Part shown: positions 1 through 64,000 of the stretch, piece after piece
How the letters are laid out: each line of letters starts with the position of its first letter
How positions within the stretch are numbered: the first letter of the stretch is position 1
NCBI GenBank assembly: GCA_017403155.1
Contig: JAFQOP010000020.1
Span: 45,349 to 109,348 of the forward strand
Origin: Clostridia bacterium
Lineage (GTDB): Bacteria > Bacillota > Clostridia > Oscillospirales > CAG-272
Direction: 5' to 3'
Length of the DNA stretch: 64,000 bases
Position numbers and translations under genes: made by a program
Notes under the pieces: model-generated
What the model was told of the DNA's origin: nothing
Database searches by the model: none
Seen by the model: the letters and a program-made list of their open reading frames with translations, nothing else

Positions 1-422
1 GAGCTGAGCACAAGCTCAACCGTTGCGGATACGGGAATGGCATATATAAACGAGTGCCATGCACCGATACGCGCCTCGGGGAGAAAAATGAGATGCACTA
101 CAAAATAAATCACCGCCAGAAGCCACACCGAAAAGAAGGAGATAGCACGGATGTAGCGGTGCTGTCTTTTCTTTTTCTCGCTTATGACGCGCGGCTCCCT
201 TGCTACGGGGTGCTTTGACTCAAGGAGATAATCGACACTGACACCGAAAAGGTCGGCAATGCGCTTCAGGGTGAAGACGTCGGGCACGCTCTCTGCCCTC
301 TCCCACTTTGAAACCGCCTTGTCAGAGTAATTAAGCGCCTCGGCAAATGCAAGCTGGGTAAGCCCTGCCGCAACACGAAGCTCCGATATATTTTTTGCAA
401 CAATATCCTTCCCGTCCTTCAC
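1..422 (-). CDS. XRE-family regulator with C-terminal membrane region (partial, 3' end missing)
   Basis: The GTG start at 422 follows an AGGAG box; the gene runs off the left edge, leaving about 140 residues. Residues 1-65 form a Cro/CI helix-turn-helix typical of XRE regulators (LTQLAFAEALNYSDKAVSKW, then DYLLESK). After a basic linker (EKKKRQHR) come at least two hydrophobic segments (SFFSVWLLAVIYFVVHLIFL and a second helix before the edge). This HTH-plus-membrane-helices layout is common in Clostridia, where the protein is thought to act from the membrane; ligand and targets are unknown. It is divergent from nothing and appears monocistronic here. Confidence 0.85.
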   Translation of the reverse strand, partial: MKDGKDIVAKNISELRVAAGLTQLAFAEALNYSDKAVSKWERAESVPDVFTLKRIADLFGVSVDYLLESKHPVAREPRVISEKKKRQHRYIRAISFFSVWLLAVIYFVVHLIFLPEARIGAWHSFIYAIPVSATVELVLS

Positions 423-462
423 GTCGGCACTCCTTTCATCTTTTTTTAATGTATCTTTATAT

Positions 463-491
463 ATTTTAGCATAAATATTTTTATTTTGCAA
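463..491 (-). promoter_or_regulatory. sigma-A promoter for the XRE gene
   Basis: On the minus strand TTGCAA, a 17-bp spacer and TAAAAT, with TGC just before the -10 (extended -10). It lies about 40 bp upstream of the GTG start at 422. Confidence 0.6.
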
Positions 492-503
492 CAGTGAGAT
501 AAA

Positions 504-528
504 AAAAGAGCCGAGGTGGCTCTTTTTT
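504..528 (-). terminator. rho-independent terminator after the phosphoesterase gene
   Basis: GAGCC/GGCTC stem extended by A and T runs on either side of a GAGGT-like loop, overlapping the TAA stop of the phosphoesterase. It works on either strand by sequence. Confidence 0.75.
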
Positions 529-1018
529 ATCTGAAGCTGCCGTGGGAAAGAAGCGGATACCGCCCCTCCTCGAGGAGGATAATGCCGTAAGTCGGAGAAT
601 ATCCAGAGGCTGCCCCCGGGTTGAACAGGTACATTTCGAGCTCTGAAAGATATTCCTGGCGAGGGGTGTGAGTGTGTCCGTAAAGAAGGATATCTGCCCC
701 TCTCTCCCTCGCGAGGTAGAGGAGACGCTCGTCCCCCGATTTTGCCGAATAGAGATCACCGTGGGTCAGGACTATCCGCTTGCCCAAAAGAGTGATGCTC
801 TCGACCTTCTTGCACTCGGCACCGCAAAAATCGTCGTTAAAGTCACAGTTACCCCTTACGGCAATGAAGGCAACCGTAGGATAAATGCTGGCAAGCTGCT
901 CGATATCCCGAAGTCCGTCTCCGAGAAAGAAAACGACCTCGCAGTCACGATGGAGCGCCATAGCAGCGCGGGCATACGTAAAGTCACCGTGGGTATCGGA
1001 AAAAACAAGGCATTTCAT
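527..1018 (-). CDS. YfcE/MJ0936-type metallophosphoesterase
   Basis: 163-residue calcineurin-like phosphoesterase. Visible metal-ligand motifs: DTHGD near the N-terminus (D-x-H), GDGLRD, RGNCD (GNxD/H position), THGD and GHTH near the C-terminus. This set is typical of small bacterial YfcE/YsnB-like phosphodiesterases that act on generic phosphodiester substrates in the cytoplasm; the natural substrate cannot be told from sequence. I chose the inner ATG at 1018 because MKCLVFSDTHGD matches the family start and AAAGGTG sits upstream; the longer form adds an implausible basic extension. In many Bacillota this gene follows rph-rdgB, but those genes are not in view. Confidence 0.9.
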   Translation of the reverse strand: MKCLVFSDTHGDFTYARAAMALHRDCEVVFFLGDGLRDIEQLASIYPTVAFIAVRGNCDFNDDFCGAECKKVESITLLGKRIVLTHGDLYSAKSGDERLLYLARERGADILLYGHTHTPRQEYLSELEMYLFNPGAASGYSPTYGIILLEEGRYPLLSHGSFR

Positions 1019-1104
1019 TAGCTCTGCACCTTTTCGTTTTATTTTTGCACCTATGCTCACATAATGAATATGATGATATAGAATAGGATGCGAAAGGAGA
1101 ATAT

Positions 1105-1332
1105 ATGAAGATTAATACAGAAGGAATGAGGGCATATGCCAATCTGGATGACCGAGCACTCTGGGCGGAGCTGCTTAAGCTGGCAGAGAGCCACGGATAC
1201 AAGCTAAAGGCGGATATGCCGCCGAAGGAGCTGCTCGACCGAATACGCCGCGTGATGCGCGGAGAGGAGCAGATATCCCTCGGTGAGGGTATGAAAATAC
1301 TGCGCGAATATAAGGATAGGGGGAAAAAGTAA
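1105..1332 (+). CDS. conserved small protein of unknown function (trio gene 1)
   Basis: 75 residues, no family recognised. Preceded by AAAGGAG seven bases from the ATG, so expression is well supported. The sequence looks helical and charged, with a pattern (ALWAELLKLAESHGYKL, then PPKELLDRIRRVMRG) suggesting three or four amphipathic helices and no membrane segment. Its stop overlaps the next start (TAATG), so the three genes at 1105-2029 are translationally coupled and probably work together. A weak promoter (TTGCAC, 18 bp, TATGAT) is possible around 1053-1082. Confidence 0.75.
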   Translation: MKINTEGMRAYANLDDRALWAELLKLAESHGYKLKADMPPKELLDRIRRVMRGEEQISLGEGMKILREYKDRGKK

Positions 1333-1628
1333 TGTCCGAGTTGGATCTTGGGGCTGTAATAAATCTTATAATGGAAAACCCCGAGCTTGTGAGCAAGATA
1401 AAGGCTCTTGCCGAAGAGAGTCATCCTACCGTCACCGAGGTTGAAAGTCCCCCCACAGTCGCCAAGCCGACAAGGGCGGCAGATGACAAGGGAAAGGCAG
1501 AGAAGAGGGGCGCCAGACGCGGAGAGCTGTTGCGAGCTCTTTCACCGTACATATCCGACAACAGAAAAAAGGCAATAGAGACCTTTATGAGCATTGCGGA
1601 TATACTCGACCTCATGAGGGCAAAGTAA
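1332..1628 (+). CDS. conserved small protein of unknown function (trio gene 2)
   Basis: 98 residues. Two short predicted-helical blocks (residues 1-28 and about 65-98) flank a Pro/Thr/Lys-rich, probably disordered linker. The C-terminal block ends AIETFMSIADILDLMRAK. Coupled to both neighbours: the start overlaps the previous stop by one base and its TAA shares a base with the next ATG. No signal peptide or membrane helix. Function unknown. Confidence 0.75.
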   Translation: MSELDLGAVINLIMENPELVSKIKALAEESHPTVTEVESPPTVAKPTRAADDKGKAEKRGARRGELLRALSPYISDNRKKAIETFMSIADILDLMRAK

Positions 1629-2029
1629 TGTATACGGGTAGCTATTTCGAGAGCGATGCCCCCACGTTGCCAAAGGGGTATGACGGCTGCGCGTTTGGAG
1701 GCGGTGAGATGCCTGCGTCGGCACCGCTTGAGGCTAAGTGCGCCCCTCCCAAGGTATCACCGATTTATCCTGCCGTGGAGACAGACGGGGAATGCGGTGA
1801 AGAGGAAAAGGAAGAAAAGAGCGAGAAGGTCGGTCTATTCTCGTCCGTATTCGGTCGGCTTCCGTTTAAGGGATTTTCTTTGGGTGAGGGAGGCTCATTT
1901 CTAGGGCTTATCGAGAAGATCACAGGAGAGGAAATCCTTCTTCTCGGGGTGGCTCTCATTCTCTTCTTCTCCCCCGAGGGAGACAAGATGCTCGCCCTCG
2001 CTCTTCTTGCTCTGATTTTCATAAAGTAA
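1628..2029 (+). CDS. small membrane protein of unknown function (trio gene 3)
   Basis: 133 residues. The N-terminal half is polar with three Cys and an acidic/Lys stretch near residues 57-68; the C-terminus (about residues 100-133) holds one or two short hydrophobic helices (EILLLGVALILFFS and LALALLALIFIK) separated by PEGDK. There is no N-terminal signal, so the protein is probably tail-anchored with the polar part in the cytoplasm. Last gene of the coupled trio, followed by a strong hairpin at 2045. No family recognised; the linkage suggests that the two soluble proteins meet at this membrane anchor (inference). Confidence 0.7.
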   Translation: MYTGSYFESDAPTLPKGYDGCAFGGGEMPASAPLEAKCAPPKVSPIYPAVETDGECGEEEKEEKSEKVGLFSSVFGRLPFKGFSLGEGGSFLGLIEKITGEEILLLGVALILFFSPEGDKMLALALLALIFIK

Positions 2030-2044
2030 ATAGTTGTTAGCATT

Positions 2045-2078
2045 ACGGACTGCCATTATGTGATTAGTGGCAGTCCGT
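2045..2078. terminator. hairpin between convergent genes (candidate bidirectional terminator)
   Basis: Perfect 11-bp inverted repeat (ACGGACTGCCA/TGGCAGTCCGT) with a 12-nt loop, lying between the end of the small-gene trio and the end of polC. The following T tract is weak, so termination efficiency is uncertain. Confidence 0.6.
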
Positions 2079-2084
2079 GTTAAA

Positions 2085-5000
2085 TTAAAATATGGTGAGC
2101 TGATTTGTCTCGCTGAGTCCCGCAAGGACTCCGTTGGCACGGAGAACCTCGATGACGGACTTGTTGAGTCCTGCTCTGAGACGCAGGTCCTCGATAGAGG
2201 AAAACTCTCCGTCCTCTCTTGCCCTGATAATTTTCTCTGCCGCACCGTCTCCGAGACCGCCGAGGGCATTGAAGGGCATTCTTATCTTGCCGTCCTCGGG
2301 GAGGAAGGCTGTTGCGTGTGACTTTTTGAGGTCGATGTTAAGGAATTTGACGCCCCTGGCAAGTGCCTCACGGACAAGGTAGAGCGTGGAGAGAAGCTCC
2401 TTTTCCTTCTGCGTTGCCTCGTGCTCCTTCGCCTCCAGCTCCTTGATTGCGCTATTCACGCCGACGTATCCGCCGTTTACTATCCCGGCATCGAAGCCTG
2501 CGGGCGCTACGGTAAAGAAGGCGGCATAGAACTGCATCGGATAGTATATCTTGTACCAGCCGAGGCGGATTGCGGACATATCGTATGCTGCGGCATGTGC
2601 CTTCGGGAACATGTACTTTATCTTCTTACACGACCAGATATACCATTCGGGAACCCCGTGGTCTATCATAGTCTTTTCCCACTCGGGGGAGAGACCCCTG
2701 CCCTTTCTGACCGACTCCATTATCTTGAAGGCGGTTGAGTCATCCAGCCCCTTCTGTATAAGGTAGAGCATGATGCCGTCTCTTGTTCCCACGACCTCGG
2801 ATATTGTGCAGGTTCCTGCCTTGATAAGCTCCTGAGCGTTGCCGAGCCATACGTCGGTGCCGTGAGTCAGTCCCGATATCTGGAGCAGGTCGGCAAAGGT
2901 CTTGGGCTGTGCGTCAAGAAGAACCTGCTGAATGAACCTTGTACCCATCTCGGGAATACCGTAGGTACCGAGCAGGCATCCACCGATATCGTCGGGGGTT
3001 ATGCCAAGCGGCTCTGTGCTTTCAAAGAGTCGGTAGACCGATTTGTCATTCATTTTAACGTCGAGGACACTGGTGTTTGTATATTCCTCGAGCTTTTTAT
3101 ACTTTGTCGGCATATCGTGGCCGAGCTCGTCGAGCTTCAGTATGGTATCGTGAAGATATGAGAACTGGAAGTGGGTAGTGATGATATCCGAGTTCGGGTC
3201 GTCGGCAGGGTGCTGGACGGGGGTGAAGTCGTATATCTCATATTCTTTTGGCACAACTATGATACCGCCCGGGTGCTGACCCGTGGTGCGCTTTATTCCG
3301 ACGAGCTTGGTTACCATCTGCCAGACCTGCGCCTTCGGTATCTTTATCTGCCTCTCCTCGAGGTATTTGTTGATGTAGCCCCAGGCGGTCTTATCGGCAA
3401 GTGTACCGATTGTTCCCGCGCGGAAAACGTGTCCCTCTCCGAAAAGCTCCTCGGTATATTTATGCACCCTGCCCTGCACGTCGCCCGAGAAATTCAGGTC
3501 GATATCGGGAGATTTATCACCCTTGAAGCCGAGGAAGGTCTCAAAGGGAATATCCTGACCGTCCTGATACATAAGCTCTCCGCAGATGGGGCACACCTTG
3601 TCGGGGAGGTCGAAGCCCGAGCCTACCGAGCCATCGGTGAAGAACTCACTGTGCTTGCACTTGAGGCATCTGTAATGAGGCGGCAGGGGATTTACCTCCG
3701 ATATACCGGACATTGTGGCAACGAGGGACGAGCCTACCGAGCCACGCGAGCCTACGAGATAGCCGAGGCTCTCGGAATATGCAACGAGCTTAACCGATAT
3801 CATATAGAGTCCCGCAAAGCCGTTTTTGATAATAGAGTCAAGCTCCTTTTTGAGTCGCTTTTCTACTATCTCGGGCAGCTGCTCGCCATACCAGTCGTGT
3901 GCTCTTTTCCAGCAGGAGGTGGTGAGCTCCTCCTCCGCTCCCGGCACGATGGGGTCGTATCTTCCCTCGGGGATGGGTCTTATTCTGTCGCACATATCTG
4001 CGATTTTGTTGGGGTTTTCTATTACTATTTCGTGCGCTACGTCCTCACCGAGATAAGAAAACTCCTCGAGCATTTCCTCGGTGGTGCGCAGATATATACC
4101 CGTATCCGCGTCGGCATCATCAAACTTCTGCCCAGCGAGAATAATCTTGCGGTATATCTCGTCCTCCTTCTCAAGGAAGTGGGCATCGCAGGTGGCGCAG
4201 ACGGGCTTGCCGAGCTTTTTGCCAAGCTCGTAAATCTGCCTGTTGATATCCTTGAGGGTCTGCTCGTCTCTGACCTCTCCCTTTCTTATAAGGAAGCGGT
4301 TGTTCGATAGGGGCTGAAGCTCAAGATAGTCGTAGAAGGAGGCTATCTCTTCAATTTCCTCATCGGGTCTGCCCTCAAGTATCGCGCGGTAAAGCTCTCC
4401 CGCCTCGCACGCAGAGCCGATTATAAGTCCCTCGCGATGCTCCTCGAGGACGGTCTTGGGTATTCTCGGATTACGGGAATAGTAGTTAAGATAGCTGTAT
4501 GAAATAAGCTTATAAAGATTGCGAAGTCCCTCACGCGTTTTCGCAAAGATTATCATGTGGTAGGGCTTGAGCTTTTTGGGGTCGGTTTTCTCGCTCATCG
4601 CGTTTACCATCTCGGGGAAGGAGCGCACTCCCTCTGCGCGCAGACGGTTCTGCATCTCGAAGAATATCTTGGCGAGCACGGTTGCATCGTCGCCCGCTCT
4701 GTGGTGGTGGAAGTCACCGAGTCCGTAAGCCTTTGCCACAGCATCAAGGGTGTGACGCTTGAGGTCGGAATTTACGTATCGGGAGAGTCCTACCGTATCG
4801 AGGTAGGAATTGGTAAAGGGGATGCCGCACCTTGCCGCCGCAACTCTGACAAAGCCAACGTCGAAGTTGGCGTTGTGGGCAATGAGCAATCTGTCTCCGA
4901 CGAAATTAAAGAACTGCGCGAGAGCCTCGGGCTCCTTGGGTGCTCCCTTCACCATATCGCCCGTAATCGAGGTGAGCTTGGTCGTTTCCTCGCTTATCTC

Positions 5001-6482
5001 GCACTCGGGGTCGACGAAGATATCCATAGTATCAATAATCTCGCCGTCCTTTATCTTGACCGCACCTATTTCTATAATCTTACCCGTGCGGTTAGAGAGA
5101 CCTGTTGTCTCGAGGTCGAAGACAACCATCTCATCCTCAAACGAGGGATAGGAGCTGCCGAAGAGGCACTTGGCGGTATCGTTTACAAAATATGCCTCGA
5201 TACCGTAGAGCACCTTGAGGTCGGAGCCCGACTTCTCAAGCGCAAGCATAACCTCGGGGAATGCCTGCACGTTGCCGTGGTCGGTAACTGCAATAGCCTT
5301 GTGACCCCAGCGGATGGCGGTGTTAACTATCTCGGCGGGGGTGATGATGGCATCCATCTGTGACATATTGGAATGGAGGTGGAGCTCAACGCGCTTTTCC
5401 GGCGCGTTATCCATTCTCTCCAGCTTCTTTATCTTCTTTATTCCGCGCATGGAGATAAAGGGCTCGTTATCAAACTTGTCCCTTATAACTCTGCCGAAAA
5501 CGGCTACCTGTCCCCCTGCCTTAAAGCCCTTTACCCACTCCATCTCATCGTCGAGAAATGCCTTTTTGGCATAAGTGCCCGAGCCACCGTCGGATATTCC
5601 GACAGTCACCGTGGTTTTGCCGCCTCCGCGCGTTTCCTTCGTCTCAACAGAGAAGGCTGTGCCGAGGAATACGGCAAGTCCGCGAGCGTCCTCGATTTTT
5701 GAGAGGGGGGTGGGGTTAACTATATCAAAATCGTCTCCCCAGACAAGGGTAGACTCCGAGGTATCAAAGGTGGTGGCACCCATGCGGAAGGTTGTCTCAC
5801 CAAGTCTCTCGACTACGTCGGTTGCGGCAGAAACACCTGCACGGCGCGCAAAATCGTAGGTGGGGTCCTTGGCGCGCTTTTCCTCCTCTATTTCCTTGGC
5901 GCGTCTTTCACGCTCACGAACGAAGTTCTCGCGGCTGACCCTGTCCGCCTCGGCAAGCATCTCAACACGGCGCTGCTGCCACGCGCTCTCATACGCCTCG
6001 ACACCCTCGCCCTGGAGAATTTTTATGTCTCTTCTGACACCGTATCGGGAGAGGAGGATATTCGAGAGAATCTTCTCTGTGTCGGCATTTTTAACGAAGT
6101 CGATACCGAATATGGAAAAAGGGAGAGCTATCTCTATGCGTTCACCGTCATCACGGTACTCGGCATTGGTAAAGAAGCCGTTGGTAACGGCACCGCACAG
6201 AGCCGCCTCGGCACAGATTTCGCTGAAGCGACCGATGTTGAATTCCTCGGGAGGAAAGTGTGGGAGAATCTTGAAGCTCTCTGCCTCGTAGAATTCGCGG
6301 CACTCGTCCTCAATTTCCCAGAGCAGCTCGGGGTCCACGTGGCTGTCAAAGGACAGCTCGACCTCGACGCGCATAGGTTCCTTGGAGTATCTGAACAAGG
6401 CACTGTGCCCCCGCTCGAGAAGCTCTCGTTTTTCGGGGGTGGGGTCATATTTTCCAAATACGTCAAAAAACCTTTTGTTCAT
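2085..6482 (-). CDS. polC: DNA polymerase III alpha subunit, PolC type
   Basis: 1465 residues, normal for PolC, the Gram-positive replicative polymerase with built-in proofreading. In order: N-terminal domain; OB-fold region about 230-345; PHP domain from about 366 (ELHLHSNMSQMDA, AVTDHG) interrupted by the DEDDh exonuclease at about 450-610 (VVFDLETTGL ... AHNANFDVGF); palm with PDIDLNFSG near 995, which carries two catalytic aspartates; a Cys4 zinc site near 937-963 (CLKC ... CPIC). The C-terminus EVLRANGVLAGLSETNQLTIF fits the family end. The ribosome binding site is weak and the gene starts 12 nt after ispG, so it is probably read as part of the ispG transcript. Intact. Confidence 0.98.
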   Translation of the reverse strand: MNKRFFDVFGKYDPTPEKRELLERGHSALFRYSKEPMRVEVELSFDSHVDPELLWEIEDECREFYEAESFKILPHFPPEEFNIGRFSEICAEAALCGAVTNGFFTNAEYRDDGERIEIALPFSIFGIDFVKNADTEKILSNILLSRYGVRRDIKILQGEGVEAYESAWQQRRVEMLAEADRVSRENFVRERERRAKEIEEEKRAKDPTYDFARRAGVSAATDVVERLGETTFRMGATTFDTSESTLVWGDDFDIVNPTPLSKIEDARGLAVFLGTAFSVETKETRGGGKTTVTVGISDGGSGTYAKKAFLDDEMEWVKGFKAGGQVAVFGRVIRDKFDNEPFISMRGIKKIKKLERMDNAPEKRVELHLHSNMSQMDAIITPAEIVNTAIRWGHKAIAVTDHGNVQAFPEVMLALEKSGSDLKVLYGIEAYFVNDTAKCLFGSSYPSFEDEMVVFDLETTGLSNRTGKIIEIGAVKIKDGEIIDTMDIFVDPECEISEETTKLTSITGDMVKGAPKEPEALAQFFNFVGDRLLIAHNANFDVGFVRVAAARCGIPFTNSYLDTVGLSRYVNSDLKRHTLDAVAKAYGLGDFHHHRAGDDATVLAKIFFEMQNRLRAEGVRSFPEMVNAMSEKTDPKKLKPYHMIIFAKTREGLRNLYKLISYSYLNYYSRNPRIPKTVLEEHREGLIIGSACEAGELYRAILEGRPDEEIEEIASFYDYLELQPLSNNRFLIRKGEVRDEQTLKDINRQIYELGKKLGKPVCATCDAHFLEKEDEIYRKIILAGQKFDDADADTGIYLRTTEEMLEEFSYLGEDVAHEIVIENPNKIADMCDRIRPIPEGRYDPIVPGAEEELTTSCWKRAHDWYGEQLPEIVEKRLKKELDSIIKNGFAGLYMISVKLVAYSESLGYLVGSRGSVGSSLVATMSGISEVNPLPPHYRCLKCKHSEFFTDGSVGSGFDLPDKVCPICGELMYQDGQDIPFETFLGFKGDKSPDIDLNFSGDVQGRVHKYTEELFGEGHVFRAGTIGTLADKTAWGYINKYLEERQIKIPKAQVWQMVTKLVGIKRTTGQHPGGIIVVPKEYEIYDFTPVQHPADDPNSDIITTHFQFSYLHDTILKLDELGHDMPTKYKKLEEYTNTSVLDVKMNDKSVYRLFESTEPLGITPDDIGGCLLGTYGIPEMGTRFIQQVLLDAQPKTFADLLQISGLTHGTDVWLGNAQELIKAGTCTISEVVGTRDGIMLYLIQKGLDDSTAFKIMESVRKGRGLSPEWEKTMIDHGVPEWYIWSCKKIKYMFPKAHAAAYDMSAIRLGWYKIYYPMQFYAAFFTVAPAGFDAGIVNGGYVGVNSAIKELEAKEHEATQKEKELLSTLYLVREALARGVKFLNIDLKKSHATAFLPEDGKIRMPFNALGGLGDGAAEKIIRAREDGEFSSIEDLRLRAGLNKSVIEVLRANGVLAGLSETNQLTIF

Positions 6483-6493
6483 TCTATATTTTC

Positions 6494-7573
6494 TTATGGC
6501 ATAAGCTTAATTTCCCTTATAAGCTCGTCCACAAGCTCCTTTTCCTTTATTTTTCTAATAATTTCGCCTTTTTTAAAGAGGAGGCCCTCTCCGTCGCCGC
6601 CCGCTATTCCTATATCTGCCTCGCGCGCCTCGCCCGGACCGTTTACGGCACAGCCCATGAGCGCGACCTTGATTTTCTTCTTATCGAGTCCCTCGCGGCG
6701 CACCCTCTCCTCAAATTCGCGGCTGATGGCGATGAGGTCAATGCGCGTTCTCCCGCAGGTTGGGCAGGATACTATATCCATTCTCTCGTGCCCCTCTATC
6801 GCAAGGGCGCTGAGTATCTCGCGCGCGGCGCTTATCTCCTCCGTGGGGTCCTCGGTCAGTGATACGCGGAGAGTATCTCCGATGCCCCTGGTAATGAGCG
6901 AGCCGATTCCGATGCTGCTCTTTATTATTGCGGCACGGCGCGCCCCCGCCTCGGTGACTCCTATATGTATAGGATAATCACACGCCTCGGCAAGAAGGAC
7001 GTTAGCCCTCACCATAGTGTCAACGTCGGACGCCTTTACCGATATTGCGATATCATGAAAATCCATATCCTCGAGTATTCTTACGTGGTAGAGCGCACTC
7101 TCGGCAAGTGCCTCGGCGGTAGGGCCGCCGTACTTTTCGAGCAGCCCCTTCTCTACCGAGCCCGAGTTTACACCTATGCGTATGGGAAGGGAGCGCGCAC
7201 GGCAGGCGCGCACGACCGCCTCGGTATTCTCGCGGCTGCCGATATTACCGGGATTTATGCGAATTTTGTCCGCGCCTGCCTCTATTGCGGCGAGCGCTAT
7301 CTTATAATTGAAGTGAATATCCGCAACAAGGGGGATACCTACCTCCATCTGCTTCAGATAGGAGAAGGTTGCCGCCGCCTCAACAGTCGGGACGGCAAGG
7401 CGCACGATGTCGCATCCTGCCTCGCACAGGGACAGCACCTGCCTGTAGGTTGCCTCCTTATCGTGGGTATCGGTATTGGTCATGGACTGAATGCTGATGG
7501 GGCTATCGCCGCCTATTATAACACCGCCTACGTTTATCGGTCGTGTTTTTCTTCTGATCTCATTGTACTTCAT
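6494..7573 (-). CDS. ispG: 4-hydroxy-3-methylbut-2-en-1-yl diphosphate synthase (flavodoxin)
   Basis: 359 residues, the usual bacterial length. Converts 2-C-methyl-D-erythritol cyclodiphosphate to HMBPP in the MEP isoprenoid pathway with a [4Fe-4S] cluster. TIM-barrel start (RPINVGGVIIGGDSPISIQSM), then the C-terminal cluster motifs CPTCGRT near 267 and CAVNGPGEA near 304, with the nearby Glu. An AAGGGA box precedes the ATG. The MEP gene dxr is two genes upstream with rseP between, the usual clostridial order dxr-rseP-ispG-polC, so isoprenoid precursor supply and envelope proteolysis share a transcript. Confidence 0.98.
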   Translation of the reverse strand: MKYNEIRRKTRPINVGGVIIGGDSPISIQSMTNTDTHDKEATYRQVLSLCEAGCDIVRLAVPTVEAAATFSYLKQMEVGIPLVADIHFNYKIALAAIEAGADKIRINPGNIGSRENTEAVVRACRARSLPIRIGVNSGSVEKGLLEKYGGPTAEALAESALYHVRILEDMDFHDIAISVKASDVDTMVRANVLLAEACDYPIHIGVTEAGARRAAIIKSSIGIGSLITRGIGDTLRVSLTEDPTEEISAAREILSALAIEGHERMDIVSCPTCGRTRIDLIAISREFEERVRREGLDKKKIKVALMGCAVNGPGEAREADIGIAGGDGEGLLFKKGEIIRKIKEKELVDELIREIKLMP

Positions 7574-7607
7574 TTGGTGTCCCTTTTTTCGGATATTACG
7601 GATTTTT

Positions 7608-8690
7608 TTAGAATATCAGGCTGAATATATCCTTAAACAAAACAACTACTGACAAGCCGAGCAGGAGCATAAGTCCCACAGTATTTATCATATTTTCCAC
7701 CCTCGGGGGGAGCTTTTTTCTCGTTATCATCTCTATTAGTATGGTTATAATTCTGCCGCCGTCGAGCGCGGGGATGGGGAGAAGGTTCATTACACCGAGG
7801 TTAATGCTTATCATGGCAAAAAGGTTGAGAAAGCTGATGAATCCTGCGCTTGCCGCCTCTCCGAGAGCGCTGGAAATGCCAACCGGACCCGACACGGCAC
7901 CGAGAGAATATCTGCCCCTTATGAGGTCGAAGATGGACTCCCATACCATACGGACGTTGAGCCACAGATTGCTCCAGCCGTCGCCTATGACGTTAAAAAA
8001 GGTTTTCTCCTTTGCATAGACGCGGAAATCGACCGTGCCAAAGGTTTCTCCCTCCTCCTCGAGGACGGGGAACACGACATCCGAGAGCTCTGTTTCCTTG
8101 CCGTCTCTTATGACGGTGAGGTCAACGGGCTCGTTGCCTGCGCGCATTACCTCATAGCGAAGCGCCTCGTATATACCGACTCTCTTGCCGTTTACGGCGA
8201 TTATCTCGTCATCCACCCTGAGCCACTTGTCACTCGTCACGGTTATCGAGGTGCCGACAAGCTCCTCCTCGGTGTAGAATGCACCGACCTTGGTAGTGCC
8301 GCGACGCATGCAGGCAACGACGACAATCATCGCAACAAAGCCGACAAGGATGTTTACGAAGGCTCCTGCGAGCGTAATTATAAGCCTTTGCCATGCCGGC
8401 TTCTTGTCAAAGGAGTTCGGGTCGTCCTCTACGGGAGCGGACTCCTTACCCTCCTCTGCTCTCTCCTCTCCTGCCATAGCGACGTATCCGCCTATCGGCA
8501 GGCAGGCAATAGAATATTTAATTCCGGTTTTCTTCGAGGTGTGGGAGAAGAGTCTCGGACCCATACCGATTGAAAACTCGTTTACCGTAACCTTAAAGAG
8601 CCTTGCGAAAAGATAATGTCCGAGCTCATGGACGAATATCAGGGCTCCAAAGGAAAAAATTGCTATAAGTACAGTACCTATTATACCCAA
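7608..8690 (-). CDS. rseP: RIP metalloprotease RseP (site-2 protease)
   Basis: 360 residues. An intramembrane zinc protease: HELGH at residues 21-25 in the first membrane helix, one PDZ domain in the middle (about 120-215), and the second active-site motif NLLPIPALDGG near residue 315. Four membrane helices are visible. It cuts membrane-bound anti-sigma factors and signal-peptide remnants; the local substrate is not identifiable. Sits 17 nt downstream of dxr. Confidence 0.97.
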   Translation of the reverse strand: MGIIGTVLIAIFSFGALIFVHELGHYLFARLFKVTVNEFSIGMGPRLFSHTSKKTGIKYSIACLPIGGYVAMAGEERAEEGKESAPVEDDPNSFDKKPAWQRLIITLAGAFVNILVGFVAMIVVVACMRRGTTKVGAFYTEEELVGTSITVTSDKWLRVDDEIIAVNGKRVGIYEALRYEVMRAGNEPVDLTVIRDGKETELSDVVFPVLEEEGETFGTVDFRVYAKEKTFFNVIGDGWSNLWLNVRMVWESIFDLIRGRYSLGAVSGPVGISSALGEAASAGFISFLNLFAMISINLGVMNLLPIPALDGGRIITILIEMITRKKLPPRVENMINTVGLMLLLGLSVVVLFKDIFSLIF

Positions 8691-8710
8691 AAGTAACTCC
8701 TACGGGAGGG

Positions 8711-9871
8711 CTATGCCCTACCCAATTTCTCTGTGATTATATTTTCGGCAATGGCGCGACACTCTCTGTCGGCTGCTATCAGCGACTCAACAGTATCGCC
8801 CTCTCTGCCCTCCATATGCGAGTATGCCTCGCACACAACCTCACTGATGTCCGAAAAGCGGATTTTGCCTCTCAGGAAGGCGGCAACCGCACATTCGTCT
8901 GCCGCGTTCAGCACTGCGGGCATTGCTCCCCCGTCCGCCATAGCGCGGAATGCAAGAGGGAGAAGAGGAAACGCCTCGGTGTCCACCTCGCAAAAGGTCA
9001 GCGCGCCGACACCGACAAGGTCGAGCTCGGCGGAGGCGGTGGGACAGCGGTCGGGGTAATCGACGGCATACTGGACGCACATACGCATATCGGGCACGCT
9101 CATCTCGCCAATTACGCTGTTATCAATATATTCGACCGCCGAGTGGAGTATGCTCTCGCGGTGAACGAGCACACGCACCTTATCCGAGCCTACGCCGAAA
9201 AGATGGCACGCCTCAATCACCTCAAAGCCCTTGTTCATGAGGGTTGCGGAATCGACGGTTATCTTCTTTCCCATTTTCCAAGTGGGATGAGCGAGAGTGT
9301 CCTCAAGGGTGACAGCGCGAAGCTGCTCGGCACTTCTGCCGAAGAAGGGACCGCCCGAGGCGGTGAGAAGAATTCTCTTTATTTCGCTCTGCCTGCCGCT
9401 CTTCAGCGACTGGAATATTGCGCAGTGCTCGCTGTCCACGGGGATAATCTCGACGCCCCTCTCACGGGCGCGACGCATAACTATATCGCCCGCTATAACG
9501 AGCGACTCCTTGTTTGCAAGGGCGAGCCTCTTGCCCGAATCTATGACTGCAAGGGTGGGAAGAAGCCCCGCCTCGCCTATTATCGAATTGACCGCGACCT
9601 CGCTCTGGGAGAGAGCTATACCCTGAACAATTCCCTCCTCGCCTGCAAGGACGCGGGTCGAGGTGTCCGCTATGCGCACCCTCAGGTCTCTTGCGGCTGC
9701 CTCGTCGGCAACTGCAACGAGCGCGGGCGAAAACTCACGCACAGCTCTCTCGAGTGTATCGATATTTCGCCCCGCGGTCAGAAGGTCAACCCTGTACCCA
9801 CGGGAGCGTGCGACGTCAAGCGCCTGCATACCTACGGAGCCTGTGGCACCGAGTATGGATATCGTTTTCAT
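8711..9871 (-). CDS. dxr: 1-deoxy-D-xylulose-5-phosphate reductoisomerase
   Basis: 386 residues. NADPH-dependent conversion of DXP to MEP, the committed step of the MEP pathway. N-terminal Rossmann motif GATGSVGMQALD; NKESLV; the metal/catalytic segment PVDSEHCAIFQSL; the flexible substrate loop ASGGPFFG; and HPTWKMGKKITVDSATLMNKG. The start at 9871 (AAAGGAAAAGAT before ATG) is preferred over an upstream in-frame ATG, because the extra 20 codons would run through a terminator hairpin (9895-9921). That hairpin separates dxr from cdsA, so dxr may have its own start of transcription or depend on read-through. Confidence 0.97.
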   Translation of the reverse strand: MKTISILGATGSVGMQALDVARSRGYRVDLLTAGRNIDTLERAVREFSPALVAVADEAAARDLRVRIADTSTRVLAGEEGIVQGIALSQSEVAVNSIIGEAGLLPTLAVIDSGKRLALANKESLVIAGDIVMRRARERGVEIIPVDSEHCAIFQSLKSGRQSEIKRILLTASGGPFFGRSAEQLRAVTLEDTLAHPTWKMGKKITVDSATLMNKGFEVIEACHLFGVGSDKVRVLVHRESILHSAVEYIDNSVIGEMSVPDMRMCVQYAVDYPDRCPTASAELDLVGVGALTFCEVDTEAFPLLPLAFRAMADGGAMPAVLNAADECAVAAFLRGKIRFSDISEVVCEAYSHMEGREGDTVESLIAADRECRAIAENIITEKLGRA

Positions 9872-9894
9872 ATCTTTTCCTTTCTTCTTCGGGC

Positions 9895-9921
9895 AAAAAA
9901 CCGCCTCGACGGCGGTTTTTT
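9895..9921 (-). terminator. terminator-like hairpin between cdsA and dxr
   Basis: Perfect A6-CCGCC/GGCGG-T6 hairpin with a 5-nt loop immediately after the cdsA stop codon. It looks like a complete rho-independent terminator inside an operon that is usually continuous. Confidence 0.8.
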
Positions 9922-9931
9922 GTTCCTTCAA

Positions 9932-10768
9932 TCAGCTGAAGGGAGGGTAAATCATACAAATGGCGAGCAGCACCGGTGCGACGGGAAGGAGCGAGTCAAA
10001 TCTGTCCAGCACACCGCCGTGCCCCGGGAAAATAGTACCGAAGTCCTTTATCCCCTTCTCTCGCTTGAGAAGCGAGGCGGAGAGGTCACCAAACTGGGAT
10101 ATGACGGACAGAACGATTCCAAGCACTGCAAGGACGAGGAAATTCGGACGGGGTGCCCCCTCTATAAAGGTGAGCACAATGCCAAAGATGAGGAAGGCGA
10201 TTGCGGCAAAGAACACACCGCCGATTGCACCCTCCACCGTTTTCTTGGGGCTTACCTCGGGAATCAGCTTGGTCTTGCCTATTGCAAAGCCCACAAAGTA
10301 TGCAAAGATATCGCATATCCAGCTGGCAAGAAGTATAAGAATGTAATAATATACACCGTTGGGAATATAACGAAGCAGCGAAAGAGATGCGAATGCCATG
10401 GTCACGTAAAGGAAAAACACGTAATAAAGGCAGACGTCACCGAGCTTTATTTTTCCCCGCTTTACCACACAGTATCCAATGAGATAGAGCATAAACGCGA
10501 GAAAGAGGGTCGCAATCGTTACTATAACACCCATTGCCTCATCGAGGCTCTTTACCGAATAGCAGTGTATAGGGAAAAATGCAGCTATCAGGTAGGAGGG
10601 GAGAAATACCGCCACATTTTTACGAAAGCCCGTGAGTCCGAGCAGCTCCCACACCGCTATCAGAGCGAAGATAGAGAGGGCTATCGGATACACAATGTAG
10701 TCTGATAAAATGAGGACGGGGATAGCGATCGCCGCCAACACAAGACCGGTTATAATTCTCGTTTTCAT
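9932..10768 (-). CDS. cdsA: phosphatidate cytidylyltransferase
   Basis: 278 residues, integral membrane enzyme making CDP-diacylglycerol from CTP and phosphatidate. About eight hydrophobic helices and the family signature SWICDIFAYFVGFAIGKTKL followed by SPKKTVEGAIGG near the C-terminal third; FGDLSASLLKREKGIKDFG and PGHGGVLDRFDS complete the signature. Overlaps the uppS stop by 4 nt (ATGA), so the two are translationally coupled. Intact. Confidence 0.97.
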   Translation of the reverse strand: MKTRIITGLVLAAIAIPVLILSDYIVYPIALSIFALIAVWELLGLTGFRKNVAVFLPSYLIAAFFPIHCYSVKSLDEAMGVIVTIATLFLAFMLYLIGYCVVKRGKIKLGDVCLYYVFFLYVTMAFASLSLLRYIPNGVYYYILILLASWICDIFAYFVGFAIGKTKLIPEVSPKKTVEGAIGGVFFAAIAFLIFGIVLTFIEGAPRPNFLVLAVLGIVLSVISQFGDLSASLLKREKGIKDFGTIFPGHGGVLDRFDSLLPVAPVLLAICMIYPPFS

Positions 10769-11505
10769 TTCTTCTTAGCTTCGTCCTTATCAAGTCCGCC
10801 AAAGCGGCGGCTTCTCTTATAAAAATCGCGCACGCATGCCATTATCTCTCTGTCACCGAAGTCGGGCCAGAGGGTCTTAATAACGGCGTATTCGGAATAT
10901 GCACACTGCCAGAGCAGGAAATTGGAAATACGGAGGTTGCCGCCCGTCCTGATAACAAGTTCGGGGTCGGGGGTGGTGCCGGTATACATATACCTCGACA
11001 TAATTTCCTCGGTCAGCCTAGTGTGACCGTCGGCAAATGCGGCATTGGCGGCATGGACAATCTCGTCTCTGCCACCGTAGTTAAGAGCCACGCTGCAGCA
11101 GAAGGGTCTGTCCTTCGCCTTGTTCTCAAGCTCTATGCACTTCGAGCGAAGGGGCTCGGGTATGGGGGTGAGATCACCTATAAACTTTATGCAGAAGCTG
11201 TCGTCGGTCTTCAGCTTCTCCTCAACCACCTCTATGAGGTACTTGTGGATCAGCTTCATTATGACGTTTATCTCCTCCTTCGGGCGCTTCCAGTTCTCCG
11301 TAGAAAAGGCGTACATTATCACGTTGTGCACACCGATACGGCGGAAGGTCTCGAGGACGGGCTGTATTCTCTTGGCTCCTGCAATATGACCGTCGGAGCG
11401 CAGAAGCCCGCGCTTGGTTGCCCATCTGCCGTTGCCATCGGTTATGATAGCGACGGTATCGAGCCTCTCGTCGGTCATTATATCCTTAACCTTACGTCTA
11501 AACAC
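10765..11505 (-). CDS. uppS: isoprenyl transferase (undecaprenyl diphosphate synthase family)
   Basis: 246 residues, cis-prenyltransferase that extends FPP with IPP to the C55 carrier lipid used in wall synthesis. Starts with GTG after AGGAG. Motifs: DGNGRWATKRG (catalytic Asp), AFSTENW, LNYGGRDEI, and RTGGNLRISNFLLWQ with SEYA and WPDFG. The residue before the catalytic Asp is Thr (ITDGNGRW) where most homologues have Met, a mild difference that leaves the Asp intact. Coupled to cdsA downstream, so carrier and phospholipid precursors are co-expressed. Confidence 0.96.
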   Translation of the reverse strand: MFRRKVKDIMTDERLDTVAIITDGNGRWATKRGLLRSDGHIAGAKRIQPVLETFRRIGVHNVIMYAFSTENWKRPKEEINVIMKLIHKYLIEVVEEKLKTDDSFCIKFIGDLTPIPEPLRSKCIELENKAKDRPFCCSVALNYGGRDEIVHAANAAFADGHTRLTEEIMSRYMYTGTTPDPELVIRTGGNLRISNFLLWQCAYSEYAVIKTLWPDFGDREIMACVRDFYKRSRRFGGLDKDEAKKK

Positions 11506-11532
11506 TCAAAATTCTCCTGATGTGAATTAAAA

Positions 11533-12087
11533 TCAGATCTCCATTATTTCCTTGGTCTTTGCCGCAGTGATGCTGTCGATCTCCTTGATGTACTTGTCGG
11601 TGAGGTCCTGCACCTGCTTATCGGACTGCTTTGCCTCGTCCTCGGTCATCTCGGAGTCCTTCTTCATAGCCTTTATCTTGTCGTTGGCATCGCGGCGGAT
11701 GTTACGCACTGCGACCTTGGCATCCTCGCCCATCTTGGCAATCTGCTTTGAGAGCTCGCGACGGCGCTCCTCGGTGGTGGGGGGGAAGGAAAGGCGGATG
11801 CAGGAGCCGTCGTTCTGCGGATGGATACCGAGGTCGGAGGTGAGTATCGCCTTCTCGATGCCCTTCATTGCAGACTTATCCCACGCGGTGATAACGATGG
11901 TGCGCGCGTCGGCAACCTTGATCTCCGCGATGGAGGCAATGGGAGTGGGAGAGCCATAATAATCAACGTTTATCTTCTTGAGGACGTCGGGATTCGCTCT
12001 GCCCGCTCTGATGGTGGAAAGGTTCTCTGTATACGAGGAAATGGTCTTCTTCATTCTCGATTCATAATCTCTGGTATCAAGCTTCAT
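11533..12087 (-). CDS. frr: ribosome recycling factor
   Basis: 184 residues, the expected length. Splits post-termination ribosomes with EF-G. Starts MKLDTRDYESRMKKTISSY and carries the family blocks RAGRANPDVLKKINVDYYG, SDLGIHPQNDG, IRLSFPPTTEERR and IRRDANDKIKAM. AAGGAG lies 9 nt before the ATG. Sits between pyrH and uppS as in most Bacillota. Confidence 0.98.
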   Translation of the reverse strand: MKLDTRDYESRMKKTISSYTENLSTIRAGRANPDVLKKINVDYYGSPTPIASIAEIKVADARTIVITAWDKSAMKGIEKAILTSDLGIHPQNDGSCIRLSFPPTTEERRRELSKQIAKMGEDAKVAVRNIRRDANDKIKAMKKDSEMTEDEAKQSDKQVQDLTDKYIKEIDSITAAKTKEIMEI

Positions 12088-12119
12088 ATCTGTATATCTC
12101 CTTTTAAAATGTATTTGAT

Positions 12120-12818
12120 TTATTCAGCGGTTATTACGGTGCCTACGCACTCACCCTCTATTGCACGAAGGATGTCCTTCGGGTCGTTGAGTCCGAATAC
12201 GTGAATAGGCATGCCCGTGGAGAGGCAGAAGGCAGTTGCGGTTGCGTCTATTGCCTTGAGATTCATTGCAAGAACCTCGGACGCCTTTACTCTCTCGAGC
12301 CTCCTTGCTTCGGGATTCTTACGGGGGTCATCGGTGTAGATGTAATCAACGTTCTTTGCCATAAGCATAGCATCCGCCTCTATCTCGGCAGCTCTGACAG
12401 CGCCCGTGGTGTCGGTGGAGAGGAAGGGAATGCCGAGTCCGCAGCCGAAGATAACAATCTTTCCCTCGTCGAGATAGCGCTTTGCAACGTCGGCAGAATA
12501 ATTCTCGGTAAGGGGTGCCATAGGCACCGCACTCATAAGAGCACATTCGGCGCCCGCGCGGATTATTGCGTCCTTCATATAAATTGCGTTGATGACGGTG
12601 GCAAGCATACCCATACGGTCTGCCGCCTGCCTATCCATCTCAGTGCCCTGTCTGCCGCGCCAGATGTTGCCAGCGCCAATGACAAGAGCAATCTCGTAGC
12701 CCTTGTTCTTTGCGGCAACGAGTGCCTCAGCCACACTGTCAACGTAGCCTGCGTCGTAGATGTCGCCCGAGCCGTGTGCAAGAGCCTCGCCCGAGAGCTT
12801 TAACAAAATTCTTTTCAT
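12120..12818 (-). CDS. pyrH: UMP kinase
   Basis: 232 residues, amino-acid-kinase fold; makes UDP from UMP. Motifs: KLSGEAL, GAGNIWRG, DRQAADRMGMLATVINA, and the acceptor/ATP region TDDPRKNPEA near 160. The ribosome binding site is an unusual GGGGG about 7 nt before the ATG. First gene of the pyrH-frr-uppS-cdsA block with its own promoter at 12860-12888. rpsB and tsf, which usually precede pyrH, are about 13 kb away in this genome. Confidence 0.97.
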   Translation of the reverse strand: MKRILLKLSGEALAHGSGDIYDAGYVDSVAEALVAAKNKGYEIALVIGAGNIWRGRQGTEMDRQAADRMGMLATVINAIYMKDAIIRAGAECALMSAVPMAPLTENYSADVAKRYLDEGKIVIFGCGLGIPFLSTDTTGAVRAAEIEADAMLMAKNVDYIYTDDPRKNPEARRLERVKASEVLAMNLKAIDATATAFCLSTGMPIHVFGLNDPKDILRAIEGECVGTVITAE

Positions 12819-12859
12819 TGTATGTCCCCCGTATGTCTATAAATATTTTTATCTACTCT

Positions 12860-12888
12860 ATTTTACTACATAAGTTAAGTTTTGTAAA
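12860..12888 (-). promoter_or_regulatory. sigma-A promoter for pyrH-frr-uppS-cdsA
   Basis: Minus strand TTTACA, 17-bp spacer, TAAAAT, about 45 bp upstream of the pyrH start. Confidence 0.65.
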
Positions 12889-12913
12889 TAGGCTTTTCAA
12901 ATTTTTTGTAAAA

Positions 12914-12949
12914 AGGAGCAGCCCCGTCAAGAGCTGCTCCTGCTTTTTT
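12914..12949 (-). terminator. terminator after the transketolase operon
   Basis: 9-bp stem AGGAGCAGC/GCTGCTCCT with a 10-nt loop, T-rich on both strands, directly after the stop of the transketolase C-terminal subunit. Confidence 0.85.
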
Positions 12950-13895
12950 ATTTTTTCATTGCGACAGCGCGCTTCGCCTTGTCGACGATATTAGCGGCAG
13001 TCAGACCGTAATACTCGAGAAGGGGAGGCACCTTTCCGCTTCTGCCGTAGGTATCCTCGACGCCAATTCTTAACACGGGTACGGGGTAAGCCTCGCAAAG
13101 TGCCTCGCAGACGGCTGCACCGAAGCCACCGATAACGTTGTGCTCCTCTGCAGTTACGACAGCGCCCGTCTTGGTTGCGCTCTCTACAAGTATATCCTTA
13201 TCAAGAGGCTTAATTGTGTGGATGTTTATGACCTCGGCACTGATGCCCTCGGCAGCAAGGGTGTCTGCCGCCTCGAGTGCGAGGTGCACCATAAAGCCGG
13301 TTGCGGCGATGGTAACGTCACTTCCCTCGCGCAGGAGGACGCCCTTACCAAGCTCGAATTTGTAGTCGGGCACACAGTCACGGACGACGTTCGGAACTGC
13401 AAATCTGCCGAAGCGCATATACATAGGTCCATCGGTCGTGACAGCACACTTTACCGCCTCATATGCCTCGTCTGCATCGGCAGGATTGATTATAGTCATT
13501 CCGGGAATAGTTCTCATAAGAGCTATATCCTCATTGCACTGATGGGTTGCACCGTCCTCACCAACCGTGATGCCTGCGTGAGTGGCACCAATCTTTACGT
13601 TAAGGTGGGGGTAGCCTATCGAGTTTCTTACCTGCTCAAAGGCTCTGCCCGCAGCAAACATAGCAAAGCTGGAGGCAAAAACGGTCTTGCCCGTCGAGGC
13701 AATGCCTGCCGCAACGCTCATCATATTGCCCTCTGCTATTCCGCAGTTAAAAAACCTGTCGGGAAATTTCTTCTTGAACATTCCCGTCTTTGTAGCTGCT
13801 GCAAGGTCTGCGTCGAGAACGACGAAATCGTATTTTTCACCGAGCTCGGCAAGTGCTGCGCCGTAGCTCTCTCTTGTTGCCTTTTTATCTGCCAT
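12948..13895 (-). CDS. transketolase, C-terminal subunit
   Basis: 315 residues: the pyrimidine-binding (about 1-170) and C-terminal (about 185-315) domains of a split transketolase. Transfers two-carbon units between sugar phosphates in the non-oxidative pentose phosphate pathway, with ThDP held between the two subunits. CGIAEGNMMSVAAGIA carries the conserved Glu that activates ThDP; GATHAGITVGEDGATHQCNEDIALMR matches the family. Twelve nt after the N-terminal subunit gene, so the two are made together. The family also includes DXP-synthase-like halves; the local partner supports transketolase. Confidence 0.95.
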   Translation of the reverse strand: MADKKATRESYGAALAELGEKYDFVVLDADLAAATKTGMFKKKFPDRFFNCGIAEGNMMSVAAGIASTGKTVFASSFAMFAAGRAFEQVRNSIGYPHLNVKIGATHAGITVGEDGATHQCNEDIALMRTIPGMTIINPADADEAYEAVKCAVTTDGPMYMRFGRFAVPNVVRDCVPDYKFELGKGVLLREGSDVTIAATGFMVHLALEAADTLAAEGISAEVINIHTIKPLDKDILVESATKTGAVVTAEEHNVIGGFGAAVCEALCEAYPVPVLRIGVEDTYGRSGKVPPLLEYYGLTAANIVDKAKRAVAMKK

Positions 13896-13906
13896 TGTCC
13901 CACTCC

Positions 13907-14746
13907 TTATTTAAGCTCTTCGGCGATTTTCTCGAGATCGGCGATGGCAACCTTGTACAGATCCTCCTTGGGTGCCTGACCGTGCCACTCGCACTTGTTC
14001 TCCATATAGGAAACGCCCTTGCCCTTTACGCTCACGGCGATAATGGCGGTGGGCTTGCCCTTCACTTCCCTTGCCTCCTTGAGGGCTGCCTCAATCTCGG
14101 GGAAGCTGTGAGCATCTACGGTTATAACGTGCCAGCCGAAGGCACGGAGCTTTTCATCGTGGGGGGTGGGATTCATAACCTCGGTGATGGGACCGTCAAT
14201 CTGGAGTCCGTTCCAGTCGAGAACCATAACAAGGTTATCGAGCTTGTAGTGAGCGGCGAACATTGCCGCCTCCCAGACCTGCCCCTCCTCGCTTTCACCG
14301 TCACCGACGACGGCATAAACGCGGAAGTCCTTCTTATCATACTTTGCGGCAAGAGCCATGCCGCATGCGGCGGATATACCGAGACCGAGCGAGCCCGTCG
14401 ACATATCCACACCGGGGACTCCCTTCATCTCGGGGTGACCCTGGAGTCTGGAATCAATGTGGCGGAGGGTCTTCAGCTCCTCCACATCAAAGAAGCCACG
14501 GTTGGCAAGAGTAGAATACAGCGCGGGCGCGGTATGTCCCTTGGAGAGAACAAATCGGTCTCTGTGCTCCCACTTCGGATTTTTGGGGTCGATGTTCATT
14601 TCCTCAAAATAGAGGTACGTAAGCACGTCGGCAATAGAAAGCGAGCCGCCCGGGTGTCCGCACCCTGCGCTATATACTCCCTCAATGATACCGATACGCA
14701 CATCGTTTGCTATGCGCTTTAGCTCAAGTTCTCTCGTCTTGTCCAT
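13907..14746 (-). CDS. transketolase, N-terminal subunit
   Basis: 279 residues: the ThDP pyrophosphate-binding half. RFVLSKGHTAPALY near residue 65, HPEMKGVPGVDMSTGSLG, and the ThDP/Mg motif GDGESEEGQVWEAAMFAAHY with NLVMVLDWNGLQIDG about 30 residues on. Split transketolases of this layout are common in Clostridia and archaea. Promoter TTGACT-17-TAAAAT lies at 14782-14810. Confidence 0.95.
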   Translation of the reverse strand: MDKTRELELKRIANDVRIGIIEGVYSAGCGHPGGSLSIADVLTYLYFEEMNIDPKNPKWEHRDRFVLSKGHTAPALYSTLANRGFFDVEELKTLRHIDSRLQGHPEMKGVPGVDMSTGSLGLGISAACGMALAAKYDKKDFRVYAVVGDGESEEGQVWEAAMFAAHYKLDNLVMVLDWNGLQIDGPITEVMNPTPHDEKLRAFGWHVITVDAHSFPEIEAALKEAREVKGKPTAIIAVSVKGKGVSYMENKCEWHGQAPKEDLYKVAIADLEKIAEELK

Positions 14747-14781
14747 TTGAAGCTCCTTTGACGGATATATTTAACGATAAC

Positions 14782-14810
14782 ATTTTACTATAAATATCCT
14801 CAAAAGTCAA
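14782..14810 (-). promoter_or_regulatory. sigma-A promoter for the transketolase operon
   Basis: Minus strand TTGACT, 17-bp spacer, TAAAAT, about 36 bp before the start codon. Confidence 0.7.
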
Positions 14811-14872
14811 TACGGCTGTGTAAAAGAAAAAACATTTTTCGTCACACTTCCCTTTTGTGCTCGGGAAAAGGT

Positions 14873-14908
14873 AAAGGGTGGGGCGGCAAATTGCCGTCCC
14901 ACCCTTTT
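14873..14908 (-). terminator. terminator after the 14914-15639 membrane gene
   Basis: A 17-bp stem (AAAGGGTGGG-CGGCAA and its complement, one mismatch) with a one-base loop. It closes the membrane-protein gene on the minus strand. Confidence 0.75.
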
Positions 14909-14913
14909 GTCTA

Positions 14914-15639
14914 TCAATATCTTTTGCGGAACTTATACTGCACAAGGAAGCCGGGAAGCGCAATAACCGAGGTAATAACGACGGGTGCGATCCAGGGGGT
15001 GTGCCAGATAAACTCGAGCGTATACATATCGAAAATCATGAAGTTTACTATCAGGAATACGAGATAGCCGCCAAGCACTGCCGTGCCGAGCATCTCCACG
15101 TACTTTCTGAATACAAACGCAAGCACCGTTACGACTGCCGCTATGGCAATGCAGGTGATTGCCCTCGACTGCAGATGTACCTCCTGGGGCTGGAAGGTGA
15201 ACCCCGTGTAACATAAATTGTACACGAGGAAGAGGATCGACGTGCCGTAGAGCAGGTAATAAACGAGGCGGTAAAGCACTGCCGCAATTATACCGATGGC
15301 AAGTCCGACAGCCCACGAGGGAACTCCGACGAAGGTCCAGAGAATGGGGGATATGTAGTAAGCACCGAGCACGAAGCCGAAGAAGAAGAAGGTAATAAAC
15401 TTCAGAACCGAGAGTATCTTTCTTCCCGCAAAGGCTATAACGACACACAGTGCAATCAGCACGTACGGAAGCACACCGAGAAAGGGCGCAAAGAACGTGT
15501 CTATACTTGTCTTTATCTCAACGAGTCCCGGCATGGATATTGCCGACTGATAAACACCGCAAATCCACTCCCAAAGCTGGGCGAAGCCAAAACGCGCTTG
15601 CCATAGTGCCTCAAAAAACGCACCGAAGCTTTCAAACAT
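14914..15639 (-). CDS. polytopic membrane protein of unknown function
   Basis: 241 residues with about seven hydrophobic helices starting near residue 55 (VLPYVLIALCVVIAFAG) after an amphipathic N-terminus rich in aromatic residues. The order of TM pairs resembles the loosely defined DUF4203/TMEM198-like group, but I do not recognise a firm family. Single gene with its own extended -10 promoter at 15683-15711 and a perfect GGAATGCATTCC palindrome just upstream of the -35, a candidate operator. Role unknown. Confidence 0.8.
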   Translation of the reverse strand: MFESFGAFFEALWQARFGFAQLWEWICGVYQSAISMPGLVEIKTSIDTFFAPFLGVLPYVLIALCVVIAFAGRKILSVLKFITFFFFGFVLGAYYISPILWTFVGVPSWAVGLAIGIIAAVLYRLVYYLLYGTSILFLVYNLCYTGFTFQPQEVHLQSRAITCIAIAAVVTVLAFVFRKYVEMLGTAVLGGYLVFLIVNFMIFDMYTLEFIWHTPWIAPVVITSVIALPGFLVQYKFRKRY

Positions 15640-15682
15640 ATTTCATTTCCTCCAAATTGATGTTGTTTTTTCTTACAATCCT

Positions 15683-15725
15683 ATTCTATCATATAGTTTT
15701 CAAAAATGCAAGTGGAATGCATTCC
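15683..15725 (-). promoter_or_regulatory. promoter and candidate operator for the 14914-15639 membrane gene
   Basis: Minus strand TTGCAT, 17-bp spacer, TAGAAT with TGA before the -10 (15683-15711). The palindrome GGAATGCATTCC at 15714-15725 touches the -35 and could be a regulator site. Confidence 0.55.
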
Positions 15726-15767
15726 CAATTTATACCGTTTTCCTGCAAATTTTACAATTTTTTTGCA

Positions 15768-16247
15768 TTATTTTCCTTCCAGTCTCGGATAGAGATTGTA
15801 GACGGGTATTCCCTTCTTTTTTGCAATGCTGACGGTCTGATATGCGCCGCTGGCATACCTGCCCACATAGGCGACAAGCATATCTGCACGGTCAACGAGA
15901 GCGGCATTTCGCTCCTTCATGCAGGTGTCGGTATAGGCGCCGCTGATATATATTATTTCGTCGGCAGCATCAAGCATTTCCCGATAGGCAAGGACGTCCT
16001 CGGCTCTCCAGTGCGCCGCCTGGTCGCGGCAGGGCAAAATGAGAACGAGGCGCACGTCGGCGCACTCCCCCTTCAGTCTGAGCACCGACCGAGCGGCGAG
16101 GGTATCAAAGCCGAGAGCACCGCCCGAAAGAAATGTGCGGCAGCCCTCTCCGTATGCATAGCGCACAGCGCGGTCGATCAGCTGCGGGAGTGCCGCGCTG
16201 TGATGCGCGCTTATCTGCCGATGGCCCGTAAAGGCACAGCTTTTCAT
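15768..16247 (-). CDS. SLOG-domain protein (DUF1273/YpsA-like)
   Basis: 159 residues, start at 16247 (GGGAGACAG before ATG; MKSCAFTGHR is the family start). The SLOG Rossmann-like fold is suggested by FTGHR at the N-terminus, FLSGGALGFDTLAA, LILPCRDQ, and ERNAALVDRADMLVAYVG. Members bind nucleotides or related ligands; B. subtilis YpsA affects cell division, but the biochemical role is not settled. Lies 13 nt after citrate synthase and may share its transcript. Confidence 0.85.
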   Translation of the reverse strand: MKSCAFTGHRQISAHHSAALPQLIDRAVRYAYGEGCRTFLSGGALGFDTLAARSVLRLKGECADVRLVLILPCRDQAAHWRAEDVLAYREMLDAADEIIYISGAYTDTCMKERNAALVDRADMLVAYVGRYASGAYQTVSIAKKKGIPVYNLYPRLEGK

Positions 16248-16260
16248 ACTCTGTCTCCCG

Positions 16261-17613
16261 TTAGCCGCGCTCGTCGAGCTTCTTATATTCACCCCACTCA
16301 CGCACACCGATATATGCGGGACGGATTATCTTGCCCGAGTTTTCTATCTCCTCGAGTCTGTGCGCGCTCCAGCCTGCAATTCTCGCCATTGCGAAAAGCG
16401 GCGTGAAAAGCTCGCTCGGGAGTCCGAGCATCTTATATACCATACCCGAATAAAAGTCGACGTTCGGGCTGACTGCCTTGTAGAGCTTGCGCTTTTTCTC
16501 TATTATAGATGGTGCAAGACGGGCGACTGTGGTATAGAGCTTGAATTCCTCTGCCATGCCGCACTCTACGGAGAGCTGCTCTGCGTATTTCTTCAGAATT
16601 TCGGCTCTGGGGTCGGAGAGAGAGTAAACTGCGTGACCCATGCCGTAGATAAGACCTGCGTTGTCAAAGGCGCGCTTGTCGAGGAGTCTCTCGAGATAAT
16701 CTACTATCTGTGCTTCATCGTTTACGTCTATCGTTGCCCTCATATCCTCGAACATCTTTATTACCTTGATGTTTGCGCCGCCGTGGCGAGGCCCCTTGAG
16801 AGAGCCGAGCGCTGCCGCGATTGCCGAGTAGGTATCGGTGCCCGAGCTGGTCACCACGTGGGTGGTGAAGGTCGAGTTGTTACCGCCGCCGTGCTCTGCG
16901 TGCAGAACGAGGGCAAGGTCAAGCAGCTTTGCCTCGAGCTCGGTGAATTTGCCGTCCTCACGAAGGGTGTATAGAATGTTCTCGGCGGTGTTATATTCCG
17001 CCTTGGGATAGTGGATGAACAGGCTCTCATTCTGGTGATAGTGCTTGTGCGACTGATATGCATACACTGCGAGGAGGGGGAACTGCGCTATCAGCTGCAG
17101 GCACTGACGCAGAACGTTGGGGATAGAGATATCGTCGGGATTCTGGTCATAGGCATACATTGCGAGGACACTGCGGGAGAGGACGTTCATCATATCTCTG
17201 CCCGGCGCCTTGAATATCATATCACGGACGAAGTAGTGCGGAAGCTTGCGGTATTCGGCAAGCTGCTCGGAGAATCTTGCGAGCTGCGCCCTTGTCGGCA
17301 GCTCGGAGAAGAGGAGAAGATACACAGTCTCCTCGAAGCCTGCCCTGCCCTCCTTCAGAAAGCCGTCGGTAAGCTCGTTGATATTTATGCCGCGATAAAA
17401 GAGCTCGCCGTCGATAAGATGCTCTGTGCCGTCGGGCTCAACCCTCTTCCAGTTTATTACGGAAATCTCGGTAAGTCCCGCAACAACGCCGTTACCGTTT
17501 ATATCGCGCAGACCGCGCTTTACGTCATGCTGTATATACATTTCGGGAGCTATGTTATTGTTTTTTTCGCTTATTGCGGCAAGCTCCTCAATATATTTCG
17601 TTACTTCTGTCAT
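16261..17613 (-). CDS. citrate synthase
   Basis: 450 residues, the longer clostridial/citrate-synthase-like form. Condenses acetyl-CoA and oxaloacetate; 2-methylcitrate synthase activity cannot be excluded. The catalytic residues are in place: His in HAEHGGGNNSTF (near 240), GPRHGGA, His in GMGHAVYSLSDPRA (near 328), and Asp in VDFYSGMVYKMLG (near 398). An N-terminal extension of about 40 residues precedes the core. No aconitase or isocitrate dehydrogenase is nearby; in fermenters this enzyme typically feeds glutamate synthesis. Own promoter at 17649-17677. Confidence 0.95.
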   Translation of the reverse strand: MTEVTKYIEELAAISEKNNNIAPEMYIQHDVKRGLRDINGNGVVAGLTEISVINWKRVEPDGTEHLIDGELFYRGININELTDGFLKEGRAGFEETVYLLLFSELPTRAQLARFSEQLAEYRKLPHYFVRDMIFKAPGRDMMNVLSRSVLAMYAYDQNPDDISIPNVLRQCLQLIAQFPLLAVYAYQSHKHYHQNESLFIHYPKAEYNTAENILYTLREDGKFTELEAKLLDLALVLHAEHGGGNNSTFTTHVVTSSGTDTYSAIAAALGSLKGPRHGGANIKVIKMFEDMRATIDVNDEAQIVDYLERLLDKRAFDNAGLIYGMGHAVYSLSDPRAEILKKYAEQLSVECGMAEEFKLYTTVARLAPSIIEKKRKLYKAVSPNVDFYSGMVYKMLGLPSELFTPLFAMARIAGWSAHRLEEIENSGKIIRPAYIGVREWGEYKKLDERG

Positions 17614-17648
17614 AGAAAAATCACCTTGCTTCTATAATATATTTATAG

Positions 17649-17677
17649 ATGATAGCATAAAAATGTGACTTTGTCAA
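17649..17677 (-). promoter_or_regulatory. sigma-A promoter for citrate synthase
   Basis: Minus strand TTGACA, 17-bp spacer, TATCAT with TGC before the -10; 36 bp from the start codon. Back to back with the plus-strand promoter at 17688. Confidence 0.75.
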
Positions 17678-17687
17678 CACAAAGGGC

Positions 17688-17716
17688 TTGACAATATATA
17701 TTTTTTATGCTACAAT
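17688..17716 (+). promoter_or_regulatory. strong sigma-A promoter for the CNNM transporter leader
   Basis: Perfect TTGACA, 17-bp spacer, TACAAT, preceded by TGC (extended -10). It lies about 230 bp before the CNNM start, leaving a long untranslated leader. Confidence 0.85.
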
Positions 17717-17764
17717 ACATAGCATATAACGCAAAAATATCTTTATTCTGTTTTGGAGGAAGGA

Positions 17765-17842
17765 ATGGACGACGGCGCGGGGGCGGATAACTCTCATAAT
17801 TTCACCGTAAAATATTCTATATGTGACTTAACTGCAGCGTGA
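17765..17842 (+). CDS. 25-codon leader ORF upstream of the CNNM transporter
   Basis: ATG directly after GGAGGAAGGA, 25 codons (MDDGAGADNSHNFTVKYSIC, then five more) and TGA. It is the first translatable frame after the promoter at 17688. No rare-codon or amino-acid run typical of attenuation is obvious. It could be a regulatory leader peptide or a small protein. About 100 nt separate its stop from the transporter start. The rest of 17843-17945 holds no recognisable riboswitch. Confidence 0.45.
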   Translation: MDDGAGADNSHNFTVKYSICDLTAA

Positions 17843-17945
17843 TTTCGTGGGCGGTTAGGTCTTTTTTGCTTTCCTTCAAACAAGAGCATTCTGTAAAGCG
17901 CTATAAAAAACTATTATTACTGAAAGGATTTTTGGACTAAAAATC

Positions 17946-19277
17946 ATGGACCCGTTCCAAATTTTGCAGCTTGTAATCATCGTAATATGTATTATACTCT
18001 CTGCATATTTTTCTGCTACGGAAACTGCCTTTTCCACCTATAACCGCATAAGGATGAAGAACTACGCGGAGAAGGGCAACAAGAAGGCTGCGAAGGTTAT
18101 AAAGCTGTCGGAGGATTATGACAACCTCATATCGACAATACTCGTCGGTAACAACATCGTTAACATACTCGCTACCTCTCTTGCCACGGTGCTCTTTATC
18201 TCGCTCAACGACGAGCTCGGCTCAACGATATCAACCATCGTTATGACGGCTGCGGTGCTGATCTTCGGAGAGATATCGCCCAAGACTATGGCAAAAAGGT
18301 CTCCCGAGGCATTCGTGCTCTTCTCTGCCCCGATTATCGGATTTCTGAAGATTATTCTCACTCCCATCACCCTAATATTCAAGGGCTGGCAGCTTCTTCT
18401 CTCGAAGATATTCAAGACGAAGGATGACGAGGGCATGACCGAGGAGGAGCTTATCTCCATAATTGAGGAGGCTGAGGAGGACGGAGACCTCAACAAGGAC
18501 GAGGGCTCGCTCATTAAGAGCGCAATCGAGTTCAACGACCTTGAGGTCAGCGATATCTTCACACCCAGAATAGATATAACCGCAATTCCCGTATCGGCAA
18601 CGAAGGAGGAGCTGTCTGACCTGTTCTCCGAGTCGGGCTACTCGCGTCTGCCGGTGTACGAGGGTGATATCGATAATATCATGGGTATCGTATATTACAA
18701 GGACTTTTACAGTACCGCCTTTGCCGATGACGTTTCGATAACCGACATACTCAAGCCCGTCATCTACGTTGCAAAGACGCAGAGGATAAACGACCTTTTA
18801 AAGGAGCTGCAGAACAAGCAGCTGCACCTTGCTGTGGTGCTTGATGAATTCGGCTCAACGGCAGGCATTGTGACTCTCGAGGATATTCTCGAGGAAATAG
18901 TCGGCGAGATCTGGGATGAGCACGACGAAAAGGTCGAGGAGGTCAAGCAGATATCCGAGCGCGAGTACATAATCTCGGGTATGGCGAGCATATCCAAGGT
19001 CTTTGACATCTTCGATATCGACGACGAGGAGATTGACGCAACCAACGTTAACGGTTGGGCGATGGAGGTCCTCGGCAAGCTGCCCGAGGAGGGCGAGCGC
19101 TTCGCAAAATACGGGCTTGAGGTCGAGATAATCGAGACCAACGGCAAGCGCGTCGAAAACGTCAGGATAACCGACGTCCGCGAGGATGAGGATGACGAGG
19201 ACGAGAAGGAAAAGAAGGACAAAAAGCGCTCCTCCGACACAGATGACGAGGACGGTCAGCTGAAAATTACCGATTAA
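17946..19277 (+). CDS. CNNM/HlyC-CorC family membrane protein with CBS pair
   Basis: 443 residues. Domains in order: CNNM (DUF21) with four hydrophobic helices at about 1-160 (SAYFSATETAFSTYNRIRMKN is the family signature); two CBS domains at about 195-315 (VSDIFTPRIDI, SRLPVYEGDIDNIMGIVYYKDF; VVLDEFGSTAGIVTLEDILEE); CorC/HlyC domain at about 325-410; a very acidic and Lys-rich tail of 30 residues. Homologues export Mg2+ or act as Mg/Co efflux proteins; hemolysin is an old label. The AAAGGA box is unusually far (about 15 nt) from the ATG. Terminator at 19307. Confidence 0.93.
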   Translation: MDPFQILQLVIIVICIILSAYFSATETAFSTYNRIRMKNYAEKGNKKAAKVIKLSEDYDNLISTILVGNNIVNILATSLATVLFISLNDELGSTISTIVMTAAVLIFGEISPKTMAKRSPEAFVLFSAPIIGFLKIILTPITLIFKGWQLLLSKIFKTKDDEGMTEEELISIIEEAEEDGDLNKDEGSLIKSAIEFNDLEVSDIFTPRIDITAIPVSATKEELSDLFSESGYSRLPVYEGDIDNIMGIVYYKDFYSTAFADDVSITDILKPVIYVAKTQRINDLLKELQNKQLHLAVVLDEFGSTAGIVTLEDILEEIVGEIWDEHDEKVEEVKQISEREYIISGMASISKVFDIFDIDDEEIDATNVNGWAMEVLGKLPEEGERFAKYGLEVEIIETNGKRVENVRITDVREDEDDEDEKEKKDKKRSSDTDDEDGQLKITD

Positions 19278-19306
19278 TTATCGCACATTTTCAATATAAA
19301 ATATCG

Positions 19307-19336
19307 AGCGAGGCAGATTTTCTGCCTCGCTTTTTC
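19307..19336 (+). terminator. terminator after the CNNM gene
   Basis: 10-bp stem GCGAGGCAGA/TCTGCCTCGC followed by TTTTTC. Confidence 0.9.
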
Positions 19337-19373
19337 ATTTTTCTCCTTCAGGAGAATATTTTTTCAAAATGGG

Positions 19374-19402
19374 TAGACAAGAAGACGGTTTTATGCTACA
19401 AT
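19374..19402 (+). promoter_or_regulatory. sigma-A promoter for the ACT/UPF0210 pair
   Basis: TAGACA, 17-bp spacer, TACAAT preceded by TGC. The stretch TTTTATGCTACAAT is repeated exactly at the CNNM promoter (17703-17716). Confidence 0.7.
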
Positions 19403-19439
19403 ACCATATGATTATTTTTAGCAAAAGAGGTGCTTTTTT

Positions 19440-19709
19440 ATGAGAGCTGTCGTTACCGTTATCGGACGTGACAAGGTGGGCATTATCGCAATGACGAGTG
19501 CCGAGTGCGCAAAATACGGCGCAAACATCGAGGACATAAGCCAGACCGTGCTTGACGAATACTTCGTTATGATTATGATGGTGTCGCTCGAGGGGCTTAA
19601 CGTAAGCTTCAGCGAGTTCTCGGAGAATATGAAGAAGGCAGGAGAGGAGGCAGGTGTTGACATCCGCGTAATGCACGAGGATATCTTCAACTCCATGCAC
19701 AGAATCTGA
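19440..19709 (+). CDS. ACT-domain protein, UPF0237 family
   Basis: 89 residues, a single ACT domain ([38 protein letters not shown]). ACT domains bind amino acids or other small ligands as dimers. UPF0237 genes are almost always followed by a UPF0210 (PFL-like) gene, as here with a one-base gap, so this is probably its regulatory subunit. The ligand is unknown. Confidence 0.93.
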
Positions 19710-19710
19710 T

Positions 19711-21069
19711 ATGATAAACACGCGCGACATTCTCGAGACTGTCAAAATGATACGCGAGGAAAACCTCGATATCAGAACCGTTACTATGGGTATATCCCTC
19801 TTTGACTGCATTTCGGACGACGCAGAGCGTCTCGAGAAGAAGATTTATGACAAAATTACCACAACGGCAAAGAACCTCGTTTCGGTTTGCGAGGAGCTTG
19901 AGCGCACGTACGGTATTCCCATCGTTAACAAAAGAATATCGGTAACCCCGATTTCACTCGTCGGTGCAGGGCTTTCCCCCGAGGGCTTCGTCAAGCTGGC
20001 GAAGGTGCTCGACCGCGCTGCACGCGAGCTTGGCGTCAACTTCATCGGCGGCTTCTCTGCTCTGGTACAGAAGGGTGCGGTAAGGGGAGCTGATAATCTT
20101 ATAAGCGCTATCCCCGCGGCACTCGCCGAGACCGAAAGAGTCTGCTCGTCGGTCAACGTTGCCTCCACAAAGGCGGGCATCAACATGGACGCGGTTAAGC
20201 GCATGGGTGAGATAGTTAAGGAATGCGCCTATCTCACAAGAGACCGCGACTCAATCGGCTGTGCAAAGCTCGTTGTTTTTGCAAACATCCCCGAGGACAA
20301 TCCCTTTATGGCAGGTGCGCTCCACGGTATAGGCGAGCCCGACAGCGTTATCAACGTTGGCGTAAGCGGCCCCGGTGTTGTTGCGGCGGCTATCCGCGAG
20401 GCAGGTGACTGCGACTTCTCTACCCTGGCGGAAACCATCAAGAGAATTGCATTCAAAATAACCCGCGTCGGCCAGCTTATTGCGGCAGAGGCGTCGAAGA
20501 GGCTCGGCACGCCGTATGGAATCGTTGACCTCTCGCTCGCTCCCACCCCCGCGGCAGGCGACTCGGTTGCGGAGATACTCGAGAATATGGGTCTTAAAAC
20601 CTGCGGCACTCACGGCACGACCGCAGCACTCGCTATGCTCAACGATGCGGTTAAAAAGGGCGGCGTTATGGCGTCCAACCACGTTGGCGGACTCTCGGGT
20701 GCATTTATCCCCGTGTCCGAGGACAGAGGTATGATTGACGCGGCAGCAAAGGGCGTGCTCACCCTCGATAAGCTCGAGGCTATGACAGCGGTATGCTCGG
20801 TCGGTCTGGATATGATTGCTATACCCGGAGATACCGATGCAACGACTATCTCGGGCATTATTGCGGACGAGATTTCCATAGGCGTTGTAAACACGAAAAC
20901 AACGGCAGTAAGAGTTATCCCCGTCTGGGGCAAGGGTGTCGGTGAGAGCGCTGAATTTGGCGGACTTCTCGGCTACGCTCCCATAATGCCCGTCAAGGGG
21001 GAGAGCTGTGCTGACTTTATCAACCGCGGCGGCAGAATCCCGGCTCCAATTCATTCTCTTAAAAACTAA
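19711..21069 (+). CDS. UPF0210/DUF711 family protein (PFL-like fold)
   Basis: 452 residues, full length. Belongs to the DUF711 family, which adopts a pyruvate formate-lyase-like barrel but lacks the glycyl-radical motif. Conserved blocks visible: [83 protein letters not shown] and [16 protein letters not shown]. No enzymatic activity is established for the family. Coupled to the ACT gene, so a ligand-regulated complex is the best guess. Confidence 0.93.
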
Positions 21070-21072
21070 AAG

Positions 21073-21103
21073 AGGCTCGACGGTCACACCGACCGCCGAG
21101 CCT
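21073..21103. terminator. terminator between convergent UPF0210 and flippase genes
   Basis: Stem AGGCTCG-CGGTC with its complement (one internal mismatch), T-rich 3' side on the plus strand. The stop codon of the minus-strand flippase gene lies inside it. Confidence 0.8.
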
Positions 21104-22592
21104 TTATTTTTGATAGAGGAACGTAGATTGCAAGGAAGACACATACGGAAAAGACGAGCTTTAACGCGAGCGAAAATGTGCAAGCCGCGGCACCCGAGGC
21201 AAAAAATAGCGCGCGAGTGAGGGCAGAGGCGGCGAGAGAAGCAGCGAGAGGAAGCAAAAAACAACGCACGGGGTGCACCCTGAAGGGTATTTTCTTATAA
21301 AGACGGGTTGCGGAGAGAGCAAAATTGAAGCCCTCCATAGCAACGATGACAACGGCATATCCGCCGATGCCCATAATCGGTATCAGGACATAAACGAGAA
21401 TGACGGAGAGGCAGGAGTCAGCAATATTCACCCACATAGAATATACGTGCTCACCGATGCCCTTCAGCATGCTGTCGGCAACGTGGTCGAGGTACATTAT
21501 GGGTATTACGGGCGCCATGAGAGATATGTAATGCCCCGCGCCCCAGGAGGAATACATCACCCACCCGAGCTCCTCGGAGAAGGTAGCAACGAGCACAGCA
21601 CAGAGGGTGGAATAGACAAGTGTGGTGTTGATTGCCTCGCTAGCTATGCGAGAGAGTCTTCCGTGCTCCCGTGCGGCAAGCCCGGAGGCGAACTCGGGGA
21701 CAAGGAGCCCCGAGAAGGAGGAGAGCGGGGTCATGGGATAAACGAGAAGAGGGAGAGCCATACCGTGCAGGATTCCGTAGGAGGCAAGAGCGTCGGTGTG
21801 GCTCTCGCCGCTGTCGCGAAGTCTTTTCGGTATCAGAATATGCTCGAGGGTTAACAGCCCCGAGCGGATATAGGCACTTACGGCAAGTGGGAGCGCCATA
21901 TTTGTGACTGCGGAGAAGGGGGAGGCGGCACCCGTGTAACGTTTTTTGTTCCTTCTTCTGTCATAGAGATACTGAATGAGGGAGAAGAGAAAGGCGAAAA
22001 GCTCGGTTGCCGTGGCACAAACCGCGAGGGCGAGCACGGTTGCCGCGGCACCGTGGGGTATTGCCCTGATTATAGCAAAAACGGTGACGCCCACGCGTGC
22101 CAGCTGGCTGAAGAAGCTGACAGCGGCATTATGCGCGACTCTCCTCACTCCGACGAAATAGCCGCTGAAAAGAGAGGTGAGCGCAATCGGGACAAGGGAG
22201 AGCGCAAGAGCGCGGAGCGGAGGCGCGGCGCGCGCGTCGGCAAGCACGCGAATGGCAAAATAGTCGGAGAAGATCAGCAGCACCGCCGTTGCACTTATGC
22301 TGAAGATAAGTGCGTATATCAGACAGTTTCGCATAATTCTGCCGACTCCCCTGCCCCCTCTCTCACCGATATCGGCGGCAACGAGTCTGGTAACCGTAAG
22401 ATTCAGCCCCGAGGTGGCAAAGGTAATACCGAAGGAATATACACTTGTAACCAGGGTGTAGAGCCCTATTCCCTCCGCGCCGACCGACCTCGTCAGATAG
22501 GAATTGAATGCCATTCCTATACCGCGGATTGCCAGAGCGACAAGGCTTAGAAGTATTCCGTTTATGAAAAATTGCTTTCTGTTGCTCGACAT
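21084..22592 (-). CDS. SpoVB-like polysaccharide flippase (MOP superfamily)
   Basis: 502 residues with 12-14 hydrophobic helices. N-terminus FFINGILLSLVALAIRGIG ... YLTRSVGAEGIGLYTLVTSVYSF matches the SpoVB/Wzx-like polysaccharide biosynthesis family; internal PMTPLSSFSGLLVPEFA is also characteristic. Such proteins flip lipid-linked oligosaccharides or peptidoglycan precursors; SpoVB itself is needed for spore cortex. Whether this one serves sporulation or another glycan cannot be told. GGAG precedes the ATG. No sporulation gene is adjacent. Confidence 0.88.
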   Translation of the reverse strand: MSSNRKQFFINGILLSLVALAIRGIGMAFNSYLTRSVGAEGIGLYTLVTSVYSFGITFATSGLNLTVTRLVAADIGERGGRGVGRIMRNCLIYALIFSISATAVLLIFSDYFAIRVLADARAAPPLRALALSLVPIALTSLFSGYFVGVRRVAHNAAVSFFSQLARVGVTVFAIIRAIPHGAAATVLALAVCATATELFAFLFSLIQYLYDRRRNKKRYTGAASPFSAVTNMALPLAVSAYIRSGLLTLEHILIPKRLRDSGESHTDALASYGILHGMALPLLVYPMTPLSSFSGLLVPEFASGLAAREHGRLSRIASEAINTTLVYSTLCAVLVATFSEELGWVMYSSWGAGHYISLMAPVIPIMYLDHVADSMLKGIGEHVYSMWVNIADSCLSVILVYVLIPIMGIGGYAVVIVAMEGFNFALSATRLYKKIPFRVHPVRCFLLPLAASLAASALTRALFFASGAAACTFSLALKLVFSVCVFLAIYVPLSKIKARRSV

Positions 22593-22649
22593 ATTTTTTC
22601 TCCGTTAACTATATATAACAGTTATGCGCGAGCAAAACGTTTAATGACA

Positions 22650-22682
22650 AAAAGCGGAGGATTGCTCCCCCGCTCTTTTTTA
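22650..22682 (-). terminator. terminator after the PadR-DUF1700-DUF4097 operon
   Basis: Stem AGCGG-GGA/TCC-CCGCT with one internal mismatch, flanked by A and T runs, overlapping the DUF4097 stop codon. Confidence 0.8.
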
Positions 22683-23471
22683 ATCTTCTATGCCGTATTG
22701 AATAGATATATCACCCGTTGTGGTTTTTACCCTGCATACGGGAGCCGATGGGTCTGAATGCGGCACGCGCTTTCTGCCCGTGGTGGTTTCAACGTTAAAG
22801 TTCATTGTGTTCACGAGGTCCATCTCAACATCCCCCGTGGTGAGCTCGACGTCTATACTCTTAGGAGTATCGGTAAAGGAAAGCTCGACGTCGCCCGTCG
22901 TTGCCATGACGGTAACCGCACCGAGTGCACGCGCATGCTCAACGGTCATATCGCCCGTGGTTGAGGTAAGGGTAAGCCTTCCGCTAATGTCAACTCTGTC
23001 TAGCCCTATATCGCCCGTTGTTACCTCGGCGGTAAGGCTTTCGGCACTTACGCCGACTACGTCGACATCACCTGTGGTGAGCTTTATGCTTATATCCCCC
23101 TGGCGAGCCTTGGGGATTGTCAGAGTTATCTGCTCATTGCCCCAGCCAATGCCTATGGTCTTATACCAGGGGAGGGTGTCGAGGTCTACGGTTAAAACGC
23201 CGCCCTCGCACTTAACGGTCTGTGCTTTTCTCGAATCTGCCCTGACGGTAAGGTATGCCTTGGTAGCAGTGTCGGAGGCTATTACTCTTACGTCGGCGGT
23301 AACGGCATCGATTACGATGCTATCGAGGGTTTGCTCTTCAAATATATAGTCCTTTTCGGTTATGTTCTTAGCATTAAGGTTATCTACGTTAAAGCCTGCC
23401 ACCGCAAAGGCGACGAATGAAAGCACAAGTCCCGCTCCCAGAATTATCAATGCAATAATAAGTAATTTTTT
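22680..23471 (-). CDS. DUF4097-family beta-repeat protein
   Basis: 263 residues, start at 23471 (AAAGGAG eight nt before). An uncleaved hydrophobic N-terminal segment (LLIIALIILGAGLVLSFVAFAVAG) anchors an extracytoplasmic domain. From about residue 120 on it repeats short strands ending in TTGDV/TTGDI roughly every 17-20 residues, predicting a right-handed beta-helix or stacked strand fold. DUF4097 proteins are commonly encoded with DUF1700 and PadR genes and are linked to envelope stress, but no biochemical activity is established. Last gene of the operon. Confidence 0.9.
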   Translation of the reverse strand, partial: KKLLIIALIILGAGLVLSFVAFAVAGFNVDNLNAKNITEKDYIFEEQTLDSIVIDAVTADVRVIASDTATKAYLTVRADSRKAQTVKCEGGVLTVDLDTLPWYKTIGIGWGNEQITLTIPKARQGDISIKLTTGDVDVVGVSAESLTAEVTTGDIGLDRVDISGRLTLTSTTGDMTVEHARALGAVTVMATTGDVELSFTDTPKSIDVELTTGDVEMDLVNTMNFNVETTTGRKRVPHSDPSAPVCRVKTTTGDISIQYGIED

Positions 23472-23490
23472 CATTTTTTGTCTCCTTTCG

Positions 23491-24051
23491 TTATTTCCCG
23501 ATTTTCTCGGCAATTTGGGTTAGCTTCCTGGACACAAGTCTGCCATATTTAACCGCGAGACGGGTGCACAGAGCAAACACAACGGAAAGCGCCGCACCTA
23601 TGGCGGTGACACCGAGCATAAGCAGCACCTGCGCAAGCGTGCCCGAGAAAATACTCAATATCGCGGCAGGAAGCGACGAAACCGCAACACCTCCCAACGC
23701 CACAGCACTCATACCGAGAGCGATAATCACCGCGTAGAAAAGTATGCTGTAAATAATTGAGCCGATTGATATGAGGATACCGAGCGCGCCCTTCGCGCCC
23801 TCGCCCATACCGCGCGCCTCTCGGGGCTTCTTCGCCTCTGTGGGGACGGGGTCGGTCTCATTCTCCTTTTTTACGTTTTCTATTATGAGCTCAACGTCAC
23901 CAAGTGCAGCCACTGCCTCCTCCTCGGTCCTGCCCTCCTCTACTCTGTCCTCAATTATCTCCTTATAGAAATCGACCGTGCGGTCTACGTCAACGCTCGA
24001 AAGGTCCTTTAATCCTTCGCGGATTTTATCTAAAAACTCATTTTTTGTCAT
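23491..24051 (-). CDS. DUF1700-family membrane protein
   Basis: 186 residues. The N-terminal 65 residues are a helical soluble domain (MTKNEFLDKIREGLKDLS ... EEAVAALGD) of the HAAS type, followed by a Pro/Glu linker and a membrane region with two or three helices (about 88-165), then a basic tail. DUF1700/HAAS proteins are PadR partners that bring the regulator to the membrane or sense envelope state. Overlaps the PadR gene by 14 nt and precedes DUF4097. Confidence 0.92.
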   Translation of the reverse strand: MTKNEFLDKIREGLKDLSSVDVDRTVDFYKEIIEDRVEEGRTEEEAVAALGDVELIIENVKKENETDPVPTEAKKPREARGMGEGAKGALGILISIGSIIYSILFYAVIIALGMSAVALGGVAVSSLPAAILSIFSGTLAQVLLMLGVTAIGAALSVVFALCTRLAVKYGRLVSRKLTQIAEKIGK

Positions 24052-24364
24052 CGAAAGCGCCCTCCTTCACTACAAAATTATATATTGCCACTATTTCTCG
24101 CCATTCATCCTCAAAGCTGCGCAGTCGCTCCAGCCCGTCGGCAGTTATACGATAATACTTTCTTAACCGCCCGTTATGCTCCAGCGAATACACCGTTAAC
24201 AGTCTCGATGCCTCAAGTCTGCGCAAAATCGGATAAAGCGTTGACTCGGATACGTCGATGTATGGAGACATATCCTTTACTATCTTGTAGCCATATGAGT
24301 CCTCGCTCTTGATAGCGGCAAGCACACATATATCGAGCAGCCCTCGTTTAAGCTGTATATCCAT
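24038..24364 (-). CDS. PadR-family transcriptional regulator
   Basis: 108 residues, start at 24364 after GGGAAGGAG. Winged helix of the short PadR-s2 type: LKRGLLDICVLAAIKSEDSYGYKIVKDM, ESTLYPILRRLEASRLLTVY, GRLRKYYRITADGLERL. It probably represses its own operon: the promoter at 24451-24479 holds a 7-bp inverted repeat (ACACACA-N4-TGTGTGT) between the -35 and -10. It controls DUF1700 and DUF4097 by position. Confidence 0.95.
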   Translation of the reverse strand: MDIQLKRGLLDICVLAAIKSEDSYGYKIVKDMSPYIDVSESTLYPILRRLEASRLLTVYSLEHNGRLRKYYRITADGLERLRSFEDEWREIVAIYNFVVKEGAFDDKK

Positions 24365-24450
24365 CCTTCTCCTTCCCGAGCCGAGCGCGCCCACAGCGCC
24401 TGCCCTGCTCTATTCTTTCTTTGGGAGATTAATACCTCCCTTCGTATAAT

Positions 24451-24479
24451 ACTATACCACACACAGTATTGTGTGTCAA
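24451..24479 (-). promoter_or_regulatory. promoter with embedded PadR-type operator
   Basis: Minus strand TTGACA, 17-bp spacer, TATAGT. The spacer holds ACACACA-GTAT-TGTGTGT (24459-24476), so a bound dimer would block RNA polymerase; consistent with PadR autorepression. Confidence 0.8.
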
Positions 24480-24576
24480 GGGGTATTTAGGAATTTTTAG
24501 AATAATTCTAAAATATTGGCATATTTAACAACTATATTAAATGCAATTTGTGTGTTTTGCCCATAACAAGAAAAAA

Positions 24577-24601
24577 GAAAAACGGCTTTACGCCGTTTTT
24601 T
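24577..24601 (-). terminator. terminator after the small XRE gene
   Basis: AAAACGGC-TTTA-GCCGTTTT hairpin with T-runs, two bases from the stop codon of the gene at 24603. Confidence 0.85.
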
Positions 24602-24602
24602 A

Positions 24603-24809
24603 CTATTTATTTCTTTCCTGCTTATCTGTGAGCTCCAGGATATAATCTGTCGATACATCATAAAAAAGCGAGAGCTTTATAAGAAAATCGATGGGGATCT
24701 GGCGCTGTCCGTTTTCATACTGCGAATAGGTATTTTGCTTTATATGAAGAACGTCGGCAATCTCGCGCTGAGTATAATCGTGATCCTCTCTCAGGTCCCT
24801 AAGTCTCAT
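24603..24809 (-). CDS. small XRE/Cro-type repressor
   Basis: 68 residues, only a helix-turn-helix: MRLRDLREDHDYTQREIADV, then NTYSQYENGQRQIPIDFL and a short tail (DYILELTDKQERNK). Start 24809 follows GGGAGGGAG. No effector domain, so it resembles Cro/phage-type or antitoxin-like regulators. It is divergent from the lipoprotein at 24936, and the intergenic region carries two 15-bp palindromes (24844-24883) that are the likely binding sites. Confidence 0.92.
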   Translation of the reverse strand: MRLRDLREDHDYTQREIADVLHIKQNTYSQYENGQRQIPIDFLIKLSLFYDVSTDYILELTDKQERNK

Positions 24810-24843
24810 AAAACTCCCTCCCAATTTAAGAATATTATACACA

Positions 24844-24883
24844 ATCTCGTTTTGAGATATTGACTTTTATCTCAAATTGTGAT
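24844..24883. promoter_or_regulatory. tandem operators between the XRE gene and the lipoprotein
   Basis: Two 15-bp palindromes of the form ATCTC-N5-GAGAT (24844-24858, perfect) and ATCTC-N5-GTGAT (24869-24883, one mismatch), 25 bp centre to centre. They cover the -35 and -10 of the plus-strand promoter. The minus-strand TATAAT of the XRE gene lies next to the left site. Confidence 0.65.
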
Positions 24884-24888
24884 ATTAT
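24860..24888 (+). promoter_or_regulatory. sigma-A promoter for the lipoprotein gene
   Basis: TTGACT, 17-bp spacer, TATTAT, about 48 bp upstream of the ATG at 24936 and overlapped by the tandem operators. Confidence 0.75.
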
Positions 24889-24935
24889 TCTGTGTGTGTA
24901 GGCATCAGTATTAATATTATAAGGAGACTTTTTAA

Positions 24936-25703
24936 ATGAAAAACTGTATTATTGGATGCAAGAAGCTTTGCGCAGTTGCGTTGACCCTTTTGCTCACATG
25001 TTGCATTATGCTTTCATCTTGTCAGTTTATTGGAGGAGACAGCACACCCCCTGCGCCTGAAAAGAAAACAATAACGATACACGACGGCACTTACAGCGAG
25101 AGCCTCGAGGTCGAGATTGGCAAGCAGGCAAAAATTACGTCTCTGAGTAAGCAGGGTTACTTTTCTAACGGATATTTTGATAGCGAGAATGGAGGTACTC
25201 GGTATTTTGATGCAAGCGGCACATCGCTTGCTGTCTGGTCGACAAGCAATCCTACCGATTTCTACGTACAGTATAGCCCTATAAGCGAATTTAACAATAA
25301 GGCTGAATTTTGCACCGACAAGGCATCGAGCTTTGGATATCACATTTGCACAAAGATTAGTTTTAGTCCAAAGTTTAAAAATGCCCTTAGCGCAAACCTT
25401 GATAAAACGGTAAAGATTGATTTCACCTTCAACGCATACGACACTGATCAAGAGGATTGGGTTGTTTACTTCAAAAACGTTTCACAGTATGGAGAAGGCG
25501 GTTACAATACCGATCAAATTGTCAACAAATATCACGGACATAAGATCGACGTTCCCTCATCATATAAAACATACTCCTTCACCTCCTACATTCCTGCAAG
25601 CGAAATATACGCAGGAGACTGCCTTGGACTTTTCTTCAGCAGAGGCAACACGTGGGGAGACGGATACATTAAGAACGTTGTAGTAAATATCTCATTCCAA
25701 TAA
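24936..25703 (+). CDS. secreted lipoprotein of unknown function
   Basis: 255 residues. Signal peptide with a basic N-region and hydrophobic core (LCAVALTLLLTCCIM), lipobox LSSC with Cys near 29, then a Pro/Ser-rich linker. The mature part is probably beta-rich: aromatic residues alternate with polar ones and there are several DG/GG turns (FDSENGGTRYFDASG), ending in VVVNISFQ, which suggests a jelly-roll or carbohydrate-binding-like fold (inference). No catalytic motif recognised. Regulated, by position, by the divergent XRE repressor. AAGGAG precedes the ATG; terminator at 25713. Confidence 0.85.
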   Translation: MKNCIIGCKKLCAVALTLLLTCCIMLSSCQFIGGDSTPPAPEKKTITIHDGTYSESLEVEIGKQAKITSLSKQGYFSNGYFDSENGGTRYFDASGTSLAVWSTSNPTDFYVQYSPISEFNNKAEFCTDKASSFGYHICTKISFSPKFKNALSANLDKTVKIDFTFNAYDTDQEDWVVYFKNVSQYGEGGYNTDQIVNKYHGHKIDVPSSYKTYSFTSYIPASEIYAGDCLGLFFSRGNTWGDGYIKNVVVNISFQ

Positions 25704-25712
25704 TCAAAGCAG

Positions 25713-25740
25713 AAAGGGGACTTCAACGAAGTCCCTTTTT
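25713..25740 (+). terminator. terminator after the lipoprotein
   Basis: GGGACTTC-AAC-GAAGTCCC stem followed by TTTTT. Confidence 0.9.
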
Positions 25741-25999
25741 GTTCTGTGCAGCCCGAAAAGGGCTAATTTCTATTAGTGCAGAAGCGTGCTTTCTGCCGCG
25801 AAGGCGTATATGAATACGTCGAGCGGTAAAAGTGCGCTAAAAAAGGGACAGATTTCTCTGTCCCTTTTTGTTCTGCGCAGCCCGAAGAAGGGCTAATTTC
25901 TATTAGTGCAGAAGCGTGCTTTCTGCCGCGAAGGCGTATATGAATACGTCGAGCGGTAAAAGTGCGCTAAAAAAGGGACAGATTTCTCTGTCCCTTTTT
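25741..25999. repeat. two tandem copies of a 129/130-bp structured repeat
   Basis: Copy 1 (25741-25869) and copy 2 (25870-25999) are nearly identical, differing by a C/T and a one-base indel near their starts; a third copy begins at 26000 and stops after about 10 bp. Each unit contains GCAGAA/TTCTGC and CGTAT-ATGA-ATACG hairpins (the latter inside CCGC/GCGG) and ends in a GGGACAGA/TCTGTCCC terminator hairpin with T5. Each also carries GGGCTAATTTCTAT, which is the complement of the tsf stop region at 26011-26024. Fills the gap between the lipoprotein and tsf; no gene seen. The terminators also serve tsf. Confidence 0.85.
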
Positions 26000-26016
26000 G
26001 TTCTGTGCAATAGAAA

Positions 26017-26934
26017 TTAGCCCTTGACCATCTTCTCGATCTCGGCTGCGAAATCCTCTTCTCTCTTCTCAAGACCCTCGCCCTTGTCAAAGCGAACGTA
26101 ACCGGTAACCTTGATGGAGCCGCCTGCTGCCTTAGCAACGGATGCTACGTACTTAGCTACGGTCATGGAATCATCCTTTACGTATGCCTGGCAAAGAAGG
26201 CAATTGTTCTCATAGAACTTGCCGAGTCTGCCCTCTACGATCTTGGTGAGAACTGCCTCGGGCTTGTTTGCCATCTTGGGATCCTGCTGCATCTGCTTGA
26301 TGAGAATGCTCTTCTCCTCAGCGAGAACCTCAGCGGGAACGGAAGCCTCGTCGAGGTACTGAACGTTCATTGCTGCTACCTGGAGAGCAACGTTCTTTGC
26401 GCACTCTGCGAACTCGGGCTTGTCTGCCATATCGGTCTCGAAGGTTACGATAACACCGGTAGCGCCAAGACCATGGATGTAGGTAGAAACTGCACCCTCT
26501 ACAACCTTGAAGCGGCGGATAGAAAGCTTCTCACCGATGGTGTAGGTCTTCTCAGCAAGTGCATCAGCAACGGTGCCGCCTGCAACGAACTCGGTTGCAA
26601 GGAGAGCATCGACGTCAGCGGGCTTGTTGGTGATGATAGTCTTAAGGACGTCCTTTACGAACTCCTGGAATATTGCATTCTTTGCAACGAAGTCGGTCTC
26701 GGAGTTGACCTCAACGATTGCGGTGGTGGAGCCGATCGTCATAACGTCAACAAGACCCTCAGCAGCGATTCTGGAAGCCTTCTTCGCAGTTGCTGCCATA
26801 CCCTTCTCACGAAGGATCTTTACTGCCTCTTCAAAGTTGCCGTTTGCATCCTTGAGTGCATTCTTACAGTCCATCATGCCGCAGCCGGTCTGCTTTCTGA
26901 GCTCAGCTACGTCCTTTGCGGAAAACTCTGCCAT
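26017..26934 (-). CDS. tsf: elongation factor Ts
   Basis: 305 residues, nucleotide exchange factor for EF-Tu. N-terminal UBA-like block VAELRKQTGCGMMDCKNALKD, then AEGLVDV and VEVNSETDFVAKN; later dimerisation-type repeats and AEKIEKMV-like C-terminus (DFAAEIEKMVKG). 27 nt after rpsB with AGGAGG at the start. Intact; the 3' end abuts the tandem repeat. Confidence 0.98.
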   Translation of the reverse strand: MAEFSAKDVAELRKQTGCGMMDCKNALKDANGNFEEAVKILREKGMAATAKKASRIAAEGLVDVMTIGSTTAIVEVNSETDFVAKNAIFQEFVKDVLKTIITNKPADVDALLATEFVAGGTVADALAEKTYTIGEKLSIRRFKVVEGAVSTYIHGLGATGVIVTFETDMADKPEFAECAKNVALQVAAMNVQYLDEASVPAEVLAEEKSILIKQMQQDPKMANKPEAVLTKIVEGRLGKFYENNCLLCQAYVKDDSMTVAKYVASVAKAAGGSIKVTGYVRFDKGEGLEKREEDFAAEIEKMVKG

Positions 26935-26961
26935 TTTTAAATCCTCCTTAATGTTTTTTAA

Positions 26962-27708
26962 TTACTCTGCGTCAGCAGTCTCGTCTGTAACTGCCTCAGC
27001 CTCTTCCTCTACGGGAGCCTCTTCTACACCGCCGTGTGCTGCGATAACCGCATCAGCAAGTGCGCCTGCGATAAGCTTGATAGCGCGGATAGCGTCATCG
27101 TTACCGGGGATGATGTAGTCAGCATCGTCGGGGTCACAGTTGGTGTCAACGATAGCAACAACGGGAATACCGAGTCTCTTTGCCTCGAGAACTGCGATGT
27201 GCTCCTTGCGAGTATCTACGATGAATACGCAAGAGGGAAGCTCGGTCATCTCCTTGATACCGCCGTAGGACTTCTCAAGGTCTGCCATCTCCTTCAGGAG
27301 CTTTGCAACCTCCTTCTTAGGAAGTCTGTCAAAGGTTCCGTCGAGCTGCTGTGCCTCGAGCTGCTTAAGTCTGTTGATAGACTTACGGATGGTCTTGAAG
27401 TTGGTGAGCATACCGCCGGGCCAACGTGCGTTTACGTAGTACATTCCGCATCTCTGAGCCTCTTCCTTCATGGTCTCGGCTGCCTGCTTCTTGGTACCTA
27501 CGAAGAGGACGGTGCCGTTCTCCTGAGCGAGCTCGGAAACGAAGTTGTAAGCCTCCTCAAACTTCTTAACGGTCTTCTGAAGGTCTACGATGTGAATACC
27601 GTTTCTCTGGGTGAAGATGTACTCTGCCATCTTGGGGTTCCACTTCTTGGTAGGGTGACCGAAGTGAACGCCTGCTTCAAGCAACTGCTTGATTGTGATT
27701 TCGAACAT
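26962..27708 (-). CDS. rpsB: 30S ribosomal protein S2
   Basis: 248 residues from the ATG at 27708 (AAGGAGG ten nt before); the longer in-frame ORF would start inside the leader. Typical blocks: [94 protein letters not shown]. Acidic, Ala/Glu/Val-rich C-terminal tail. First gene of rpsB-tsf; preceded by a structured leader (27736-27798) that could mediate S2 feedback control. Confidence 0.98.
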
Positions 27709-27735
27709 TGTTATGTTCCTCCTTGGTTTTTCCTC

Positions 27736-27798
27736 CATAGCGACATATTGCTGTAACCTACGGTTTCGCAAGCACCGACAGCAAACCCGCTCGCTATG
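27736..27798 (-). ncRNA. predicted structured 5' leader of rpsB (candidate autoregulatory RNA)
   Basis: Nested complementary arms on the minus strand: CATAGCGA/TCGCTATG (27791-27798 with 27736-27743) closing TTGCTGT/ACAGCAA (27778-27784 with 27748-27754) and CGGT/ACCG (27774-27777 with 27761-27764). TTGCTGTCGGT is a continuous 5' arm; the 3' arm has a 6-nt bulge (TAGGTT). The outer stem ends just before GGAGGAAAAACC and the true AAGGAGG. A separate CTGCG/CGCAG hairpin lies near 27813-27827. The arrangement fits an S2-binding leader, but I did not match it to a named family. Confidence 0.6.
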
Positions 27799-27834
27799 TG
27801 TGTAATATTTGTCTGCGTTTTGCGCAGCTTTATT

Positions 27835-27863
27835 ATATTATCATACGCGCGTAAAAAACGCAA
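27835..27863 (-). promoter_or_regulatory. sigma-A promoter for rpsB-tsf
   Basis: Minus strand TTGCGT, 17-bp spacer, TAATAT with TGA just before the -10. Puts the transcript start near 27828 and a leader of about 120 nt. Confidence 0.7.
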
Positions 27864-27926
27864 GGGGTTATTTCATTTTCTTTCATTATTTACAATTTAT
27901 TAACATTTGCCCCCTCTCGCCCCCAC

Positions 27927-27955
27927 TTGATTTGCATATTCTTATGTGCTAAAAT
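27927..27955 (+). promoter_or_regulatory. sigma-A promoter for the 27987 membrane gene
   Basis: TTGATT, 17-bp spacer, TAAAAT with TGC before it; about 30 bp from the ATG. Confidence 0.7.
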
Positions 27956-27986
27956 AGATACAAATTGCGCACAAGGAGGTAGAGCT

Positions 27987-28682
27987 ATGAGCTACCGAGA
28001 CTCTATTAAGCGGATACTCGCATTTTTTGCGGTATTTTCATTTATTGAATATCTCGCCTTTCACGGCTTATACCTGCTTACGGATGGGCTTAGCGAATAC
28101 GTGCTCCTCCCCATAAGGATATCGGTATCCGTGGTGCCCGTTATGGCGGCGGCGGCAGTAATACGGGAGGGACTCGGTCTTGGTGGGACTATGCGCCACC
28201 TTGGGTATATTGCACTTGTCAGGCTGCCCTTTTCGTTCCTATATTCATATATGTTTACGGTGCTTTACTACCGCACGGTCCTCGGCGAGGCACTGCTGTG
28301 GTCGATACTCTTTTCGCTGGCTATAACGCTTGTTTACTATGCGGCATTCTGCGCGGTGTATGGGCTTGTCAGGCTCTCCTTCCGCCTCTCGGGTGCAGAA
28401 TACAGAACCGTCGACCGTTTCCCTCTCAGGATAAGCAATCTTTCCTGCCCTCTGGTGCGCGGACTTGCTATACTGCCATTTGCAATATTTCTCGTTGAGC
28501 TGGTGCTTGAAATCATTACGACGGTAAGCTACTTCATCGACGTCGGCTCGGGCTATCGCACGTCAGAGGTCGTGTATATGGTATTCCAGTACGTTCTTAT
28601 TATCGGAATATTTGTCGCGGCAATGCTGCTGGCGGCTATGCTGACGAACAGATTCATGAAGGAAAAGGTTGAAGAAGAATAA
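27987..28682 (+). CDS. polytopic membrane protein of unknown function
   Basis: 231 residues, ATG at 27987 seven nt after AAGGAGG (an upstream in-frame start would lie inside the promoter). Six hydrophobic segments: about 10-32, 40-60, 70-90, 100-125, 150-175 and 190-215; the last ends in a charged EKVEEE tail. No family recognised; a short-chain permease or sensor component is possible. The gene is divergent from rpsB. Confidence 0.8.
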   Translation: MSYRDSIKRILAFFAVFSFIEYLAFHGLYLLTDGLSEYVLLPIRISVSVVPVMAAAAVIREGLGLGGTMRHLGYIALVRLPFSFLYSYMFTVLYYRTVLGEALLWSILFSLAITLVYYAAFCAVYGLVRLSFRLSGAEYRTVDRFPLRISNLSCPLVRGLAILPFAIFLVELVLEIITTVSYFIDVGSGYRTSEVVYMVFQYVLIIGIFVAAMLLAAMLTNRFMKEKVEEE

Positions 28683-28683
28683 A

Positions 28684-28797
28684 AATGACGGGGTACCCGT
28701 TGTATCCCTCCGCGGGCTTCTTGAAATGAAAAGAGAGCTTGGACGAAGGAAGGATATTGAAGATATTATACTGATAGAAAAAGCATTGAAGAAATAA
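28684..28797 (+). pseudogene. C-terminal remnant of a nucleotidyltransferase
   Basis: In one frame 28684-28797 reads NDGVPVVSLRGLLEMKRELG followed by RRKDIEDIILIEKALKK and a stop. The pattern (VPVVSLxxLLxMKRxxGRxKDxEDI) is the usual C-terminus of nucleotidyltransferase-fold proteins (MNT/AbiEii/DUF6036-like). Nothing of the N-terminal domain with its catalytic Asp pair is upstream; that space is the 3' end of the 27987 membrane gene. A second reading, a coupled small ORF of 23 codons from the ATG at 28726, cannot be excluded. Confidence 0.5.
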
Positions 28798-28830
28798 AAA
28801 ACCGTTGCAGACTCCTGCAACGGTTTTTTT
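28797..28830. terminator. terminator between the remnant and nagB
   Basis: AAAACCGTTGCAG/CTGCAACGGTTTT stem with a 4-nt loop and T7; symmetric, so it serves both strands. Confidence 0.9.
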
Positions 28831-28842
28831 CATACTGATTTA

Positions 28843-29598
28843 TTAAAGAGCCTCGGGGTGCTTCTCTCTGATAACCGAGAGAGCCTCCTCGTCAGCGCAT
28901 ACAATCACCTCGCCCTTGAAGAAGCGGAGGATGGATGCGGGAACGGAGGGAGTTACGGGGCCGAAGAGAGACTTCTCAAGGATGTCTGTCTTGCCCTTGC
29001 CGAGCGCGATAAGGAGAACCTTATCTGCTGCCATAATCTGTCCGATGCCCATGGTGAGCGCCTGAGTGGGAACGAGATCACGGGATGCGAAGAAGCGTGA
29101 ATTGGCATCGATGGTGGAGTCGGTGAGGTCAACGAGATTGGTGCCGTAGGTGAAGTGGTCGGCGGGCTCGTTGAAGCCGATGTGACCGTTGTTGCCGATA
29201 CCGAGAACCTGAATATCAACACCGCCCATAGATGCGATAACGCTGTCGTATCTCGCGCCCTCAGCAGAGGGGTCCTTGGCAAGTCCGTTGGGAAGGTTGG
29301 TGTTCTTCTTGTCGATATCGATATGGTCAAAGAGGTTGGTAGCCATAAAGTATGCATAGGACTGGTCGTGGTCAGCGGAGAGTCCTACGTACTCGTCGAG
29401 GTTTACGCTCTTTACGTCCTTGAAGGAAAGCTCGCCTCTCTCGTACTTTGCAATAAGCTCCTTATACATTCCTATTGGCGAGGAGCCCGTTGCGAGACCG
29501 AGAACTGCGTTCGGCTTTGCCTTTACGATATTTGCTATTACCTCTGCTGCCGCAACGCCTGCCTCGGCTGCGGTCTTGCTTGCTATGATTTTTATCAT
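28843..29598 (-). CDS. nagB: glucosamine-6-phosphate deaminase
   Basis: 251 residues. Converts glucosamine-6-phosphate to fructose-6-phosphate and ammonia. Blocks: GLATGSSPIGMYKELI, SVNLDEYVGLSADHDQSY, LGIGNNGHIGFNEP, and the late VLLIALGKGKTDIL. The Asp and His of the DEY and NGHIGFNEP active site are present. Last gene of the operon with the kinase at 29629, closing the amino-sugar degradation route. NagA (the deacetylase) is not in the window. Confidence 0.97.
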   Translation of the reverse strand: MIKIIASKTAAEAGVAAAEVIANIVKAKPNAVLGLATGSSPIGMYKELIAKYERGELSFKDVKSVNLDEYVGLSADHDQSYAYFMATNLFDHIDIDKKNTNLPNGLAKDPSAEGARYDSVIASMGGVDIQVLGIGNNGHIGFNEPADHFTYGTNLVDLTDSTIDANSRFFASRDLVPTQALTMGIGQIMAADKVLLIALGKGKTDILEKSLFGPVTPSVPASILRFFKGEVIVCADEEALSVIREKHPEAL

Positions 29599-29628
29599 TT
29601 CTTTCTTGTTCCCTTCTTAGGTTTCGTA

Positions 29629-31698
29629 TTACTTTGCGTATTTCTTCACGATAGCGCGCATCTCGTCAAGCCTTGCCTCCATATCGGCAACGAGCTTAAA
29701 CTGGTTGCGGGCACGGTCGAGGTTATGCGCGGGACGGGAGGTCTTGAAATAGGTGTCACCCGAAAGATAGTCGGTGAGGAATCTGGTGCCGCACTCAAAG
29801 GTCATCATAATCGCACCGATGGGAAGAAGCTCGAGCTCGCACTCGGTGAGTCCGCCCTTGGCGCCCTCGATAAAGCCCTTGACGTAAAGCTCGTAGAGAG
29901 AGATATCAAAGTTCACCTTGGAGAGGTCTGCCTCGTCCTCCAGCGCGGTGGTAGCGCCGAATCTGATAGAATCACCGAAGTCGTTAACGGAGTAGCCGGG
30001 CATAATAGTGTCAAGGTCTACAATGCAAAGCGCCTTGCCCGTCTTTTCATCGAAGAGGATGTTATTGAGCTTGGTATCGTTGTGAGTAACGCGGAGGGGG
30101 AGCTTGCCCTGTGCGTGTGCTGTCTCGAGGGTCTTGGCAAACTCCTCGCGAGCGTTGACAAAATCGATCTCGCTCTTTACGGTGGCGGCTCTGCCGCACA
30201 CGTCCTTCTCAACCGCCTCGCGGAACTGACGGAGTCTGTCGGGGGTGTTGTGGAAGTTGGGAATAGTCTCAACGAGGGATGCGGCGGGATAGTCGCGAAG
30301 CATGTACTGGAAGTTGCCGAATGCAACGGCACTGTCATAGAACTGCTCGGGCTTCTCTACCTTATCGTAGGAGAGGCTCTCGGTTACGAAGGTGAGCAGG
30401 CGCCAGAAGCCGCCCTCGTCATCAACAACGTGATGCTTGCCGTCCTTTGCCTTGATAACGTTGAGAGTCTCGCGCATCGGGTCGCCGCCCGCTGCCTTGA
30501 TTATACCGGCAAGATACTCGGTAACCGCGGTGAAGTTATTCATAAGGCTCACAGGGTCACGGAATACGTTGGTGTTTATACGCTGAAGTATGTACATATG
30601 CTCGCCGCTGTTATCCTTGGTGGTAACGAGCCTTGTGTCATTGATATGACCCGAGCCGTAGGGTGTGGCACTGAAGAACTCGCCACGAACGTTGAATTTT
30701 TCGATAATCGCTTCTTCTCTTGTTTTCACAGTGTTATTTCCTTCCTGAAGTCCCAGTAGTGCTGCTCCGAAGATGCCTGCATCGTTCTTGAAGGTTGCGG
30801 CAACAAGCTTGGTTCTCGCGCCCTCTGTGCCAAAGCTCTCGTGGAGGACACGCTCGCGAAGGGGCGCCATAAGCACCTCACCCTCTCTCGAGATTCCTCC
30901 GCCGATGCACACTACGTCGGGCTGGAGAATGTTGATAACGTTGGCAACACCGATTGCGAGGTGGTCAATGAATTCGTCAACGACGAGAGTGCCCGCTCTG
31001 TCACCCGCTGCCTTTGCGAGGAAGGCGGTCTTGCCGCTTACGCGCTCTATATTTCCCTCAACGAGATTCCACATCTCGCTCTCGGGATAGAGCTTCATAT
31101 ACCTTTTCGTCTCGCTTATCAGTGCGGTTGCCGAGCAATAAGCCTCAATACAGCCGCGCTTGCCGCAGCCGCATGCCTTGCCGCCCTCAGCGATGACCAT
31201 ATGACCCATCTCTGCCGCAAAGCCGTTGATACCCTCCCACATCATACCGTTGAAGACGATACCGCCACCAACGCCTGTGCCGATGGTTATAGCAACAAGG
31301 GAGGACGCACCCTCACCCGAGCCCCAGAGAGCCTCTGCATACGCGGCGCCGTTGGCGTCGTTTGCAATAAAGGTAGGTCTTCTGGTAGCGGAGGCGAGTA
31401 TCTTGCGGAAGTTTACGTCACGCCAGCCGAGATTAACTGCACTCTTGACAACGCCGTCCTTGACAATACCGGGGGTTACGGCACCGACCCAGCGAATGTC
31501 GGACATTTTGATGCGCTCCTGCTTGCAAAGAGTCTGGCATACTGAGGTTATATCCTTGGATATCTCCGTGCAGGGGCGAGGGGCGTTGGTCTTGACGCTC
31601 ATCTGCCTTACAATCTTTCTCGAGTTGAGGTCAACAATACCTACGGCGATATTGGTGCCACCGAGGTCTACACCGATGCAATAATTCTTCTGCAACAT
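29629..31698 (-). CDS. ROK-family sugar kinase fused to an N-acetylhexosamine 1-kinase-like domain
   Basis: 689 residues, two kinases in one frame. Residues 1-323 are a full-length ROK kinase: GVDLGGTNIAVG (phosphate loop), NDANGAAYAEALWG, GTGVGGG, HMVI and the zinc motif ACGCGKRGCIEAYCS; members phosphorylate glucose or GlcNAc at C6. Residues 324-689 are a NahK-type aminoglycoside-phosphotransferase-like kinase: FNVRGEFFSATPYGSGHINDT, RVTHNDTKLNNILFDE (catalytic Asp), CIVDLDTIMPG (metal-binding DxD). B. longum NahK phosphorylates GlcNAc/GalNAc at C1. An AGGAAGGA box precedes an in-frame GTG at 30729, so a free NahK of 366 residues may also be made. Upstream of nagB. Confidence 0.9.
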   Translation of the reverse strand: MLQKNYCIGVDLGGTNIAVGIVDLNSRKIVRQMSVKTNAPRPCTEISKDITSVCQTLCKQERIKMSDIRWVGAVTPGIVKDGVVKSAVNLGWRDVNFRKILASATRRPTFIANDANGAAYAEALWGSGEGASSLVAITIGTGVGGGIVFNGMMWEGINGFAAEMGHMVIAEGGKACGCGKRGCIEAYCSATALISETKRYMKLYPESEMWNLVEGNIERVSGKTAFLAKAAGDRAGTLVVDEFIDHLAIGVANVINILQPDVVCIGGGISREGEVLMAPLRERVLHESFGTEGARTKLVAATFKNDAGIFGAALLGLQEGNNTVKTREEAIIEKFNVRGEFFSATPYGSGHINDTRLVTTKDNSGEHMYILQRINTNVFRDPVSLMNNFTAVTEYLAGIIKAAGGDPMRETLNVIKAKDGKHHVVDDEGGFWRLLTFVTESLSYDKVEKPEQFYDSAVAFGNFQYMLRDYPAASLVETIPNFHNTPDRLRQFREAVEKDVCGRAATVKSEIDFVNAREEFAKTLETAHAQGKLPLRVTHNDTKLNNILFDEKTGKALCIVDLDTIMPGYSVNDFGDSIRFGATTALEDEADLSKVNFDISLYELYVKGFIEGAKGGLTECELELLPIGAIMMTFECGTRFLTDYLSGDTYFKTSRPAHNLDRARNQFKLVADMEARLDEMRAIVKKYAK

Positions 31699-31784
31699 TT
31701 TTTTCGTTCTCCTTATTATATACTATTTTTATTATTTTTACAATAGCTATGGTGAAATTTTTTGCTATTTTATCGAAAATGTAC

Positions 31785-31796
31785 AAACGCGCGTTT
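31785..31796. promoter_or_regulatory. perfect palindrome in the ROK/AraC intergenic region (candidate operator)
   Basis: AAACGCGCGTTT, 12 bp perfect, about 87 bp upstream of the ROK-NahK start and 96 bp upstream of the AraC promoter. The remaining 31699-31979 spacer is AT-rich and holds no gene. Confidence 0.35.
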
Positions 31797-31880
31797 ATTT
31801 TTGAAGCAAGTCCGTTTTATGGGACATTATTTTTTATAAAATAAATTCGCACTGACCTAGCTTTATTATATATGCACGTG

Positions 31881-31909
31881 TTGACAAATACAAGGGAAAA
31901 TAGTATAAT
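31881..31909 (+). promoter_or_regulatory. consensus sigma-A promoter for the AraC-SbcD-YhaN operon
   Basis: TTGACA, 17-bp spacer, TATAAT: both hexamers match the consensus exactly. About 70 bp before the first ATG. Confidence 0.85.
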
Positions 31910-31979
31910 AATTTGTAGAATAGCACATTTTTTGATAATTTATACAAACTTTTTTTGGTAAGGTGATGGTTTTGCTACA

Positions 31980-32798
31980 ATGAAGAGAGAAGAAATAGTT
32001 TCTATTTTATGCGACCTGCACAAAGCATCGGGCTTCAGAGTGTCTCTGCACGGCACGGACTTCAAGGAAATTGCCGCGTATCCCGCTGAGAGGCTCGGCT
32101 TCTGCAGGCTGATACAGCGTCGGGAGGATGAATACCGAAGATGCGAGGAATGCGACAGCGAGGCGTCGCAGAAGGTGGAGCGTACGGGAGAAACGCTGAT
32201 ATACACCTGCCGCCACGGGCTGTGCGAGGTGGTATGTCCGCTGTATAATTTCGGCACGCTGACGGGCTATCTGATGATGGGTCAGGTTGCAAGCAAGGAT
32301 ACGGACAAGGCGCGGCTCGAGGCTGTGCTTATCTCACTCGGATACGGAATGGCGGAGGCGAGAGAGACCGTGCGGGGGATACCTACCGTTGATGCTGAGC
32401 TGACGGACTCGTTTGTCAGAATAATGCGGATATGTGCGGAGTATATGACTCTCACAAACGCACTGCCCTCACACGCACCAAGGCTCCCCGAGCTGGCAAA
32501 GATATATCTGCACGAGAATTTCGGCGAGAGGATAATGATAAAGGACATCTGCCGCTCGCTGGGCTGCTCAAAGTCAGCACTGCTCTCCTCCTTCAAATCG
32601 GAATATGGGACGACGGTGAACAGCTATCTGTGCGAAATAAGAATAAAGGAGGCAAAGCGACTGCTCTCCTCAACTAATATGAGCATCAGCGACGTTGCTG
32701 ACGCAACGGGCTTCTATGACGGGTCGTACTTTTCAAAGGTCTTCTCCGAAAAGGTCGGTCAGTCACCGAGTGAATACAGAAAGGAATTAAGAACGTGA
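31980..32798 (+). CDS. AraC-family regulator with PocR sensory domain
   Basis: 272 residues. Residues 1-150 are a PocR-type ligand-binding domain: FCRLIQRREDEYRRCEECDS, CRHGLCEVVCPL, GYLMMGQV (the cysteine spacing is typical). Residues 165-270 are the AraC double helix-turn-helix, ending DVADATGFYDGSYFSKVFSE with GQSPSEYRKEL. PocR domains sense small molecules such as diols; the effector here is not known. Its stop overlaps the next start (GTGA). Divergent from the amino-sugar kinase operon, so it could regulate that operon (inference). Confidence 0.93.
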   Translation: MKREEIVSILCDLHKASGFRVSLHGTDFKEIAAYPAERLGFCRLIQRREDEYRRCEECDSEASQKVERTGETLIYTCRHGLCEVVCPLYNFGTLTGYLMMGQVASKDTDKARLEAVLISLGYGMAEARETVRGIPTVDAELTDSFVRIMRICAEYMTLTNALPSHAPRLPELAKIYLHENFGERIMIKDICRSLGCSKSALLSSFKSEYGTTVNSYLCEIRIKEAKRLLSSTNMSISDVADATGFYDGSYFSKVFSEKVGQSPSEYRKELRT

Positions 32799-33862
32799 AA
32801 ATACTACATACAGCAGATCTTCATCTGGGCTCTCCCCTTTCCTCGCGCCTTCCTGCGGAAAAGGCGAGACTGAGAAGACGGGAGCTGCTCGGCTCCTTCG
32901 GCTCAATTGCAGCCCTGGCAAGAAAGGAAAAATGCGAGGCGGTGATTCTTGCGGGAGACATATTCGATTCGGCAGAGGTATCCCCCTCGACTGTCAAGGA
33001 GGTCATGGCAGTCATCTCGGGAACACCCGAAACCGCATTCCTCGCGATAGAGGGAAATCACGACGAAAGCATATTCCGCCCTGTTGGCACAGGTCTACCC
33101 GAAAATCTCATTCTTTTCGGGAAGGAATGGGGATATCACAGAATAGGCAACGTTATCTTCGCGGGAAGAAGCGAGACGAAAAGGAATATGTTTTCATCCC
33201 TCACCCTCTCACCCGAGGACAGGAACGTGCTCATCCTGCACGGTGACGTTGCCGACCACTCGGACGAGGACTACAAAATCGGTATAGGGGAGCTCCGTGA
33301 GTTGCCCGTGGATTACGTGGCTCTCGGTCACTATCACTCCTACAGAGAATATCCTATCAGTGCGAGGGGCTGCGCCGTCTATGCGGGGACACCCGAAGGT
33401 CGTGGGTTTGACGAGCTTGGAGAAAAGGGCGTTGTAATCGTGGAGCTCGACGGCACCTCGCACGCACACCGTTTTGTCAAGAATGCAAAGAGAACTTTAC
33501 ACGAAATCACGATACCGACAGATGATATAACAAGCGAGTACCGACTCGACGCAGCAATAAAAGAAGCGACACGGGGTATACCATACTCCGACATTGTGCG
33601 CATTCTGCTCATCGGTGAGCACGATATGGAGACGAGCTTTGACACGGATGCGATCAGGCTAAGGCACAGTGATGCCTTCTTCCACCTTGAGTGTCGGGAC
33701 GACTCTCGCGTGCGCTTCGATATAGAGAAGATAAAGCTCGACAGAACTCTCAAGGGTGAGTTTATCCGCGGAGTGCTGGCAGACGAGTCGCTCTCGGGTT
33801 CGGACAAGCAGAAAATAATCGCAATGGGTCTCGGTGCTCTGCGCGGCGACGACATTGATTAA
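32795..33862 (+). CDS. SbcD/YhaO-like metallophosphoesterase
   Basis: 355 residues, GTG start overlapping the AraC stop by 4 nt. Mre11/SbcD-type nuclease core: ILHTADLHLGSPL, LAGDIFDSAEV, EGNHDES, LHGDVADHSDED, GHYHSYRE. Supports DNA repair with the ATPase in the next gene, as in the YhaO-YhaN pair of Bacillus. The C-terminal capping domain (from about 235) is shorter than in E. coli SbcD. Same operon as the AraC/PocR regulator. Confidence 0.93.
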   Translation: MKILHTADLHLGSPLSSRLPAEKARLRRRELLGSFGSIAALARKEKCEAVILAGDIFDSAEVSPSTVKEVMAVISGTPETAFLAIEGNHDESIFRPVGTGLPENLILFGKEWGYHRIGNVIFAGRSETKRNMFSSLTLSPEDRNVLILHGDVADHSDEDYKIGIGELRELPVDYVALGHYHSYREYPISARGCAVYAGTPEGRGFDELGEKGVVIVELDGTSHAHRFVKNAKRTLHEITIPTDDITSEYRLDAAIKEATRGIPYSDIVRILLIGEHDMETSFDTDAIRLRHSDAFFHLECRDDSRVRFDIEKIKLDRTLKGEFIRGVLADESLSGSDKQKIIAMGLGALRGDDID

Positions 33863-33872
33863 GGAGGCACCG

Positions 33873-35981
33873 ATGAGGCTTATTGAATGTTATATTGAAG
33901 GCTTCGGCAAGCTGCACGGCTATCACCACAGCTTCGGGGACGGGCTGAACGTTATCTGCGAGGATAACGGATTCGGAAAAACGACACTGACGGTATTCAT
34001 AAAGGTAATGCTGTATGGCTTTGATGAAACGAAAAAGCACAGCATTGCCGAAAACGACAGAAAGCACTATCTGCCCTGGAGCGGAGGTGTGTGCGGAGGA
34101 TGGCTCATCTTTTCGCACGGGGGAGTAGAATATAAGGTGGAGCGCACCTTTGGGTCGCGCGCCTCGGAGGATACCTACACACTCTACCGAACCGAAACGG
34201 GAAAGGTATCAAACGAGTTCCCGAGCGGACTTGGAGAACAGATATTCGGCATAGACTCGGACGGCTTCGAGAGGACGGTATTCCTCTCCGAGAGACGCTT
34301 CTCGGTAAAGAATGATAACAAATCCGTTTCGGCAAAGCTATCCGACCTTGTCGGCTTCGAATGGGACGTCGGGGCGCTTGACGATGCGACGGATGCGCTC
34401 GACGAAAGAAGGAAATACTATCAGCACAAGCGCGGCGGAGGCGGACATATCGGTGAATTGCGAGACGAAATTGCCGCGTGCGAGAGCAGAATTATAGAAA
34501 TTACGCGCTCATCAGAGGAGCTTGCCGCATGCGAGAGAGAGCTTGAGGAGGCGAAGGCGACCCTCACTGTGCTCGAGGCAAGGCGGCAGGATGCGATAAA
34601 GCGCTCGACTCAGGGCGAGGCCGTTCGCCAATACAGACAAAAGGCTGAGGAGCTGGAGGCAAAACGCGCCCAAAAGAGGGCGCTCACCGAGCAGCTCGGC
34701 GGCAAGGTGCCGGACGAGGCGGAACTCTACTACGCAGAGCGCGCGGCAGAGAGAGCGCATCTCATTGAGGAGAGGCTTGAGGGAGCGGCTCGGATAAGGA
34801 GCAGAAACGGCGAGATAGCAGACGAGCTCGCAAGGGCAAGAGAGTATCTCAAGGGTATCCCCGTCAAAGTGAAAAGGAAGGCACCCGTGTGGATTTTCCT
34901 GCTCACGGCGATTTTCGGGGCAGCGGGTGCTCTGGCGGTGTCCTTGGTGACGGCTGTCGGTATCGCGCTTATCGCGTGTGCTCTGGTCAGCCTGGCTGTC
35001 GGCGCGGTTGTGCTATCACGCAAGAGCAAGGAGGAAATCAGCCCTGCCGCCGTTGAATTTGCAAGGACCTACGGCTACACCTGCACCTCGCCCGACGAGT
35101 GCGTCCGCGCACTCAGCGCAATTATCGCGGCACTCGAGGCAGAGGGCGCGATAATCGGGCGGCAATGCCGCGAGCTCGGGGAGCTTGAGGATGAGCTTGC
35201 AAGGAAAAGGACGGAGGCACAGAAGCCGCTCGAAGGAATATCAGGACTTGGTGAGCGCCCCTATCTCACCCTTCGCAGGCTTCTCTCTCAGCATACACAG
35301 CTCGAGGCACTGATTTCGGAGCTCGAGCGTGAGCTTGACGGATATGCTCGCACCTCGGGGCTGGACCCCTCACTCGTAGGCACGCCATCCACGGACAAGG
35401 AGGAGCACTCCGACCCAAGAGAGCTCGACACCGAGATACACGCGCAAAGAGTGCGCATAGCGACACTTGAAACAAGGTGCAACGCGCACAGAGACAGACT
35501 CAAAGAGGTGGACGAGGTGCGCGACAGACGCGCAGAGCTCGAGGAGCAGAAGGCACTCGCGGAGGAAAAGGTTCGCCTGATCTCCCTCACAAGGGAGCAT
35601 TTACTCGGAGCGAAGGACTCGCTCACAACGAAATATTTAGGAAAGACGAGAGAACGGTTTGCTCACTACCTGTCCCTGCTCTCGACCGAGAAGCCCGAGC
35701 TGTTCACACTGGCGGTGGATTTCTCGATAACGAAGGACGAGGCGGCAAAGGGACGGCCCGAGGAGGCGTTCAGCCTTGGAACGAGGGAGCTGTATGCCAT
35801 TGCGGCAAGGCTTGCACTCGCAGACTCTCTGTACGGAGAGGAGGCGCCTCCGCTCATTCTGGACGACCCCTTCTGCCATCTTGACGACAACAGATGCGCG
35901 GCAGCTCTCGCCGCGCTTAAAGAGGTTGCACGTGAGAGACAAATAATATATTTGTGCTGCTCGCGCTCTCGCACCCTTTGA
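33873..35981 (+). CDS. YhaN/SbcC-like AAA ATPase with coiled coil
   Basis: 702 residues, start at 33873 with AAGGAGG 6 nt upstream; an ATG 39 nt further up is inside sbcD. Walker A EDNGFGKTTL (residues 30-40) and Walker B LILDDPFCHLDD near 665, separated by long charged coiled coils (about 180-320 and 430-590) and a hydrophobic stretch near 330-390 (IFLLTAIFGAAGALAVSLVT), a layout known for YhaN. Forms an Mre11-Rad50-like complex with the preceding nuclease, possibly attached to the membrane (inference). Acts on DNA ends or hairpins. Confidence 0.92.
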   Translation: MRLIECYIEGFGKLHGYHHSFGDGLNVICEDNGFGKTTLTVFIKVMLYGFDETKKHSIAENDRKHYLPWSGGVCGGWLIFSHGGVEYKVERTFGSRASEDTYTLYRTETGKVSNEFPSGLGEQIFGIDSDGFERTVFLSERRFSVKNDNKSVSAKLSDLVGFEWDVGALDDATDALDERRKYYQHKRGGGGHIGELRDEIAACESRIIEITRSSEELAACERELEEAKATLTVLEARRQDAIKRSTQGEAVRQYRQKAEELEAKRAQKRALTEQLGGKVPDEAELYYAERAAERAHLIEERLEGAARIRSRNGEIADELARAREYLKGIPVKVKRKAPVWIFLLTAIFGAAGALAVSLVTAVGIALIACALVSLAVGAVVLSRKSKEEISPAAVEFARTYGYTCTSPDECVRALSAIIAALEAEGAIIGRQCRELGELEDELARKRTEAQKPLEGISGLGERPYLTLRRLLSQHTQLEALISELERELDGYARTSGLDPSLVGTPSTDKEEHSDPRELDTEIHAQRVRIATLETRCNAHRDRLKEVDEVRDRRAELEEQKALAEEKVRLISLTREHLLGAKDSLTTKYLGKTRERFAHYLSLLSTEKPELFTLAVDFSITKDEAAKGRPEEAFSLGTRELYAIAARLALADSLYGEEAPPLILDDPFCHLDDNRCAAALAALKEVARERQIIYLCCSRSRTL

Positions 35982-36007
35982 CGGATTTTGCCATTTTCTC
36001 ATATACT
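35978..36007 (+). promoter_or_regulatory. candidate promoter for the DUF11-like gene
   Basis: TTGACG, 18-bp spacer, TATACT; the -35 overlaps the YhaN stop codon. About 46 bp before the ATG. Confidence 0.5.
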
Positions 36008-36052
36008 GCTACTGTGGGATAACCACAAGAAATCAAAGCAAAGGAGAATTAA

Positions 36053-36898
36053 ATGGCAACCTTCTACAACCAGGCGACACTGTCCTACAACGGCATTGTC
36101 ACCGATTCTAACGTTACCGAGGGGGAAATAGTCGGCGCGCTTGAGGTGGCGAAGACGGCAATCTCCACCTCCTATCGCCAAGGCGACACTATCGCATATG
36201 CTGTCAGCATACTCAACTCCTCGGAGAGCACGACGGGCGGCGTAACACTGGCTGACAGCCTCGGCAGCTACGAGGTCGGCGGCGTGACCTACCGTCCGCT
36301 CGACTACCTTGACGGGTCGGTGAGGCTCTTTATCGGTGGAACACTTGTTGCTCCACCCACCGTAAGCACGGAGGGGGTGCTGACCTTCAGCGGTATTTCC
36401 ATTCCCGCGAATACCTCGGCAATCCTTATCTACCAGGCAACGGTAAACGACACAGCCCCACTTGCGGTCGGCTCACAGATAACCAACACCGTTACAGTGA
36501 GCGGCAGCTGCGAGGACGTCATTGCAAGCGCGACAGTACCCGTGCGCGAGGAGACCTCGCTCACAATAGCGAAGGCAATCTCCCCCGAGGCAGTTTCCTG
36601 CGGCGAGGAGATAAGCTACACCTTCATAATCCAGAACACAGGCAACACTGCCGCAGATGAGACGGCAGGTGTGAGTGTACGCGACGTCTTCACACCTATA
36701 CTCAACGGAATTTCTGTAAGACTTAACGGGCAGCCCTTCCCTGCCACGTCCTACACCTATGACACCGCGACGGGTGCTTTTGTCACTACTGCGGGAGAGA
36801 TCACCGTGCCTGCGGCGACCTACACGCAGGACCCTCTGTCGGGAGCTGTGACTCTCACCCCCGGTGTTGCCGTGCTTACGGTAACGGGAACCGTCTGA
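36053..36898 (+). CDS. DUF11-type repeat protein, no signal peptide
   Basis: 281 residues. Starts MATFYNQATLSYNGIVTDSN, which resembles a family of clostridial proteins of unknown role. Two beta-sandwich-like repeats can be traced: about 30-150 (ISTSYRQGDTIAYAVSILNS) and about 160-275 (LTIAKAISPEAVSCGEEISY). Each carries the K...GD.ISYTI/FIIQNTGN...VRD pattern of DUF11/TIGR01451 surface repeats. There is no signal peptide, transmembrane anchor or LPXTG, which is unusual for this class. AAAGGAG precedes the ATG. Terminator at 36905. Confidence 0.8.
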   Translation: MATFYNQATLSYNGIVTDSNVTEGEIVGALEVAKTAISTSYRQGDTIAYAVSILNSSESTTGGVTLADSLGSYEVGGVTYRPLDYLDGSVRLFIGGTLVAPPTVSTEGVLTFSGISIPANTSAILIYQATVNDTAPLAVGSQITNTVTVSGSCEDVIASATVPVREETSLTIAKAISPEAVSCGEEISYTFIIQNTGNTAADETAGVSVRDVFTPILNGISVRLNGQPFPATSYTYDTATGAFVTTAGEITVPAATYTQDPLSGAVTLTPGVAVLTVTGTV

Positions 36899-36904
36899 AT
36901 ATAA

Positions 36905-36930
36905 GAAAAAGGCTCGTTCGAGCCTTTTTC
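36905..36930 (+). terminator. terminator after the DUF11-like gene
   Basis: AAAAAGGCTCG-TT-CGAGCCTTTTT hairpin. Confidence 0.9.
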
Positions 36931-36953
36931 TTTATTTATTAACAAAAAAACAG

Positions 36954-36982
36954 TTGCATTTGTACTTAAAGGGTGGTACAAT
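36954..36982 (+). promoter_or_regulatory. sigma-A promoter for the Cys-rich lipoprotein pair
   Basis: TTGCAT, 17-bp spacer, TACAAT, 25 bp before the ATG at 37008. Confidence 0.7.
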
Positions 36983-37007
36983 GGTATATATGATTCGGAG
37001 GGCTGAA

Positions 37008-38024
37008 ATGAAAAAGATATTTAAAAGCTACCTCGTGCTGCTGCTTGCCGTTTCCATAGCTCTGCTGCTTGCAGGCTGCGGTGAGGTGTGCAAGGGGCAC
37101 CTGGACGAGAATAAAAACGGAAAATGCGATCTGTGCGGTGCGGAATTCATCGCTGAGTGCACGCTGCACACCGACGCTAACTCAAACTATCTGTGCGATA
37201 TATGCGGATCGTGCTTCCACAATGACCCCGACAAGGACAACGAATGTAACGTTTGCCACGCGTGTCTCGACCACAGAGACGGAGATGACGACGAGCTTTG
37301 CGACCTATGCGGCGAGACATACGATTTTGTATGTGCGGAGGGGGACCACGCGGATACCGACAGCTCTCACAGATGCGACGAGTGCGGCAGGTGCCTCGAC
37401 CACGATGACGAGAACGGAGACGGCAAATGCGATATCTGCGCAGCAGATTACTCCTTTGAGTGCGGAGACAATCACCTCGACCCGGATATGAACAATCTGT
37501 GCAACGAGTGCGGTACGGAGGTTGTGCATGAGGATGCAGACGGAGACTGTGTGTGCGACCTGTGCAGGCTTACGATGCCGCACGTCGATGAAGTGGCAGA
37601 CTGTCTGTGCGACAAGTGCGGAACAGAGCTGCCTCACAAGGACGAAAACAAGAACTGCATATGCGACGTGTGCAACGGATTCCTTGACCACATAGATACG
37701 GAGACACCCGACTGTAGGTGCGACAATTGCGGAGCCACACTTCCCCACACGCGTGCTTACTACGGCTGTGTGTGCGAGGTTTGCGGCACCGAGATGCACT
37801 CCTATGAGCATCACCCCTGCGAATGCGACTTTTGCGACCACGAAAGACACGAGGACGTTGACTGGGACGGCGCAGGAAAGTGTGACGGCTGCGGGCTTCA
37901 CGTCCGACACGTTGATATAGACGCCCCCGGCGGAAATATGATATGCGACGTGTGCGGTGAAACGATTACGTTTGACGAGGACGATTTCATTCGCCCTGGT
38001 CAGGGAAAGGATAACAAGGAATGA
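37008..38024 (+). CDS. Cys-rich repeat lipoprotein A
   Basis: 338 residues, ATG at 37008 (GGAGGG 6 nt upstream). Signal peptide with lipobox LLAGC, then about 15 tandem repeats of 15-25 residues of the form H-x-D-x-[ND]-x-[ND]-x-x-C-[DN]-x-C-[G/x], for example GHLDENKNGKCDLCG, DHDDENGDGKCDICA and PHKDENKNCICDVCN. Each pairs a DxNxDG-like calcium-loop pattern with a CxxC and a preceding His, so a chain of metal sites (Zn or Ca, inference) is likely. No catalytic domain is seen and the protein ends in an acidic segment. The 3' end overlaps its paralogue by 4 nt. Confidence 0.85.
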   Translation: MKKIFKSYLVLLLAVSIALLLAGCGEVCKGHLDENKNGKCDLCGAEFIAECTLHTDANSNYLCDICGSCFHNDPDKDNECNVCHACLDHRDGDDDELCDLCGETYDFVCAEGDHADTDSSHRCDECGRCLDHDDENGDGKCDICAADYSFECGDNHLDPDMNNLCNECGTEVVHEDADGDCVCDLCRLTMPHVDEVADCLCDKCGTELPHKDENKNCICDVCNGFLDHIDTETPDCRCDNCGATLPHTRAYYGCVCEVCGTEMHSYEHHPCECDFCDHERHEDVDWDGAGKCDGCGLHVRHVDIDAPGGNMICDVCGETITFDEDDFIRPGQGKDNKE

Positions 38025-39130
38025 GAAAGGCTTTACTCTTAACGCTTACCTTAACTCTTGCACTTCTCCTCCTTCTCACCTCCTGCTCCGAGAGCTGTGA
38101 CGGACATAAGGACGAGAACGGCAACGGACTGTGCGACGTGTGCGGAGAGTCATTCGAGCCCGAATGCAGCAAGCACACTGACGCAAATAAGAATTATCTG
38201 TGCGACGTATGCGGAGAGTGTCTACATAATGACGAAAAGGGCGACCTTATATGCGACGTATGCAAAATCTGCCTCGATCACGATGACGGAGACGGAGACG
38301 ACAGGTGCGACAGATGCGGTGCCGATTACGACCTTGTATGTGATGGCGAGCACAGGGACGAGGACGGAAGCCTCCGCTGTGACGAGTGCGGCAGCTGTCT
38401 TGACCACGACGATGAGAACGGAGACGACAAGTGCGACAGATGCGGTGCCGACTATGCCTATGACTGCGGTGACAGCCACAGTGACCACGATGCAAACAAT
38501 CTGTGCAACGAGTGCGGCGCACCCGTAGAGCATATCGACGAAAACGGCGACTGCATATGTGATATATGCACCGTTGCACTTCCCCACACCGACACCGATA
38601 ACAACTGTGTATGCGACGTGTGCGCTTACGAATATGCTCACAAGGACCTCGTCAGAGACTGTGTGTGCGACGTATGCAAGGTACCGCTCGAGCACACCGA
38701 CAACAGCAATGACTGCATATGTGACAGATGCAACGCAGCAATGGAGCATAAGCGCGTAGCCGAGCTATGCAAATGCTCAAGATGTAACGCAACTGTGCAC
38801 CTCGATGAAAACGGGGACGGAAAATGCGATACACCGAAATGCAACGCAATGTGCTTCAACGGTCATAGAGACGAGAACGGGGACCGCAAATGCGACGTAT
38901 GCGAGAGCTGCCTGACAGATCACGGGGACGACTCCGACCTTGACGAGGATGGCAAGTGTGACGTTTGTGACGCCTGCATAACTCACAAGGATGAAAACAA
39001 CGACAAGATATGCGACAACTGCACTATATGCATAGAGCACGCAGACAAAAACGGCGACAGAAGCTGTGACAACTGCGGTGCGAACGTTGACTCAGGCACC
39101 GTTGTGCTGCCGCCCCACGAGTTCAACTGA
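38021..39130 (+). CDS. Cys-rich repeat lipoprotein B (paralogue)
   Basis: 369 residues, starting ATGA over the stop of lipoprotein A. Signal peptide with lipobox LLTSC, then about 17 repeats of the same H-x-D-x-[ND]-x-[ND]-x-x-C-D-x-C type (GHKDENGNGLCDVCG, KHTDANKNYLCDVCG, DHDDENGDDKCDRCG). The first twelve repeats align in order with those of lipoprotein A, so the genes arose by duplication of a whole gene, not by independent repeat growth. Ends GTVVLPPHEFN. Function unknown; a metal-binding surface protein is the plausible reading. Confidence 0.85.
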   Translation: MRKALLLTLTLTLALLLLLTSCSESCDGHKDENGNGLCDVCGESFEPECSKHTDANKNYLCDVCGECLHNDEKGDLICDVCKICLDHDDGDGDDRCDRCGADYDLVCDGEHRDEDGSLRCDECGSCLDHDDENGDDKCDRCGADYAYDCGDSHSDHDANNLCNECGAPVEHIDENGDCICDICTVALPHTDTDNNCVCDVCAYEYAHKDLVRDCVCDVCKVPLEHTDNSNDCICDRCNAAMEHKRVAELCKCSRCNATVHLDENGDGKCDTPKCNAMCFNGHRDENGDRKCDVCESCLTDHGDDSDLDEDGKCDVCDACITHKDENNDKICDNCTICIEHADKNGDRSCDNCGANVDSGTVVLPPHEFN

Positions 39131-39132
39131 CA

Positions 39133-39170
39133 AAAAGAAGGATAAGCCTCGCGGCTTATCCTTCTTTTTT
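39133..39170. terminator. terminator between convergent lipoprotein B and dehydratase genes
   Basis: 15-bp stem AAAGAAGGATAAGCC with its complement around a TCGC loop, followed by T7 on the plus strand. Confidence 0.92.
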
Positions 39171-41089
39171 TATGTATTCACAAGCTTCATTTCATCGCTT
39201 GACGATGCTCGCTCATTTACCTCCTCAGGGGAACGGAAGGTAGGCACAGCCTGCCTCATTGCCTCGGTGATAGCAGGGTCGGCAACCATACCCTCTCCGT
39301 CGGCAACCGCGCGGCGAAGAGCCTCCAGCTTTTCCTCTACCTCCGCACGGGTGAGGGGTGTGTCGCGTTCGATAAAGATAAGATTGTTGTCTGTCTTATC
39401 AAGATTTTCGGTTTTGATAAGAAGCTCCTCATAGAGCTTCTCACCCGGACGCAGACCCGTCTCTATAATATCGATATCTATATAGGGATTAAAGCCCGAG
39501 AGCTTTATCATATTTGTAGCGAGATCTATGATTTTTACGGGCTTGCCCATATCGAGAACAAAGAGCTCACCGCACTTTGCCATAGCTCCCGCCTGCATCA
39601 CAAGTCCCGATGCCTCGGGAATTGTCATGAAATATCGGATGATGCGCTTGTCGGTTACGGTTACGGGGCCGCCAGCCTCAATCTGACGCTTGAAGAGGGG
39701 GATAACCGAGCCGTTGGAGCCGAGGACGTTGCCAAAGCGGACTGCCGCAAAGACGGTCTTGCTGTCCTGACGGCACTGCACAACCATCTCGCACATGCGC
39801 TTGGAGGCGCCCATAACGTTGGTGGGATTTACCGCCTTGTCGGTGGAGATGAGGATAAACCTGGAGACTCCGTGCTTTTCTGCCATATCGGCGGTGTTAT
39901 AGGTTCCGAGGACGTTGTTCTTGATTGCCTCGCAGTTTGAATGCTCCATCAGAGGAACGTGCTTATGTGCTGCGGCATGGAAAACAACGTCGGGATGATA
40001 GTGTGCGAATATCGCGTCCAGACGCACTCTGTCACGGACGGAGGCTATCTCGACCGCAAGGTCAAGCTCTTCACCGTATTTGCGCTTCAGCTCCTGCTGA
40101 ATATCGTATGCGTTGTTCTCGTATATATCAAGTATTATGAGCTTTTTAGGACGGCACTTGGCAATAAGGCGGGATATCTCACTGCCTATCGAGCCTCCTC
40201 CGCCCGTTACAAGGACCGTCTTGCCCCGATAGAATTCCACGGTCTTATCATTGATGACCGAGAGGGTGTCGCGGAAGAGCAGATCCTCTATTCTCACGTC
40301 TCTGACTACTCGCTTGGAGGAGATATCGTCGGAGCCGTCTGCCTTTATCGGGAAGTCATAAACCTTTACCTTACAGCCGCTCTTTGAATAGAATTCGTAG
40401 AAATGCTTGATCTGGTCCTCTCCGAGGTCGCTTATCGCTATAAGAACCTCATCGACCGAAAGCTCCTTAAGGGTTTCGATAACAGCCTCCTCACCTGCGT
40501 AGACCTTGAGTCCGAGGAGGGTGGTGCCAACCTTGTTGCGGTTTTTGTCAATGAAGCAGACGGGGGTATATTTTGAGGACTTATCGAATATAAGCTCCTC
40601 TGCGAGAAGTGTACCTATCTGTCCTGCACCGACTATGGCAACGCGGCGCTCGGTGCTGCCGTCCTTTGCCTGGGTTGCATTGCTGGAGCGGTGCATGTGC
40701 TGATATATAAACCTCGAAACGAGGGTAACGACGTTTGTCATGCTTACAAACGCGCAGCTGCGCCACACGGAAATGAATGCCCAGGAGATGAAATGCGTTA
40801 TAAGCACTGCAACAACTCCTGCCACGGCATCCGCAACAACCAAGCCGACAAAGGACTTGGAGTTGGCATAGCGCCACATATTTTTGTAGGTGCCTATCAT
40901 AACACGTGCCGTCATTATAAGCACGTAAAATATTGCCGCGTTAAGAAGATATCCGTAGGGCGGCTTTGAGTTGTATTCTGCGTAATCCTCAACGAAGGTT
41001 ACAAACACTGTGAGAAGATAGACAGCAACGAATATAAGAGTATCAATTCCTATAAGGGCGAGCCTACGTCTGTTTTTAAATATAGACAT
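39170..41089 (-). CDS. membrane-bound nucleotide-sugar 4,6-dehydratase/epimerase (CapD/WbpM type)
   Basis: 639 residues. N-terminal four hydrophobic helices (about 10-115); CoA-binding-like Rossmann module (VAIVGAGQIGTLLAEELI); SDR catalytic domain from about 275 (TVLVTGGGGSIGSEISRLIA), with DKAVNPTNVMGASKR at the active site (Met replaces the usual Tyr, as known for long-type WbpM-like dehydratases) and LRPGEKLYEELL near the C-terminus. Makes UDP-4-keto-6-deoxy sugars for surface polysaccharides. Stands alone here; its promoter (41133-41161) faces that of the methyltransferase. Confidence 0.93.
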   Translation of the reverse strand: MSIFKNRRRLALIGIDTLIFVAVYLLTVFVTFVEDYAEYNSKPPYGYLLNAAIFYVLIMTARVMIGTYKNMWRYANSKSFVGLVVADAVAGVVAVLITHFISWAFISVWRSCAFVSMTNVVTLVSRFIYQHMHRSSNATQAKDGSTERRVAIVGAGQIGTLLAEELIFDKSSKYTPVCFIDKNRNKVGTTLLGLKVYAGEEAVIETLKELSVDEVLIAISDLGEDQIKHFYEFYSKSGCKVKVYDFPIKADGSDDISSKRVVRDVRIEDLLFRDTLSVINDKTVEFYRGKTVLVTGGGGSIGSEISRLIAKCRPKKLIILDIYENNAYDIQQELKRKYGEELDLAVEIASVRDRVRLDAIFAHYHPDVVFHAAAHKHVPLMEHSNCEAIKNNVLGTYNTADMAEKHGVSRFILISTDKAVNPTNVMGASKRMCEMVVQCRQDSKTVFAAVRFGNVLGSNGSVIPLFKRQIEAGGPVTVTDKRIIRYFMTIPEASGLVMQAGAMAKCGELFVLDMGKPVKIIDLATNMIKLSGFNPYIDIDIIETGLRPGEKLYEELLIKTENLDKTDNNLIFIERDTPLTRAEVEEKLEALRRAVADGEGMVADPAITEAMRQAVPTFRSPEEVNERASSSDEMKLVNT

Positions 41090-41132
41090 ATTTTCCTCAC
41101 TTAAATATTTTATAGGGTATTCATTAAATAAC

Positions 41133-41161
41133 AGTATATCAGTTTATTGACAATTTGTCAA
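41133..41161 (-). promoter_or_regulatory. sigma-A promoter for the dehydratase
   Basis: Minus strand TTGACA, 17-bp spacer, TATACT with TGA before the -10. The -35 is half of the 15-bp palindrome TTGACAA-T-TTGTCAA (41147-41161). Confidence 0.75.
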
Positions 41162-41200
41162 GTTCTGTATTCAAATTGGGAAAAACTAACGGTCAGAATA

Positions 41201-41229
41201 TTGACTTATGCTGACAAATGTAGTAAAAT
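41201..41229 (+). promoter_or_regulatory. sigma-A promoter for the methyltransferase-DUF4416 pair
   Basis: TTGACT, 17-bp spacer, TAAAAT. Confidence 0.7.
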
Positions 41230-41252
41230 ATTTGGGAAAAGGAGTAAGCAAA

Positions 41253-42251
41253 ATGACCTTTTACGACAAAGAAAAGCTCAAGAGGCTGCACCGCACCCTC
41301 TCGCTCAATTACAGACTCACAAGACTGTATGCGGACTACCTTGAGAGATATCCCGAGATTATTAAAAAAGAGATGGTGGACACCCTCACCGAGGATGGAG
41401 ATATCACGGTGAAGGAGGCGCTTGTCGCTCTTCTCTCATCAATATTCGACCTCGACGATGCCCGCGGAGGCGATGACAGACGGCTCATCAGAGAATATCT
41501 CAACCGCTCCGTCACACTCCTCGACACAAAAAAATACACCGAAAACCCCTACTACAAAAGCGTTGCGCCCGAGGAGGGCAAGGAGGGACGGTTTGAAATA
41601 AGGTGGGAATATTACCCCCCATACCGTGCAGCGATTTCGGGAGATATGACACTCGACCGTGACTTCACCGAGATTCCTCCGCTCGGCTTCTTTACCGAGG
41701 GTTTTCGCTTCCCTGCGGTGCTGGAGGACGGCAACGAATGGATGACGCTTACCCCTGTTGACGTAGACACTGTGGAGGACGCCATCTCTGCCGCACACGG
41801 CAAGGTCGTTACCTTCGGACTCGGGCTCGGATATTACACCTATATGGTATCGGAGAAGGAGGAGGTCGAGAGCATTACCGTCGTAGAGCTCAGCGAGTCG
41901 GTAATCAAGCTCTTCCGCGAAAGAATACTTCCCCGATTCTCTCACCCCGAGAAGGTGAGAATCGTGTGCGCGGATGCATTCAGATATGCAGAGGAGGTTA
42001 TGCCGAAGGAGGGCTTTGACTACGCCTTTGTTGATACTTGGCGAGATGCATCGGACGGTCTTCCAATGTATGAGAAAATGAAAGCTCTCGAGCATCTGTC
42101 TGCCAAAACCGAGTTTTCCTACTGGATTGAGGGGCATATTCTATCAAGAAGGCGCTCGCTGAGATATGCCGAGCTATGCGAAAAAGTTGACACGGGTGCC
42201 GCTGATGCGCCAAAAAGCTATGACGAATTTGTAAGGAGGCTGGTCGAATAA
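41253..42251 (+). CDS. class I SAM-dependent methyltransferase-like protein
   Basis: 332 residues, ATG at 41253 after AAAAGGAGTAAGC. A helical N-terminal part of about 150 residues precedes a Rossmann fold: KVVTFGLGLGYYTYMVSE (motif I-like GLGLG), VESITVVELSESVIKLFRE (acidic end of beta-2, SAM ribose binding) and RIVCADAFRYAEEV, YAFVDTWRD. The fold resembles spermidine synthase/spermine-synthase-like and tRNA-type methyltransferases; substrate not identifiable. One nt from the DUF4416 gene. Confidence 0.82.
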   Translation: MTFYDKEKLKRLHRTLSLNYRLTRLYADYLERYPEIIKKEMVDTLTEDGDITVKEALVALLSSIFDLDDARGGDDRRLIREYLNRSVTLLDTKKYTENPYYKSVAPEEGKEGRFEIRWEYYPPYRAAISGDMTLDRDFTEIPPLGFFTEGFRFPAVLEDGNEWMTLTPVDVDTVEDAISAAHGKVVTFGLGLGYYTYMVSEKEEVESITVVELSESVIKLFRERILPRFSHPEKVRIVCADAFRYAEEVMPKEGFDYAFVDTWRDASDGLPMYEKMKALEHLSAKTEFSYWIEGHILSRRRSLRYAELCEKVDTGAADAPKSYDEFVRRLVE

Positions 42252-42252
42252 G

Positions 42253-42792
42253 ATGGGACAGATCTACCCCTTTGAGGGCGAAAAGCTGCTCGTTGGCGTG
42301 ATATATCACGACGAAGAAATCCTTCATACCGTCCTAGACGAGCTACGCGCCGAATTCGGTGAGATTGATGCGGTGAGCGAGGAATATTCCTTTTCCCGAG
42401 GTTACTCGACCTATTACGACGGCGAGCTCGGAGGAGAGGGCAAGCGACGGATATACAGCTTCAGTCGACTTGTCGACCCATCACTCCAGGCAGAGATAAA
42501 GGAATTCACAAACGAGCTTGAGAAGAAGCACTCAAGCCCCGACGGAGGCCGCCTCATCAACCTCGACCCGGGTCTGATGAGCCACGGTCGCTTTATGCTC
42601 TCAACAACAAAGAATGCGAGCTTCCGCATCCCCCTCAAGCGCGGAATATATACAGAATTGACTCTCTTCTACGCGCGCGGCAGGTGGCAGAAGCTGATGT
42701 GGACGTATATGGACTATCAGTCTGCGCTTGTGCTCGACTTTCTGGAGAAGGTAAGACGGGTGTATCTGAAGCAAAGGAAAAGCGAAGAATGA
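42253..42792 (+). CDS. DUF4416-family protein
   Basis: 179 residues. Conserved segments of the DUF4416 family are recognisable: KLLVGVIYHDEEIL near the start, FGEIDAVSEEYSFS-GYSTYYDGELG, INLDPGLMSHGRFMLSTTKN, and YTELTLFYARGRWQKLMWTYMDYQ. The family is cytoplasmic and its role is unknown. Pairs directly with the methyltransferase-like gene. Ends at a terminator shared with the AbrB gene. Confidence 0.9.
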   Translation: MGQIYPFEGEKLLVGVIYHDEEILHTVLDELRAEFGEIDAVSEEYSFSRGYSTYYDGELGGEGKRRIYSFSRLVDPSLQAEIKEFTNELEKKHSSPDGGRLINLDPGLMSHGRFMLSTTKNASFRIPLKRGIYTELTLFYARGRWQKLMWTYMDYQSALVLDFLEKVRRVYLKQRKSEE

Positions 42793-42821
42793 CGGATTAT
42801 CTCCGTCATTCTTCTTTTTTC
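42784..42821. terminator. terminator between DUF4416 and AbrB genes
   Basis: AAGAATGACGGA/TCCGTCATTCTT 12-bp stem with T-runs; covers both converging stop codons. Confidence 0.9.
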
Positions 42822-42997
42822 TCGCCTGAAGGAATTATTACTACCTCATAGGATGCGGGGCGCAGAATTATTCCCTCAGTGGTAAGTATTATCTCCACAC
42901 TGCTGTTTTCTTCTAAGAATAACACCTCACGTATTTCCTTCGGTATAACTAATCTTCCAAGATTATCGATTTTTCTGATCAATCCCAATGATTTCAT
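42806..42997 (-). CDS. AbrB/SpoVT-type DNA-binding protein
   Basis: 63 residues, the size of AbrB-fold regulators. The swapped-hairpin beta-barrel motif is GLIRKIDNLGRLVIPKEIRE, followed by a beta-strand pair (SVEIILTTEGIILRP). This family controls transition-state or toxin-antitoxin genes; no toxin partner lies alongside, so a global regulator is more likely. TATAAT with TGC before it at 43045-43053 gives an extended -10 promoter. Confidence 0.92.
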   Translation of the reverse strand: MKSLGLIRKIDNLGRLVIPKEIREVLFLEENSSVEIILTTEGIILRPASYEVVIIPSGEKKEE

Positions 42998-43093
42998 AAT
43001 TTTCTCCTATGCTATTTGCATTAGAAAGTATTGCTTCTGGCACTATTATAGCATTGAATGCTGGCGAAACCTGTCACTGTATGTCGAGAAAAT

Positions 43094-43119
43094 AAAAAAG
43101 CCCTATCGGGGGCCTTTTT
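43094..43119 (-). terminator. terminator after the 43118 XRE gene
   Basis: Short GC stem (GCCC/GGGC) between A5 and T5 runs. Confidence 0.65.
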
Positions 43120-43438
43120 ATACGCTGCTTACATATGCCTTAATTATCTCAAGAAGTGCAAGTCTCTGCTTTGGCGAAACGGATGATAGCAGTGAGGACA
43201 GCTCGTCTCCGAGATTTGCATTAGCCGCTTTTATCTCTCCTGCGAGCACAAAATCAGCACTGACCTCAAGCGCGTTGATGATATCAACAAACGTAGAAAG
43301 GCTCGGCAGCTTTATGCCTCTCTCTATCTCGCTGAGATACACCTCGGCTATGCCGATCTTTTCCGCGAGCTTTTCCTGAGTTAGTCCAATTCTCTTGCGC
43401 GCCTCTTTAATTCTTTTTCCAATTAGTTCCTTATCCAT
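43118..43438 (-). CDS. XRE-family regulator with C-terminal helical domain
   Basis: 106 residues, start 43438 after GGGGTG. Helix-turn-helix at about 5-60 (IGKRIKEARKRIGLTQEKLA, IGIAEVYLSEIERGIKLPS), then a short C-terminal helical extension (about 70-106: SSLLSSVSPKQRLALLEIIK) that probably dimerises. No ligand domain. It may control itself or a nearby gene; the target is not visible. The upstream spacer (43439-43570) is AT-rich with an ATATGCATAT palindrome and no gene. Confidence 0.9.
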   Translation of the reverse strand: MDKELIGKRIKEARKRIGLTQEKLAEKIGIAEVYLSEIERGIKLPSLSTFVDIINALEVSADFVLAGEIKAANANLGDELSSLLSSVSPKQRLALLEIIKAYVSSV

Positions 43439-43570
43439 ACCGCACCCCAAGCTTATAGCATTATTAATATGCATATATTATATGAAATTAGCGCGGCAAT
43501 TTTAACAAGCTATTTGCATGATTGCAGTACATATAGCTTTATTTTGTTGCAAAAATCTACCAATAAAAAT

Positions 43571-43605
43571 AAAAAAGAGGAACGAGTGTATCGTTCCTCT
43601 TTTTT
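43571..43605 (-). terminator. terminator after rplL
   Basis: Strong stem AAAAAAGAGGAACGA/TCGTTCCTCTTTTTT with a 5-nt loop, 15 nt after the rplL stop. Confidence 0.95.
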
Positions 43606-43619
43606 GAAAATCGGTTAAA

Positions 43620-43994
43620 TTACTTAACCTCAACCTCTGCGCCTGCTGCCTTGAGCTGCTCAGCGATCTTCTCTGCCTCTTCCTTGGAAACTGCTTCCTT
43701 GATGGTCTTGGGAGCGGACTCAACGAGGTCCTTAGCATCCTTAAGACCAAGACCGGTGATCTCACGAGCAACCTTGATAACTGCGAGCTTGTTTGCGCCT
43801 GCACCCTTAAGTACAACGTCAAACTCGGTCTTCTCCTCAGCTGCGGGAGCTGCTGCGCCAGCTGCGGGAGCTGCTGCTGCAACGGGAGCTGCGGATACGC
43901 CGAATTCCTCCTCAAGTGCCTTTACGAGATCTGCGAGTTCAAGAATAGTAAGACCCTTTACAAGTTCAAGGATCTGAGCTGACTTTTCGTTCAT
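43620..43994 (-). CDS. rplL: 50S ribosomal protein L7/L12
   Basis: 124 residues, start at 43994 after GGAGG. N-terminal dimerisation domain (about 1-30), Ala/Pro-rich hinge (residues 38-55), and the C-terminal factor-binding domain with [20 protein letters not shown] and [12 protein letters not shown]. Forms the ribosomal stalk with L10. Terminator directly after the gene. Confidence 0.98.
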
Positions 43995-44042
43995 TTTTAA
44001 ATCCTCCAAATATTTTTCAAAATTGTTTTTTAAGTTAGTTAA

Positions 44043-44603
44043 TTATGCTTCTGCAGGAGCATCCTCTGCGGGAGCTGCATCAGCGGGAGCTGCATCCTCT
44101 GCGGGAGCCTCTCCATCCTTGTCGATCTTTGCCTGAAGTACGTATGCAAAGCCGTAGAGAGAAGACATAAGGCTACCCATCATCTTAGCAACGAGAACTT
44201 CCTTAGAGGGAGTTGCTGCAAGAGACTCAACACCTGCGAGGTCGAGGATACCGCCGTCAACGAAGCCTGCCTTGATCTCAAAGCAGTTGATCTTGTCTGC
44301 GTACTCCTTCATAATCTTCGCGGGAGCGATGGGGTCGTCCTGGCTGATTGCGATTGCGGTCATGCCGGACAGGTACTGCTTCATGTCACCGTAGCCTGCG
44401 ATTTCGCAAGCTCTGCCAGTAAGAGTGTTCTTCATTACTGTGTACTCAACGCCTGCCTTACGGAGTGCGGCGCGGAGTGCGGTGTCTTCTGCTACTGTAA
44501 TGCCTTCGTACTTTACGAGAACGCCTGCTGCTGCGGTCTGCATCTTTGCTGCGAGATCTGCTACAACCTGCTTCTTCTGTTCAAGAACCTTATTGCTGGG
44601 CAT
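44043..44603 (-). CDS. rplJ: 50S ribosomal protein L10
   Basis: 186 residues, start at 44603 (GGAGGTGAAAATA before it). MPSNKVLEQKKQVVADLAAK, RRAxLRKAGVEYTVMKNTL (here ALRAALRKAGVEYTVMKNTL), FEIKAGFVDGGIL. The C-terminal tail is Ala/Asp/Pro/Glu-rich. Stalk base that recruits L7/L12, and the likely ligand of its own L10 leader RNA. Only rplJ-rplL are present; rplK-rplA and rpoB do not flank them. Confidence 0.97.
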   Translation of the reverse strand: MPSNKVLEQKKQVVADLAAKMQTAAAGVLVKYEGITVAEDTALRAALRKAGVEYTVMKNTLTGRACEIAGYGDMKQYLSGMTAIAISQDDPIAPAKIMKEYADKINCFEIKAGFVDGGILDLAGVESLAATPSKEVLVAKMMGSLMSSLYGFAYVLQAKIDKDGEAPAEDAAPADAAPAEDAPAEA

Positions 44604-44631
44604 TATTTTCACCTCCATATAAATTTCAAAT

Positions 44632-44755
44632 AAAAAAGCCTTTTCCGAAGCGCAGTGCTACCGAGAAAAGACAAAATTCAAATCTATTAAGATAAAAATT
44701 GTCACCTCGGCAGGAAAGCTGTCGCTTTTACCGGAACCTGCTGTCTTAAGTTACC
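44632..44755 (-). ncRNA. L10 leader (ribosomal protein autoregulatory RNA)
   Basis: Minus-strand RNA from the promoter at 44762-44790: starts ACCAAAGGTAACTTAAGACAG, contains the paired GCAGG...CCTGC arms with CGACAGC-like loop and the conserved TGCCGAGGTGA block, then a late hairpin (CTTTTC-CG/CGGAAAAG) followed by GCTTTTTT, which is a likely attenuator terminator (44632-44672). This is the layout of the Bacillota L10 leader, to which L10/L12 bind when in excess. Confidence 0.85.
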
Positions 44756-44761
44756 TTTGGT

Positions 44762-44790
44762 ATTATACACGACAAAGCACCGTTTGTCAA
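44762..44790 (-). promoter_or_regulatory. consensus sigma-A promoter for rplJ-rplL
   Basis: Minus strand TTGACA, 17-bp spacer, TATAAT: exact consensus. Confidence 0.9.
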
Positions 44791-44820
44791 TACCTTTTTC
44801 AAAAAAAATTCTGTTTATTT

Positions 44821-45750
44821 TTATTCGTATCTGTTTTTGCTCTTCAGAACGCGAAGAATCGAGCGATAGGAGTCGAGTCTGGTCGGCTCAAGGGTGCCTT
44901 CGTGCGCGGCTCTGGCAACAGAGCACTCCGTTATTCCCTCTCCGAGGTGGGCACAATCGGCAAAGCGGCAGCCGTCGGCGTACCTCGCAACGTCGGGGAA
45001 TGTAGATAGAAGTGCCTCCATTGGCATAAAGTCGAACCTGGCGAAGTCGAGAAGAGAGAAGCCGGGCGTATCTGCAAAAAAGCCCGTGTCGTGGGTGTCG
45101 GAGAGCGCAAAAATCTCAACGTGGCGGGTGGTGTGCCTGCCGCGCTCAATCTTGCGTGATATTTCGCTTGTGGCAAGGGAAAGTGTGGGAAAGAGGGCGT
45201 TGAGAAGAGTGCTCTTTCCAACTCCGGAGGCGCCTGCAAACGCGGCAGAGCGTCCCTCTCTTACGTGGCTGTCGATATAGGCGGAAAGCTCTCGCACGCC
45301 CTCGGTATCATAACTACCCGTTACAAAGGCGGGATATCCCGAGCGCTCATATATTCCCTTGAGGCGCTGCGCCTCCTCGGCGCCGAGGTCGTTCTTGGTT
45401 ATGACGAGAGCTACCTTAATATTGTTGTATTCGGCAATCGATATCAGCTTATCCACCGTTTCAAGCACGGGGGCAGGCTTGGCAGATGCCATAACGATAA
45501 AGAGATAATCAAGATTTGCCATCGGGGGACGGATGAGAGAATTTTTGCGTGGGTGGATTTCTGATATGACGACACTGCCCTGCGTATCCGAGTCAATCCT
45601 TACGGTTACGTTATCACCGATAAGCACCTTATCCTCGTCACGGCGCAGAGCCCCCTTGGCACGGCAGGATATTCTCTCGCCGTCCCACAGTCTTATCTCA
45701 TAGAGGCCACCGAGCCCCTTTACAACCTTACCTTCTTTATTCTCTATCAT
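44821..45750 (-). CDS. rsgA: ribosome small-subunit-dependent GTPase A
   Basis: 309 residues. Circularly permuted GTPase that assists late 30S maturation. N-terminal OB-fold (about 10-75), then G4 TKNDL, G1 GASGVGKSTLLN, G3 DTPGF, and a C-terminal zinc site CRFADCAHLGEGITEC. Last gene of the operon starting at nrdR; 4 nt after rlmN. Confidence 0.97.
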   Translation of the reverse strand: MIENKEGKVVKGLGGLYEIRLWDGERISCRAKGALRRDEDKVLIGDNVTVRIDSDTQGSVVISEIHPRKNSLIRPPMANLDYLFIVMASAKPAPVLETVDKLISIAEYNNIKVALVITKNDLGAEEAQRLKGIYERSGYPAFVTGSYDTEGVRELSAYIDSHVREGRSAAFAGASGVGKSTLLNALFPTLSLATSEISRKIERGRHTTRHVEIFALSDTHDTGFFADTPGFSLLDFARFDFMPMEALLSTFPDVARYADGCRFADCAHLGEGITECSVARAAHEGTLEPTRLDSYRSILRVLKSKNRYE

Positions 45751-45754
45751 TTCC

Positions 45755-46804
45755 TTACCTTCTGGTATGTCTTAGCTGTCCGCAGGCTGCGTTTACGTCG
45801 GCACCGAGACGTCGGCGGACCGTGGCGGTGATGCCGAGCGACTCGAGCATCGCGGCAAAGTTATTTGCCGAGGTGGTGCTTCCCTCCTTGAAGCCGGTTT
45901 CGGCAACCTCGTTTACTCTTATGAGATTCACGTGTATCGGTGCCTTTACGGGGTCCAGGTACTTGTGCAGGAGGGCGGCAAGGGTGCGCGCGTCCTGCTC
46001 GGTATCGTTCTTTCCGCTTATGAGAGTATACTCGAACGATATGCGCCTGCCCGTGTGGGAATAGTAGTCCCGACAGGCGGTGAGCAGCTCGTCAATATTC
46101 CACTTCTTATTGACGGGCATTATCTCGCTTCGGCGCTCATCGGTAGCGGCATGCAGGGAGATTGAGAGGGTTATAGGCAGCTCACACTCTGCGAGGGCGC
46201 GAATCTTCGGCACAACACCGCAGGTGGAAAGAGATATGTGGCGGTAGCCAATATTGAGTCCGTCCTCTCGGTTAACGAGGCGGAGAAACTTCACCACGTT
46301 GTCATAATTGTCAAGAGGCTCACCTATGCCCATCATTACTATATTGGATACGCGCTCGCCCGTATCGCGCTGAGCGGTAATTATCTGTCCGAGAAGCTCG
46401 GAGGGATAGAGGTCGCGCACTCTGCCTCCTATCGTCGAGGCGCAGAAGCGGCATCCCATACGGCAGCCGACCTGGCTGGATATGCAGAGGGTGTTGCCGT
46501 GCTTATATCTCATAAATACACTCTCAATAAACTCACCGTCATGGAGCTCAAAGAGGTATTTTACCGTGCCGTCGAGCTTTGAAACGAGCTTTTCCTTCAC
46601 CCTCGGGAGGGTGTCGAGAGTCGTCGCCTTGAGCTTCTCCCGCAGGGTCTTGGAGAGATTTGTCATCCCGTCAATGCCGACACCGAGCGGCAGCCACGCG
46701 GCAATCTGCTTTGCTCTGAAGGCACTCTCGCCTATCGATTTTACAAACTCAAGCAGCTCGCCGTAGTCGAGTGAATATAGGTCTGTCTTTTTCTGTTCTG
46801 TCAT
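45755..46804 (-). CDS. rlmN: 23S rRNA (adenine2503-C2)/tRNA methyltransferase RlmN
   Basis: 349 residues. Radical SAM enzyme: CRMGCRFCAST near residue 113 (CxxxCxxC), MGIGEPLDNYDNV, and the conserved Cys near the C-terminus in the NAACGQL context that resolves the methyl intermediate. N-terminal SAKQIAAWLPLGV-like accessory region. Methylates A2503 of 23S rRNA and A37 of some tRNAs. Overlaps the rsmB stop by 4 nt. Confidence 0.97.
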   Translation of the reverse strand: MTEQKKTDLYSLDYGELLEFVKSIGESAFRAKQIAAWLPLGVGIDGMTNLSKTLREKLKATTLDTLPRVKEKLVSKLDGTVKYLFELHDGEFIESVFMRYKHGNTLCISSQVGCRMGCRFCASTIGGRVRDLYPSELLGQIITAQRDTGERVSNIVMMGIGEPLDNYDNVVKFLRLVNREDGLNIGYRHISLSTCGVVPKIRALAECELPITLSISLHAATDERRSEIMPVNKKWNIDELLTACRDYYSHTGRRISFEYTLISGKNDTEQDARTLAALLHKYLDPVKAPIHVNLIRVNEVAETGFKEGSTTSANNFAAMLESLGITATVRRRLGADVNAACGQLRHTRR

Positions 46805-48111
46805 CTTTTTCTCTCCAAGAGGGCAATAAAGAAGCCGTCTGTGTCATGGATGTGAGGATAAAGGGTTATCATTCCGCACTCGGCACTCAACGTGCCAAGC
46901 TCAAACGGGACGAGGGCAAAATCGTGGTTATCGCGAAGAAATTCCCTAACAACCTCTTCGTTTTCCCGCTCGGCGAGGGTGCAGGTGGAGTAAACTATCC
47001 TGCCCCCAACCCTCAAGTATTGCGACGAGCTCTTCAGTATTTCAAGCTGAAGGGCTGGCAGCCCCTCCGTATCCTCGAGAGGCTTGTACCTCAAATCGGG
47101 CTTCTTTGCTATAACGCCAAGACCAGAGCAGGGTACGTCGCATATAACCGAGTCCGCTCTGCCGAGGAGCGTCCCGTCGGGCACGCGTGCATCGCGCACG
47201 CCTACGCTAACGGAAGAGAGTCCGAGCCTTGCGGCGCTGTCGCGGATAAGGGAGAGCTTGCTCTCATGGAGGTCAAAGGCATATACGCGCGCTTTGTTGC
47301 CCGAGAGGATTGCCGCAGTCATTGCCTTACCGCCCGGGGCGGAGCAGACGTCGACTATAAGCGCGCCCTCCCTCTGCGACTGAAGCGAGGCAGCGACAGC
47401 GGAGGCGGCATCCTGAACGAGAAAGAGTCCCTCGGAATATCCGTATATCTCACGCGGATTTACACTGCCGGATATAGCAACGGAAATTGGCGAAAACTCA
47501 ACACGGGTAGCCACGACCCCCGTCTCGGCAAGCTTTTGTATAAAGTCCTCGACCGATATTTTAACAGTGTTTACGGTGAGGGTGGTTTTCGGTGTTTTGT
47601 TAAATGACTCAAAGAGTGCTACCGCGCTCTGCTCACCGAGCCCGTCAAGGAAGAGGCGCACTGTGGGCAGAGGTATCGAATAATATACCGAATAATATCT
47701 CGCCGCATTCTTCTCCTTCTTCGGGAAGGGGAGGTTATCCCTTGTGCGCACGAGGGCACGAAGCACAGCATTGACAAGCCCTGCCTCTCCCTTGTTTTTT
47801 GCAAGGGAGACGGTTGCGTTTACGGCAGCATGGTCGGGCATACCCGAGGAATCGAGAAGCTGACACATACCGAGTCGAAGGATGTTTTTCGTATGGGAGG
47901 TGAGCTTATCAAGGCTTCTGCCCGTAAGGGCTCCTATGATATAGTCGTAAGTAAGCTTATGCTCTACTGTGGTATATAAAAGATGTGTCAAAAGACCGCG
48001 CTCCTCTCGGGAGAGCGAGTCGGTAAGATGGGAGGAGAGCGACAGGTTTACGTACTTGCCGTTTTCCTCATAGTCAAGAAGCAGCTTCAGCGCTATTTCA
48101 CGGACTGTCAT
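46801..48111 (-). CDS. rsmB: 16S rRNA (cytosine967-C5)-methyltransferase RsmB
   Basis: 436 residues, start at 48111 (AAAGGAGG about 10 nt before). N-terminal NusB-like RNA-binding domain (about 1-140), then a Rossmann methyltransferase domain with DVCSAPGGKAMTAAIL (motif I), CDVPCSGLGVIAKKPDLRYK (catalytic Cys in PCSG) and STCTLAERENEEVV (second Cys). Sits between fmt and rlmN as in other Bacillota. Confidence 0.96.
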   Translation of the reverse strand: MTVREIALKLLLDYEENGKYVNLSLSSHLTDSLSREERGLLTHLLYTTVEHKLTYDYIIGALTGRSLDKLTSHTKNILRLGMCQLLDSSGMPDHAAVNATVSLAKNKGEAGLVNAVLRALVRTRDNLPFPKKEKNAARYYSVYYSIPLPTVRLFLDGLGEQSAVALFESFNKTPKTTLTVNTVKISVEDFIQKLAETGVVATRVEFSPISVAISGSVNPREIYGYSEGLFLVQDAASAVAASLQSQREGALIVDVCSAPGGKAMTAAILSGNKARVYAFDLHESKLSLIRDSAARLGLSSVSVGVRDARVPDGTLLGRADSVICDVPCSGLGVIAKKPDLRYKPLEDTEGLPALQLEILKSSSQYLRVGGRIVYSTCTLAERENEEVVREFLRDNHDFALVPFELGTLSAECGMITLYPHIHDTDGFFIALLERKR

Positions 48112-48142
48112 AACCGCGCTTCCTCCTTTCGTCATATTTATC

Positions 48143-49081
48143 TTATTTCAGAACGTCGCCAACGGCAATCTTCCTGCCGCGAACAAAATCCCCTGCGCTC
48201 ATTGCGCCCTTGCCCTCGGGCTTCAGCCTTGTAAGTCGAAGAATACCTCCTCCACAGGCAACGTCTATATATCCGTCTGCTGTGCCAGACACAGCGACAA
48301 CCGTGCCAAACGGGGCACTCTCGCTCGCGTCAAAGGGAATGGCGTCAAGTATCTTTAGCTGCCTCTCGCCAAGGAAGCAGAATGCACCCGGGAAGGGGGT
48401 GACGCCTCTTATACGGCAGTTGCACTCAAATGCGGGGAGCGAAAAATCAACTCTGCAGTCCTCTTTTTCTATCTTTGCGGCATATGTGGCAAGAGCGTGG
48501 TCCTGCGGAGTGCGGGTTGCTCTGCCTGCCTCAATGTCGTATATCGCGGAACTGAGAAGCTCGGAGCCGACCTCCGCCGCTCTGTCGTGGATATCCCCGG
48601 CCGTATCGGTGGGAGAAATTTCAAATACTGCGCGGCTGATAATATCACCCGTGTCAAGCCCCTCGTCCATATACATTACGGTAACACCCGTTTCTGTGTT
48701 GCCATCCATTACCGAGCGCTGTATGGGGGCGGCGCCGCGATATGCGGGGAGGAGGGATACGTGAAGATTGAGGCAACCGTGCTTCGGGTAATCGAGCACG
48801 GATTTTGGCAATATCTTGCCGTATGCGACGACCGCAATCAGCTCGGGGTCATACTCAGAGAGAAGGGAGGCGAATGTCTCGTCCCTCAACGTTGACGGGG
48901 TGTATACGGGAATACCGTGCTCAAGGGCCAGTGCCTTTACGGGGGTGGGTGTGGTGGCATTTCCTCTGCCGCGCACCTTGTCCTCTCTCGTTACTACCGC
49001 CACGATATCGTGACCGCGGCGAAGAAGGGTGGCAAGGGTCTCTCTCGCAATATCGGGAGTGCCCATAAACATTATTCTCAT
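48143..49081 (-). CDS. fmt: methionyl-tRNA formyltransferase
   Basis: 312 residues. Formylates the initiator Met-tRNA using 10-formyl-THF. MFMGTPDIARETLATLL at the start; the folate-binding segment CLNLHVSLLPAYRGAAPIQ with HxSLLPxYRG; MYMDEGLDTGDII. C-terminal OB domain present (about 205-312). Between rsmB and def, 7 nt from def. Confidence 0.97.
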   Translation of the reverse strand: MRIMFMGTPDIARETLATLLRRGHDIVAVVTREDKVRGRGNATTPTPVKALALEHGIPVYTPSTLRDETFASLLSEYDPELIAVVAYGKILPKSVLDYPKHGCLNLHVSLLPAYRGAAPIQRSVMDGNTETGVTVMYMDEGLDTGDIISRAVFEISPTDTAGDIHDRAAEVGSELLSSAIYDIEAGRATRTPQDHALATYAAKIEKEDCRVDFSLPAFECNCRIRGVTPFPGAFCFLGERQLKILDAIPFDASESAPFGTVVAVSGTADGYIDVACGGGILRLTRLKPEGKGAMSAGDFVRGRKIAVGDVLK

Positions 49082-49088
49082 AGCTTTG

Positions 49089-49538
49089 TCAGCCTCTCTT
49101 TATCTGCACGTCGGTATAGAGCTTGCCGTCGAGGTGATCGCACTCGTGGCATATTGCACGGGCAAGCAGGTCGGTGCCGCGGAGCTCATACTCCTCACCG
49201 TTTCTGTTAAGCGCTCTGACAACAACAACCTTCGGGCGCTTGGTGATGCCAAACTCGCCGGGATTTGAGAGGCAGCCCTCCTGCTCTCTCTGCTCGCCTG
49301 CAAAGGATATGATCCTGGGATTTATGAGCTCATAAACCGTGCCCTCGTCAACCTCTATAACGGCGATGCGGCGAAGAACACCGACCTGAGGCGCTGCAAG
49401 TCCGCAGCCCCCTGCCGCCCTCATAGTCTCTATCATATCGTCGAGAAGGGTGATTATTCTCGGGGTTATCTCACTGACCTCGCGCGAGGTCATACGAAGG
49501 GTGGGATCACCGAATTTAAGTATATTTCTCTTTGCCAT
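49089..49538 (-). CDS. def: peptide deformylase
   Basis: 149 residues. Removes the formyl group from new proteins. All three metal/active-site motifs are there: GCGLAAPQVGV (motif 1), EGCLSNPG (motif 2, metal Cys) and ICHECDHLDG (motif 3, HExxH; written HECDH here). Short type with no extra C-terminal tail. Overlapping role with fmt next door: the pair adds and removes formyl groups. Confidence 0.97.
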   Translation of the reverse strand: MAKRNILKFGDPTLRMTSREVSEITPRIITLLDDMIETMRAAGGCGLAAPQVGVLRRIAVIEVDEGTVYELINPRIISFAGEQREQEGCLSNPGEFGITKRPKVVVVRALNRNGEEYELRGTDLLARAICHECDHLDGKLYTDVQIKRG

Positions 49539-49572
49539 TTTGGTTTTCTCCTTTCGAAAGAGGTTACACGGG

Positions 49573-51819
49573 TCATACCGTGAGGGGATTAAGGTCGACC
49601 GCCAGGCTCACGCCGCGACGCAGCGACGCCTCGCACAGAAGCTCGTGGAAAAGAGCGCGGCTCTGCCTGTTAAGACGGCACTTTACAACGAGGCGCATGC
49701 GGTATTTGTCGCTCACCTTATATACCTGCGCCTCAAAGGGTCCGTAGACAGTAAAGGGCAGGGATGAATATTTTTCTTTTATTTTGGAAACAAGGCTCTC
49801 GGATATCTCGCGTGCGGCAACAAGCACCTCCCTCTCGTCCTCTCCCGTTACGGTCATAGCTACCATATCCGAGAAGGGGGGGTAGGAGAGAGCGCGCCTG
49901 ATGGCAATCTCGCCCTTGTAGAAGGTATCGTAGTCCTGCAAGCACGCGAGGCGGATGACCTCGTTCTTCGGGGAGTAGGTCTGTATAACGGCAACACCGT
50001 TATCCGATGCGCGCCCTGCCCTTCCTATTACCTGGGTGAGAAGAGAGAAGGTTCTCTCCGAGGCGCGGAAATCGGACAGATAAAGCGATGTGTCTGCAAG
50101 GAGGACACCGACGAGGGTGACGCGGGGAAAATCGTGGCCCTTGGCAACCATCTGGGTGCCGAGGAGAATGTCCGCTCTTCCCTGTCGGAAGTCGTCAATC
50201 ATTTTATCATACGAGAGCTTGCCCGAGGTGGTGTCGGCATCCATACGCATGACCGACATATCGGGCAGATACTGACCGAGCTCGCCCTCCACCTTCTGTG
50301 TACCGAAGCCCTGGAAATCGAGTCTGTCGGACGAGCAGGAGGGGCACACCCTCGGTATCGGGGCAGTATATCCGCAAAGGTGGCAGAGTAGCTTACCTCC
50401 CGAGGGGGAGGCGTGGCGCGTCAGTGACACCGAGCAGCGCGGGCAGGTTATGACCTCGCCGCACTCCTTGCAGCTGACGTAGCTGTTGTAGCCGCGTCGG
50501 TTCAGAAAGAGAATCGCCTGCCTTCCGTTTTCCTCTACCTCGCGCAGCGAGTCAAGAAGTCGGTTGCTTACGGTAGTGGTATTGCCGTGCTGCAGAAGCT
50601 CCTCTCTCATATCGACGATAACAGCCTCGGGCAGTCTGAAGCCGCCGAAGCGCTCGCGCAGTGGAACGAGGGTATATTTTCCGCACTCCGCCTTATAAAA
50701 GCTCTCAAGAGAGGGGGTTGCCGATGCGAGAAGCATAAGTGCGTTGTGGTGCCCTGCGCGGTACGCGGCAACGTCGCGCGCGTGGTACTTCGGGTCGGAC
50801 TCCGACTTGTAAGTATGCTCGTGCTCCTCGTCTATCACTATCAGACCGACGTCATGAAGTGGGGCGAAGGCAGCCGAGCGCGTACCTATGACGAGATCGA
50901 CGTCTCCGCGCTCGATTCTGCGGTAGGCATCAAGACGCTCTCCCTGAGAGAGAGAGGAATGTATAACCGCAACTCGCTCACCGTATCTTTTGCAGAAAAT
51001 GCCGACGGTCTGGGGTGTCAGGGCAATCTCGGGCACCATAAGAATAACTCCGTGCCCCTCACCGATGACCCTGTCCATCAGCTTCATTATTACCTTGGTT
51101 TTACCCGAGCCCGTCACACCGTACAGAAGTGCGGCACGGGGCGCGTCCTCGAGGTAAAGCTCCTCGATGCGCGTGTATGCCTCGGTCTGCGCCATAGAGA
51201 GGACGATTTCGCTCTCATCCCTCTCGCGCGCAAGGTGGGCATACGGATTTCGGATGCACTCCTCCTCGCTTATGCGTATCACGCCGCGCTCTCGCAGGGC
51301 AGTGATGTTGGCACTTGTGACCGAGGGGAGCGCACGGACGAGAGTATGGTCCGCGCTTCCGATATCCATAAGATATTCAACAATTCGGCGCTGTCCCTCG
51401 CTGCGCACGCCTGCCCTGCCCGATGCGGAAAGGAGGGCTGTCGCCTCCTCCCTCGATATAGCCAGAGTGCAGGTACGGGTATATTTTACGTTGAGGCTCT
51501 CGTTGAGTGCCCCGGGAGGAAGCACCGTCCTTACAGCCTCGCCAAGCGTGCAAAGGGTATGCTCCTTCAAAAACAAGCATAGCCCGAGCATCTCCTCGGA
51601 GAGGACGGGACGGTCCTTTAGGACCGAATGCACGGGCTTAATATTAACGCCCGCGGGCGCACTCTCCTTCAAACGGGTGACGAGCGCGAGGCGCGTTTTA
51701 TCCGCCCGACCGAAGGGCACGCGCACTATCGCACCGCGTACGACGTCGGGAATTGCCTCATAGTCAAACGGGCGGTCGAGGTGATACGGCGTGTCAAAAA
51801 CATATACTTCACAATACAC
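49573..51819 (-). CDS. priA: primosomal protein N' (PriA helicase)
   Basis: 748 residues. Restarts replication at stalled forks. N-terminal DNA-binding domain (about 1-170); helicase domain with YGVTGSGKTKVIMKLMD (Walker A), IDEEHEHTYKSESDPKYHARD (DEEH box), then paired zinc-binding cysteines (CKECGEVITCPRCS, CHLCGYTAPIPRVCPSC) and a C-terminal domain. All eight zinc cysteines are present. Intact. Confidence 0.97.
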   Translation of the reverse strand: MYCEVYVFDTPYHLDRPFDYEAIPDVVRGAIVRVPFGRADKTRLALVTRLKESAPAGVNIKPVHSVLKDRPVLSEEMLGLCLFLKEHTLCTLGEAVRTVLPPGALNESLNVKYTRTCTLAISREEATALLSASGRAGVRSEGQRRIVEYLMDIGSADHTLVRALPSVTSANITALRERGVIRISEEECIRNPYAHLARERDESEIVLSMAQTEAYTRIEELYLEDAPRAALLYGVTGSGKTKVIMKLMDRVIGEGHGVILMVPEIALTPQTVGIFCKRYGERVAVIHSSLSQGERLDAYRRIERGDVDLVIGTRSAAFAPLHDVGLIVIDEEHEHTYKSESDPKYHARDVAAYRAGHHNALMLLASATPSLESFYKAECGKYTLVPLRERFGGFRLPEAVIVDMREELLQHGNTTTVSNRLLDSLREVEENGRQAILFLNRRGYNSYVSCKECGEVITCPRCSVSLTRHASPSGGKLLCHLCGYTAPIPRVCPSCSSDRLDFQGFGTQKVEGELGQYLPDMSVMRMDADTTSGKLSYDKMIDDFRQGRADILLGTQMVAKGHDFPRVTLVGVLLADTSLYLSDFRASERTFSLLTQVIGRAGRASDNGVAVIQTYSPKNEVIRLACLQDYDTFYKGEIAIRRALSYPPFSDMVAMTVTGEDEREVLVAAREISESLVSKIKEKYSSLPFTVYGPFEAQVYKVSDKYRMRLVVKCRLNRQSRALFHELLCEASLRRGVSLAVDLNPLTV

Positions 51820-51855
51820 ACAGCATCCCTCCTTACTTATTTTTGTCTTGATTTG

Positions 51856-52125
51856 TTATTTCTTGTCGGAGGTACGAACGAGCTTGTATCTGCCGTCGAT
51901 AATTCTGCCGACTGCGATTTTAACCGCCTTCTGATCCTTGTACTCGGGATCGATGAGAGAGGCGATGGACGCCTTCTCGCTCTGGGTGTCGATGAGCTTC
52001 TGCGCCTTTTCCTTCATCTCAACGTACTCGTCGGTAACGAGGCGGGCGCACTTTGCTACACCGACTACTACCTCGTAGCGGTTGAACTTGCCACCTGAAA
52101 GCTGGTCTACGGTAGGGTAAATCAT
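51856..52125 (-). CDS. rpoZ: RNA polymerase omega subunit
   Basis: 89 residues, the normal size. MIYPTVDQLSGGKFNRYEVVVGVAKCARLV matches the clostridial omega N-terminus (VAKRAR-like core), and KAVKIAVGRIIDGRYKLV the C-terminus. Assembles RNA polymerase. Next to remA; gmk, usually between them, is missing here. Confidence 0.93.
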   Translation of the reverse strand: MIYPTVDQLSGGKFNRYEVVVGVAKCARLVTDEYVEMKEKAQKLIDTQSEKASIASLIDPEYKDQKAVKIAVGRIIDGRYKLVRTSDKK

Positions 52126-52157
52126 TTCTTTTATCTCACTTTCTTTTGTTTCGTTTT

Positions 52158-52427
52158 TTATTCGTCTTCCTCGTCCTCTGTGTCATCCTGGAGGTCGTTT
52201 GCAAGACGGTTGGTTATTGTTTCCGCCTGGATAGCGGAGAGAATCACGTGGTCGGAGTCGGTTATTATAACCGCCCTCGTTCTTCTGCCGCAGGAGACGT
52301 CGATGACTCTGTCATCCTCCTTGGCATCCTGAACAAGTCTCTTTATCGGTGCGCTGTCGGGTCCCGCTATGGCAACGATTCTGTTGGCGGAAACCATATT
52401 GCCGAAGCCAATGTTGATGAATTTCAT
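52158..52427 (-). CDS. remA: RemA/DUF370 family DNA-binding protein
   Basis: 89 residues. [35 protein letters not shown] is the DUF370 signature; [20 protein letters not shown] completes it. B. subtilis RemA activates matrix and osmoprotection genes; the role in anaerobes is unproven. GGGAGG before the ATG, 10 nt after yicC. The tail is acidic. Confidence 0.95.
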
Positions 52428-52437
52428 AACAGCCTCC

Positions 52438-53325
52438 CTACTCTATATTCTGGATTTGCTCGCGAATTTTCTCGAGCTCGCCCTTCATCTCTACGACGAT
52501 TCTCGCTATGCGCGAATTGTTGCACTTGGAGCCGATGGTATTCGTCTCTCTGTTAAGCTCCTGCATAAGGAAGTCGAGTCTTCTGCCCGAGGGCTCGGGA
52601 GAGGACACAATCTCATAGAATGCCTCGAAGTGGGCGCGCAGTCTCACGAGCTCCTCGTCAATGGCAATCTTATCCGCCCAGACGGCACACTCGGTAAGGA
52701 GTCTGTTCTCGTCTATTGCAACCGAATGGTCTGCAAGTATCTGGCGCAGTCTTGCCTCGAGCTTATCGCGATAGCCGACGGTGTCCTCCTTCGATATCTG
52801 CTCAACCTCGACGGAGAGCTCCCTTATGTGCTCGAGCTTGGCAATTATATCAGCCTCGATGCGCGCGCCCTCTGCAGAGCGGGTGTCGCAGTAGACGGAA
52901 ATCGCCTCGTCGAATACGGGAAGAAAGCGAGCCCATTCCTCCTCGAGGTCTGCCTCGGGGCGGTCAAGGGTGAATACGTCGCCATTCCTTGCTACGGTCA
53001 TAACGCTTATATCATCCTTAAGGGAAAAGGTATCGCGCAGGGCGTAAAGTGCGTTGATATAGCTCTTGGCAAAATCGGTGTCGAGCGACACTGTCGCGTT
53101 TCCCGAGGTATGCTCCCTTACGCTCACGTAGACGTCGACCTTGGCACGGGATACGGCATTCTTCTGTATATATGCCTTTATCCGCTCCTCAAGGAAGGAA
53201 TACGCTCGGGGGAGCTTTACCGAGCAATCGAAGTAGCGCGAGTTGACGCTTTTAAGCTCAACTACAACGTCTCTGTCCGCTGCCTCCTGCTTTGCTCTGC
53301 CGAAGGCGGTCATGCTCTTTATCAT
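52438..53325 (-). CDS. yicC: YicC-family endoribonuclease
   Basis: 295 residues. [14 protein letters not shown] and [19 protein letters not shown] (N-terminal family block), then C-terminal ... [31 protein letters not shown] with the conserved E...K/E pattern of this RNase family. It degrades or modulates RNAs; here it is 2 nt after nrdR and is the first of the house-keeping genes. Intact. Confidence 0.96.
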
Positions 53326-53326
53326 A

Positions 53327-53809
53327 TCATTCGTCCTTTCCCGTCTTGCCCGATTTTTTCGAGCGCATTTTGCGGTTGAGAACTCTTATCTCCTCTGCAA
53401 ATGCGTCAAGATCCTTGAACTCGCGATAGACGGATGCAAAGCGGATATATGAAACTATGTCAATGTCACGAAGTCTGTCCAGAACCATCTCGCCGATATC
53501 CGCCGACTTAATCTCGGTGATAAAGCTGTTCTGCAGCTCCTGCTCAATCGAGGCAGCTATCTCCTCGGCATTTACAAGGCGCTTCTGGCAGGCGCGCATA
53601 ATTCCGATAACCAGCTTGCGCTTGTCGAAGAACTCGTTTCTGCCGTCTCGCTTTACAACGGTGATGGGAACGGTGTCAACGACCTCGTAGGTGGTGAATC
53701 TCCTGCCGCAGCTGACGCACTCACGTCTGCGCTTTATGCTGGCGCCCTCCTCTACGGGACGGGAGTCGAGTACCCTTGAATCCTGACAGTTACATACGGG
53801 ACATTTCAT
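53327..53809 (-). CDS. nrdR: transcriptional repressor NrdR
   Basis: 160 residues. Zinc ribbon MKCPVCNCQDSRVLDSRPVE ... CVSCGRRFTTYE, then the ATP-cone (VKRDGRNEFFDKRKLVIGIM). Represses ribonucleotide reductase genes in response to dATP/ATP. AAAGGT lies before the ATG. It heads the operon ending in rsgA; its 5' UTR carries a GTGTGCGT-GCGT-ACGCACAC palindrome that is a possible autoregulatory site (not a standard NrdR box). Confidence 0.97.
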   Translation of the reverse strand: MKCPVCNCQDSRVLDSRPVEEGASIKRRRECVSCGRRFTTYEVVDTVPITVVKRDGRNEFFDKRKLVIGIMRACQKRLVNAEEIAASIEQELQNSFITEIKSADIGEMVLDRLRDIDIVSYIRFASVYREFKDLDAFAEEIRVLNRKMRSKKSGKTGKDE

Positions 53810-53846
53810 ACCTTTTGTCTTTTCCTTTTCGAAGTTATTCCTTCAC

Positions 53847-53866
53847 GTGTGCGTGCGTACGCACAC
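53847..53866. promoter_or_regulatory. inverted repeat in the nrdR 5' UTR
   Basis: GTGTGCGT-GCGT-ACGCACAC, perfect 8-bp arms, between the promoter (53879-53907) and the nrdR start; operator or RNA hairpin. Confidence 0.5.
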
Positions 53867-53878
53867 TAAATCCAATAT

Positions 53879-53907
53879 ATTATAACACATAATTTTTTAA
53901 AAGTAAA
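53879..53907 (-). promoter_or_regulatory. sigma-A promoter for the nrdR-rsgA operon
   Basis: Minus strand TTTACT, 17-bp spacer, TATAAT; about 65 bp before nrdR. Confidence 0.7.
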
Positions 53908-53951
53908 GGGGTACGCGAAAATATTTTGTGCGTGACTGTGCCGAATCAAAG

Positions 53952-53981
53952 AAGGGTCACCGAGCTTTTCGGTGACCCTTG
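53952..53981 (-). terminator. terminator after the PAP2 gene
   Basis: AAGGGTCACCGA/TCGGTGACCCTT 12-bp stem with a short loop, 22 nt beyond the stop codon; the T tract is weak on the minus strand. Confidence 0.7.
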
Positions 53982-54002
53982 TGCAGTTATGCAAACAGTT
54001 GT

Positions 54003-55151
54003 TTACTTGTAGCGCTTTTTGTTTTTCTTGTTACGGCTGCGCCAGCTCGGCTTACGCCTTTTATCGGTGTGAGGGGTGGAGCCCTCGTCGCGAAGTCTGT
54101 CGCGTATCAGAGTGCGGCTGTTGTCCTTGGTGCGTTCTGCCTCCTCAGCAAAAGCGCCAACGGGCTCTACCTCGGGGGGCGTGTCACCTTTTTTGAACAA
54201 ATTCTTTGCCCAGAGCGCAAAATTATCAAGCGGCTTGCACTTGATTTTTGCAAGGTATTTAAAGCACATCGGCCAAAGAATTCCCGCGAAAATTACCATA
54301 AGAAGATAGCGGAGCATTCTTGCAACGTAGACGTTGCCGATGCAGATGAACTCAAGAGGAGCTCTCAAGCCCTCCTTTATGCCGAGGATAACTCCAAGAC
54401 CCACTGCAATTTTTATAAGCTGCACATACCAGGTGGCATGCGTGTCAAATTTTACGAAGGTAGAGTCAACGAAATAGACTATCGCGAGTCCTATCGTGCA
54501 GCCTGCCATTGTATATGCCGCCTTCATGCCACTCTCGAGGTTTGTTGGATTGTGACCTGCCGAGGCACCGAAGATGGGGAAATAAAGTATATAAAGAAGA
54601 CACAGAAGCATAGCACCCGCTACAACAAAGGGCATAAAGCGCTCAAAGCGCTCCTCGCTCTTGAATATCGGGTAGAACGCAGCTACGAGAGCTGCCGCGA
54701 TTCCGAGGGATACGAGGACGTCGAGGGGAGTATGAACACCGAGATACATACGGGAGAATGCAACGAGAATAATTATCAACGCGCACAATACTCTTCCGAG
54801 CCACTTTCTTGCAAAAAGAGCAATCGAGCCGAAGGTGCCACCTATATTCTGCGTATGTCCCGAGGGGAAGGAGTAGCCCGATGCGCGCTCCACAGCACTC
54901 TCAACGGGCTTGAAGCTTGCGTCCTTTATCCAAGGGCGCGGAACACGGAAGAACAGCTTCAGAAGCTGGTTTACCATAGTGCCGACGAGTCCGACGGTGA
55001 GAACGTAATAGCCCTCTCTTTTGTTGATACACCAGAAGATGGCGATAGCAACAACCATAAATACTACCTCGTCACCGAGGTACGTTATAAGAGAAAAGAA
55101 CCAATCGAGAAACGGGGTTCTTATACCCTCAAGAAGCTTTAAAAACTCCAT
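54003..55151 (-). CDS. PAP2-family membrane phosphatase
   Basis: 382 residues, start at 55151 (GGAG 6 nt before). Lipid phosphatase motifs in the first half: KLFFRVPRPW (KxxxxxxRP), SFPSGHTQ (PSGH) and SRMYLGVHTPLDV (SRxxxxxHxxxD). About eight membrane helices. The C-terminal 70 residues are polar and end in a very basic tail (KRRKPSWRSRNKKNKKRYK). Candidate substrates are undecaprenyl pyrophosphate or phosphatidic acid; not decidable. Monocistronic. Confidence 0.94.
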   Translation of the reverse strand: MEFLKLLEGIRTPFLDWFFSLITYLGDEVVFMVVAIAIFWCINKREGYYVLTVGLVGTMVNQLLKLFFRVPRPWIKDASFKPVESAVERASGYSFPSGHTQNIGGTFGSIALFARKWLGRVLCALIIILVAFSRMYLGVHTPLDVLVSLGIAAALVAAFYPIFKSEERFERFMPFVVAGAMLLCLLYILYFPIFGASAGHNPTNLESGMKAAYTMAGCTIGLAIVYFVDSTFVKFDTHATWYVQLIKIAVGLGVILGIKEGLRAPLEFICIGNVYVARMLRYLLMVIFAGILWPMCFKYLAKIKCKPLDNFALWAKNLFKKGDTPPEVEPVGAFAEEAERTKDNSRTLIRDRLRDEGSTPHTDKRRKPSWRSRNKKNKKRYK

Positions 55152-55258
55152 ATTAATCTCCATTCTGTCGCCTGAAGGCGACCGCACAAATGCTTAATAA
55201 ATTTTCGGAACCGCTTTGGCGGATATTCGGAATAAGGCTTCGAATAGCGAAAATTTGC

Positions 55259-55305
55259 GCGTGAATTAACCAAAGGCTCAGCCATTACACTGTAATAATT
55301 CACGC
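55259..55305. repeat. long inverted repeat between AEC and PAP2 genes
   Basis: Perfect arms GCGTGAATTA (55259-55268) and TAATTCACGC (55296-55305) around 27 nt. The right arm is extended by TATTC, which pairs with GAATA further left after an 11-nt interruption. Could terminate AEC transcription but no T tract follows. The rest of 55152-55318 holds nothing else. Confidence 0.55.
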
Positions 55306-55318
55306 TATTCTCCTTTCA

Positions 55319-56287
55319 TCAGTACAAAAGGTCGACGGGCATCGCCATGATGGGCATTGTAGCTATCGATATAATCGTCGAAAAGGCTACAAGCTTGGAT
55401 ACGTATGCCGCATCGCAATCGTATTTTTCCGCAAACATTGTTGCGCTGGAGGCGGCGGGAGCCGACGCCATAATCATTATAATCTTAAAGAGCTCCGCAT
55501 CGATGGGCAGACCGACGAGCTTCATAAGCGAAAGAGCACCGAAGACGAGCGCGGGGAGCGCCAGGTGACGCAGAACAAGAAATACGTAGAGATTGATGTC
55601 CGTGAAAAATCCGCGGAAATCTATCTCGGCTATGCGAAGTCCGAGCACGAGCATTGAAAGGGGTGCGACGAGCGCGGATACCATACTCACGCTCTCTCTT
55701 ACCAGCTCGGGCACGTAGCCGTTGATGGGAAGAAGGAAGAATATAAGTCCGAGAGCGGCAGCAAGGGTAACGGGGTGAAGAAGCGCGCGCTTTACCGATG
55801 CCTGGCTCGTCATAACCGTGCCGTCGTTCAGCACGTTCCTGTCGGTGCAGATATGCACACCAAGCGTCCAGAGGAACATATTGAAGGTGATGTTGTATAT
55901 AGAAGCATAGATGGTGAACTCTGCACCAAGCACAGCCTCGATAAGGGGGATACCCATAAATGCCGCATTCGAAAAGATAGTAGCGAAGCGGAGCATTCTG
56001 CGCCTGTCCTCATTCGCCTTGTTGAAGAAGAGGAGCGCAAGGAGGAATACAAGATGCGCAACAACCGACAAAAGAAGTGTCATAAGCGCCCTTTTCAGTA
56101 TCTCGGCACTGTAATCAATCAGGTAAGCCTTGAATATAAGGCAGGGCTGAGCGATATACAGAACAAGATTTGAGATACCCTTGCCGAAGCCATCGGGACA
56201 GAGTCGGCATCTTTTGAGAATAACGCCGGGAATCATCATAATGAAGAGAATACCGACGTTATATACGATGTCAAGAGCTATTTCCAT
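55319..56287 (-). CDS. AEC-family transporter (auxin efflux carrier fold)
   Basis: 322 residues, ten hydrophobic helices in the bile-acid/auxin-carrier fold: NVGILFIMMIPGVILKRCRL, NAAFMGIPLIEAV, PLSMLVLGLRIAEIDF, IIMIMASAPAASSATMFAEKY. Substrates in bacteria are often organic acids such as malate. No linked metabolic gene suggests a specific substrate. Weak hairpin upstream of the next gene. Confidence 0.92.
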   Translation of the reverse strand: MEIALDIVYNVGILFIMMIPGVILKRCRLCPDGFGKGISNLVLYIAQPCLIFKAYLIDYSAEILKRALMTLLLSVVAHLVFLLALLFFNKANEDRRRMLRFATIFSNAAFMGIPLIEAVLGAEFTIYASIYNITFNMFLWTLGVHICTDRNVLNDGTVMTSQASVKRALLHPVTLAAALGLIFFLLPINGYVPELVRESVSMVSALVAPLSMLVLGLRIAEIDFRGFFTDINLYVFLVLRHLALPALVFGALSLMKLVGLPIDAELFKIIMIMASAPAASSATMFAEKYDCDAAYVSKLVAFSTIISIATMPIMAMPVDLLY

Positions 56288-56378
56288 AAATTAATCCGTC
56301 AGCCAACGGCAGGCAGCTCCCTGCTCTATCGGCTACCGCCGCTTCCCACGGATGGAAAACGGCGGTTTCCTTTTCTTT

Positions 56379-57017
56379 TTAGTCAATAATCTTTCTTACT
56401 GCATCGGCAATCTTGTCGCACTTGCAGTTAGCAAAGAAGAGCTCGCGGAACCTTGCACCAGCGAATGCGCCACGAACGAGCTCGCGGTCAAGGTTCTCGA
56501 GTATGTAAAGCATATCGGTGTGAGTTACCTTCTTAACCTCGTCGAGAATCTTCTTGTTTCTCTGCTCGGGAACTGCTCTCTCACGGGGATAGCCAAGACC
56601 CCACTCGGATACGAAGAGCTTCTCAAATACGTACTGAAGGTTGAGCTCGCAGCCCCAGCCCCAGCCCTTTGCAAAGGGCATAGCAATTGCGTTGCCGTTG
56701 TTTACCTGAGTGAACTGATATGCATCGGTAGGATCTACTACGTGGCCGCAAAGAACTCCGGGGAAGGAGTTGCAGGCGAGCATAGCGCCCTCGCCCGTGC
56801 CGCATCCCGTTATAACAAGGTCACACGCGCCGGAGTTGAGAAGGGTTGCAGCAAGGATACCTATCTGAACGTAGGTGAGCTGCTCCTTATCCTCTGCGGA
56901 GTACATACCGTAGTTGTGAACCTCGTGTCCAAGGGGCTCAACTACCTTCTTAAGCGTGTCGCAGATAAGCGCGTTCTTAGCTGCCTGGCTGTTTTCATTG
57001 ATAAGTGCTATTTTCAT
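56379..57017 (-). CDS. RpiB/LacA/LacB-family sugar-phosphate isomerase
   Basis: 212 residues, longer than RpiB (about 150) by a C-terminal helical extension. KIALINENSQAAKNALIC, NYGMYS, and ITGCGTGEGAMLACNSFPGVLCGHVVDPTDAYQFTQVNNGNAIAM hold the family's active-site Cys and Gly-rich turn. Ribose-5-phosphate or galactose-6-phosphate isomerisation are candidates; the C-terminal extension argues for a subfamily. Apparently monocistronic. Confidence 0.9.
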   Translation of the reverse strand: MKIALINENSQAAKNALICDTLKKVVEPLGHEVHNYGMYSAEDKEQLTYVQIGILAATLLNSGACDLVITGCGTGEGAMLACNSFPGVLCGHVVDPTDAYQFTQVNNGNAIAMPFAKGWGWGCELNLQYVFEKLFVSEWGLGYPRERAVPEQRNKKILDEVKKVTHTDMLYILENLDRELVRGAFAGARFRELFFANCKCDKIADAVRKIID

Positions 57018-57070
57018 TTCAAAAATCGCTCCTTTATGGTTATTTTATTATATTTTATTTAGGTTTTGGA

Positions 57071-58357
57071 TTACGGTGTGAGTCTATTGGGTCCGCGGAA
57101 GAGGAACTGAACCTCCTTGATGGACAGACCGAGGAAGAGCATCGTAAGTCTGTCGATACCGATGCCGAAGCCACCGTGGGGAGGACAGCCGTACTTGAAG
57201 AACTCAAGGTAGAACTTTACGTCCTCGTCGAGCCCCTTCTCCTTTGCCTGCGCCTTCAGGATGTCATATCTGTGCTCGCGCTGAGCACCCGTCGTTATCT
57301 CGACACCGCGCCAGATGAGGTCGTAGCCGCAGGGCACACCGCGCTCGTCGCGCATGTGATAGAACGCGCGCTCGGATGCCGCGTAGTCGGTGATGAAGAG
57401 GAACTCGTGACCGAACATATCCTTCGCAAGCTGCTTGCACATACGCTCAGCCTCGGTGGTGAGGTCGCCCTTGAGCTCGTCGGGAACAGTGTAGCCGTAG
57501 CGAGCCTCAAGCTCTGCATATACGTCAGCGAGCTTCATTCTCGGGAAAGGAAGGGAGGGCACTACAATTTCCTCACCATAGAGCTCGGCAACCTCTCTGC
57601 CGTGCTTGTCCTTAACCTTCTCGAGTGCGTATGCGAGAAGCTCCTCCTCCATCTTCATAACGTCCTCGAAGGAGTCGATGTAGGAGAACTCAAGGTCAAA
57701 GCCCGTAAACTCGGTCGCGTGCTTGTTGGTGTAGGACTTCTCTGCTCTGAATACAGGTCCTGTCTCAAAGATTCTCTCCAGCCCTGCCGCCATAGCCATC
57801 TGCTTATAGAACTGGGGAGACTGTGCAAGGTATGCGGTGGTATCGAAATACTTAACAGCGAACACGTCGGAGCCCGACTCGCTTGCAGCAGCGATGAGCT
57901 TGGGAGTGTGAATCTCGGTGAAGCCGCGCTCCACGAGGAACTCACGCATTGCGGCAGTGAGGGTAGTCTGCAGGGAGAGCATAACGCGGTTTACGTCGCG
58001 GCGCAGGTCGATCCAGCGGTAGTCCATCTTTACGTCTATCTCGGAGTCGTCCTTGATAGGCATAGCCTCGGCTATGGACTCTATTTTCATAGAGGTGGGA
58101 TACATCTCCTTGCCACCGAGCTTTACGTACTCGCTCTCAACGACCTCGCCCTCGAAGGTAACAACGGAGTGGGGAGTGAGCTTGTCCAGCATTTCGCTAA
58201 ATTCGGGGTGCTCCTCCTTCACAATAGTTACCTGGAGCTTGCCCGTGATATCCTTGACGACGATAAACGCCATCGTTTTCTTGTTACGGAAGTTTTCGAC
58301 GAAGCCCGATACTCGGCATATGCCGGGGACAACGTCCTTTATATAGGTTCTTTCCAT
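57071..58357 (-). CDS. aspS: aspartyl-tRNA synthetase, archaeal type (possibly non-discriminating)
   Basis: 428 residues, the length of archaeal/eukaryal AspRS rather than the approximately 590-residue bacterial form with a GAD insert. N-terminal OB-fold anticodon-binding domain (about 1-115), then class II catalytic domain: motif 2 GPVFRAEKSYTNKHATEF, motif 3 GFGIGIDRLTMLFLG. KLIAAASESGSDVFAVKYFD and QSPQFYKQM are typical. Such enzymes often load Asp on both tRNA(Asp) and tRNA(Asn) and need GatCAB amidotransferase; not decidable here. Strong promoter at 58393-58421. Confidence 0.93.
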   Translation of the reverse strand: MERTYIKDVVPGICRVSGFVENFRNKKTMAFIVVKDITGKLQVTIVKEEHPEFSEMLDKLTPHSVVTFEGEVVESEYVKLGGKEMYPTSMKIESIAEAMPIKDDSEIDVKMDYRWIDLRRDVNRVMLSLQTTLTAAMREFLVERGFTEIHTPKLIAAASESGSDVFAVKYFDTTAYLAQSPQFYKQMAMAAGLERIFETGPVFRAEKSYTNKHATEFTGFDLEFSYIDSFEDVMKMEEELLAYALEKVKDKHGREVAELYGEEIVVPSLPFPRMKLADVYAELEARYGYTVPDELKGDLTTEAERMCKQLAKDMFGHEFLFITDYAASERAFYHMRDERGVPCGYDLIWRGVEITTGAQREHRYDILKAQAKEKGLDEDVKFYLEFFKYGCPPHGGFGIGIDRLTMLFLGLSIKEVQFLFRGPNRLTP

Positions 58358-58392
58358 TTCGGTTTTCCCTTTCTGTTTAATTTACTCTTATA

Positions 58393-58421
58393 ATTATAAA
58401 CTAAAGCGCGCGCGTTGTCAA
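58393..58421 (-). promoter_or_regulatory. consensus sigma-A promoter for aspS
   Basis: Minus strand TTGACA, 17-bp spacer, TATAAT, 36 bp from the start codon. No T-box is present in the short leader. Confidence 0.9.
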
Positions 58422-58487
58422 GTCGATTTGATGAGTCTTCTTTGGAGTATTGTCACGGGCGCGATATGCTTTTTCGTATTTTATCTG

Positions 58488-59288
58488 CTATTTTACCGTT
58501 TTAAGGAAGTCGGAGGCGTCCTTCACCCAGCCCGTTGCAAGAGGCTGAAGCCAGCTGCCGTTGCCAAAGTGGGTTACCTCATTGCCGAGGGCAACACCGT
58601 GCGGACCGTAGGGGTATATGCGGAGGGATACGGGCACACCTGCATCCATATACGCACGGCAAAGTGCAAGCGAGCCGCAAGCGGGCACGGCGTCATCCTC
58701 GGCTGTGTGCCAGATGAAGGCAGGAGGTGTCGACGCGGTTATATTCTCGTCAATTGAGAGCGCGTGACGGGTGTCAGCGGGTATTTCGTCAAAGGGGAGT
58801 CCCGTAAGGCTCGTAAAGCTGCCGCCGTGAGTGGGATAATCCGTGCCAACTACGGGGTAGCAATAGACCGTACCCGTGGGGCGTGTCGAGTTTTCGGGCA
58901 GTCCGAGGAGCTTTTCCGCTTCCTTGTGTTTCGTGGCAAGGGTGCCGACGAGATGTCCGCCCGCAGAGAAGCCGACTGTGAAAATTCTTTCGGGATTTAT
59001 TCCATATTCGGCGGCGTGGGTGCGCAGATAATATACCGCGCTCGCTATGTCTATGAGCTGCGCAGGATAGCGGTGCGCAGGTGCAACTCTGTATTCCAGC
59101 ACAAAGGCGGAGTAGCCCTCGGCAACGAAGGCGTCGGCAATCGGGCCGCCCTCTCTGTCGGAGCATACACAGCCGTAGCCACCCCCGGGCACGACAAGCA
59201 TAGCGTCGTGGACGCCACTCTCCGCATTAAGATAGGGGGTGAGAGTTACGGAAAATTCCTCATTCAGGACTATAGTATTCTTTTCCAT
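58488..59288 (-). CDS. alpha/beta-hydrolase (acetyl-esterase/BD-FAE-like)
   Basis: 266 residues. Oxyanion region VVPGGGYGCVCSDREGGPIA, nucleophile GFSAGGHL (Ser near 110), Asp in HTAEDDAVP, His in YPYGPHGVALG. This is the hormone-sensitive-lipase-like branch, which includes carbohydrate acetyl or feruloyl esterases. No signal peptide, so cytoplasmic. No glycan-degradation gene neighbours it. Confidence 0.93.
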   Translation of the reverse strand: MEKNTIVLNEEFSVTLTPYLNAESGVHDAMLVVPGGGYGCVCSDREGGPIADAFVAEGYSAFVLEYRVAPAHRYPAQLIDIASAVYYLRTHAAEYGINPERIFTVGFSAGGHLVGTLATKHKEAEKLLGLPENSTRPTGTVYCYPVVGTDYPTHGGSFTSLTGLPFDEIPADTRHALSIDENITASTPPAFIWHTAEDDAVPACGSLALCRAYMDAGVPVSLRIYPYGPHGVALGNEVTHFGNGSWLQPLATGWVKDASDFLKTVK

Positions 59289-59317
59289 TTTCTTCTCCTT
59301 TAATTTATATCTGTTCG

Positions 59318-60214
59318 TTATTTTTTTGCTCTTGAGCCCTGTCTGTGCCCTTCTCCTTCGAGGGTGGCGTTGACGTGGGCTATTATCTTGTTTTTATCCT
59401 TATTCCACTCGGGTGCGACCAGCTCGCCCTCGGGGCAATCCCCCGTAAGTCGGTGGATTACAACACTCTCGGGCATAACCGAGAGCGCGTAGGCGGCACG
59501 AGAGGCATATTCGTCGAGAGTGGGGGGCGTGTAAAGATTTTGACGGTACATTTCGGCAAGTGCAGTGTCTCGCATTACGTATATCGAGTGCAGCTTCACA
59601 CCGAAGGGAGAAAGGGCGGCAACGTATTCGGCACTCGCGCGCGACTCCTCGTCTCCCTCTCCGGGAAGTCCTATTATAAGGTGAATTACCGTCTTCAGTG
59701 AGTATTTTTTCAGCAGCCCCCACGCGCGCTCAAAGGTGTCGAGATGGTAGCCGCGATTGATTCTGTCAGCGGTGAGATCGGAGCTTGTTTGCAGCCCCAG
59801 CTCAACCCACACCTCGCGAGTTTTGCTGTACTCTGCGAGAAGCGCGCAGACCTCCTCGTCTATGCAGTCGGGACGGGTGCCAACCGAGAGTATCCTGATT
59901 CTCGGGTCGATAAGTGCGGCATCATAGCGCTCGCGGAGGACTTGGATAGGTGCATAGGTGTTGGTGAAATTCTGAAAATATGCAATAAACAATGTATCGG
60001 CGGTAGCGGCAGAAAGAGCCGCCCTGACCTGCTCGCCTATTGAGAGTGTCGGGTCGATATGCTCGCCTGCTCCGCGCTCTCCGCAGTATATGCAGCCAAC
60101 CGTGCCGCATTTTCCGTCTCGGTTTGGGCAGCAAAAGCCTCCGTCTATGCATATCTTCTTCATTCTCTTGCCGTATTTCGCGCGCAGATATCCCGACAAA
60201 TTGTTGTATAGCAT
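59318..60214 (-). CDS. TIGR01212-family radical SAM protein (YhcC-like)
   Basis: 298 residues. ICIDGGFCCPNRDGKCGTVGCIYCGERGAG holds the cysteines that bind the radical-SAM cluster (C-x-x-x-x-x-x-C... GCxYC); AYFQNFTNTYAP, VGTRPDC, GLPGEGDEE and KLHSIYVMRDT follow the family. Start ATG after AGGGGAGGG. YhcC-type enzymes are widely conserved and their substrate is unknown. Monocistronic, adjacent to an unrelated small gene on the other strand. Confidence 0.92.
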   Translation of the reverse strand: MLYNNLSGYLRAKYGKRMKKICIDGGFCCPNRDGKCGTVGCIYCGERGAGEHIDPTLSIGEQVRAALSAATADTLFIAYFQNFTNTYAPIQVLRERYDAALIDPRIRILSVGTRPDCIDEEVCALLAEYSKTREVWVELGLQTSSDLTADRINRGYHLDTFERAWGLLKKYSLKTVIHLIIGLPGEGDEESRASAEYVAALSPFGVKLHSIYVMRDTALAEMYRQNLYTPPTLDEYASRAAYALSVMPESVVIHRLTGDCPEGELVAPEWNKDKNKIIAHVNATLEGEGHRQGSRAKK

Positions 60215-60356
60215 AGTCGCCCCTCCCCTTTTTCTTTTTCTCTATTTTATCACAAAGATTATACCAAAATCAAGCACTCCGAGTATAATTGTCCACCCTT
60301 ATGGGGAATTTAAGAGCAGTACGGCAAAAGACGCCGACTGCAAAAGGAGAAACGTT

Positions 60357-60593
60357 ATGAAGGAAAGCAAAAAGCTATCGGTACCTAATTCGGAAAAGAA
60401 GGATGCAAAGGGCAGAAACTCGGGCGGCTCTGCCGCAGTTCCCGGCATAAACACCCCCGGTGTCGAGCTCCCCGCATTCAATCCCCCCGTGCCCAACCGC
60501 GCGTGGACGGCTATGAGAATGGGCAAGGATATATCCGAGCTCTCTCCCGAGGAGAAGCGCGAGCTGTATATGGGTCACGACGACATTCTCTGA
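60357..60593 (+). CDS. small basic/Pro-rich protein of unknown function
   Basis: 78 residues, ATG at 60357 after AAAAGGAGAAACG. Low-complexity, highly polar sequence rich in Lys, Ser, Pro and Asn in the first half, then NRAWTAMRMGKDISELSPEE and a negatively charged tail. No signal peptide, membrane helix or recognised domain. A TATAAT at 60272-60277 could be its -10 but no good -35 is seen. The 142-bp spacer upstream contains nothing else. Confidence 0.6.
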   Translation: MKESKKLSVPNSEKKDAKGRNSGGSAAVPGINTPGVELPAFNPPVPNRAWTAMRMGKDISELSPEEKRELYMGHDDIL

Positions 60594-60626
60594 AGGGGTA
60601 GCTTGATTTAGGCATAAACGAATAAA

Positions 60627-60672
60627 AATATATGGAGGTACTCCAAAAAAGAAGTGCCTCCATATATTTTTT
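60627..60672. terminator. terminator between the small gene and the aminotransferase
   Basis: AAATATATGGAGG/CCTCCATATATTT long stem with a few internal mismatches around a 10-nt loop, followed by T-rich sequence. Confidence 0.85.
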
Positions 60673-61846
60673 ACTTTTTTATTTCCTCGAGGAACTCGCC
60701 AATGCGTCGCAGAGCCTCCTTGATGTGTGCCAGGGAGTAGCAATAGGATGCACGGACAAAGCCCTCGCCTGACTCACCGAAGGCGGTGCCCGGTACAAGC
60801 GCAACGCGCTTGGAGTAGAGGAGCTTCTCGCAGAATTCCTCGCTCGTCATGCCCGTGGAGGCAATTGAGGGGAAGGCATAGAATGCGCCCTTTGGCTCTC
60901 GGCACTCAAGTCCGAGGGAGCGAAAGCCGTCGACGATTATGCGGCGACGGGCATCATACTCGGAGAGCATCTCGGCAACCTCACCCTCGCAGTCACGCAG
61001 GGCGGTTACAGCCGCATACTGGGAGGTGGTGGGCGCGCACATTATGGCATACTGATGCAGCTTTGTCATCTGGGCAATTATGGGGGCGGGTGCGAGAGCA
61101 TAGCCGAGGCGCCAGCCCGTCATAGAAAAGGCTTTGGAAAAGCCGTTAATTACAACCGTACGCTCGCGGAGCGAATCTATGGAGGCAGGCGAAGTGTGCC
61201 CTACCCCACCGAAGGTGAGCTCGGAGTATATCTCGTCGGAGATGACGAGAATATCGGTGCCCAGAAGCACCTCGGAGAGGGCAATAAGGTCCTCGCGCTC
61301 CATTATTGCGCCCGTGGGGTTCGAGGGATACGGGAGGATGACCGCCTTGGTGCGTGGGGTGATGGCCGCACGAAGCTCGGAGGCGGTGAGCTTGAAGTCG
61401 TTTTCTGCCCTTGTGTTTATCACGACGGGCACGCCTCCCGCAAGGCGCACTATCGGCTGATAGCAAACGTAGGAGGGCTCTGGAATGATAACCTCATCTC
61501 CTGCGTTTACCATTGCTCTGACTGCCATGTCGATTGCCTCGGAGCCACCGACGGTGACAAGCACCTCAGAGGTCGGGTCATACTTTATGTTATACTTTCT
61601 GTCCGAATAATTTACTATCTCGCGGCACAGCTCGTCAAGCCCCTTGTTTGAGGTGTAGCGAGTGCTGCCTCGCTCAAGGGTGCGAATAGCCGTCTTCCTT
61701 ATCTTGTACGGTGTGCGGAAATCGGGCTCGCCCACACCGAGGGATATGACTCCCTCCATCGTGTTTGCGATATCGAAGAAGCGGCGAATGCCCGAGGGCT
61801 TCATCGAGAGTGCGGTATCGGACAAGACCTTGTTGTAGTCTATCAT
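60671..61846 (-). CDS. class I/II aminotransferase (AlaT/AspAT-like)
   Basis: 391 residues, PLP fold type I. GVGEPDFRTPYKIRKTAI, YTSNKGLDELCREI, NPTGAIMEREDLIALSE, DEIYSELTF, and the Schiff-base Lys in NGFSKAFSMTGWRLGYA. Matches aspartate/alanine-type and PatA enzymes. Downstream of an Lrp/AsnC gene and its T-box, which suggests a role in alanine (or other amino acid) synthesis. Overlaps the regulator stop by 4 nt. Confidence 0.93.
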   Translation of the reverse strand: MIDYNKVLSDTALSMKPSGIRRFFDIANTMEGVISLGVGEPDFRTPYKIRKTAIRTLERGSTRYTSNKGLDELCREIVNYSDRKYNIKYDPTSEVLVTVGGSEAIDMAVRAMVNAGDEVIIPEPSYVCYQPIVRLAGGVPVVINTRAENDFKLTASELRAAITPRTKAVILPYPSNPTGAIMEREDLIALSEVLLGTDILVISDEIYSELTFGGVGHTSPASIDSLRERTVVINGFSKAFSMTGWRLGYALAPAPIIAQMTKLHQYAIMCAPTTSQYAAVTALRDCEGEVAEMLSEYDARRRIIVDGFRSLGLECREPKGAFYAFPSIASTGMTSEEFCEKLLYSKRVALVPGTAFGESGEGFVRASYCYSLAHIKEALRRIGEFLEEIKK

Positions 61847-62325
61847 AGCGATACCTTTGCCCTCCCGTCGTCCTCCTCACCGTAGAGGGGAGTAAAAAAC
61901 TCCTTATAGCGGCGCATTATAAACTGAGTTGCAGTGCCCGTGACAGCCTCCATAACCGCCAGCTGCTCTGCGACAAAGGTGGCAACCTCGCGGAAGCTCT
62001 TGCCCTTCACTACCACTATAATATCGCACGCGCCCGACATAAGATAAACGCTCTCAACCTCGGAAAACTGCGAGATATGCTTTGCCACGTCCTCAAAGCC
62101 GTAATCTGCCTCGGGGGTCACCTTGAGCTCGATTATTGCGCTTACCGTGTCCTCCTCGAGCTTTTCGTAATCGAGGACGGTGCGGTATCCTTTTATAATA
62201 CCCTCGCTCTCCATCTCGCCAACGAGGGCGGCTATCTCGCACTCATCTGCGCCAAGGGCGGCGGCGAGCTCCTTATTGTTCAGTCTTGCATTCTCTGTGA
62301 GAAGTGCCAGAATTCTTTTCTTCAT
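61843..62325 (-). CDS. Lrp/AsnC-family regulator
   Basis: 160 residues, start at 62325 after AAAAAGGAG. N-terminal HTH (MKKRILALLTENARLNNKEL, ALGADECEIAALVGEMESEGI) and C-terminal AsnC/RAM ligand-binding domain (VSAIIELKVTPEADYGFEDV, VESVYLMSGACDIIVVVKGK). Amino acid responsive; its partner, the aminotransferase, is the obvious target. A T-box in the leader controls it at the RNA level as well, so the operon is sensed twice. Confidence 0.93.
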   Translation of the reverse strand: MKKRILALLTENARLNNKELAAALGADECEIAALVGEMESEGIIKGYRTVLDYEKLEEDTVSAIIELKVTPEADYGFEDVAKHISQFSEVESVYLMSGACDIIVVVKGKSFREVATFVAEQLAVMEAVTGTATQFIMRRYKEFFTPLYGEEDDGRAKVSL

Positions 62326-62351
62326 TGTTTTTCTCCTTTTTATAAAAATGA

Positions 62352-62606
62352 AAAAGCCCGTTACATACCTATATGTATGCAACGGACGAAATACCGTGTT
62401 ACCACCGTGCTTCGGCACACCCTCACGGGCGCACCCTTATCGGGTCGTGTGACCTCGGAGCTGTAACGGGCTGACCCGCAGGGCATTACCCCCGACTGGC
62501 GGAGAGCTTCACAGAAGTGGGTGACGGAGCCTCTCACCAACCGCTCCTCTCTTTAGTCTACCCGACCCATCTGCTACTTATTCCGCATAAGCGCTTTTTG
62601 TTATAT
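62352..62606 (-). ncRNA. T-box riboswitch upstream of Lrp-aminotransferase (likely alanine specifier)
   Basis: Minus-strand leader from the promoter at 62612-62640. Stem I region with AGTAGCAGA, AGAGAGGAGCGG and GGTGAGAGGCTCC; GTGAAGCTCTCC on its 3' side, where GAA is followed by GCT (62505-62507), an Ala codon in the specifier position. T-box bulge block GCACGGTGGTAACACGG (62394-62410), slightly different from the usual TGGNACCGCG. A terminator CCGTTGCATAC/GTATGTAACGG with T5 follows (62355-62387); the antiterminator would use the T-box block. Uncharged tRNA(Ala) should turn the operon on. Confidence 0.9.
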
Positions 62607-62611
62607 GCCGT

Positions 62612-62640
62612 ATTATACACTAAACAGTGCGATTTGTCAA
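62612..62640 (-). promoter_or_regulatory. consensus sigma-A promoter for the T-box operon
   Basis: Minus strand TTGACA, 17-bp spacer, TATAAT. Confidence 0.9.
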
Positions 62641-62649
62641 TACGTAAGG

Positions 62650-62679
62650 AAAATTAAACGGGAGGCGAACCGCCTCCCG
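62650..62679 (-). terminator. terminator after the island's membrane gene
   Basis: CGGGAGGCG-AAC-CGCCTCCCG hairpin (62659-62679) followed on the minus strand by TTTAATTTT. Confidence 0.7.
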
Positions 62680-62734
62680 AAATTATGCACGGAGCACCTG
62701 TGCTGTATCCGTAGGTGTAGGTTGTCGGGGTTGT

Positions 62735-62766
62735 CCCCACCCGTGTGAAATTTCACACGGGTGGGG
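62735..62766. repeat. 32-bp perfect palindrome
   Basis: Two inverted 16-bp halves, CCCCACCCGTGTGAAA and its exact complement, with no spacer. A GGGG-TTGT-CCCC hairpin (62727-62738) overlaps its left edge. No gene covers it; it lies between the T-box operon and the Rhs island. The 62641-62790 spacer otherwise shows only the hairpin at 62659. Confidence 0.85.
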
Positions 62767-62790
62767 GAGTAATCCCAACTCAAAAACTTG

Positions 62791-63213
62791 CTATTTCTTG
62801 TTATCTATATGTTCTATCAGTTGTTCAATGAATTTATCCCTTCTCTTCGTGCTAATAAGGTTAACTACTTTATCGTCAACAGATAAAATTTTCCAAGCAG
62901 AATTTGCGTTTTCCACAGAGTTAAACCCCTCTTTAACCTTATGAATGCTGACTATATCCTTGTAAAAGATTCTAGTTTTCTTGAATATTTTTCTTGATAT
63001 AATTTTGTCATCACAGAAAACAATCAACTCGAAAGATATAACAAGGATATATATTCCCAAAGAAAGAAAGACGCCGAATACAATCGACACTATAATGGCG
63101 CTTGTAAAACTTTTAGAATATGTTACGCCTAAAACCAACATAGCTACAAGATAAGCATTTGCCACAAGGAATAGAAGGAATATGCGAATTTCATTAATTA
63201 TTCTTTTTTTCAC
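62791..63213 (-). CDS. small membrane protein, candidate immunity protein to the Rhs toxin
   Basis: 140 residues. Starts with GTG immediately after the TAA of the Rhs gene (TAAGTG). Two membrane helices near the N-terminus (about 10-32 and 38-63), then a cytosolic domain of about 75 residues with a beta-rich, charged sequence (FCDDKIISRKIFKKTRIFYK) reminiscent of bacterial PH-like domains. AT-rich and codon-different from the housekeeping genes. Position directly after a polymorphic toxin is the standard place for an immunity gene, but the sequence does not prove it. Confidence 0.7.
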   Translation of the reverse strand: MKKRIINEIRIFLLFLVANAYLVAMLVLGVTYSKSFTSAIIVSIVFGVFLSLGIYILVISFELIVFCDDKIISRKIFKKTRIFYKDIVSIHKVKEGFNSVENANSAWKILSVDDKVVNLISTKRRDKFIEQLIEHIDNKK

Positions 63214-64000
63214 TTATCGCCACAAACCCTTTCTCATAAGATCCAACGGATATCTAAGTGGTAAAGAAAATTCTTGTCCCAGCAATATTTTTCCAATCCA
63301 TTCTTTGCTAAACACAGGTCCTTTTGTTCCTACATTTCCAATAGAGCCGACCAATCCACCAACACCGAAATTATATGCCCCTTCGACGGCAACAACACCT
63401 GCGTGACCCAAAACATTACCAAGAGTTATTTCATCAGAACGACCATTTATAACTTCTTGCAATACATATCCACTGCCGCCTGCAATTGCAGAAAATCCCA
63501 CAGATGCACCAAACGCACCAAGTGTTGCTCCCGAGCTAAATGTAGCTGCACCAGATAAAACTGGTCCCAAATAAGTTACACCCAGCACCAATGAGGAGCC
63601 TAAAGCGCCCCCTACAATTGAACTGTTTACAACGCTTCCCCAATCAATATCTTCAAAATTTCCGCCATTATGGTATAGCTGTGTTCCAAAATTCACTCCA
63701 CCACCAATTACTGCTCCTATAATAGCACCTATTATCAAGGTCGAAATAATTGAATGCCCCGTAGGGTCTACGTACATTATGGGGTTGTTGCTACAGTATG
63801 CATATAAGTTATAGCTGGAGAGGTCTCCGTTTGCGCCGAGGTAGGATAGGTCATCGGGAGAGATAAATCTGCCTGTGTTGGGGTCGTAATAGCGAGAGAT
63901 AAGGTAGTAAAGACCGAGGTCGCGGTCGAAATAGTAGCCGCGGTAAAGGATACTATTGTTTACCACTGCGTCTATGGTGTTGCCGCCGTTCTTATAACTG
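63214..64000 (-). CDS. Rhs-repeat-associated core protein, C-terminal end (partial, 5' end outside window)
   Basis: Open to the right edge, 262 residues visible. RGYYFDRDLGLYYLISRYYD and PNTGRFISPDD followed by NLYAYCSNNPIMYVDPTGHS is the Rhs core end. After DPTG the C-terminal region of about 180 residues is Gly/Ala/Ser/Val-rich (SIISTLIIGAIIGAVIGGGV, GVGGLVGSIGNVGTKGP), a common pre-toxin segment, and ends in a 25-residue tail (KEWIGKILLGQEFSLPLRYP and a few more) with no recognisable nuclease or other toxin motif. The 62791 gene follows at once. AT-rich, unlike its neighbours, so probably acquired. Confidence 0.88.
   Translation of the reverse strand, partial: SYKNGGNTIDAVVNNSILYRGYYFDRDLGLYYLISRYYDPNTGRFISPDDLSYLGANGDLSSYNLYAYCSNNPIMYVDPTGHSIISTLIIGAIIGAVIGGGVNFGTQLYHNGGNFEDIDWGSVVNSSIVGGALGSSLVLGVTYLGPVLSGAATFSSGATLGAFGASVGFSAIAGGSGYVLQEVINGRSDEITLGNVLGHAGVVAVEGAYNFGVGGLVGSIGNVGTKGPVFSKEWIGKILLGQEFSLPLRYPLDLMRKGLWR

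Follow-up and report, generated by a model that had tools for sequence, protein, structure and literature searches.

Tandem Cys/His repeat units in two overlapping lipoprotein genes of a Clostridia bacterium: candidate zinc-binding surface arrays

Several described metal-binding systems resemble the repeats considered here. Zinc ribbons and zinc knuckles (Pfam DZR, Zn_Ribbon_1, LysW and the LapB rubredoxin type) hold a single ion between two ligand pairs, and the retroviral CCHC knuckle is a well-known case for comparison. Sites composed of three Cys and one His are generally occupied by zinc in preference to iron. The calcium loops of dockerins, EF-hands and thrombospondin type 3 repeats carry Asp or Asn at positions 1, 3, 5 and 9, with an acidic residue at position 12. 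Bacterial metallothioneins, such as SmtA and BmtA, are small, Cys-rich proteins with some His which bind many metal ions per chain. Proteins rich in Cys that hold metal are generally uncommon on the outer side of the membrane.

The gene pair and its locus

The window analysed is a stretch of 64,000 nucleotides from a Clostridia bacterium related to the Oscillospiraceae. Two overlapping genes on its forward strand, ORF1 (37008-38024) and ORF2 (38021-39130), share four bases in an ATGA sequence. ORF1 begins with an ATG after GGAGG and encodes a lipoprotein of 338 aa, with the lipobox LLAGC and its lipid Cys at residue 24. The 369-aa product of ORF2 has the lipobox LLTSC, a lipid Cys at residue 22 and the tail VVLPPHEFN. 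The features of a type II signal peptide (n-region, hydrophobic stretch and lipobox ending in Cys) are present in both, the lipoprotein call being made by sequence inspection and a lipobox pattern. Beyond the lipid Cys the two proteins are almost purely repeat units, 15 in ORF1 and 17 in ORF2. With the lipid Cys left out, mature ORF1 contains 43 Cys and 21 His in 315 aa (net charge -60) and mature ORF2 contains 50 Cys and 19 His in 348 aa (net charge -61). The lipoboxes, unit counts and overlap bear out the description in an earlier note of two overlapping lipoproteins made almost wholly of repeats.

A terminator-like hairpin of 13 pairs (36903-36932, forward strand) lies 3′ of a DUF11-type gene and 5′ of the pair. 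A second hairpin, of 17 pairs followed by a T-run, lies 3′ of the pair (39132-39169, same strand). Both come from a hairpin scan in which two terminator-like sites were observed against 2.2 expected (mean of shuffles), which is no excess. As the pair is flanked by these hairpins, it is probably transcribed as a single two-gene unit. The promoter scan found no promoter-like site; a possible promoter with a weak -35, TTGCAT-17-TACAAT, was read by eye at 36954-36982 on the forward strand. Upstream of the pair, the DUF11/B_ant_repeat protein (36053-36898, forward strand; Pfam/NCBIfam and synteny) is a syntenic marker and is not known to belong to the system. It begins MATFYNQATLSYNG, is without an evident signal peptide and is syntenic in the genomes labelled G835 and G837. 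Convergent with the pair is a capD-like polysaccharide epimerase/dehydratase gene (39170-41089, reverse strand), named by resemblance and used as a syntenic marker only.

Array-only lipoproteins are found in the same place, flanked by genes that resemble sbcC and capD, in the congeners G835, G016, G839 and G011, and thus at a common locus in five species with the source species included. G835 has one array gene, L249, with the same DUF11 neighbour upstream. The positional orthologues in G016, G839 and G011 are L130, L251 and L135, the last with 8 units. L130 and L135 were considered as unrelated analogues of the window pair, and this was rejected as they share its locus.

A capD match at E≤1e-100 is present in 39 of the 60 genus genomes searched, own genome included. 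Among 22 congener stretches beside capD, four carry arrays, two (L252 and L256) are too short to tell and 16 are without arrays by a Cys filter; some of these 16 have only distant capD matches, and the other 16 matching genomes fall outside the count. In G837 the sbcD, sbcC, DUF11 and capD genes are kept, and an acyl-CoA-ligase-like gene (by resemblance) stands where the array would be.

ORF1 and ORF2 are about 50% identical, and either is 35-40% identical to L249. As the two are closer to each other than to L249, their duplication was probably later than the split from G835. The tails after the last unit also recur, LPPHxF being common to ORF2 and L249, and TLPxVPL to L130 and L251.

The repeat unit and its four Cys/His residues

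A typical unit contains exactly four Cys/His residues, namely a CxxC, one His and one Cys of variable place. Window units were parsed from one CxxC to the next, with any extra Cys given to the unit after it (upstream assignment). On this CxxC-anchored parse, units 1-7 of ORF1 (37089-37511) are of layout A, C-x(1-4)-H-x8-CxxC, with the ligand string C..H........C..C. Units 8-13 (37527-37835) are of layout B, H-x6(7)-C-x-CxxC, without a Cys before the His (string H......C.C..C) and with two further His in unit 13. Units 14-15 (37836-37955) are of layout F, H-x2-H ... CxxC, in which a His replaces the extra Cys. ORF2 follows a similar course on the same strand, with layout A in units 1-7 (38096-38515), layout B in units 8-12 (38531-38785) and layout A again in units 13-17 (38786-39076), including one odd unit, CDTPKC..NAMC. 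In window units without a Cys before the His, the other Cys sits two residues before the CxxC. The unit is better described by four Cys/His than by the repeat formula given in the earlier note, which missed the moving fourth ligand and whose Asp/Asn positions are mostly less strict than its Cys and His, the Asp two residues after the His excepted.

Exactly four ligands are present in 12/15 units of ORF1 (shuffled mean 5.7, with 14 of 20,000 shuffles as high) and in 15/17 units of ORF2 (shuffled mean 7.8, with 2 of 20,000 as high), the slots being permuted inside each protein. The upstream ligand and the loop ligand are mutually exclusive in the window pair (Fisher 0.01 and 0.035). In the 32 units of L130 the fourth ligand is a loop Cys, mostly four residues before the CxxC, or a Cys just after the CxxC: the loop Cys alone occurs in 19 units, the downstream Cys alone in 11, neither in 2 and both in 0 (Fisher 6e-7). 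Under a downstream assignment, a parse chosen post hoc after seeing the data, four ligands are found in 31/32 units of L130 (shuffled mean 17.2, 0 of 20,000 shuffles as high); the upstream parse used for the window gives only 9/32, below the shuffles. Its orthologue L251 has the loop Cys only in 18 of 31 parsed units, the downstream Cys only in 11, neither in 2 and both in 0 (Fisher 9e-7). Two units of L251 are merged with neighbours (CDID without a second Cys, and CTKC), and the 31 parsed correspond to about 33 real ones. In L009 and L137 there is mostly a Cys in the place of the His, and a His two residues before the CxxC; exactly four ligands occur in 20 units of L009 (27 anchors), no excess over shuffles, and in 7/8 units of L137.

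A single lenient parse rule was applied to all 13 proteins tested. It gives 12 units with four ligands in ORF1 against 8.1 in shuffles (77/5000 as high), 15 in ORF2 against 10.5 (43/5000) and 29/32 in L130 against 22.1 (5/5000). Five proteins (L137, L013, L138, L133 and L132) lie above their own means and do not reach the 5% level, and no excess is seen in L009, L131, L139, L014 and L011b. Arrays of uniform layout are hardly testable by slot shuffling, and the units of an array are duplicates of each other, so that unit counts are not independent.

Across 25 array rows there are exactly 3.00 Cys per unit in 15, of which 12 also have exactly 1.00 His. The 201 anchor-to-anchor segments of these rows comprise 136 with four ligands, 39 with five, 18 with three and 8 with more. 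When 305 units were sorted, 220 fell into six four-ligand layouts, 30 were without a fourth ligand and 55 fitted none. Both sets of counts include L123, a protein with another Cys-rich repeat, which is outside the count used for the acidic-loop control. In that control, drawn from a query composed by the analyst and with periods counted per loop, acidic-loop repeats without the C-x-H unit have four Cys/His in 15/141 periods (mean 2.38, sd 1.21; 48 proteins from the best 80 of 84 loci). The C-x-H unit family, counted without L123, has four in 102/132 periods from 20 proteins (mean 3.95, sd 0.65). At least eight ORFs carry the C-x-H unit by pattern among the best 80 of 84 control-search loci, and three unit-bearing proteins among the matches listed have four ligands in 13/16 periods. 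As acidic-loop repeats without the unit lack the four-ligand rule, it is not general to such repeats.

Most units have an odd number of Cys, the ligands hold steady at four, and Cys and His are interchangeable, all of which points to a single tetrahedral ion in each bead. Zinc would be expected rather than iron, as one ligand is nearly always His. The pattern favours one putative Zn(Cys3His) site per bead of about 18 residues over disulphides or a redox scaffold, in which surface CxxC pairs would be stapled or would cycle between dithiol and disulphide. A CxxC is found in nearly every unit, and two unit lipoproteins of G000 (L099 and L100) also carry AhpC/TSA-type redoxin domains, as a redox role might predict. 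Such a role would leave one of the three Cys of most units unpaired; moreover, the His is conserved nearly as strictly as the Cys and can replace a Cys, the two compensating for one another. The redox scaffold mentioned in the earlier note thus becomes less likely, and it is here considered very unlikely. Binding of heme c was rejected, a His directly after the CxxC occurring in only 1/32 window units.

The window pair has no Pfam match at E≤1, and the EF-hand, dockerin and metallothionein models of Pfam leave it unmatched. No Pfam zinc-ribbon model scored above its cut-off in the proteins scanned; matches in relatives are weak and below cut-off (DZR, 25.3 bits against a cut-off of 27.3 in L136). 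Nothing significant was found in NCBIfam, where the sole match is a signal-peptide model below cut-off in ORF1. The best PDB match for the window proteins has E 0.18, and a single-unit profile matched nothing beyond short pieces of two PDB chains, both unrelated (E 0.075 and 7.3). With a full-length query, tblastn against named genomes recovered no relative. AlphaFold2 gave no confident fold for ORF2 aligned with ORF1 or for a three-unit segment aligned with eight others (mean pLDDT 38.7 and 44.6). Nothing on this repeat was found in literature titles and the beginnings of abstracts, and six sequence strings of the unit are absent from the text of 5.39 million papers, although sequences are seldom printed there as text. 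By Pfam, NCBIfam and the PDB the unit is a new repeat family, best filed provisionally as a variant of the zinc-knuckle kind.

Conservation and recurrence

The first 12 units of ORF1 and ORF2 align in order, as the earlier note had reported in proposing paralogy, and this relationship is confirmed. Across these units the identical columns are 36/36 for Cys, 12/15 for His, 50/93 for Asp/Asn/Glu, 12/20 for Gly and 23/69 for the rest, and codons differ, synonymously, at 57/133 identical residues. Beyond unit 12 the alignment breaks down, and over the full length 56/70 Cys/His columns are identical. Between species, L130 and L251 are identical at 92/94 Cys, 31/33 His, 108/238 Asp/Asn/Glu, 38/61 Gly and 94/199 other columns. 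Cys is thus well conserved in homologues, poor conservation being what the earlier note had named as evidence against metal binding. The less certain, gapped alignment of ORF2 with L249 has 39/52 Cys, 15/21 His, 56/141 Asp/Asn/Glu and 25/80 other columns identical.

Identity of Cys and His far above that of ordinary columns, together with the divergence of codons, excludes chance. It also bears on whether the arrays are low-complexity linkers under drift, with a composition upheld by repeat turnover only. The number of units is variable and the array is not seen beside capD in most of the congener stretches, as drift would allow. Yet all Cys of the aligned units stay while codons differ at many of the identical residues, and nearly all Cys are kept between species, so that a drifting linker is scarcely credible.

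The loop between the ligands is partly EF-hand-like, with the calcium-type positions 1, 3, 5 and 9 present and position 12 absent. The residue at H+2 (loop position 1), nearly always Asp, is identical in 25/25 and 27/28 pairs and is as fixed as the ligands. Position 3 (H+4) is Asp/Asn/Glu on both sides in 15/25 and 18/28 (60-64%), position 5 (H+6) is so in 22/25 and 23/27 pairs, and position 9, the residue after the first Cys (C1+1), is nearly fixed as Asp/Asn/Glu. Position 12 (H+13) is not acidic and is mostly Gly. The likeness to dockerins and EF-hands suggested in the earlier note therefore holds at positions 1, 5 and 9, less often at 3, and fails at 12.

These residues bear on a second reading, in which the acidic loop is the working part of a calcium-stiffened rod and the Cys pairs merely staple it. 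The Asp at H+2 counts in its favour and against a zinc-only reading, which does not need it. The Asp/Asn at H+6 and the acid at C1+1 agree with it, and the wider family, among the matches listed, retains a DxDGDGxCD loop without His or CxxC. Against it stand the missing acid at position 12 and the window loops HTRAYYGC and HKRVAELC, which retain all ligands with few acids. The acidic columns are also less conserved as a class than Cys/His, which are identical in 48/51 columns between ORF1 and ORF2. A rod of this kind is distinctly unlikely.

A profile search with the unit, recommended in the earlier note, recovered family members and domain partners; the unit is distributed genome-wide, while the locus is common to some congeners. 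Profile matches occur in 21/98 family genomes and in 9/291 sampled across the class; for the phylum, with a more stringent cut-off, they occur in 2/398 genomes, own genome counted in each. Of the genomes searched, the source genome has the most matches. Stretches taken from it contain 17 ORFs with the unit, the window pair among them, and in 13 of the 17, again including the pair, the units begin no more than 30 aa from the lipid Cys. The other domains of these proteins are unrelated to one another (BspA-type LRR, two AhpC/TSA-type redoxins and others without a clear Pfam name), and partners in relatives include pectinesterase, SH3 and CBM9. The unit is present in G070, which is Oscillospiraceae bacterium isolate SIG644 (133/133 60-mers of a stretch common to SVRN01000016.1), and, among the matches listed, in an uncultured Christensenellaceae bacterium (L139) and Candidatus Gallimonas gallistercoris (L182).

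Among 57 ORFs overall, the first unit is within 30 aa of the lipid Cys in 26 and the units stand close before a C-terminal membrane helix in 8 more; the remaining 23 fit neither test, several having a lipobox or C-terminal helix further off. As units recur near the lipid Cys, the unit looks like a membrane-proximal stalk module.

Other repeat proteins were seen in these searches. In L117:2775-5966 and L176, among the matches listed, HxFGxW..ATCTEAG..C.CG..ALGH repeats alternate with the unit. L123:4306-8649 encodes a 1447-aa protein whose 116 Cys belong to another type of CxxC-rich repeat and whose C-terminus is dockerin-like by eye. L132, L133 and L131 have C-terminal arrays on large lipoproteins ending in EDGWL, EQGWLGKE and NGWTKE. 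Among the matches listed, L140-L218 (for example L148:4845-5291) are small proteins that repeat [FY]VDADGDGVCDN(YGTG), and their records bear the titles Clostridia, Slackia/Adlercreutzia/Collinsella, Chloroflexi, Hydrogenedentes and ANME-type archaea; L148 is without a Pfam family and L151 has an EF-hand match below cut-off.

For the array-only proteins the main rival is storage or scavenging of metal at the surface: like a metallothionein, though anchored by a lipid, each would buffer or capture Zn2+ (or Cd/Cu) and would not act as a stalk. It would suit proteins without any other domain at a common locus in five species, unit numbers ranging from 8 to about 32 and mature chains of about 14% Cys, near that of bacterial metallothioneins. 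Storage is hardly plausible, however, where the unit stands in single or few copies before many unrelated domains, and the spacing is mononuclear, the thiolates not being clustered. Inspection by eye of the window ORFs next to the array genes showed no metal transporter. The source genome (87% complete) yielded no ZnuA, which is present in 11/14 control genomes, so that there is no tie to zinc uptake; this also counts against zinc-holding stalks. A metal store is thus considered unlikely, albeit less so than the calcium rod.

Proposed role and comparison with known systems

The most probable explanation is that the proteins are lipid-anchored, extracytoplasmic arrays of four-ligand metal beads, most likely with one Zn2+ each, which form a stalk. 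Each unit would be a self-contained site, usually Cys3His, with its ligands separated by an acidic loop, HxDx[ND]x[DN], which would turn tightly and may bind Ca2+ as well. That the arrays often lie close to the anchor and are joined to many kinds of domain suggests that they form an extended stalk, stabilised by metal without need of disulphides. This would suit an anaerobe, which the source bacterium, from its kin, presumably is. In many proteins another domain would be carried on the stalk. The window pair and its positional orthologues have no other domain, which suggests that here nothing but the array is made, as a stalk or coat on the surface that may bind about 15 and 17 metal ions. The metal, fold, shape and role proposed are all read from sequence.

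Multi-metal binding at the surface, as put forward in the earlier note, gains from the lipobox, the strict conservation of Cys/His and the approximately four candidate ligands per unit. Overall the interpretation in that note is partly supported, while what it observed is confirmed: metal binding has gained in likelihood, a redox role has lost, and the calcium loop is half borne out.

With rather less than even confidence, the arrays may be regarded as exported, tandem mononuclear Zn(Cys3His) repeats that form a class of their own, new to description. Its members would keep the ligand number at four and leave the fourth free to move (at least six layouts), zinc would take the part in surface stalks that disulphides or calcium have in other bacteria, and in one genus the metal array would have come to stand alone at the surface. 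If the arrays hold zinc, they would represent a disulphide-free way of building surface stalks. The moving fourth ligand would then amount to a natural mutagenesis of a zinc site, with many solutions of about 18 residues for the same ligand set.

Among known systems, the [FY]VDADGDGVCDN repeats share a tandem DxDxDGxCD loop in proteins that look exported; they differ in having Phe/Tyr for the His and in often losing the second Cys of the CxxC. SmtA and BmtA share the richness in Cys, the presence of some His and the expectation of many metal ions per chain, whereas the arrays are lipid-anchored, exported, much longer and composed of regular four-ligand beads. The loops of dockerins, EF-hands and thrombospondin type 3 repeats have in common with the unit the Asp/Asn at 1, 3, 5 and 9 and often a Gly at 6; the unit is without the acid at 12, adds a CxxC and a His, and has acids that vary more than its Cys/His. 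With zinc ribbons and knuckles the unit shares the CxxC(G) knuckle and an arrangement in which two pairs of ligands, separated by about 8-10 residues, surround a single ion (a putative one here), and the four Cys/His per site that define them are found in most, though not all, units. Unlike these domains, the arrays are extracytoplasmic, run in tandem up to about 32 units, have a mobile fourth ligand and contain an acidic loop.
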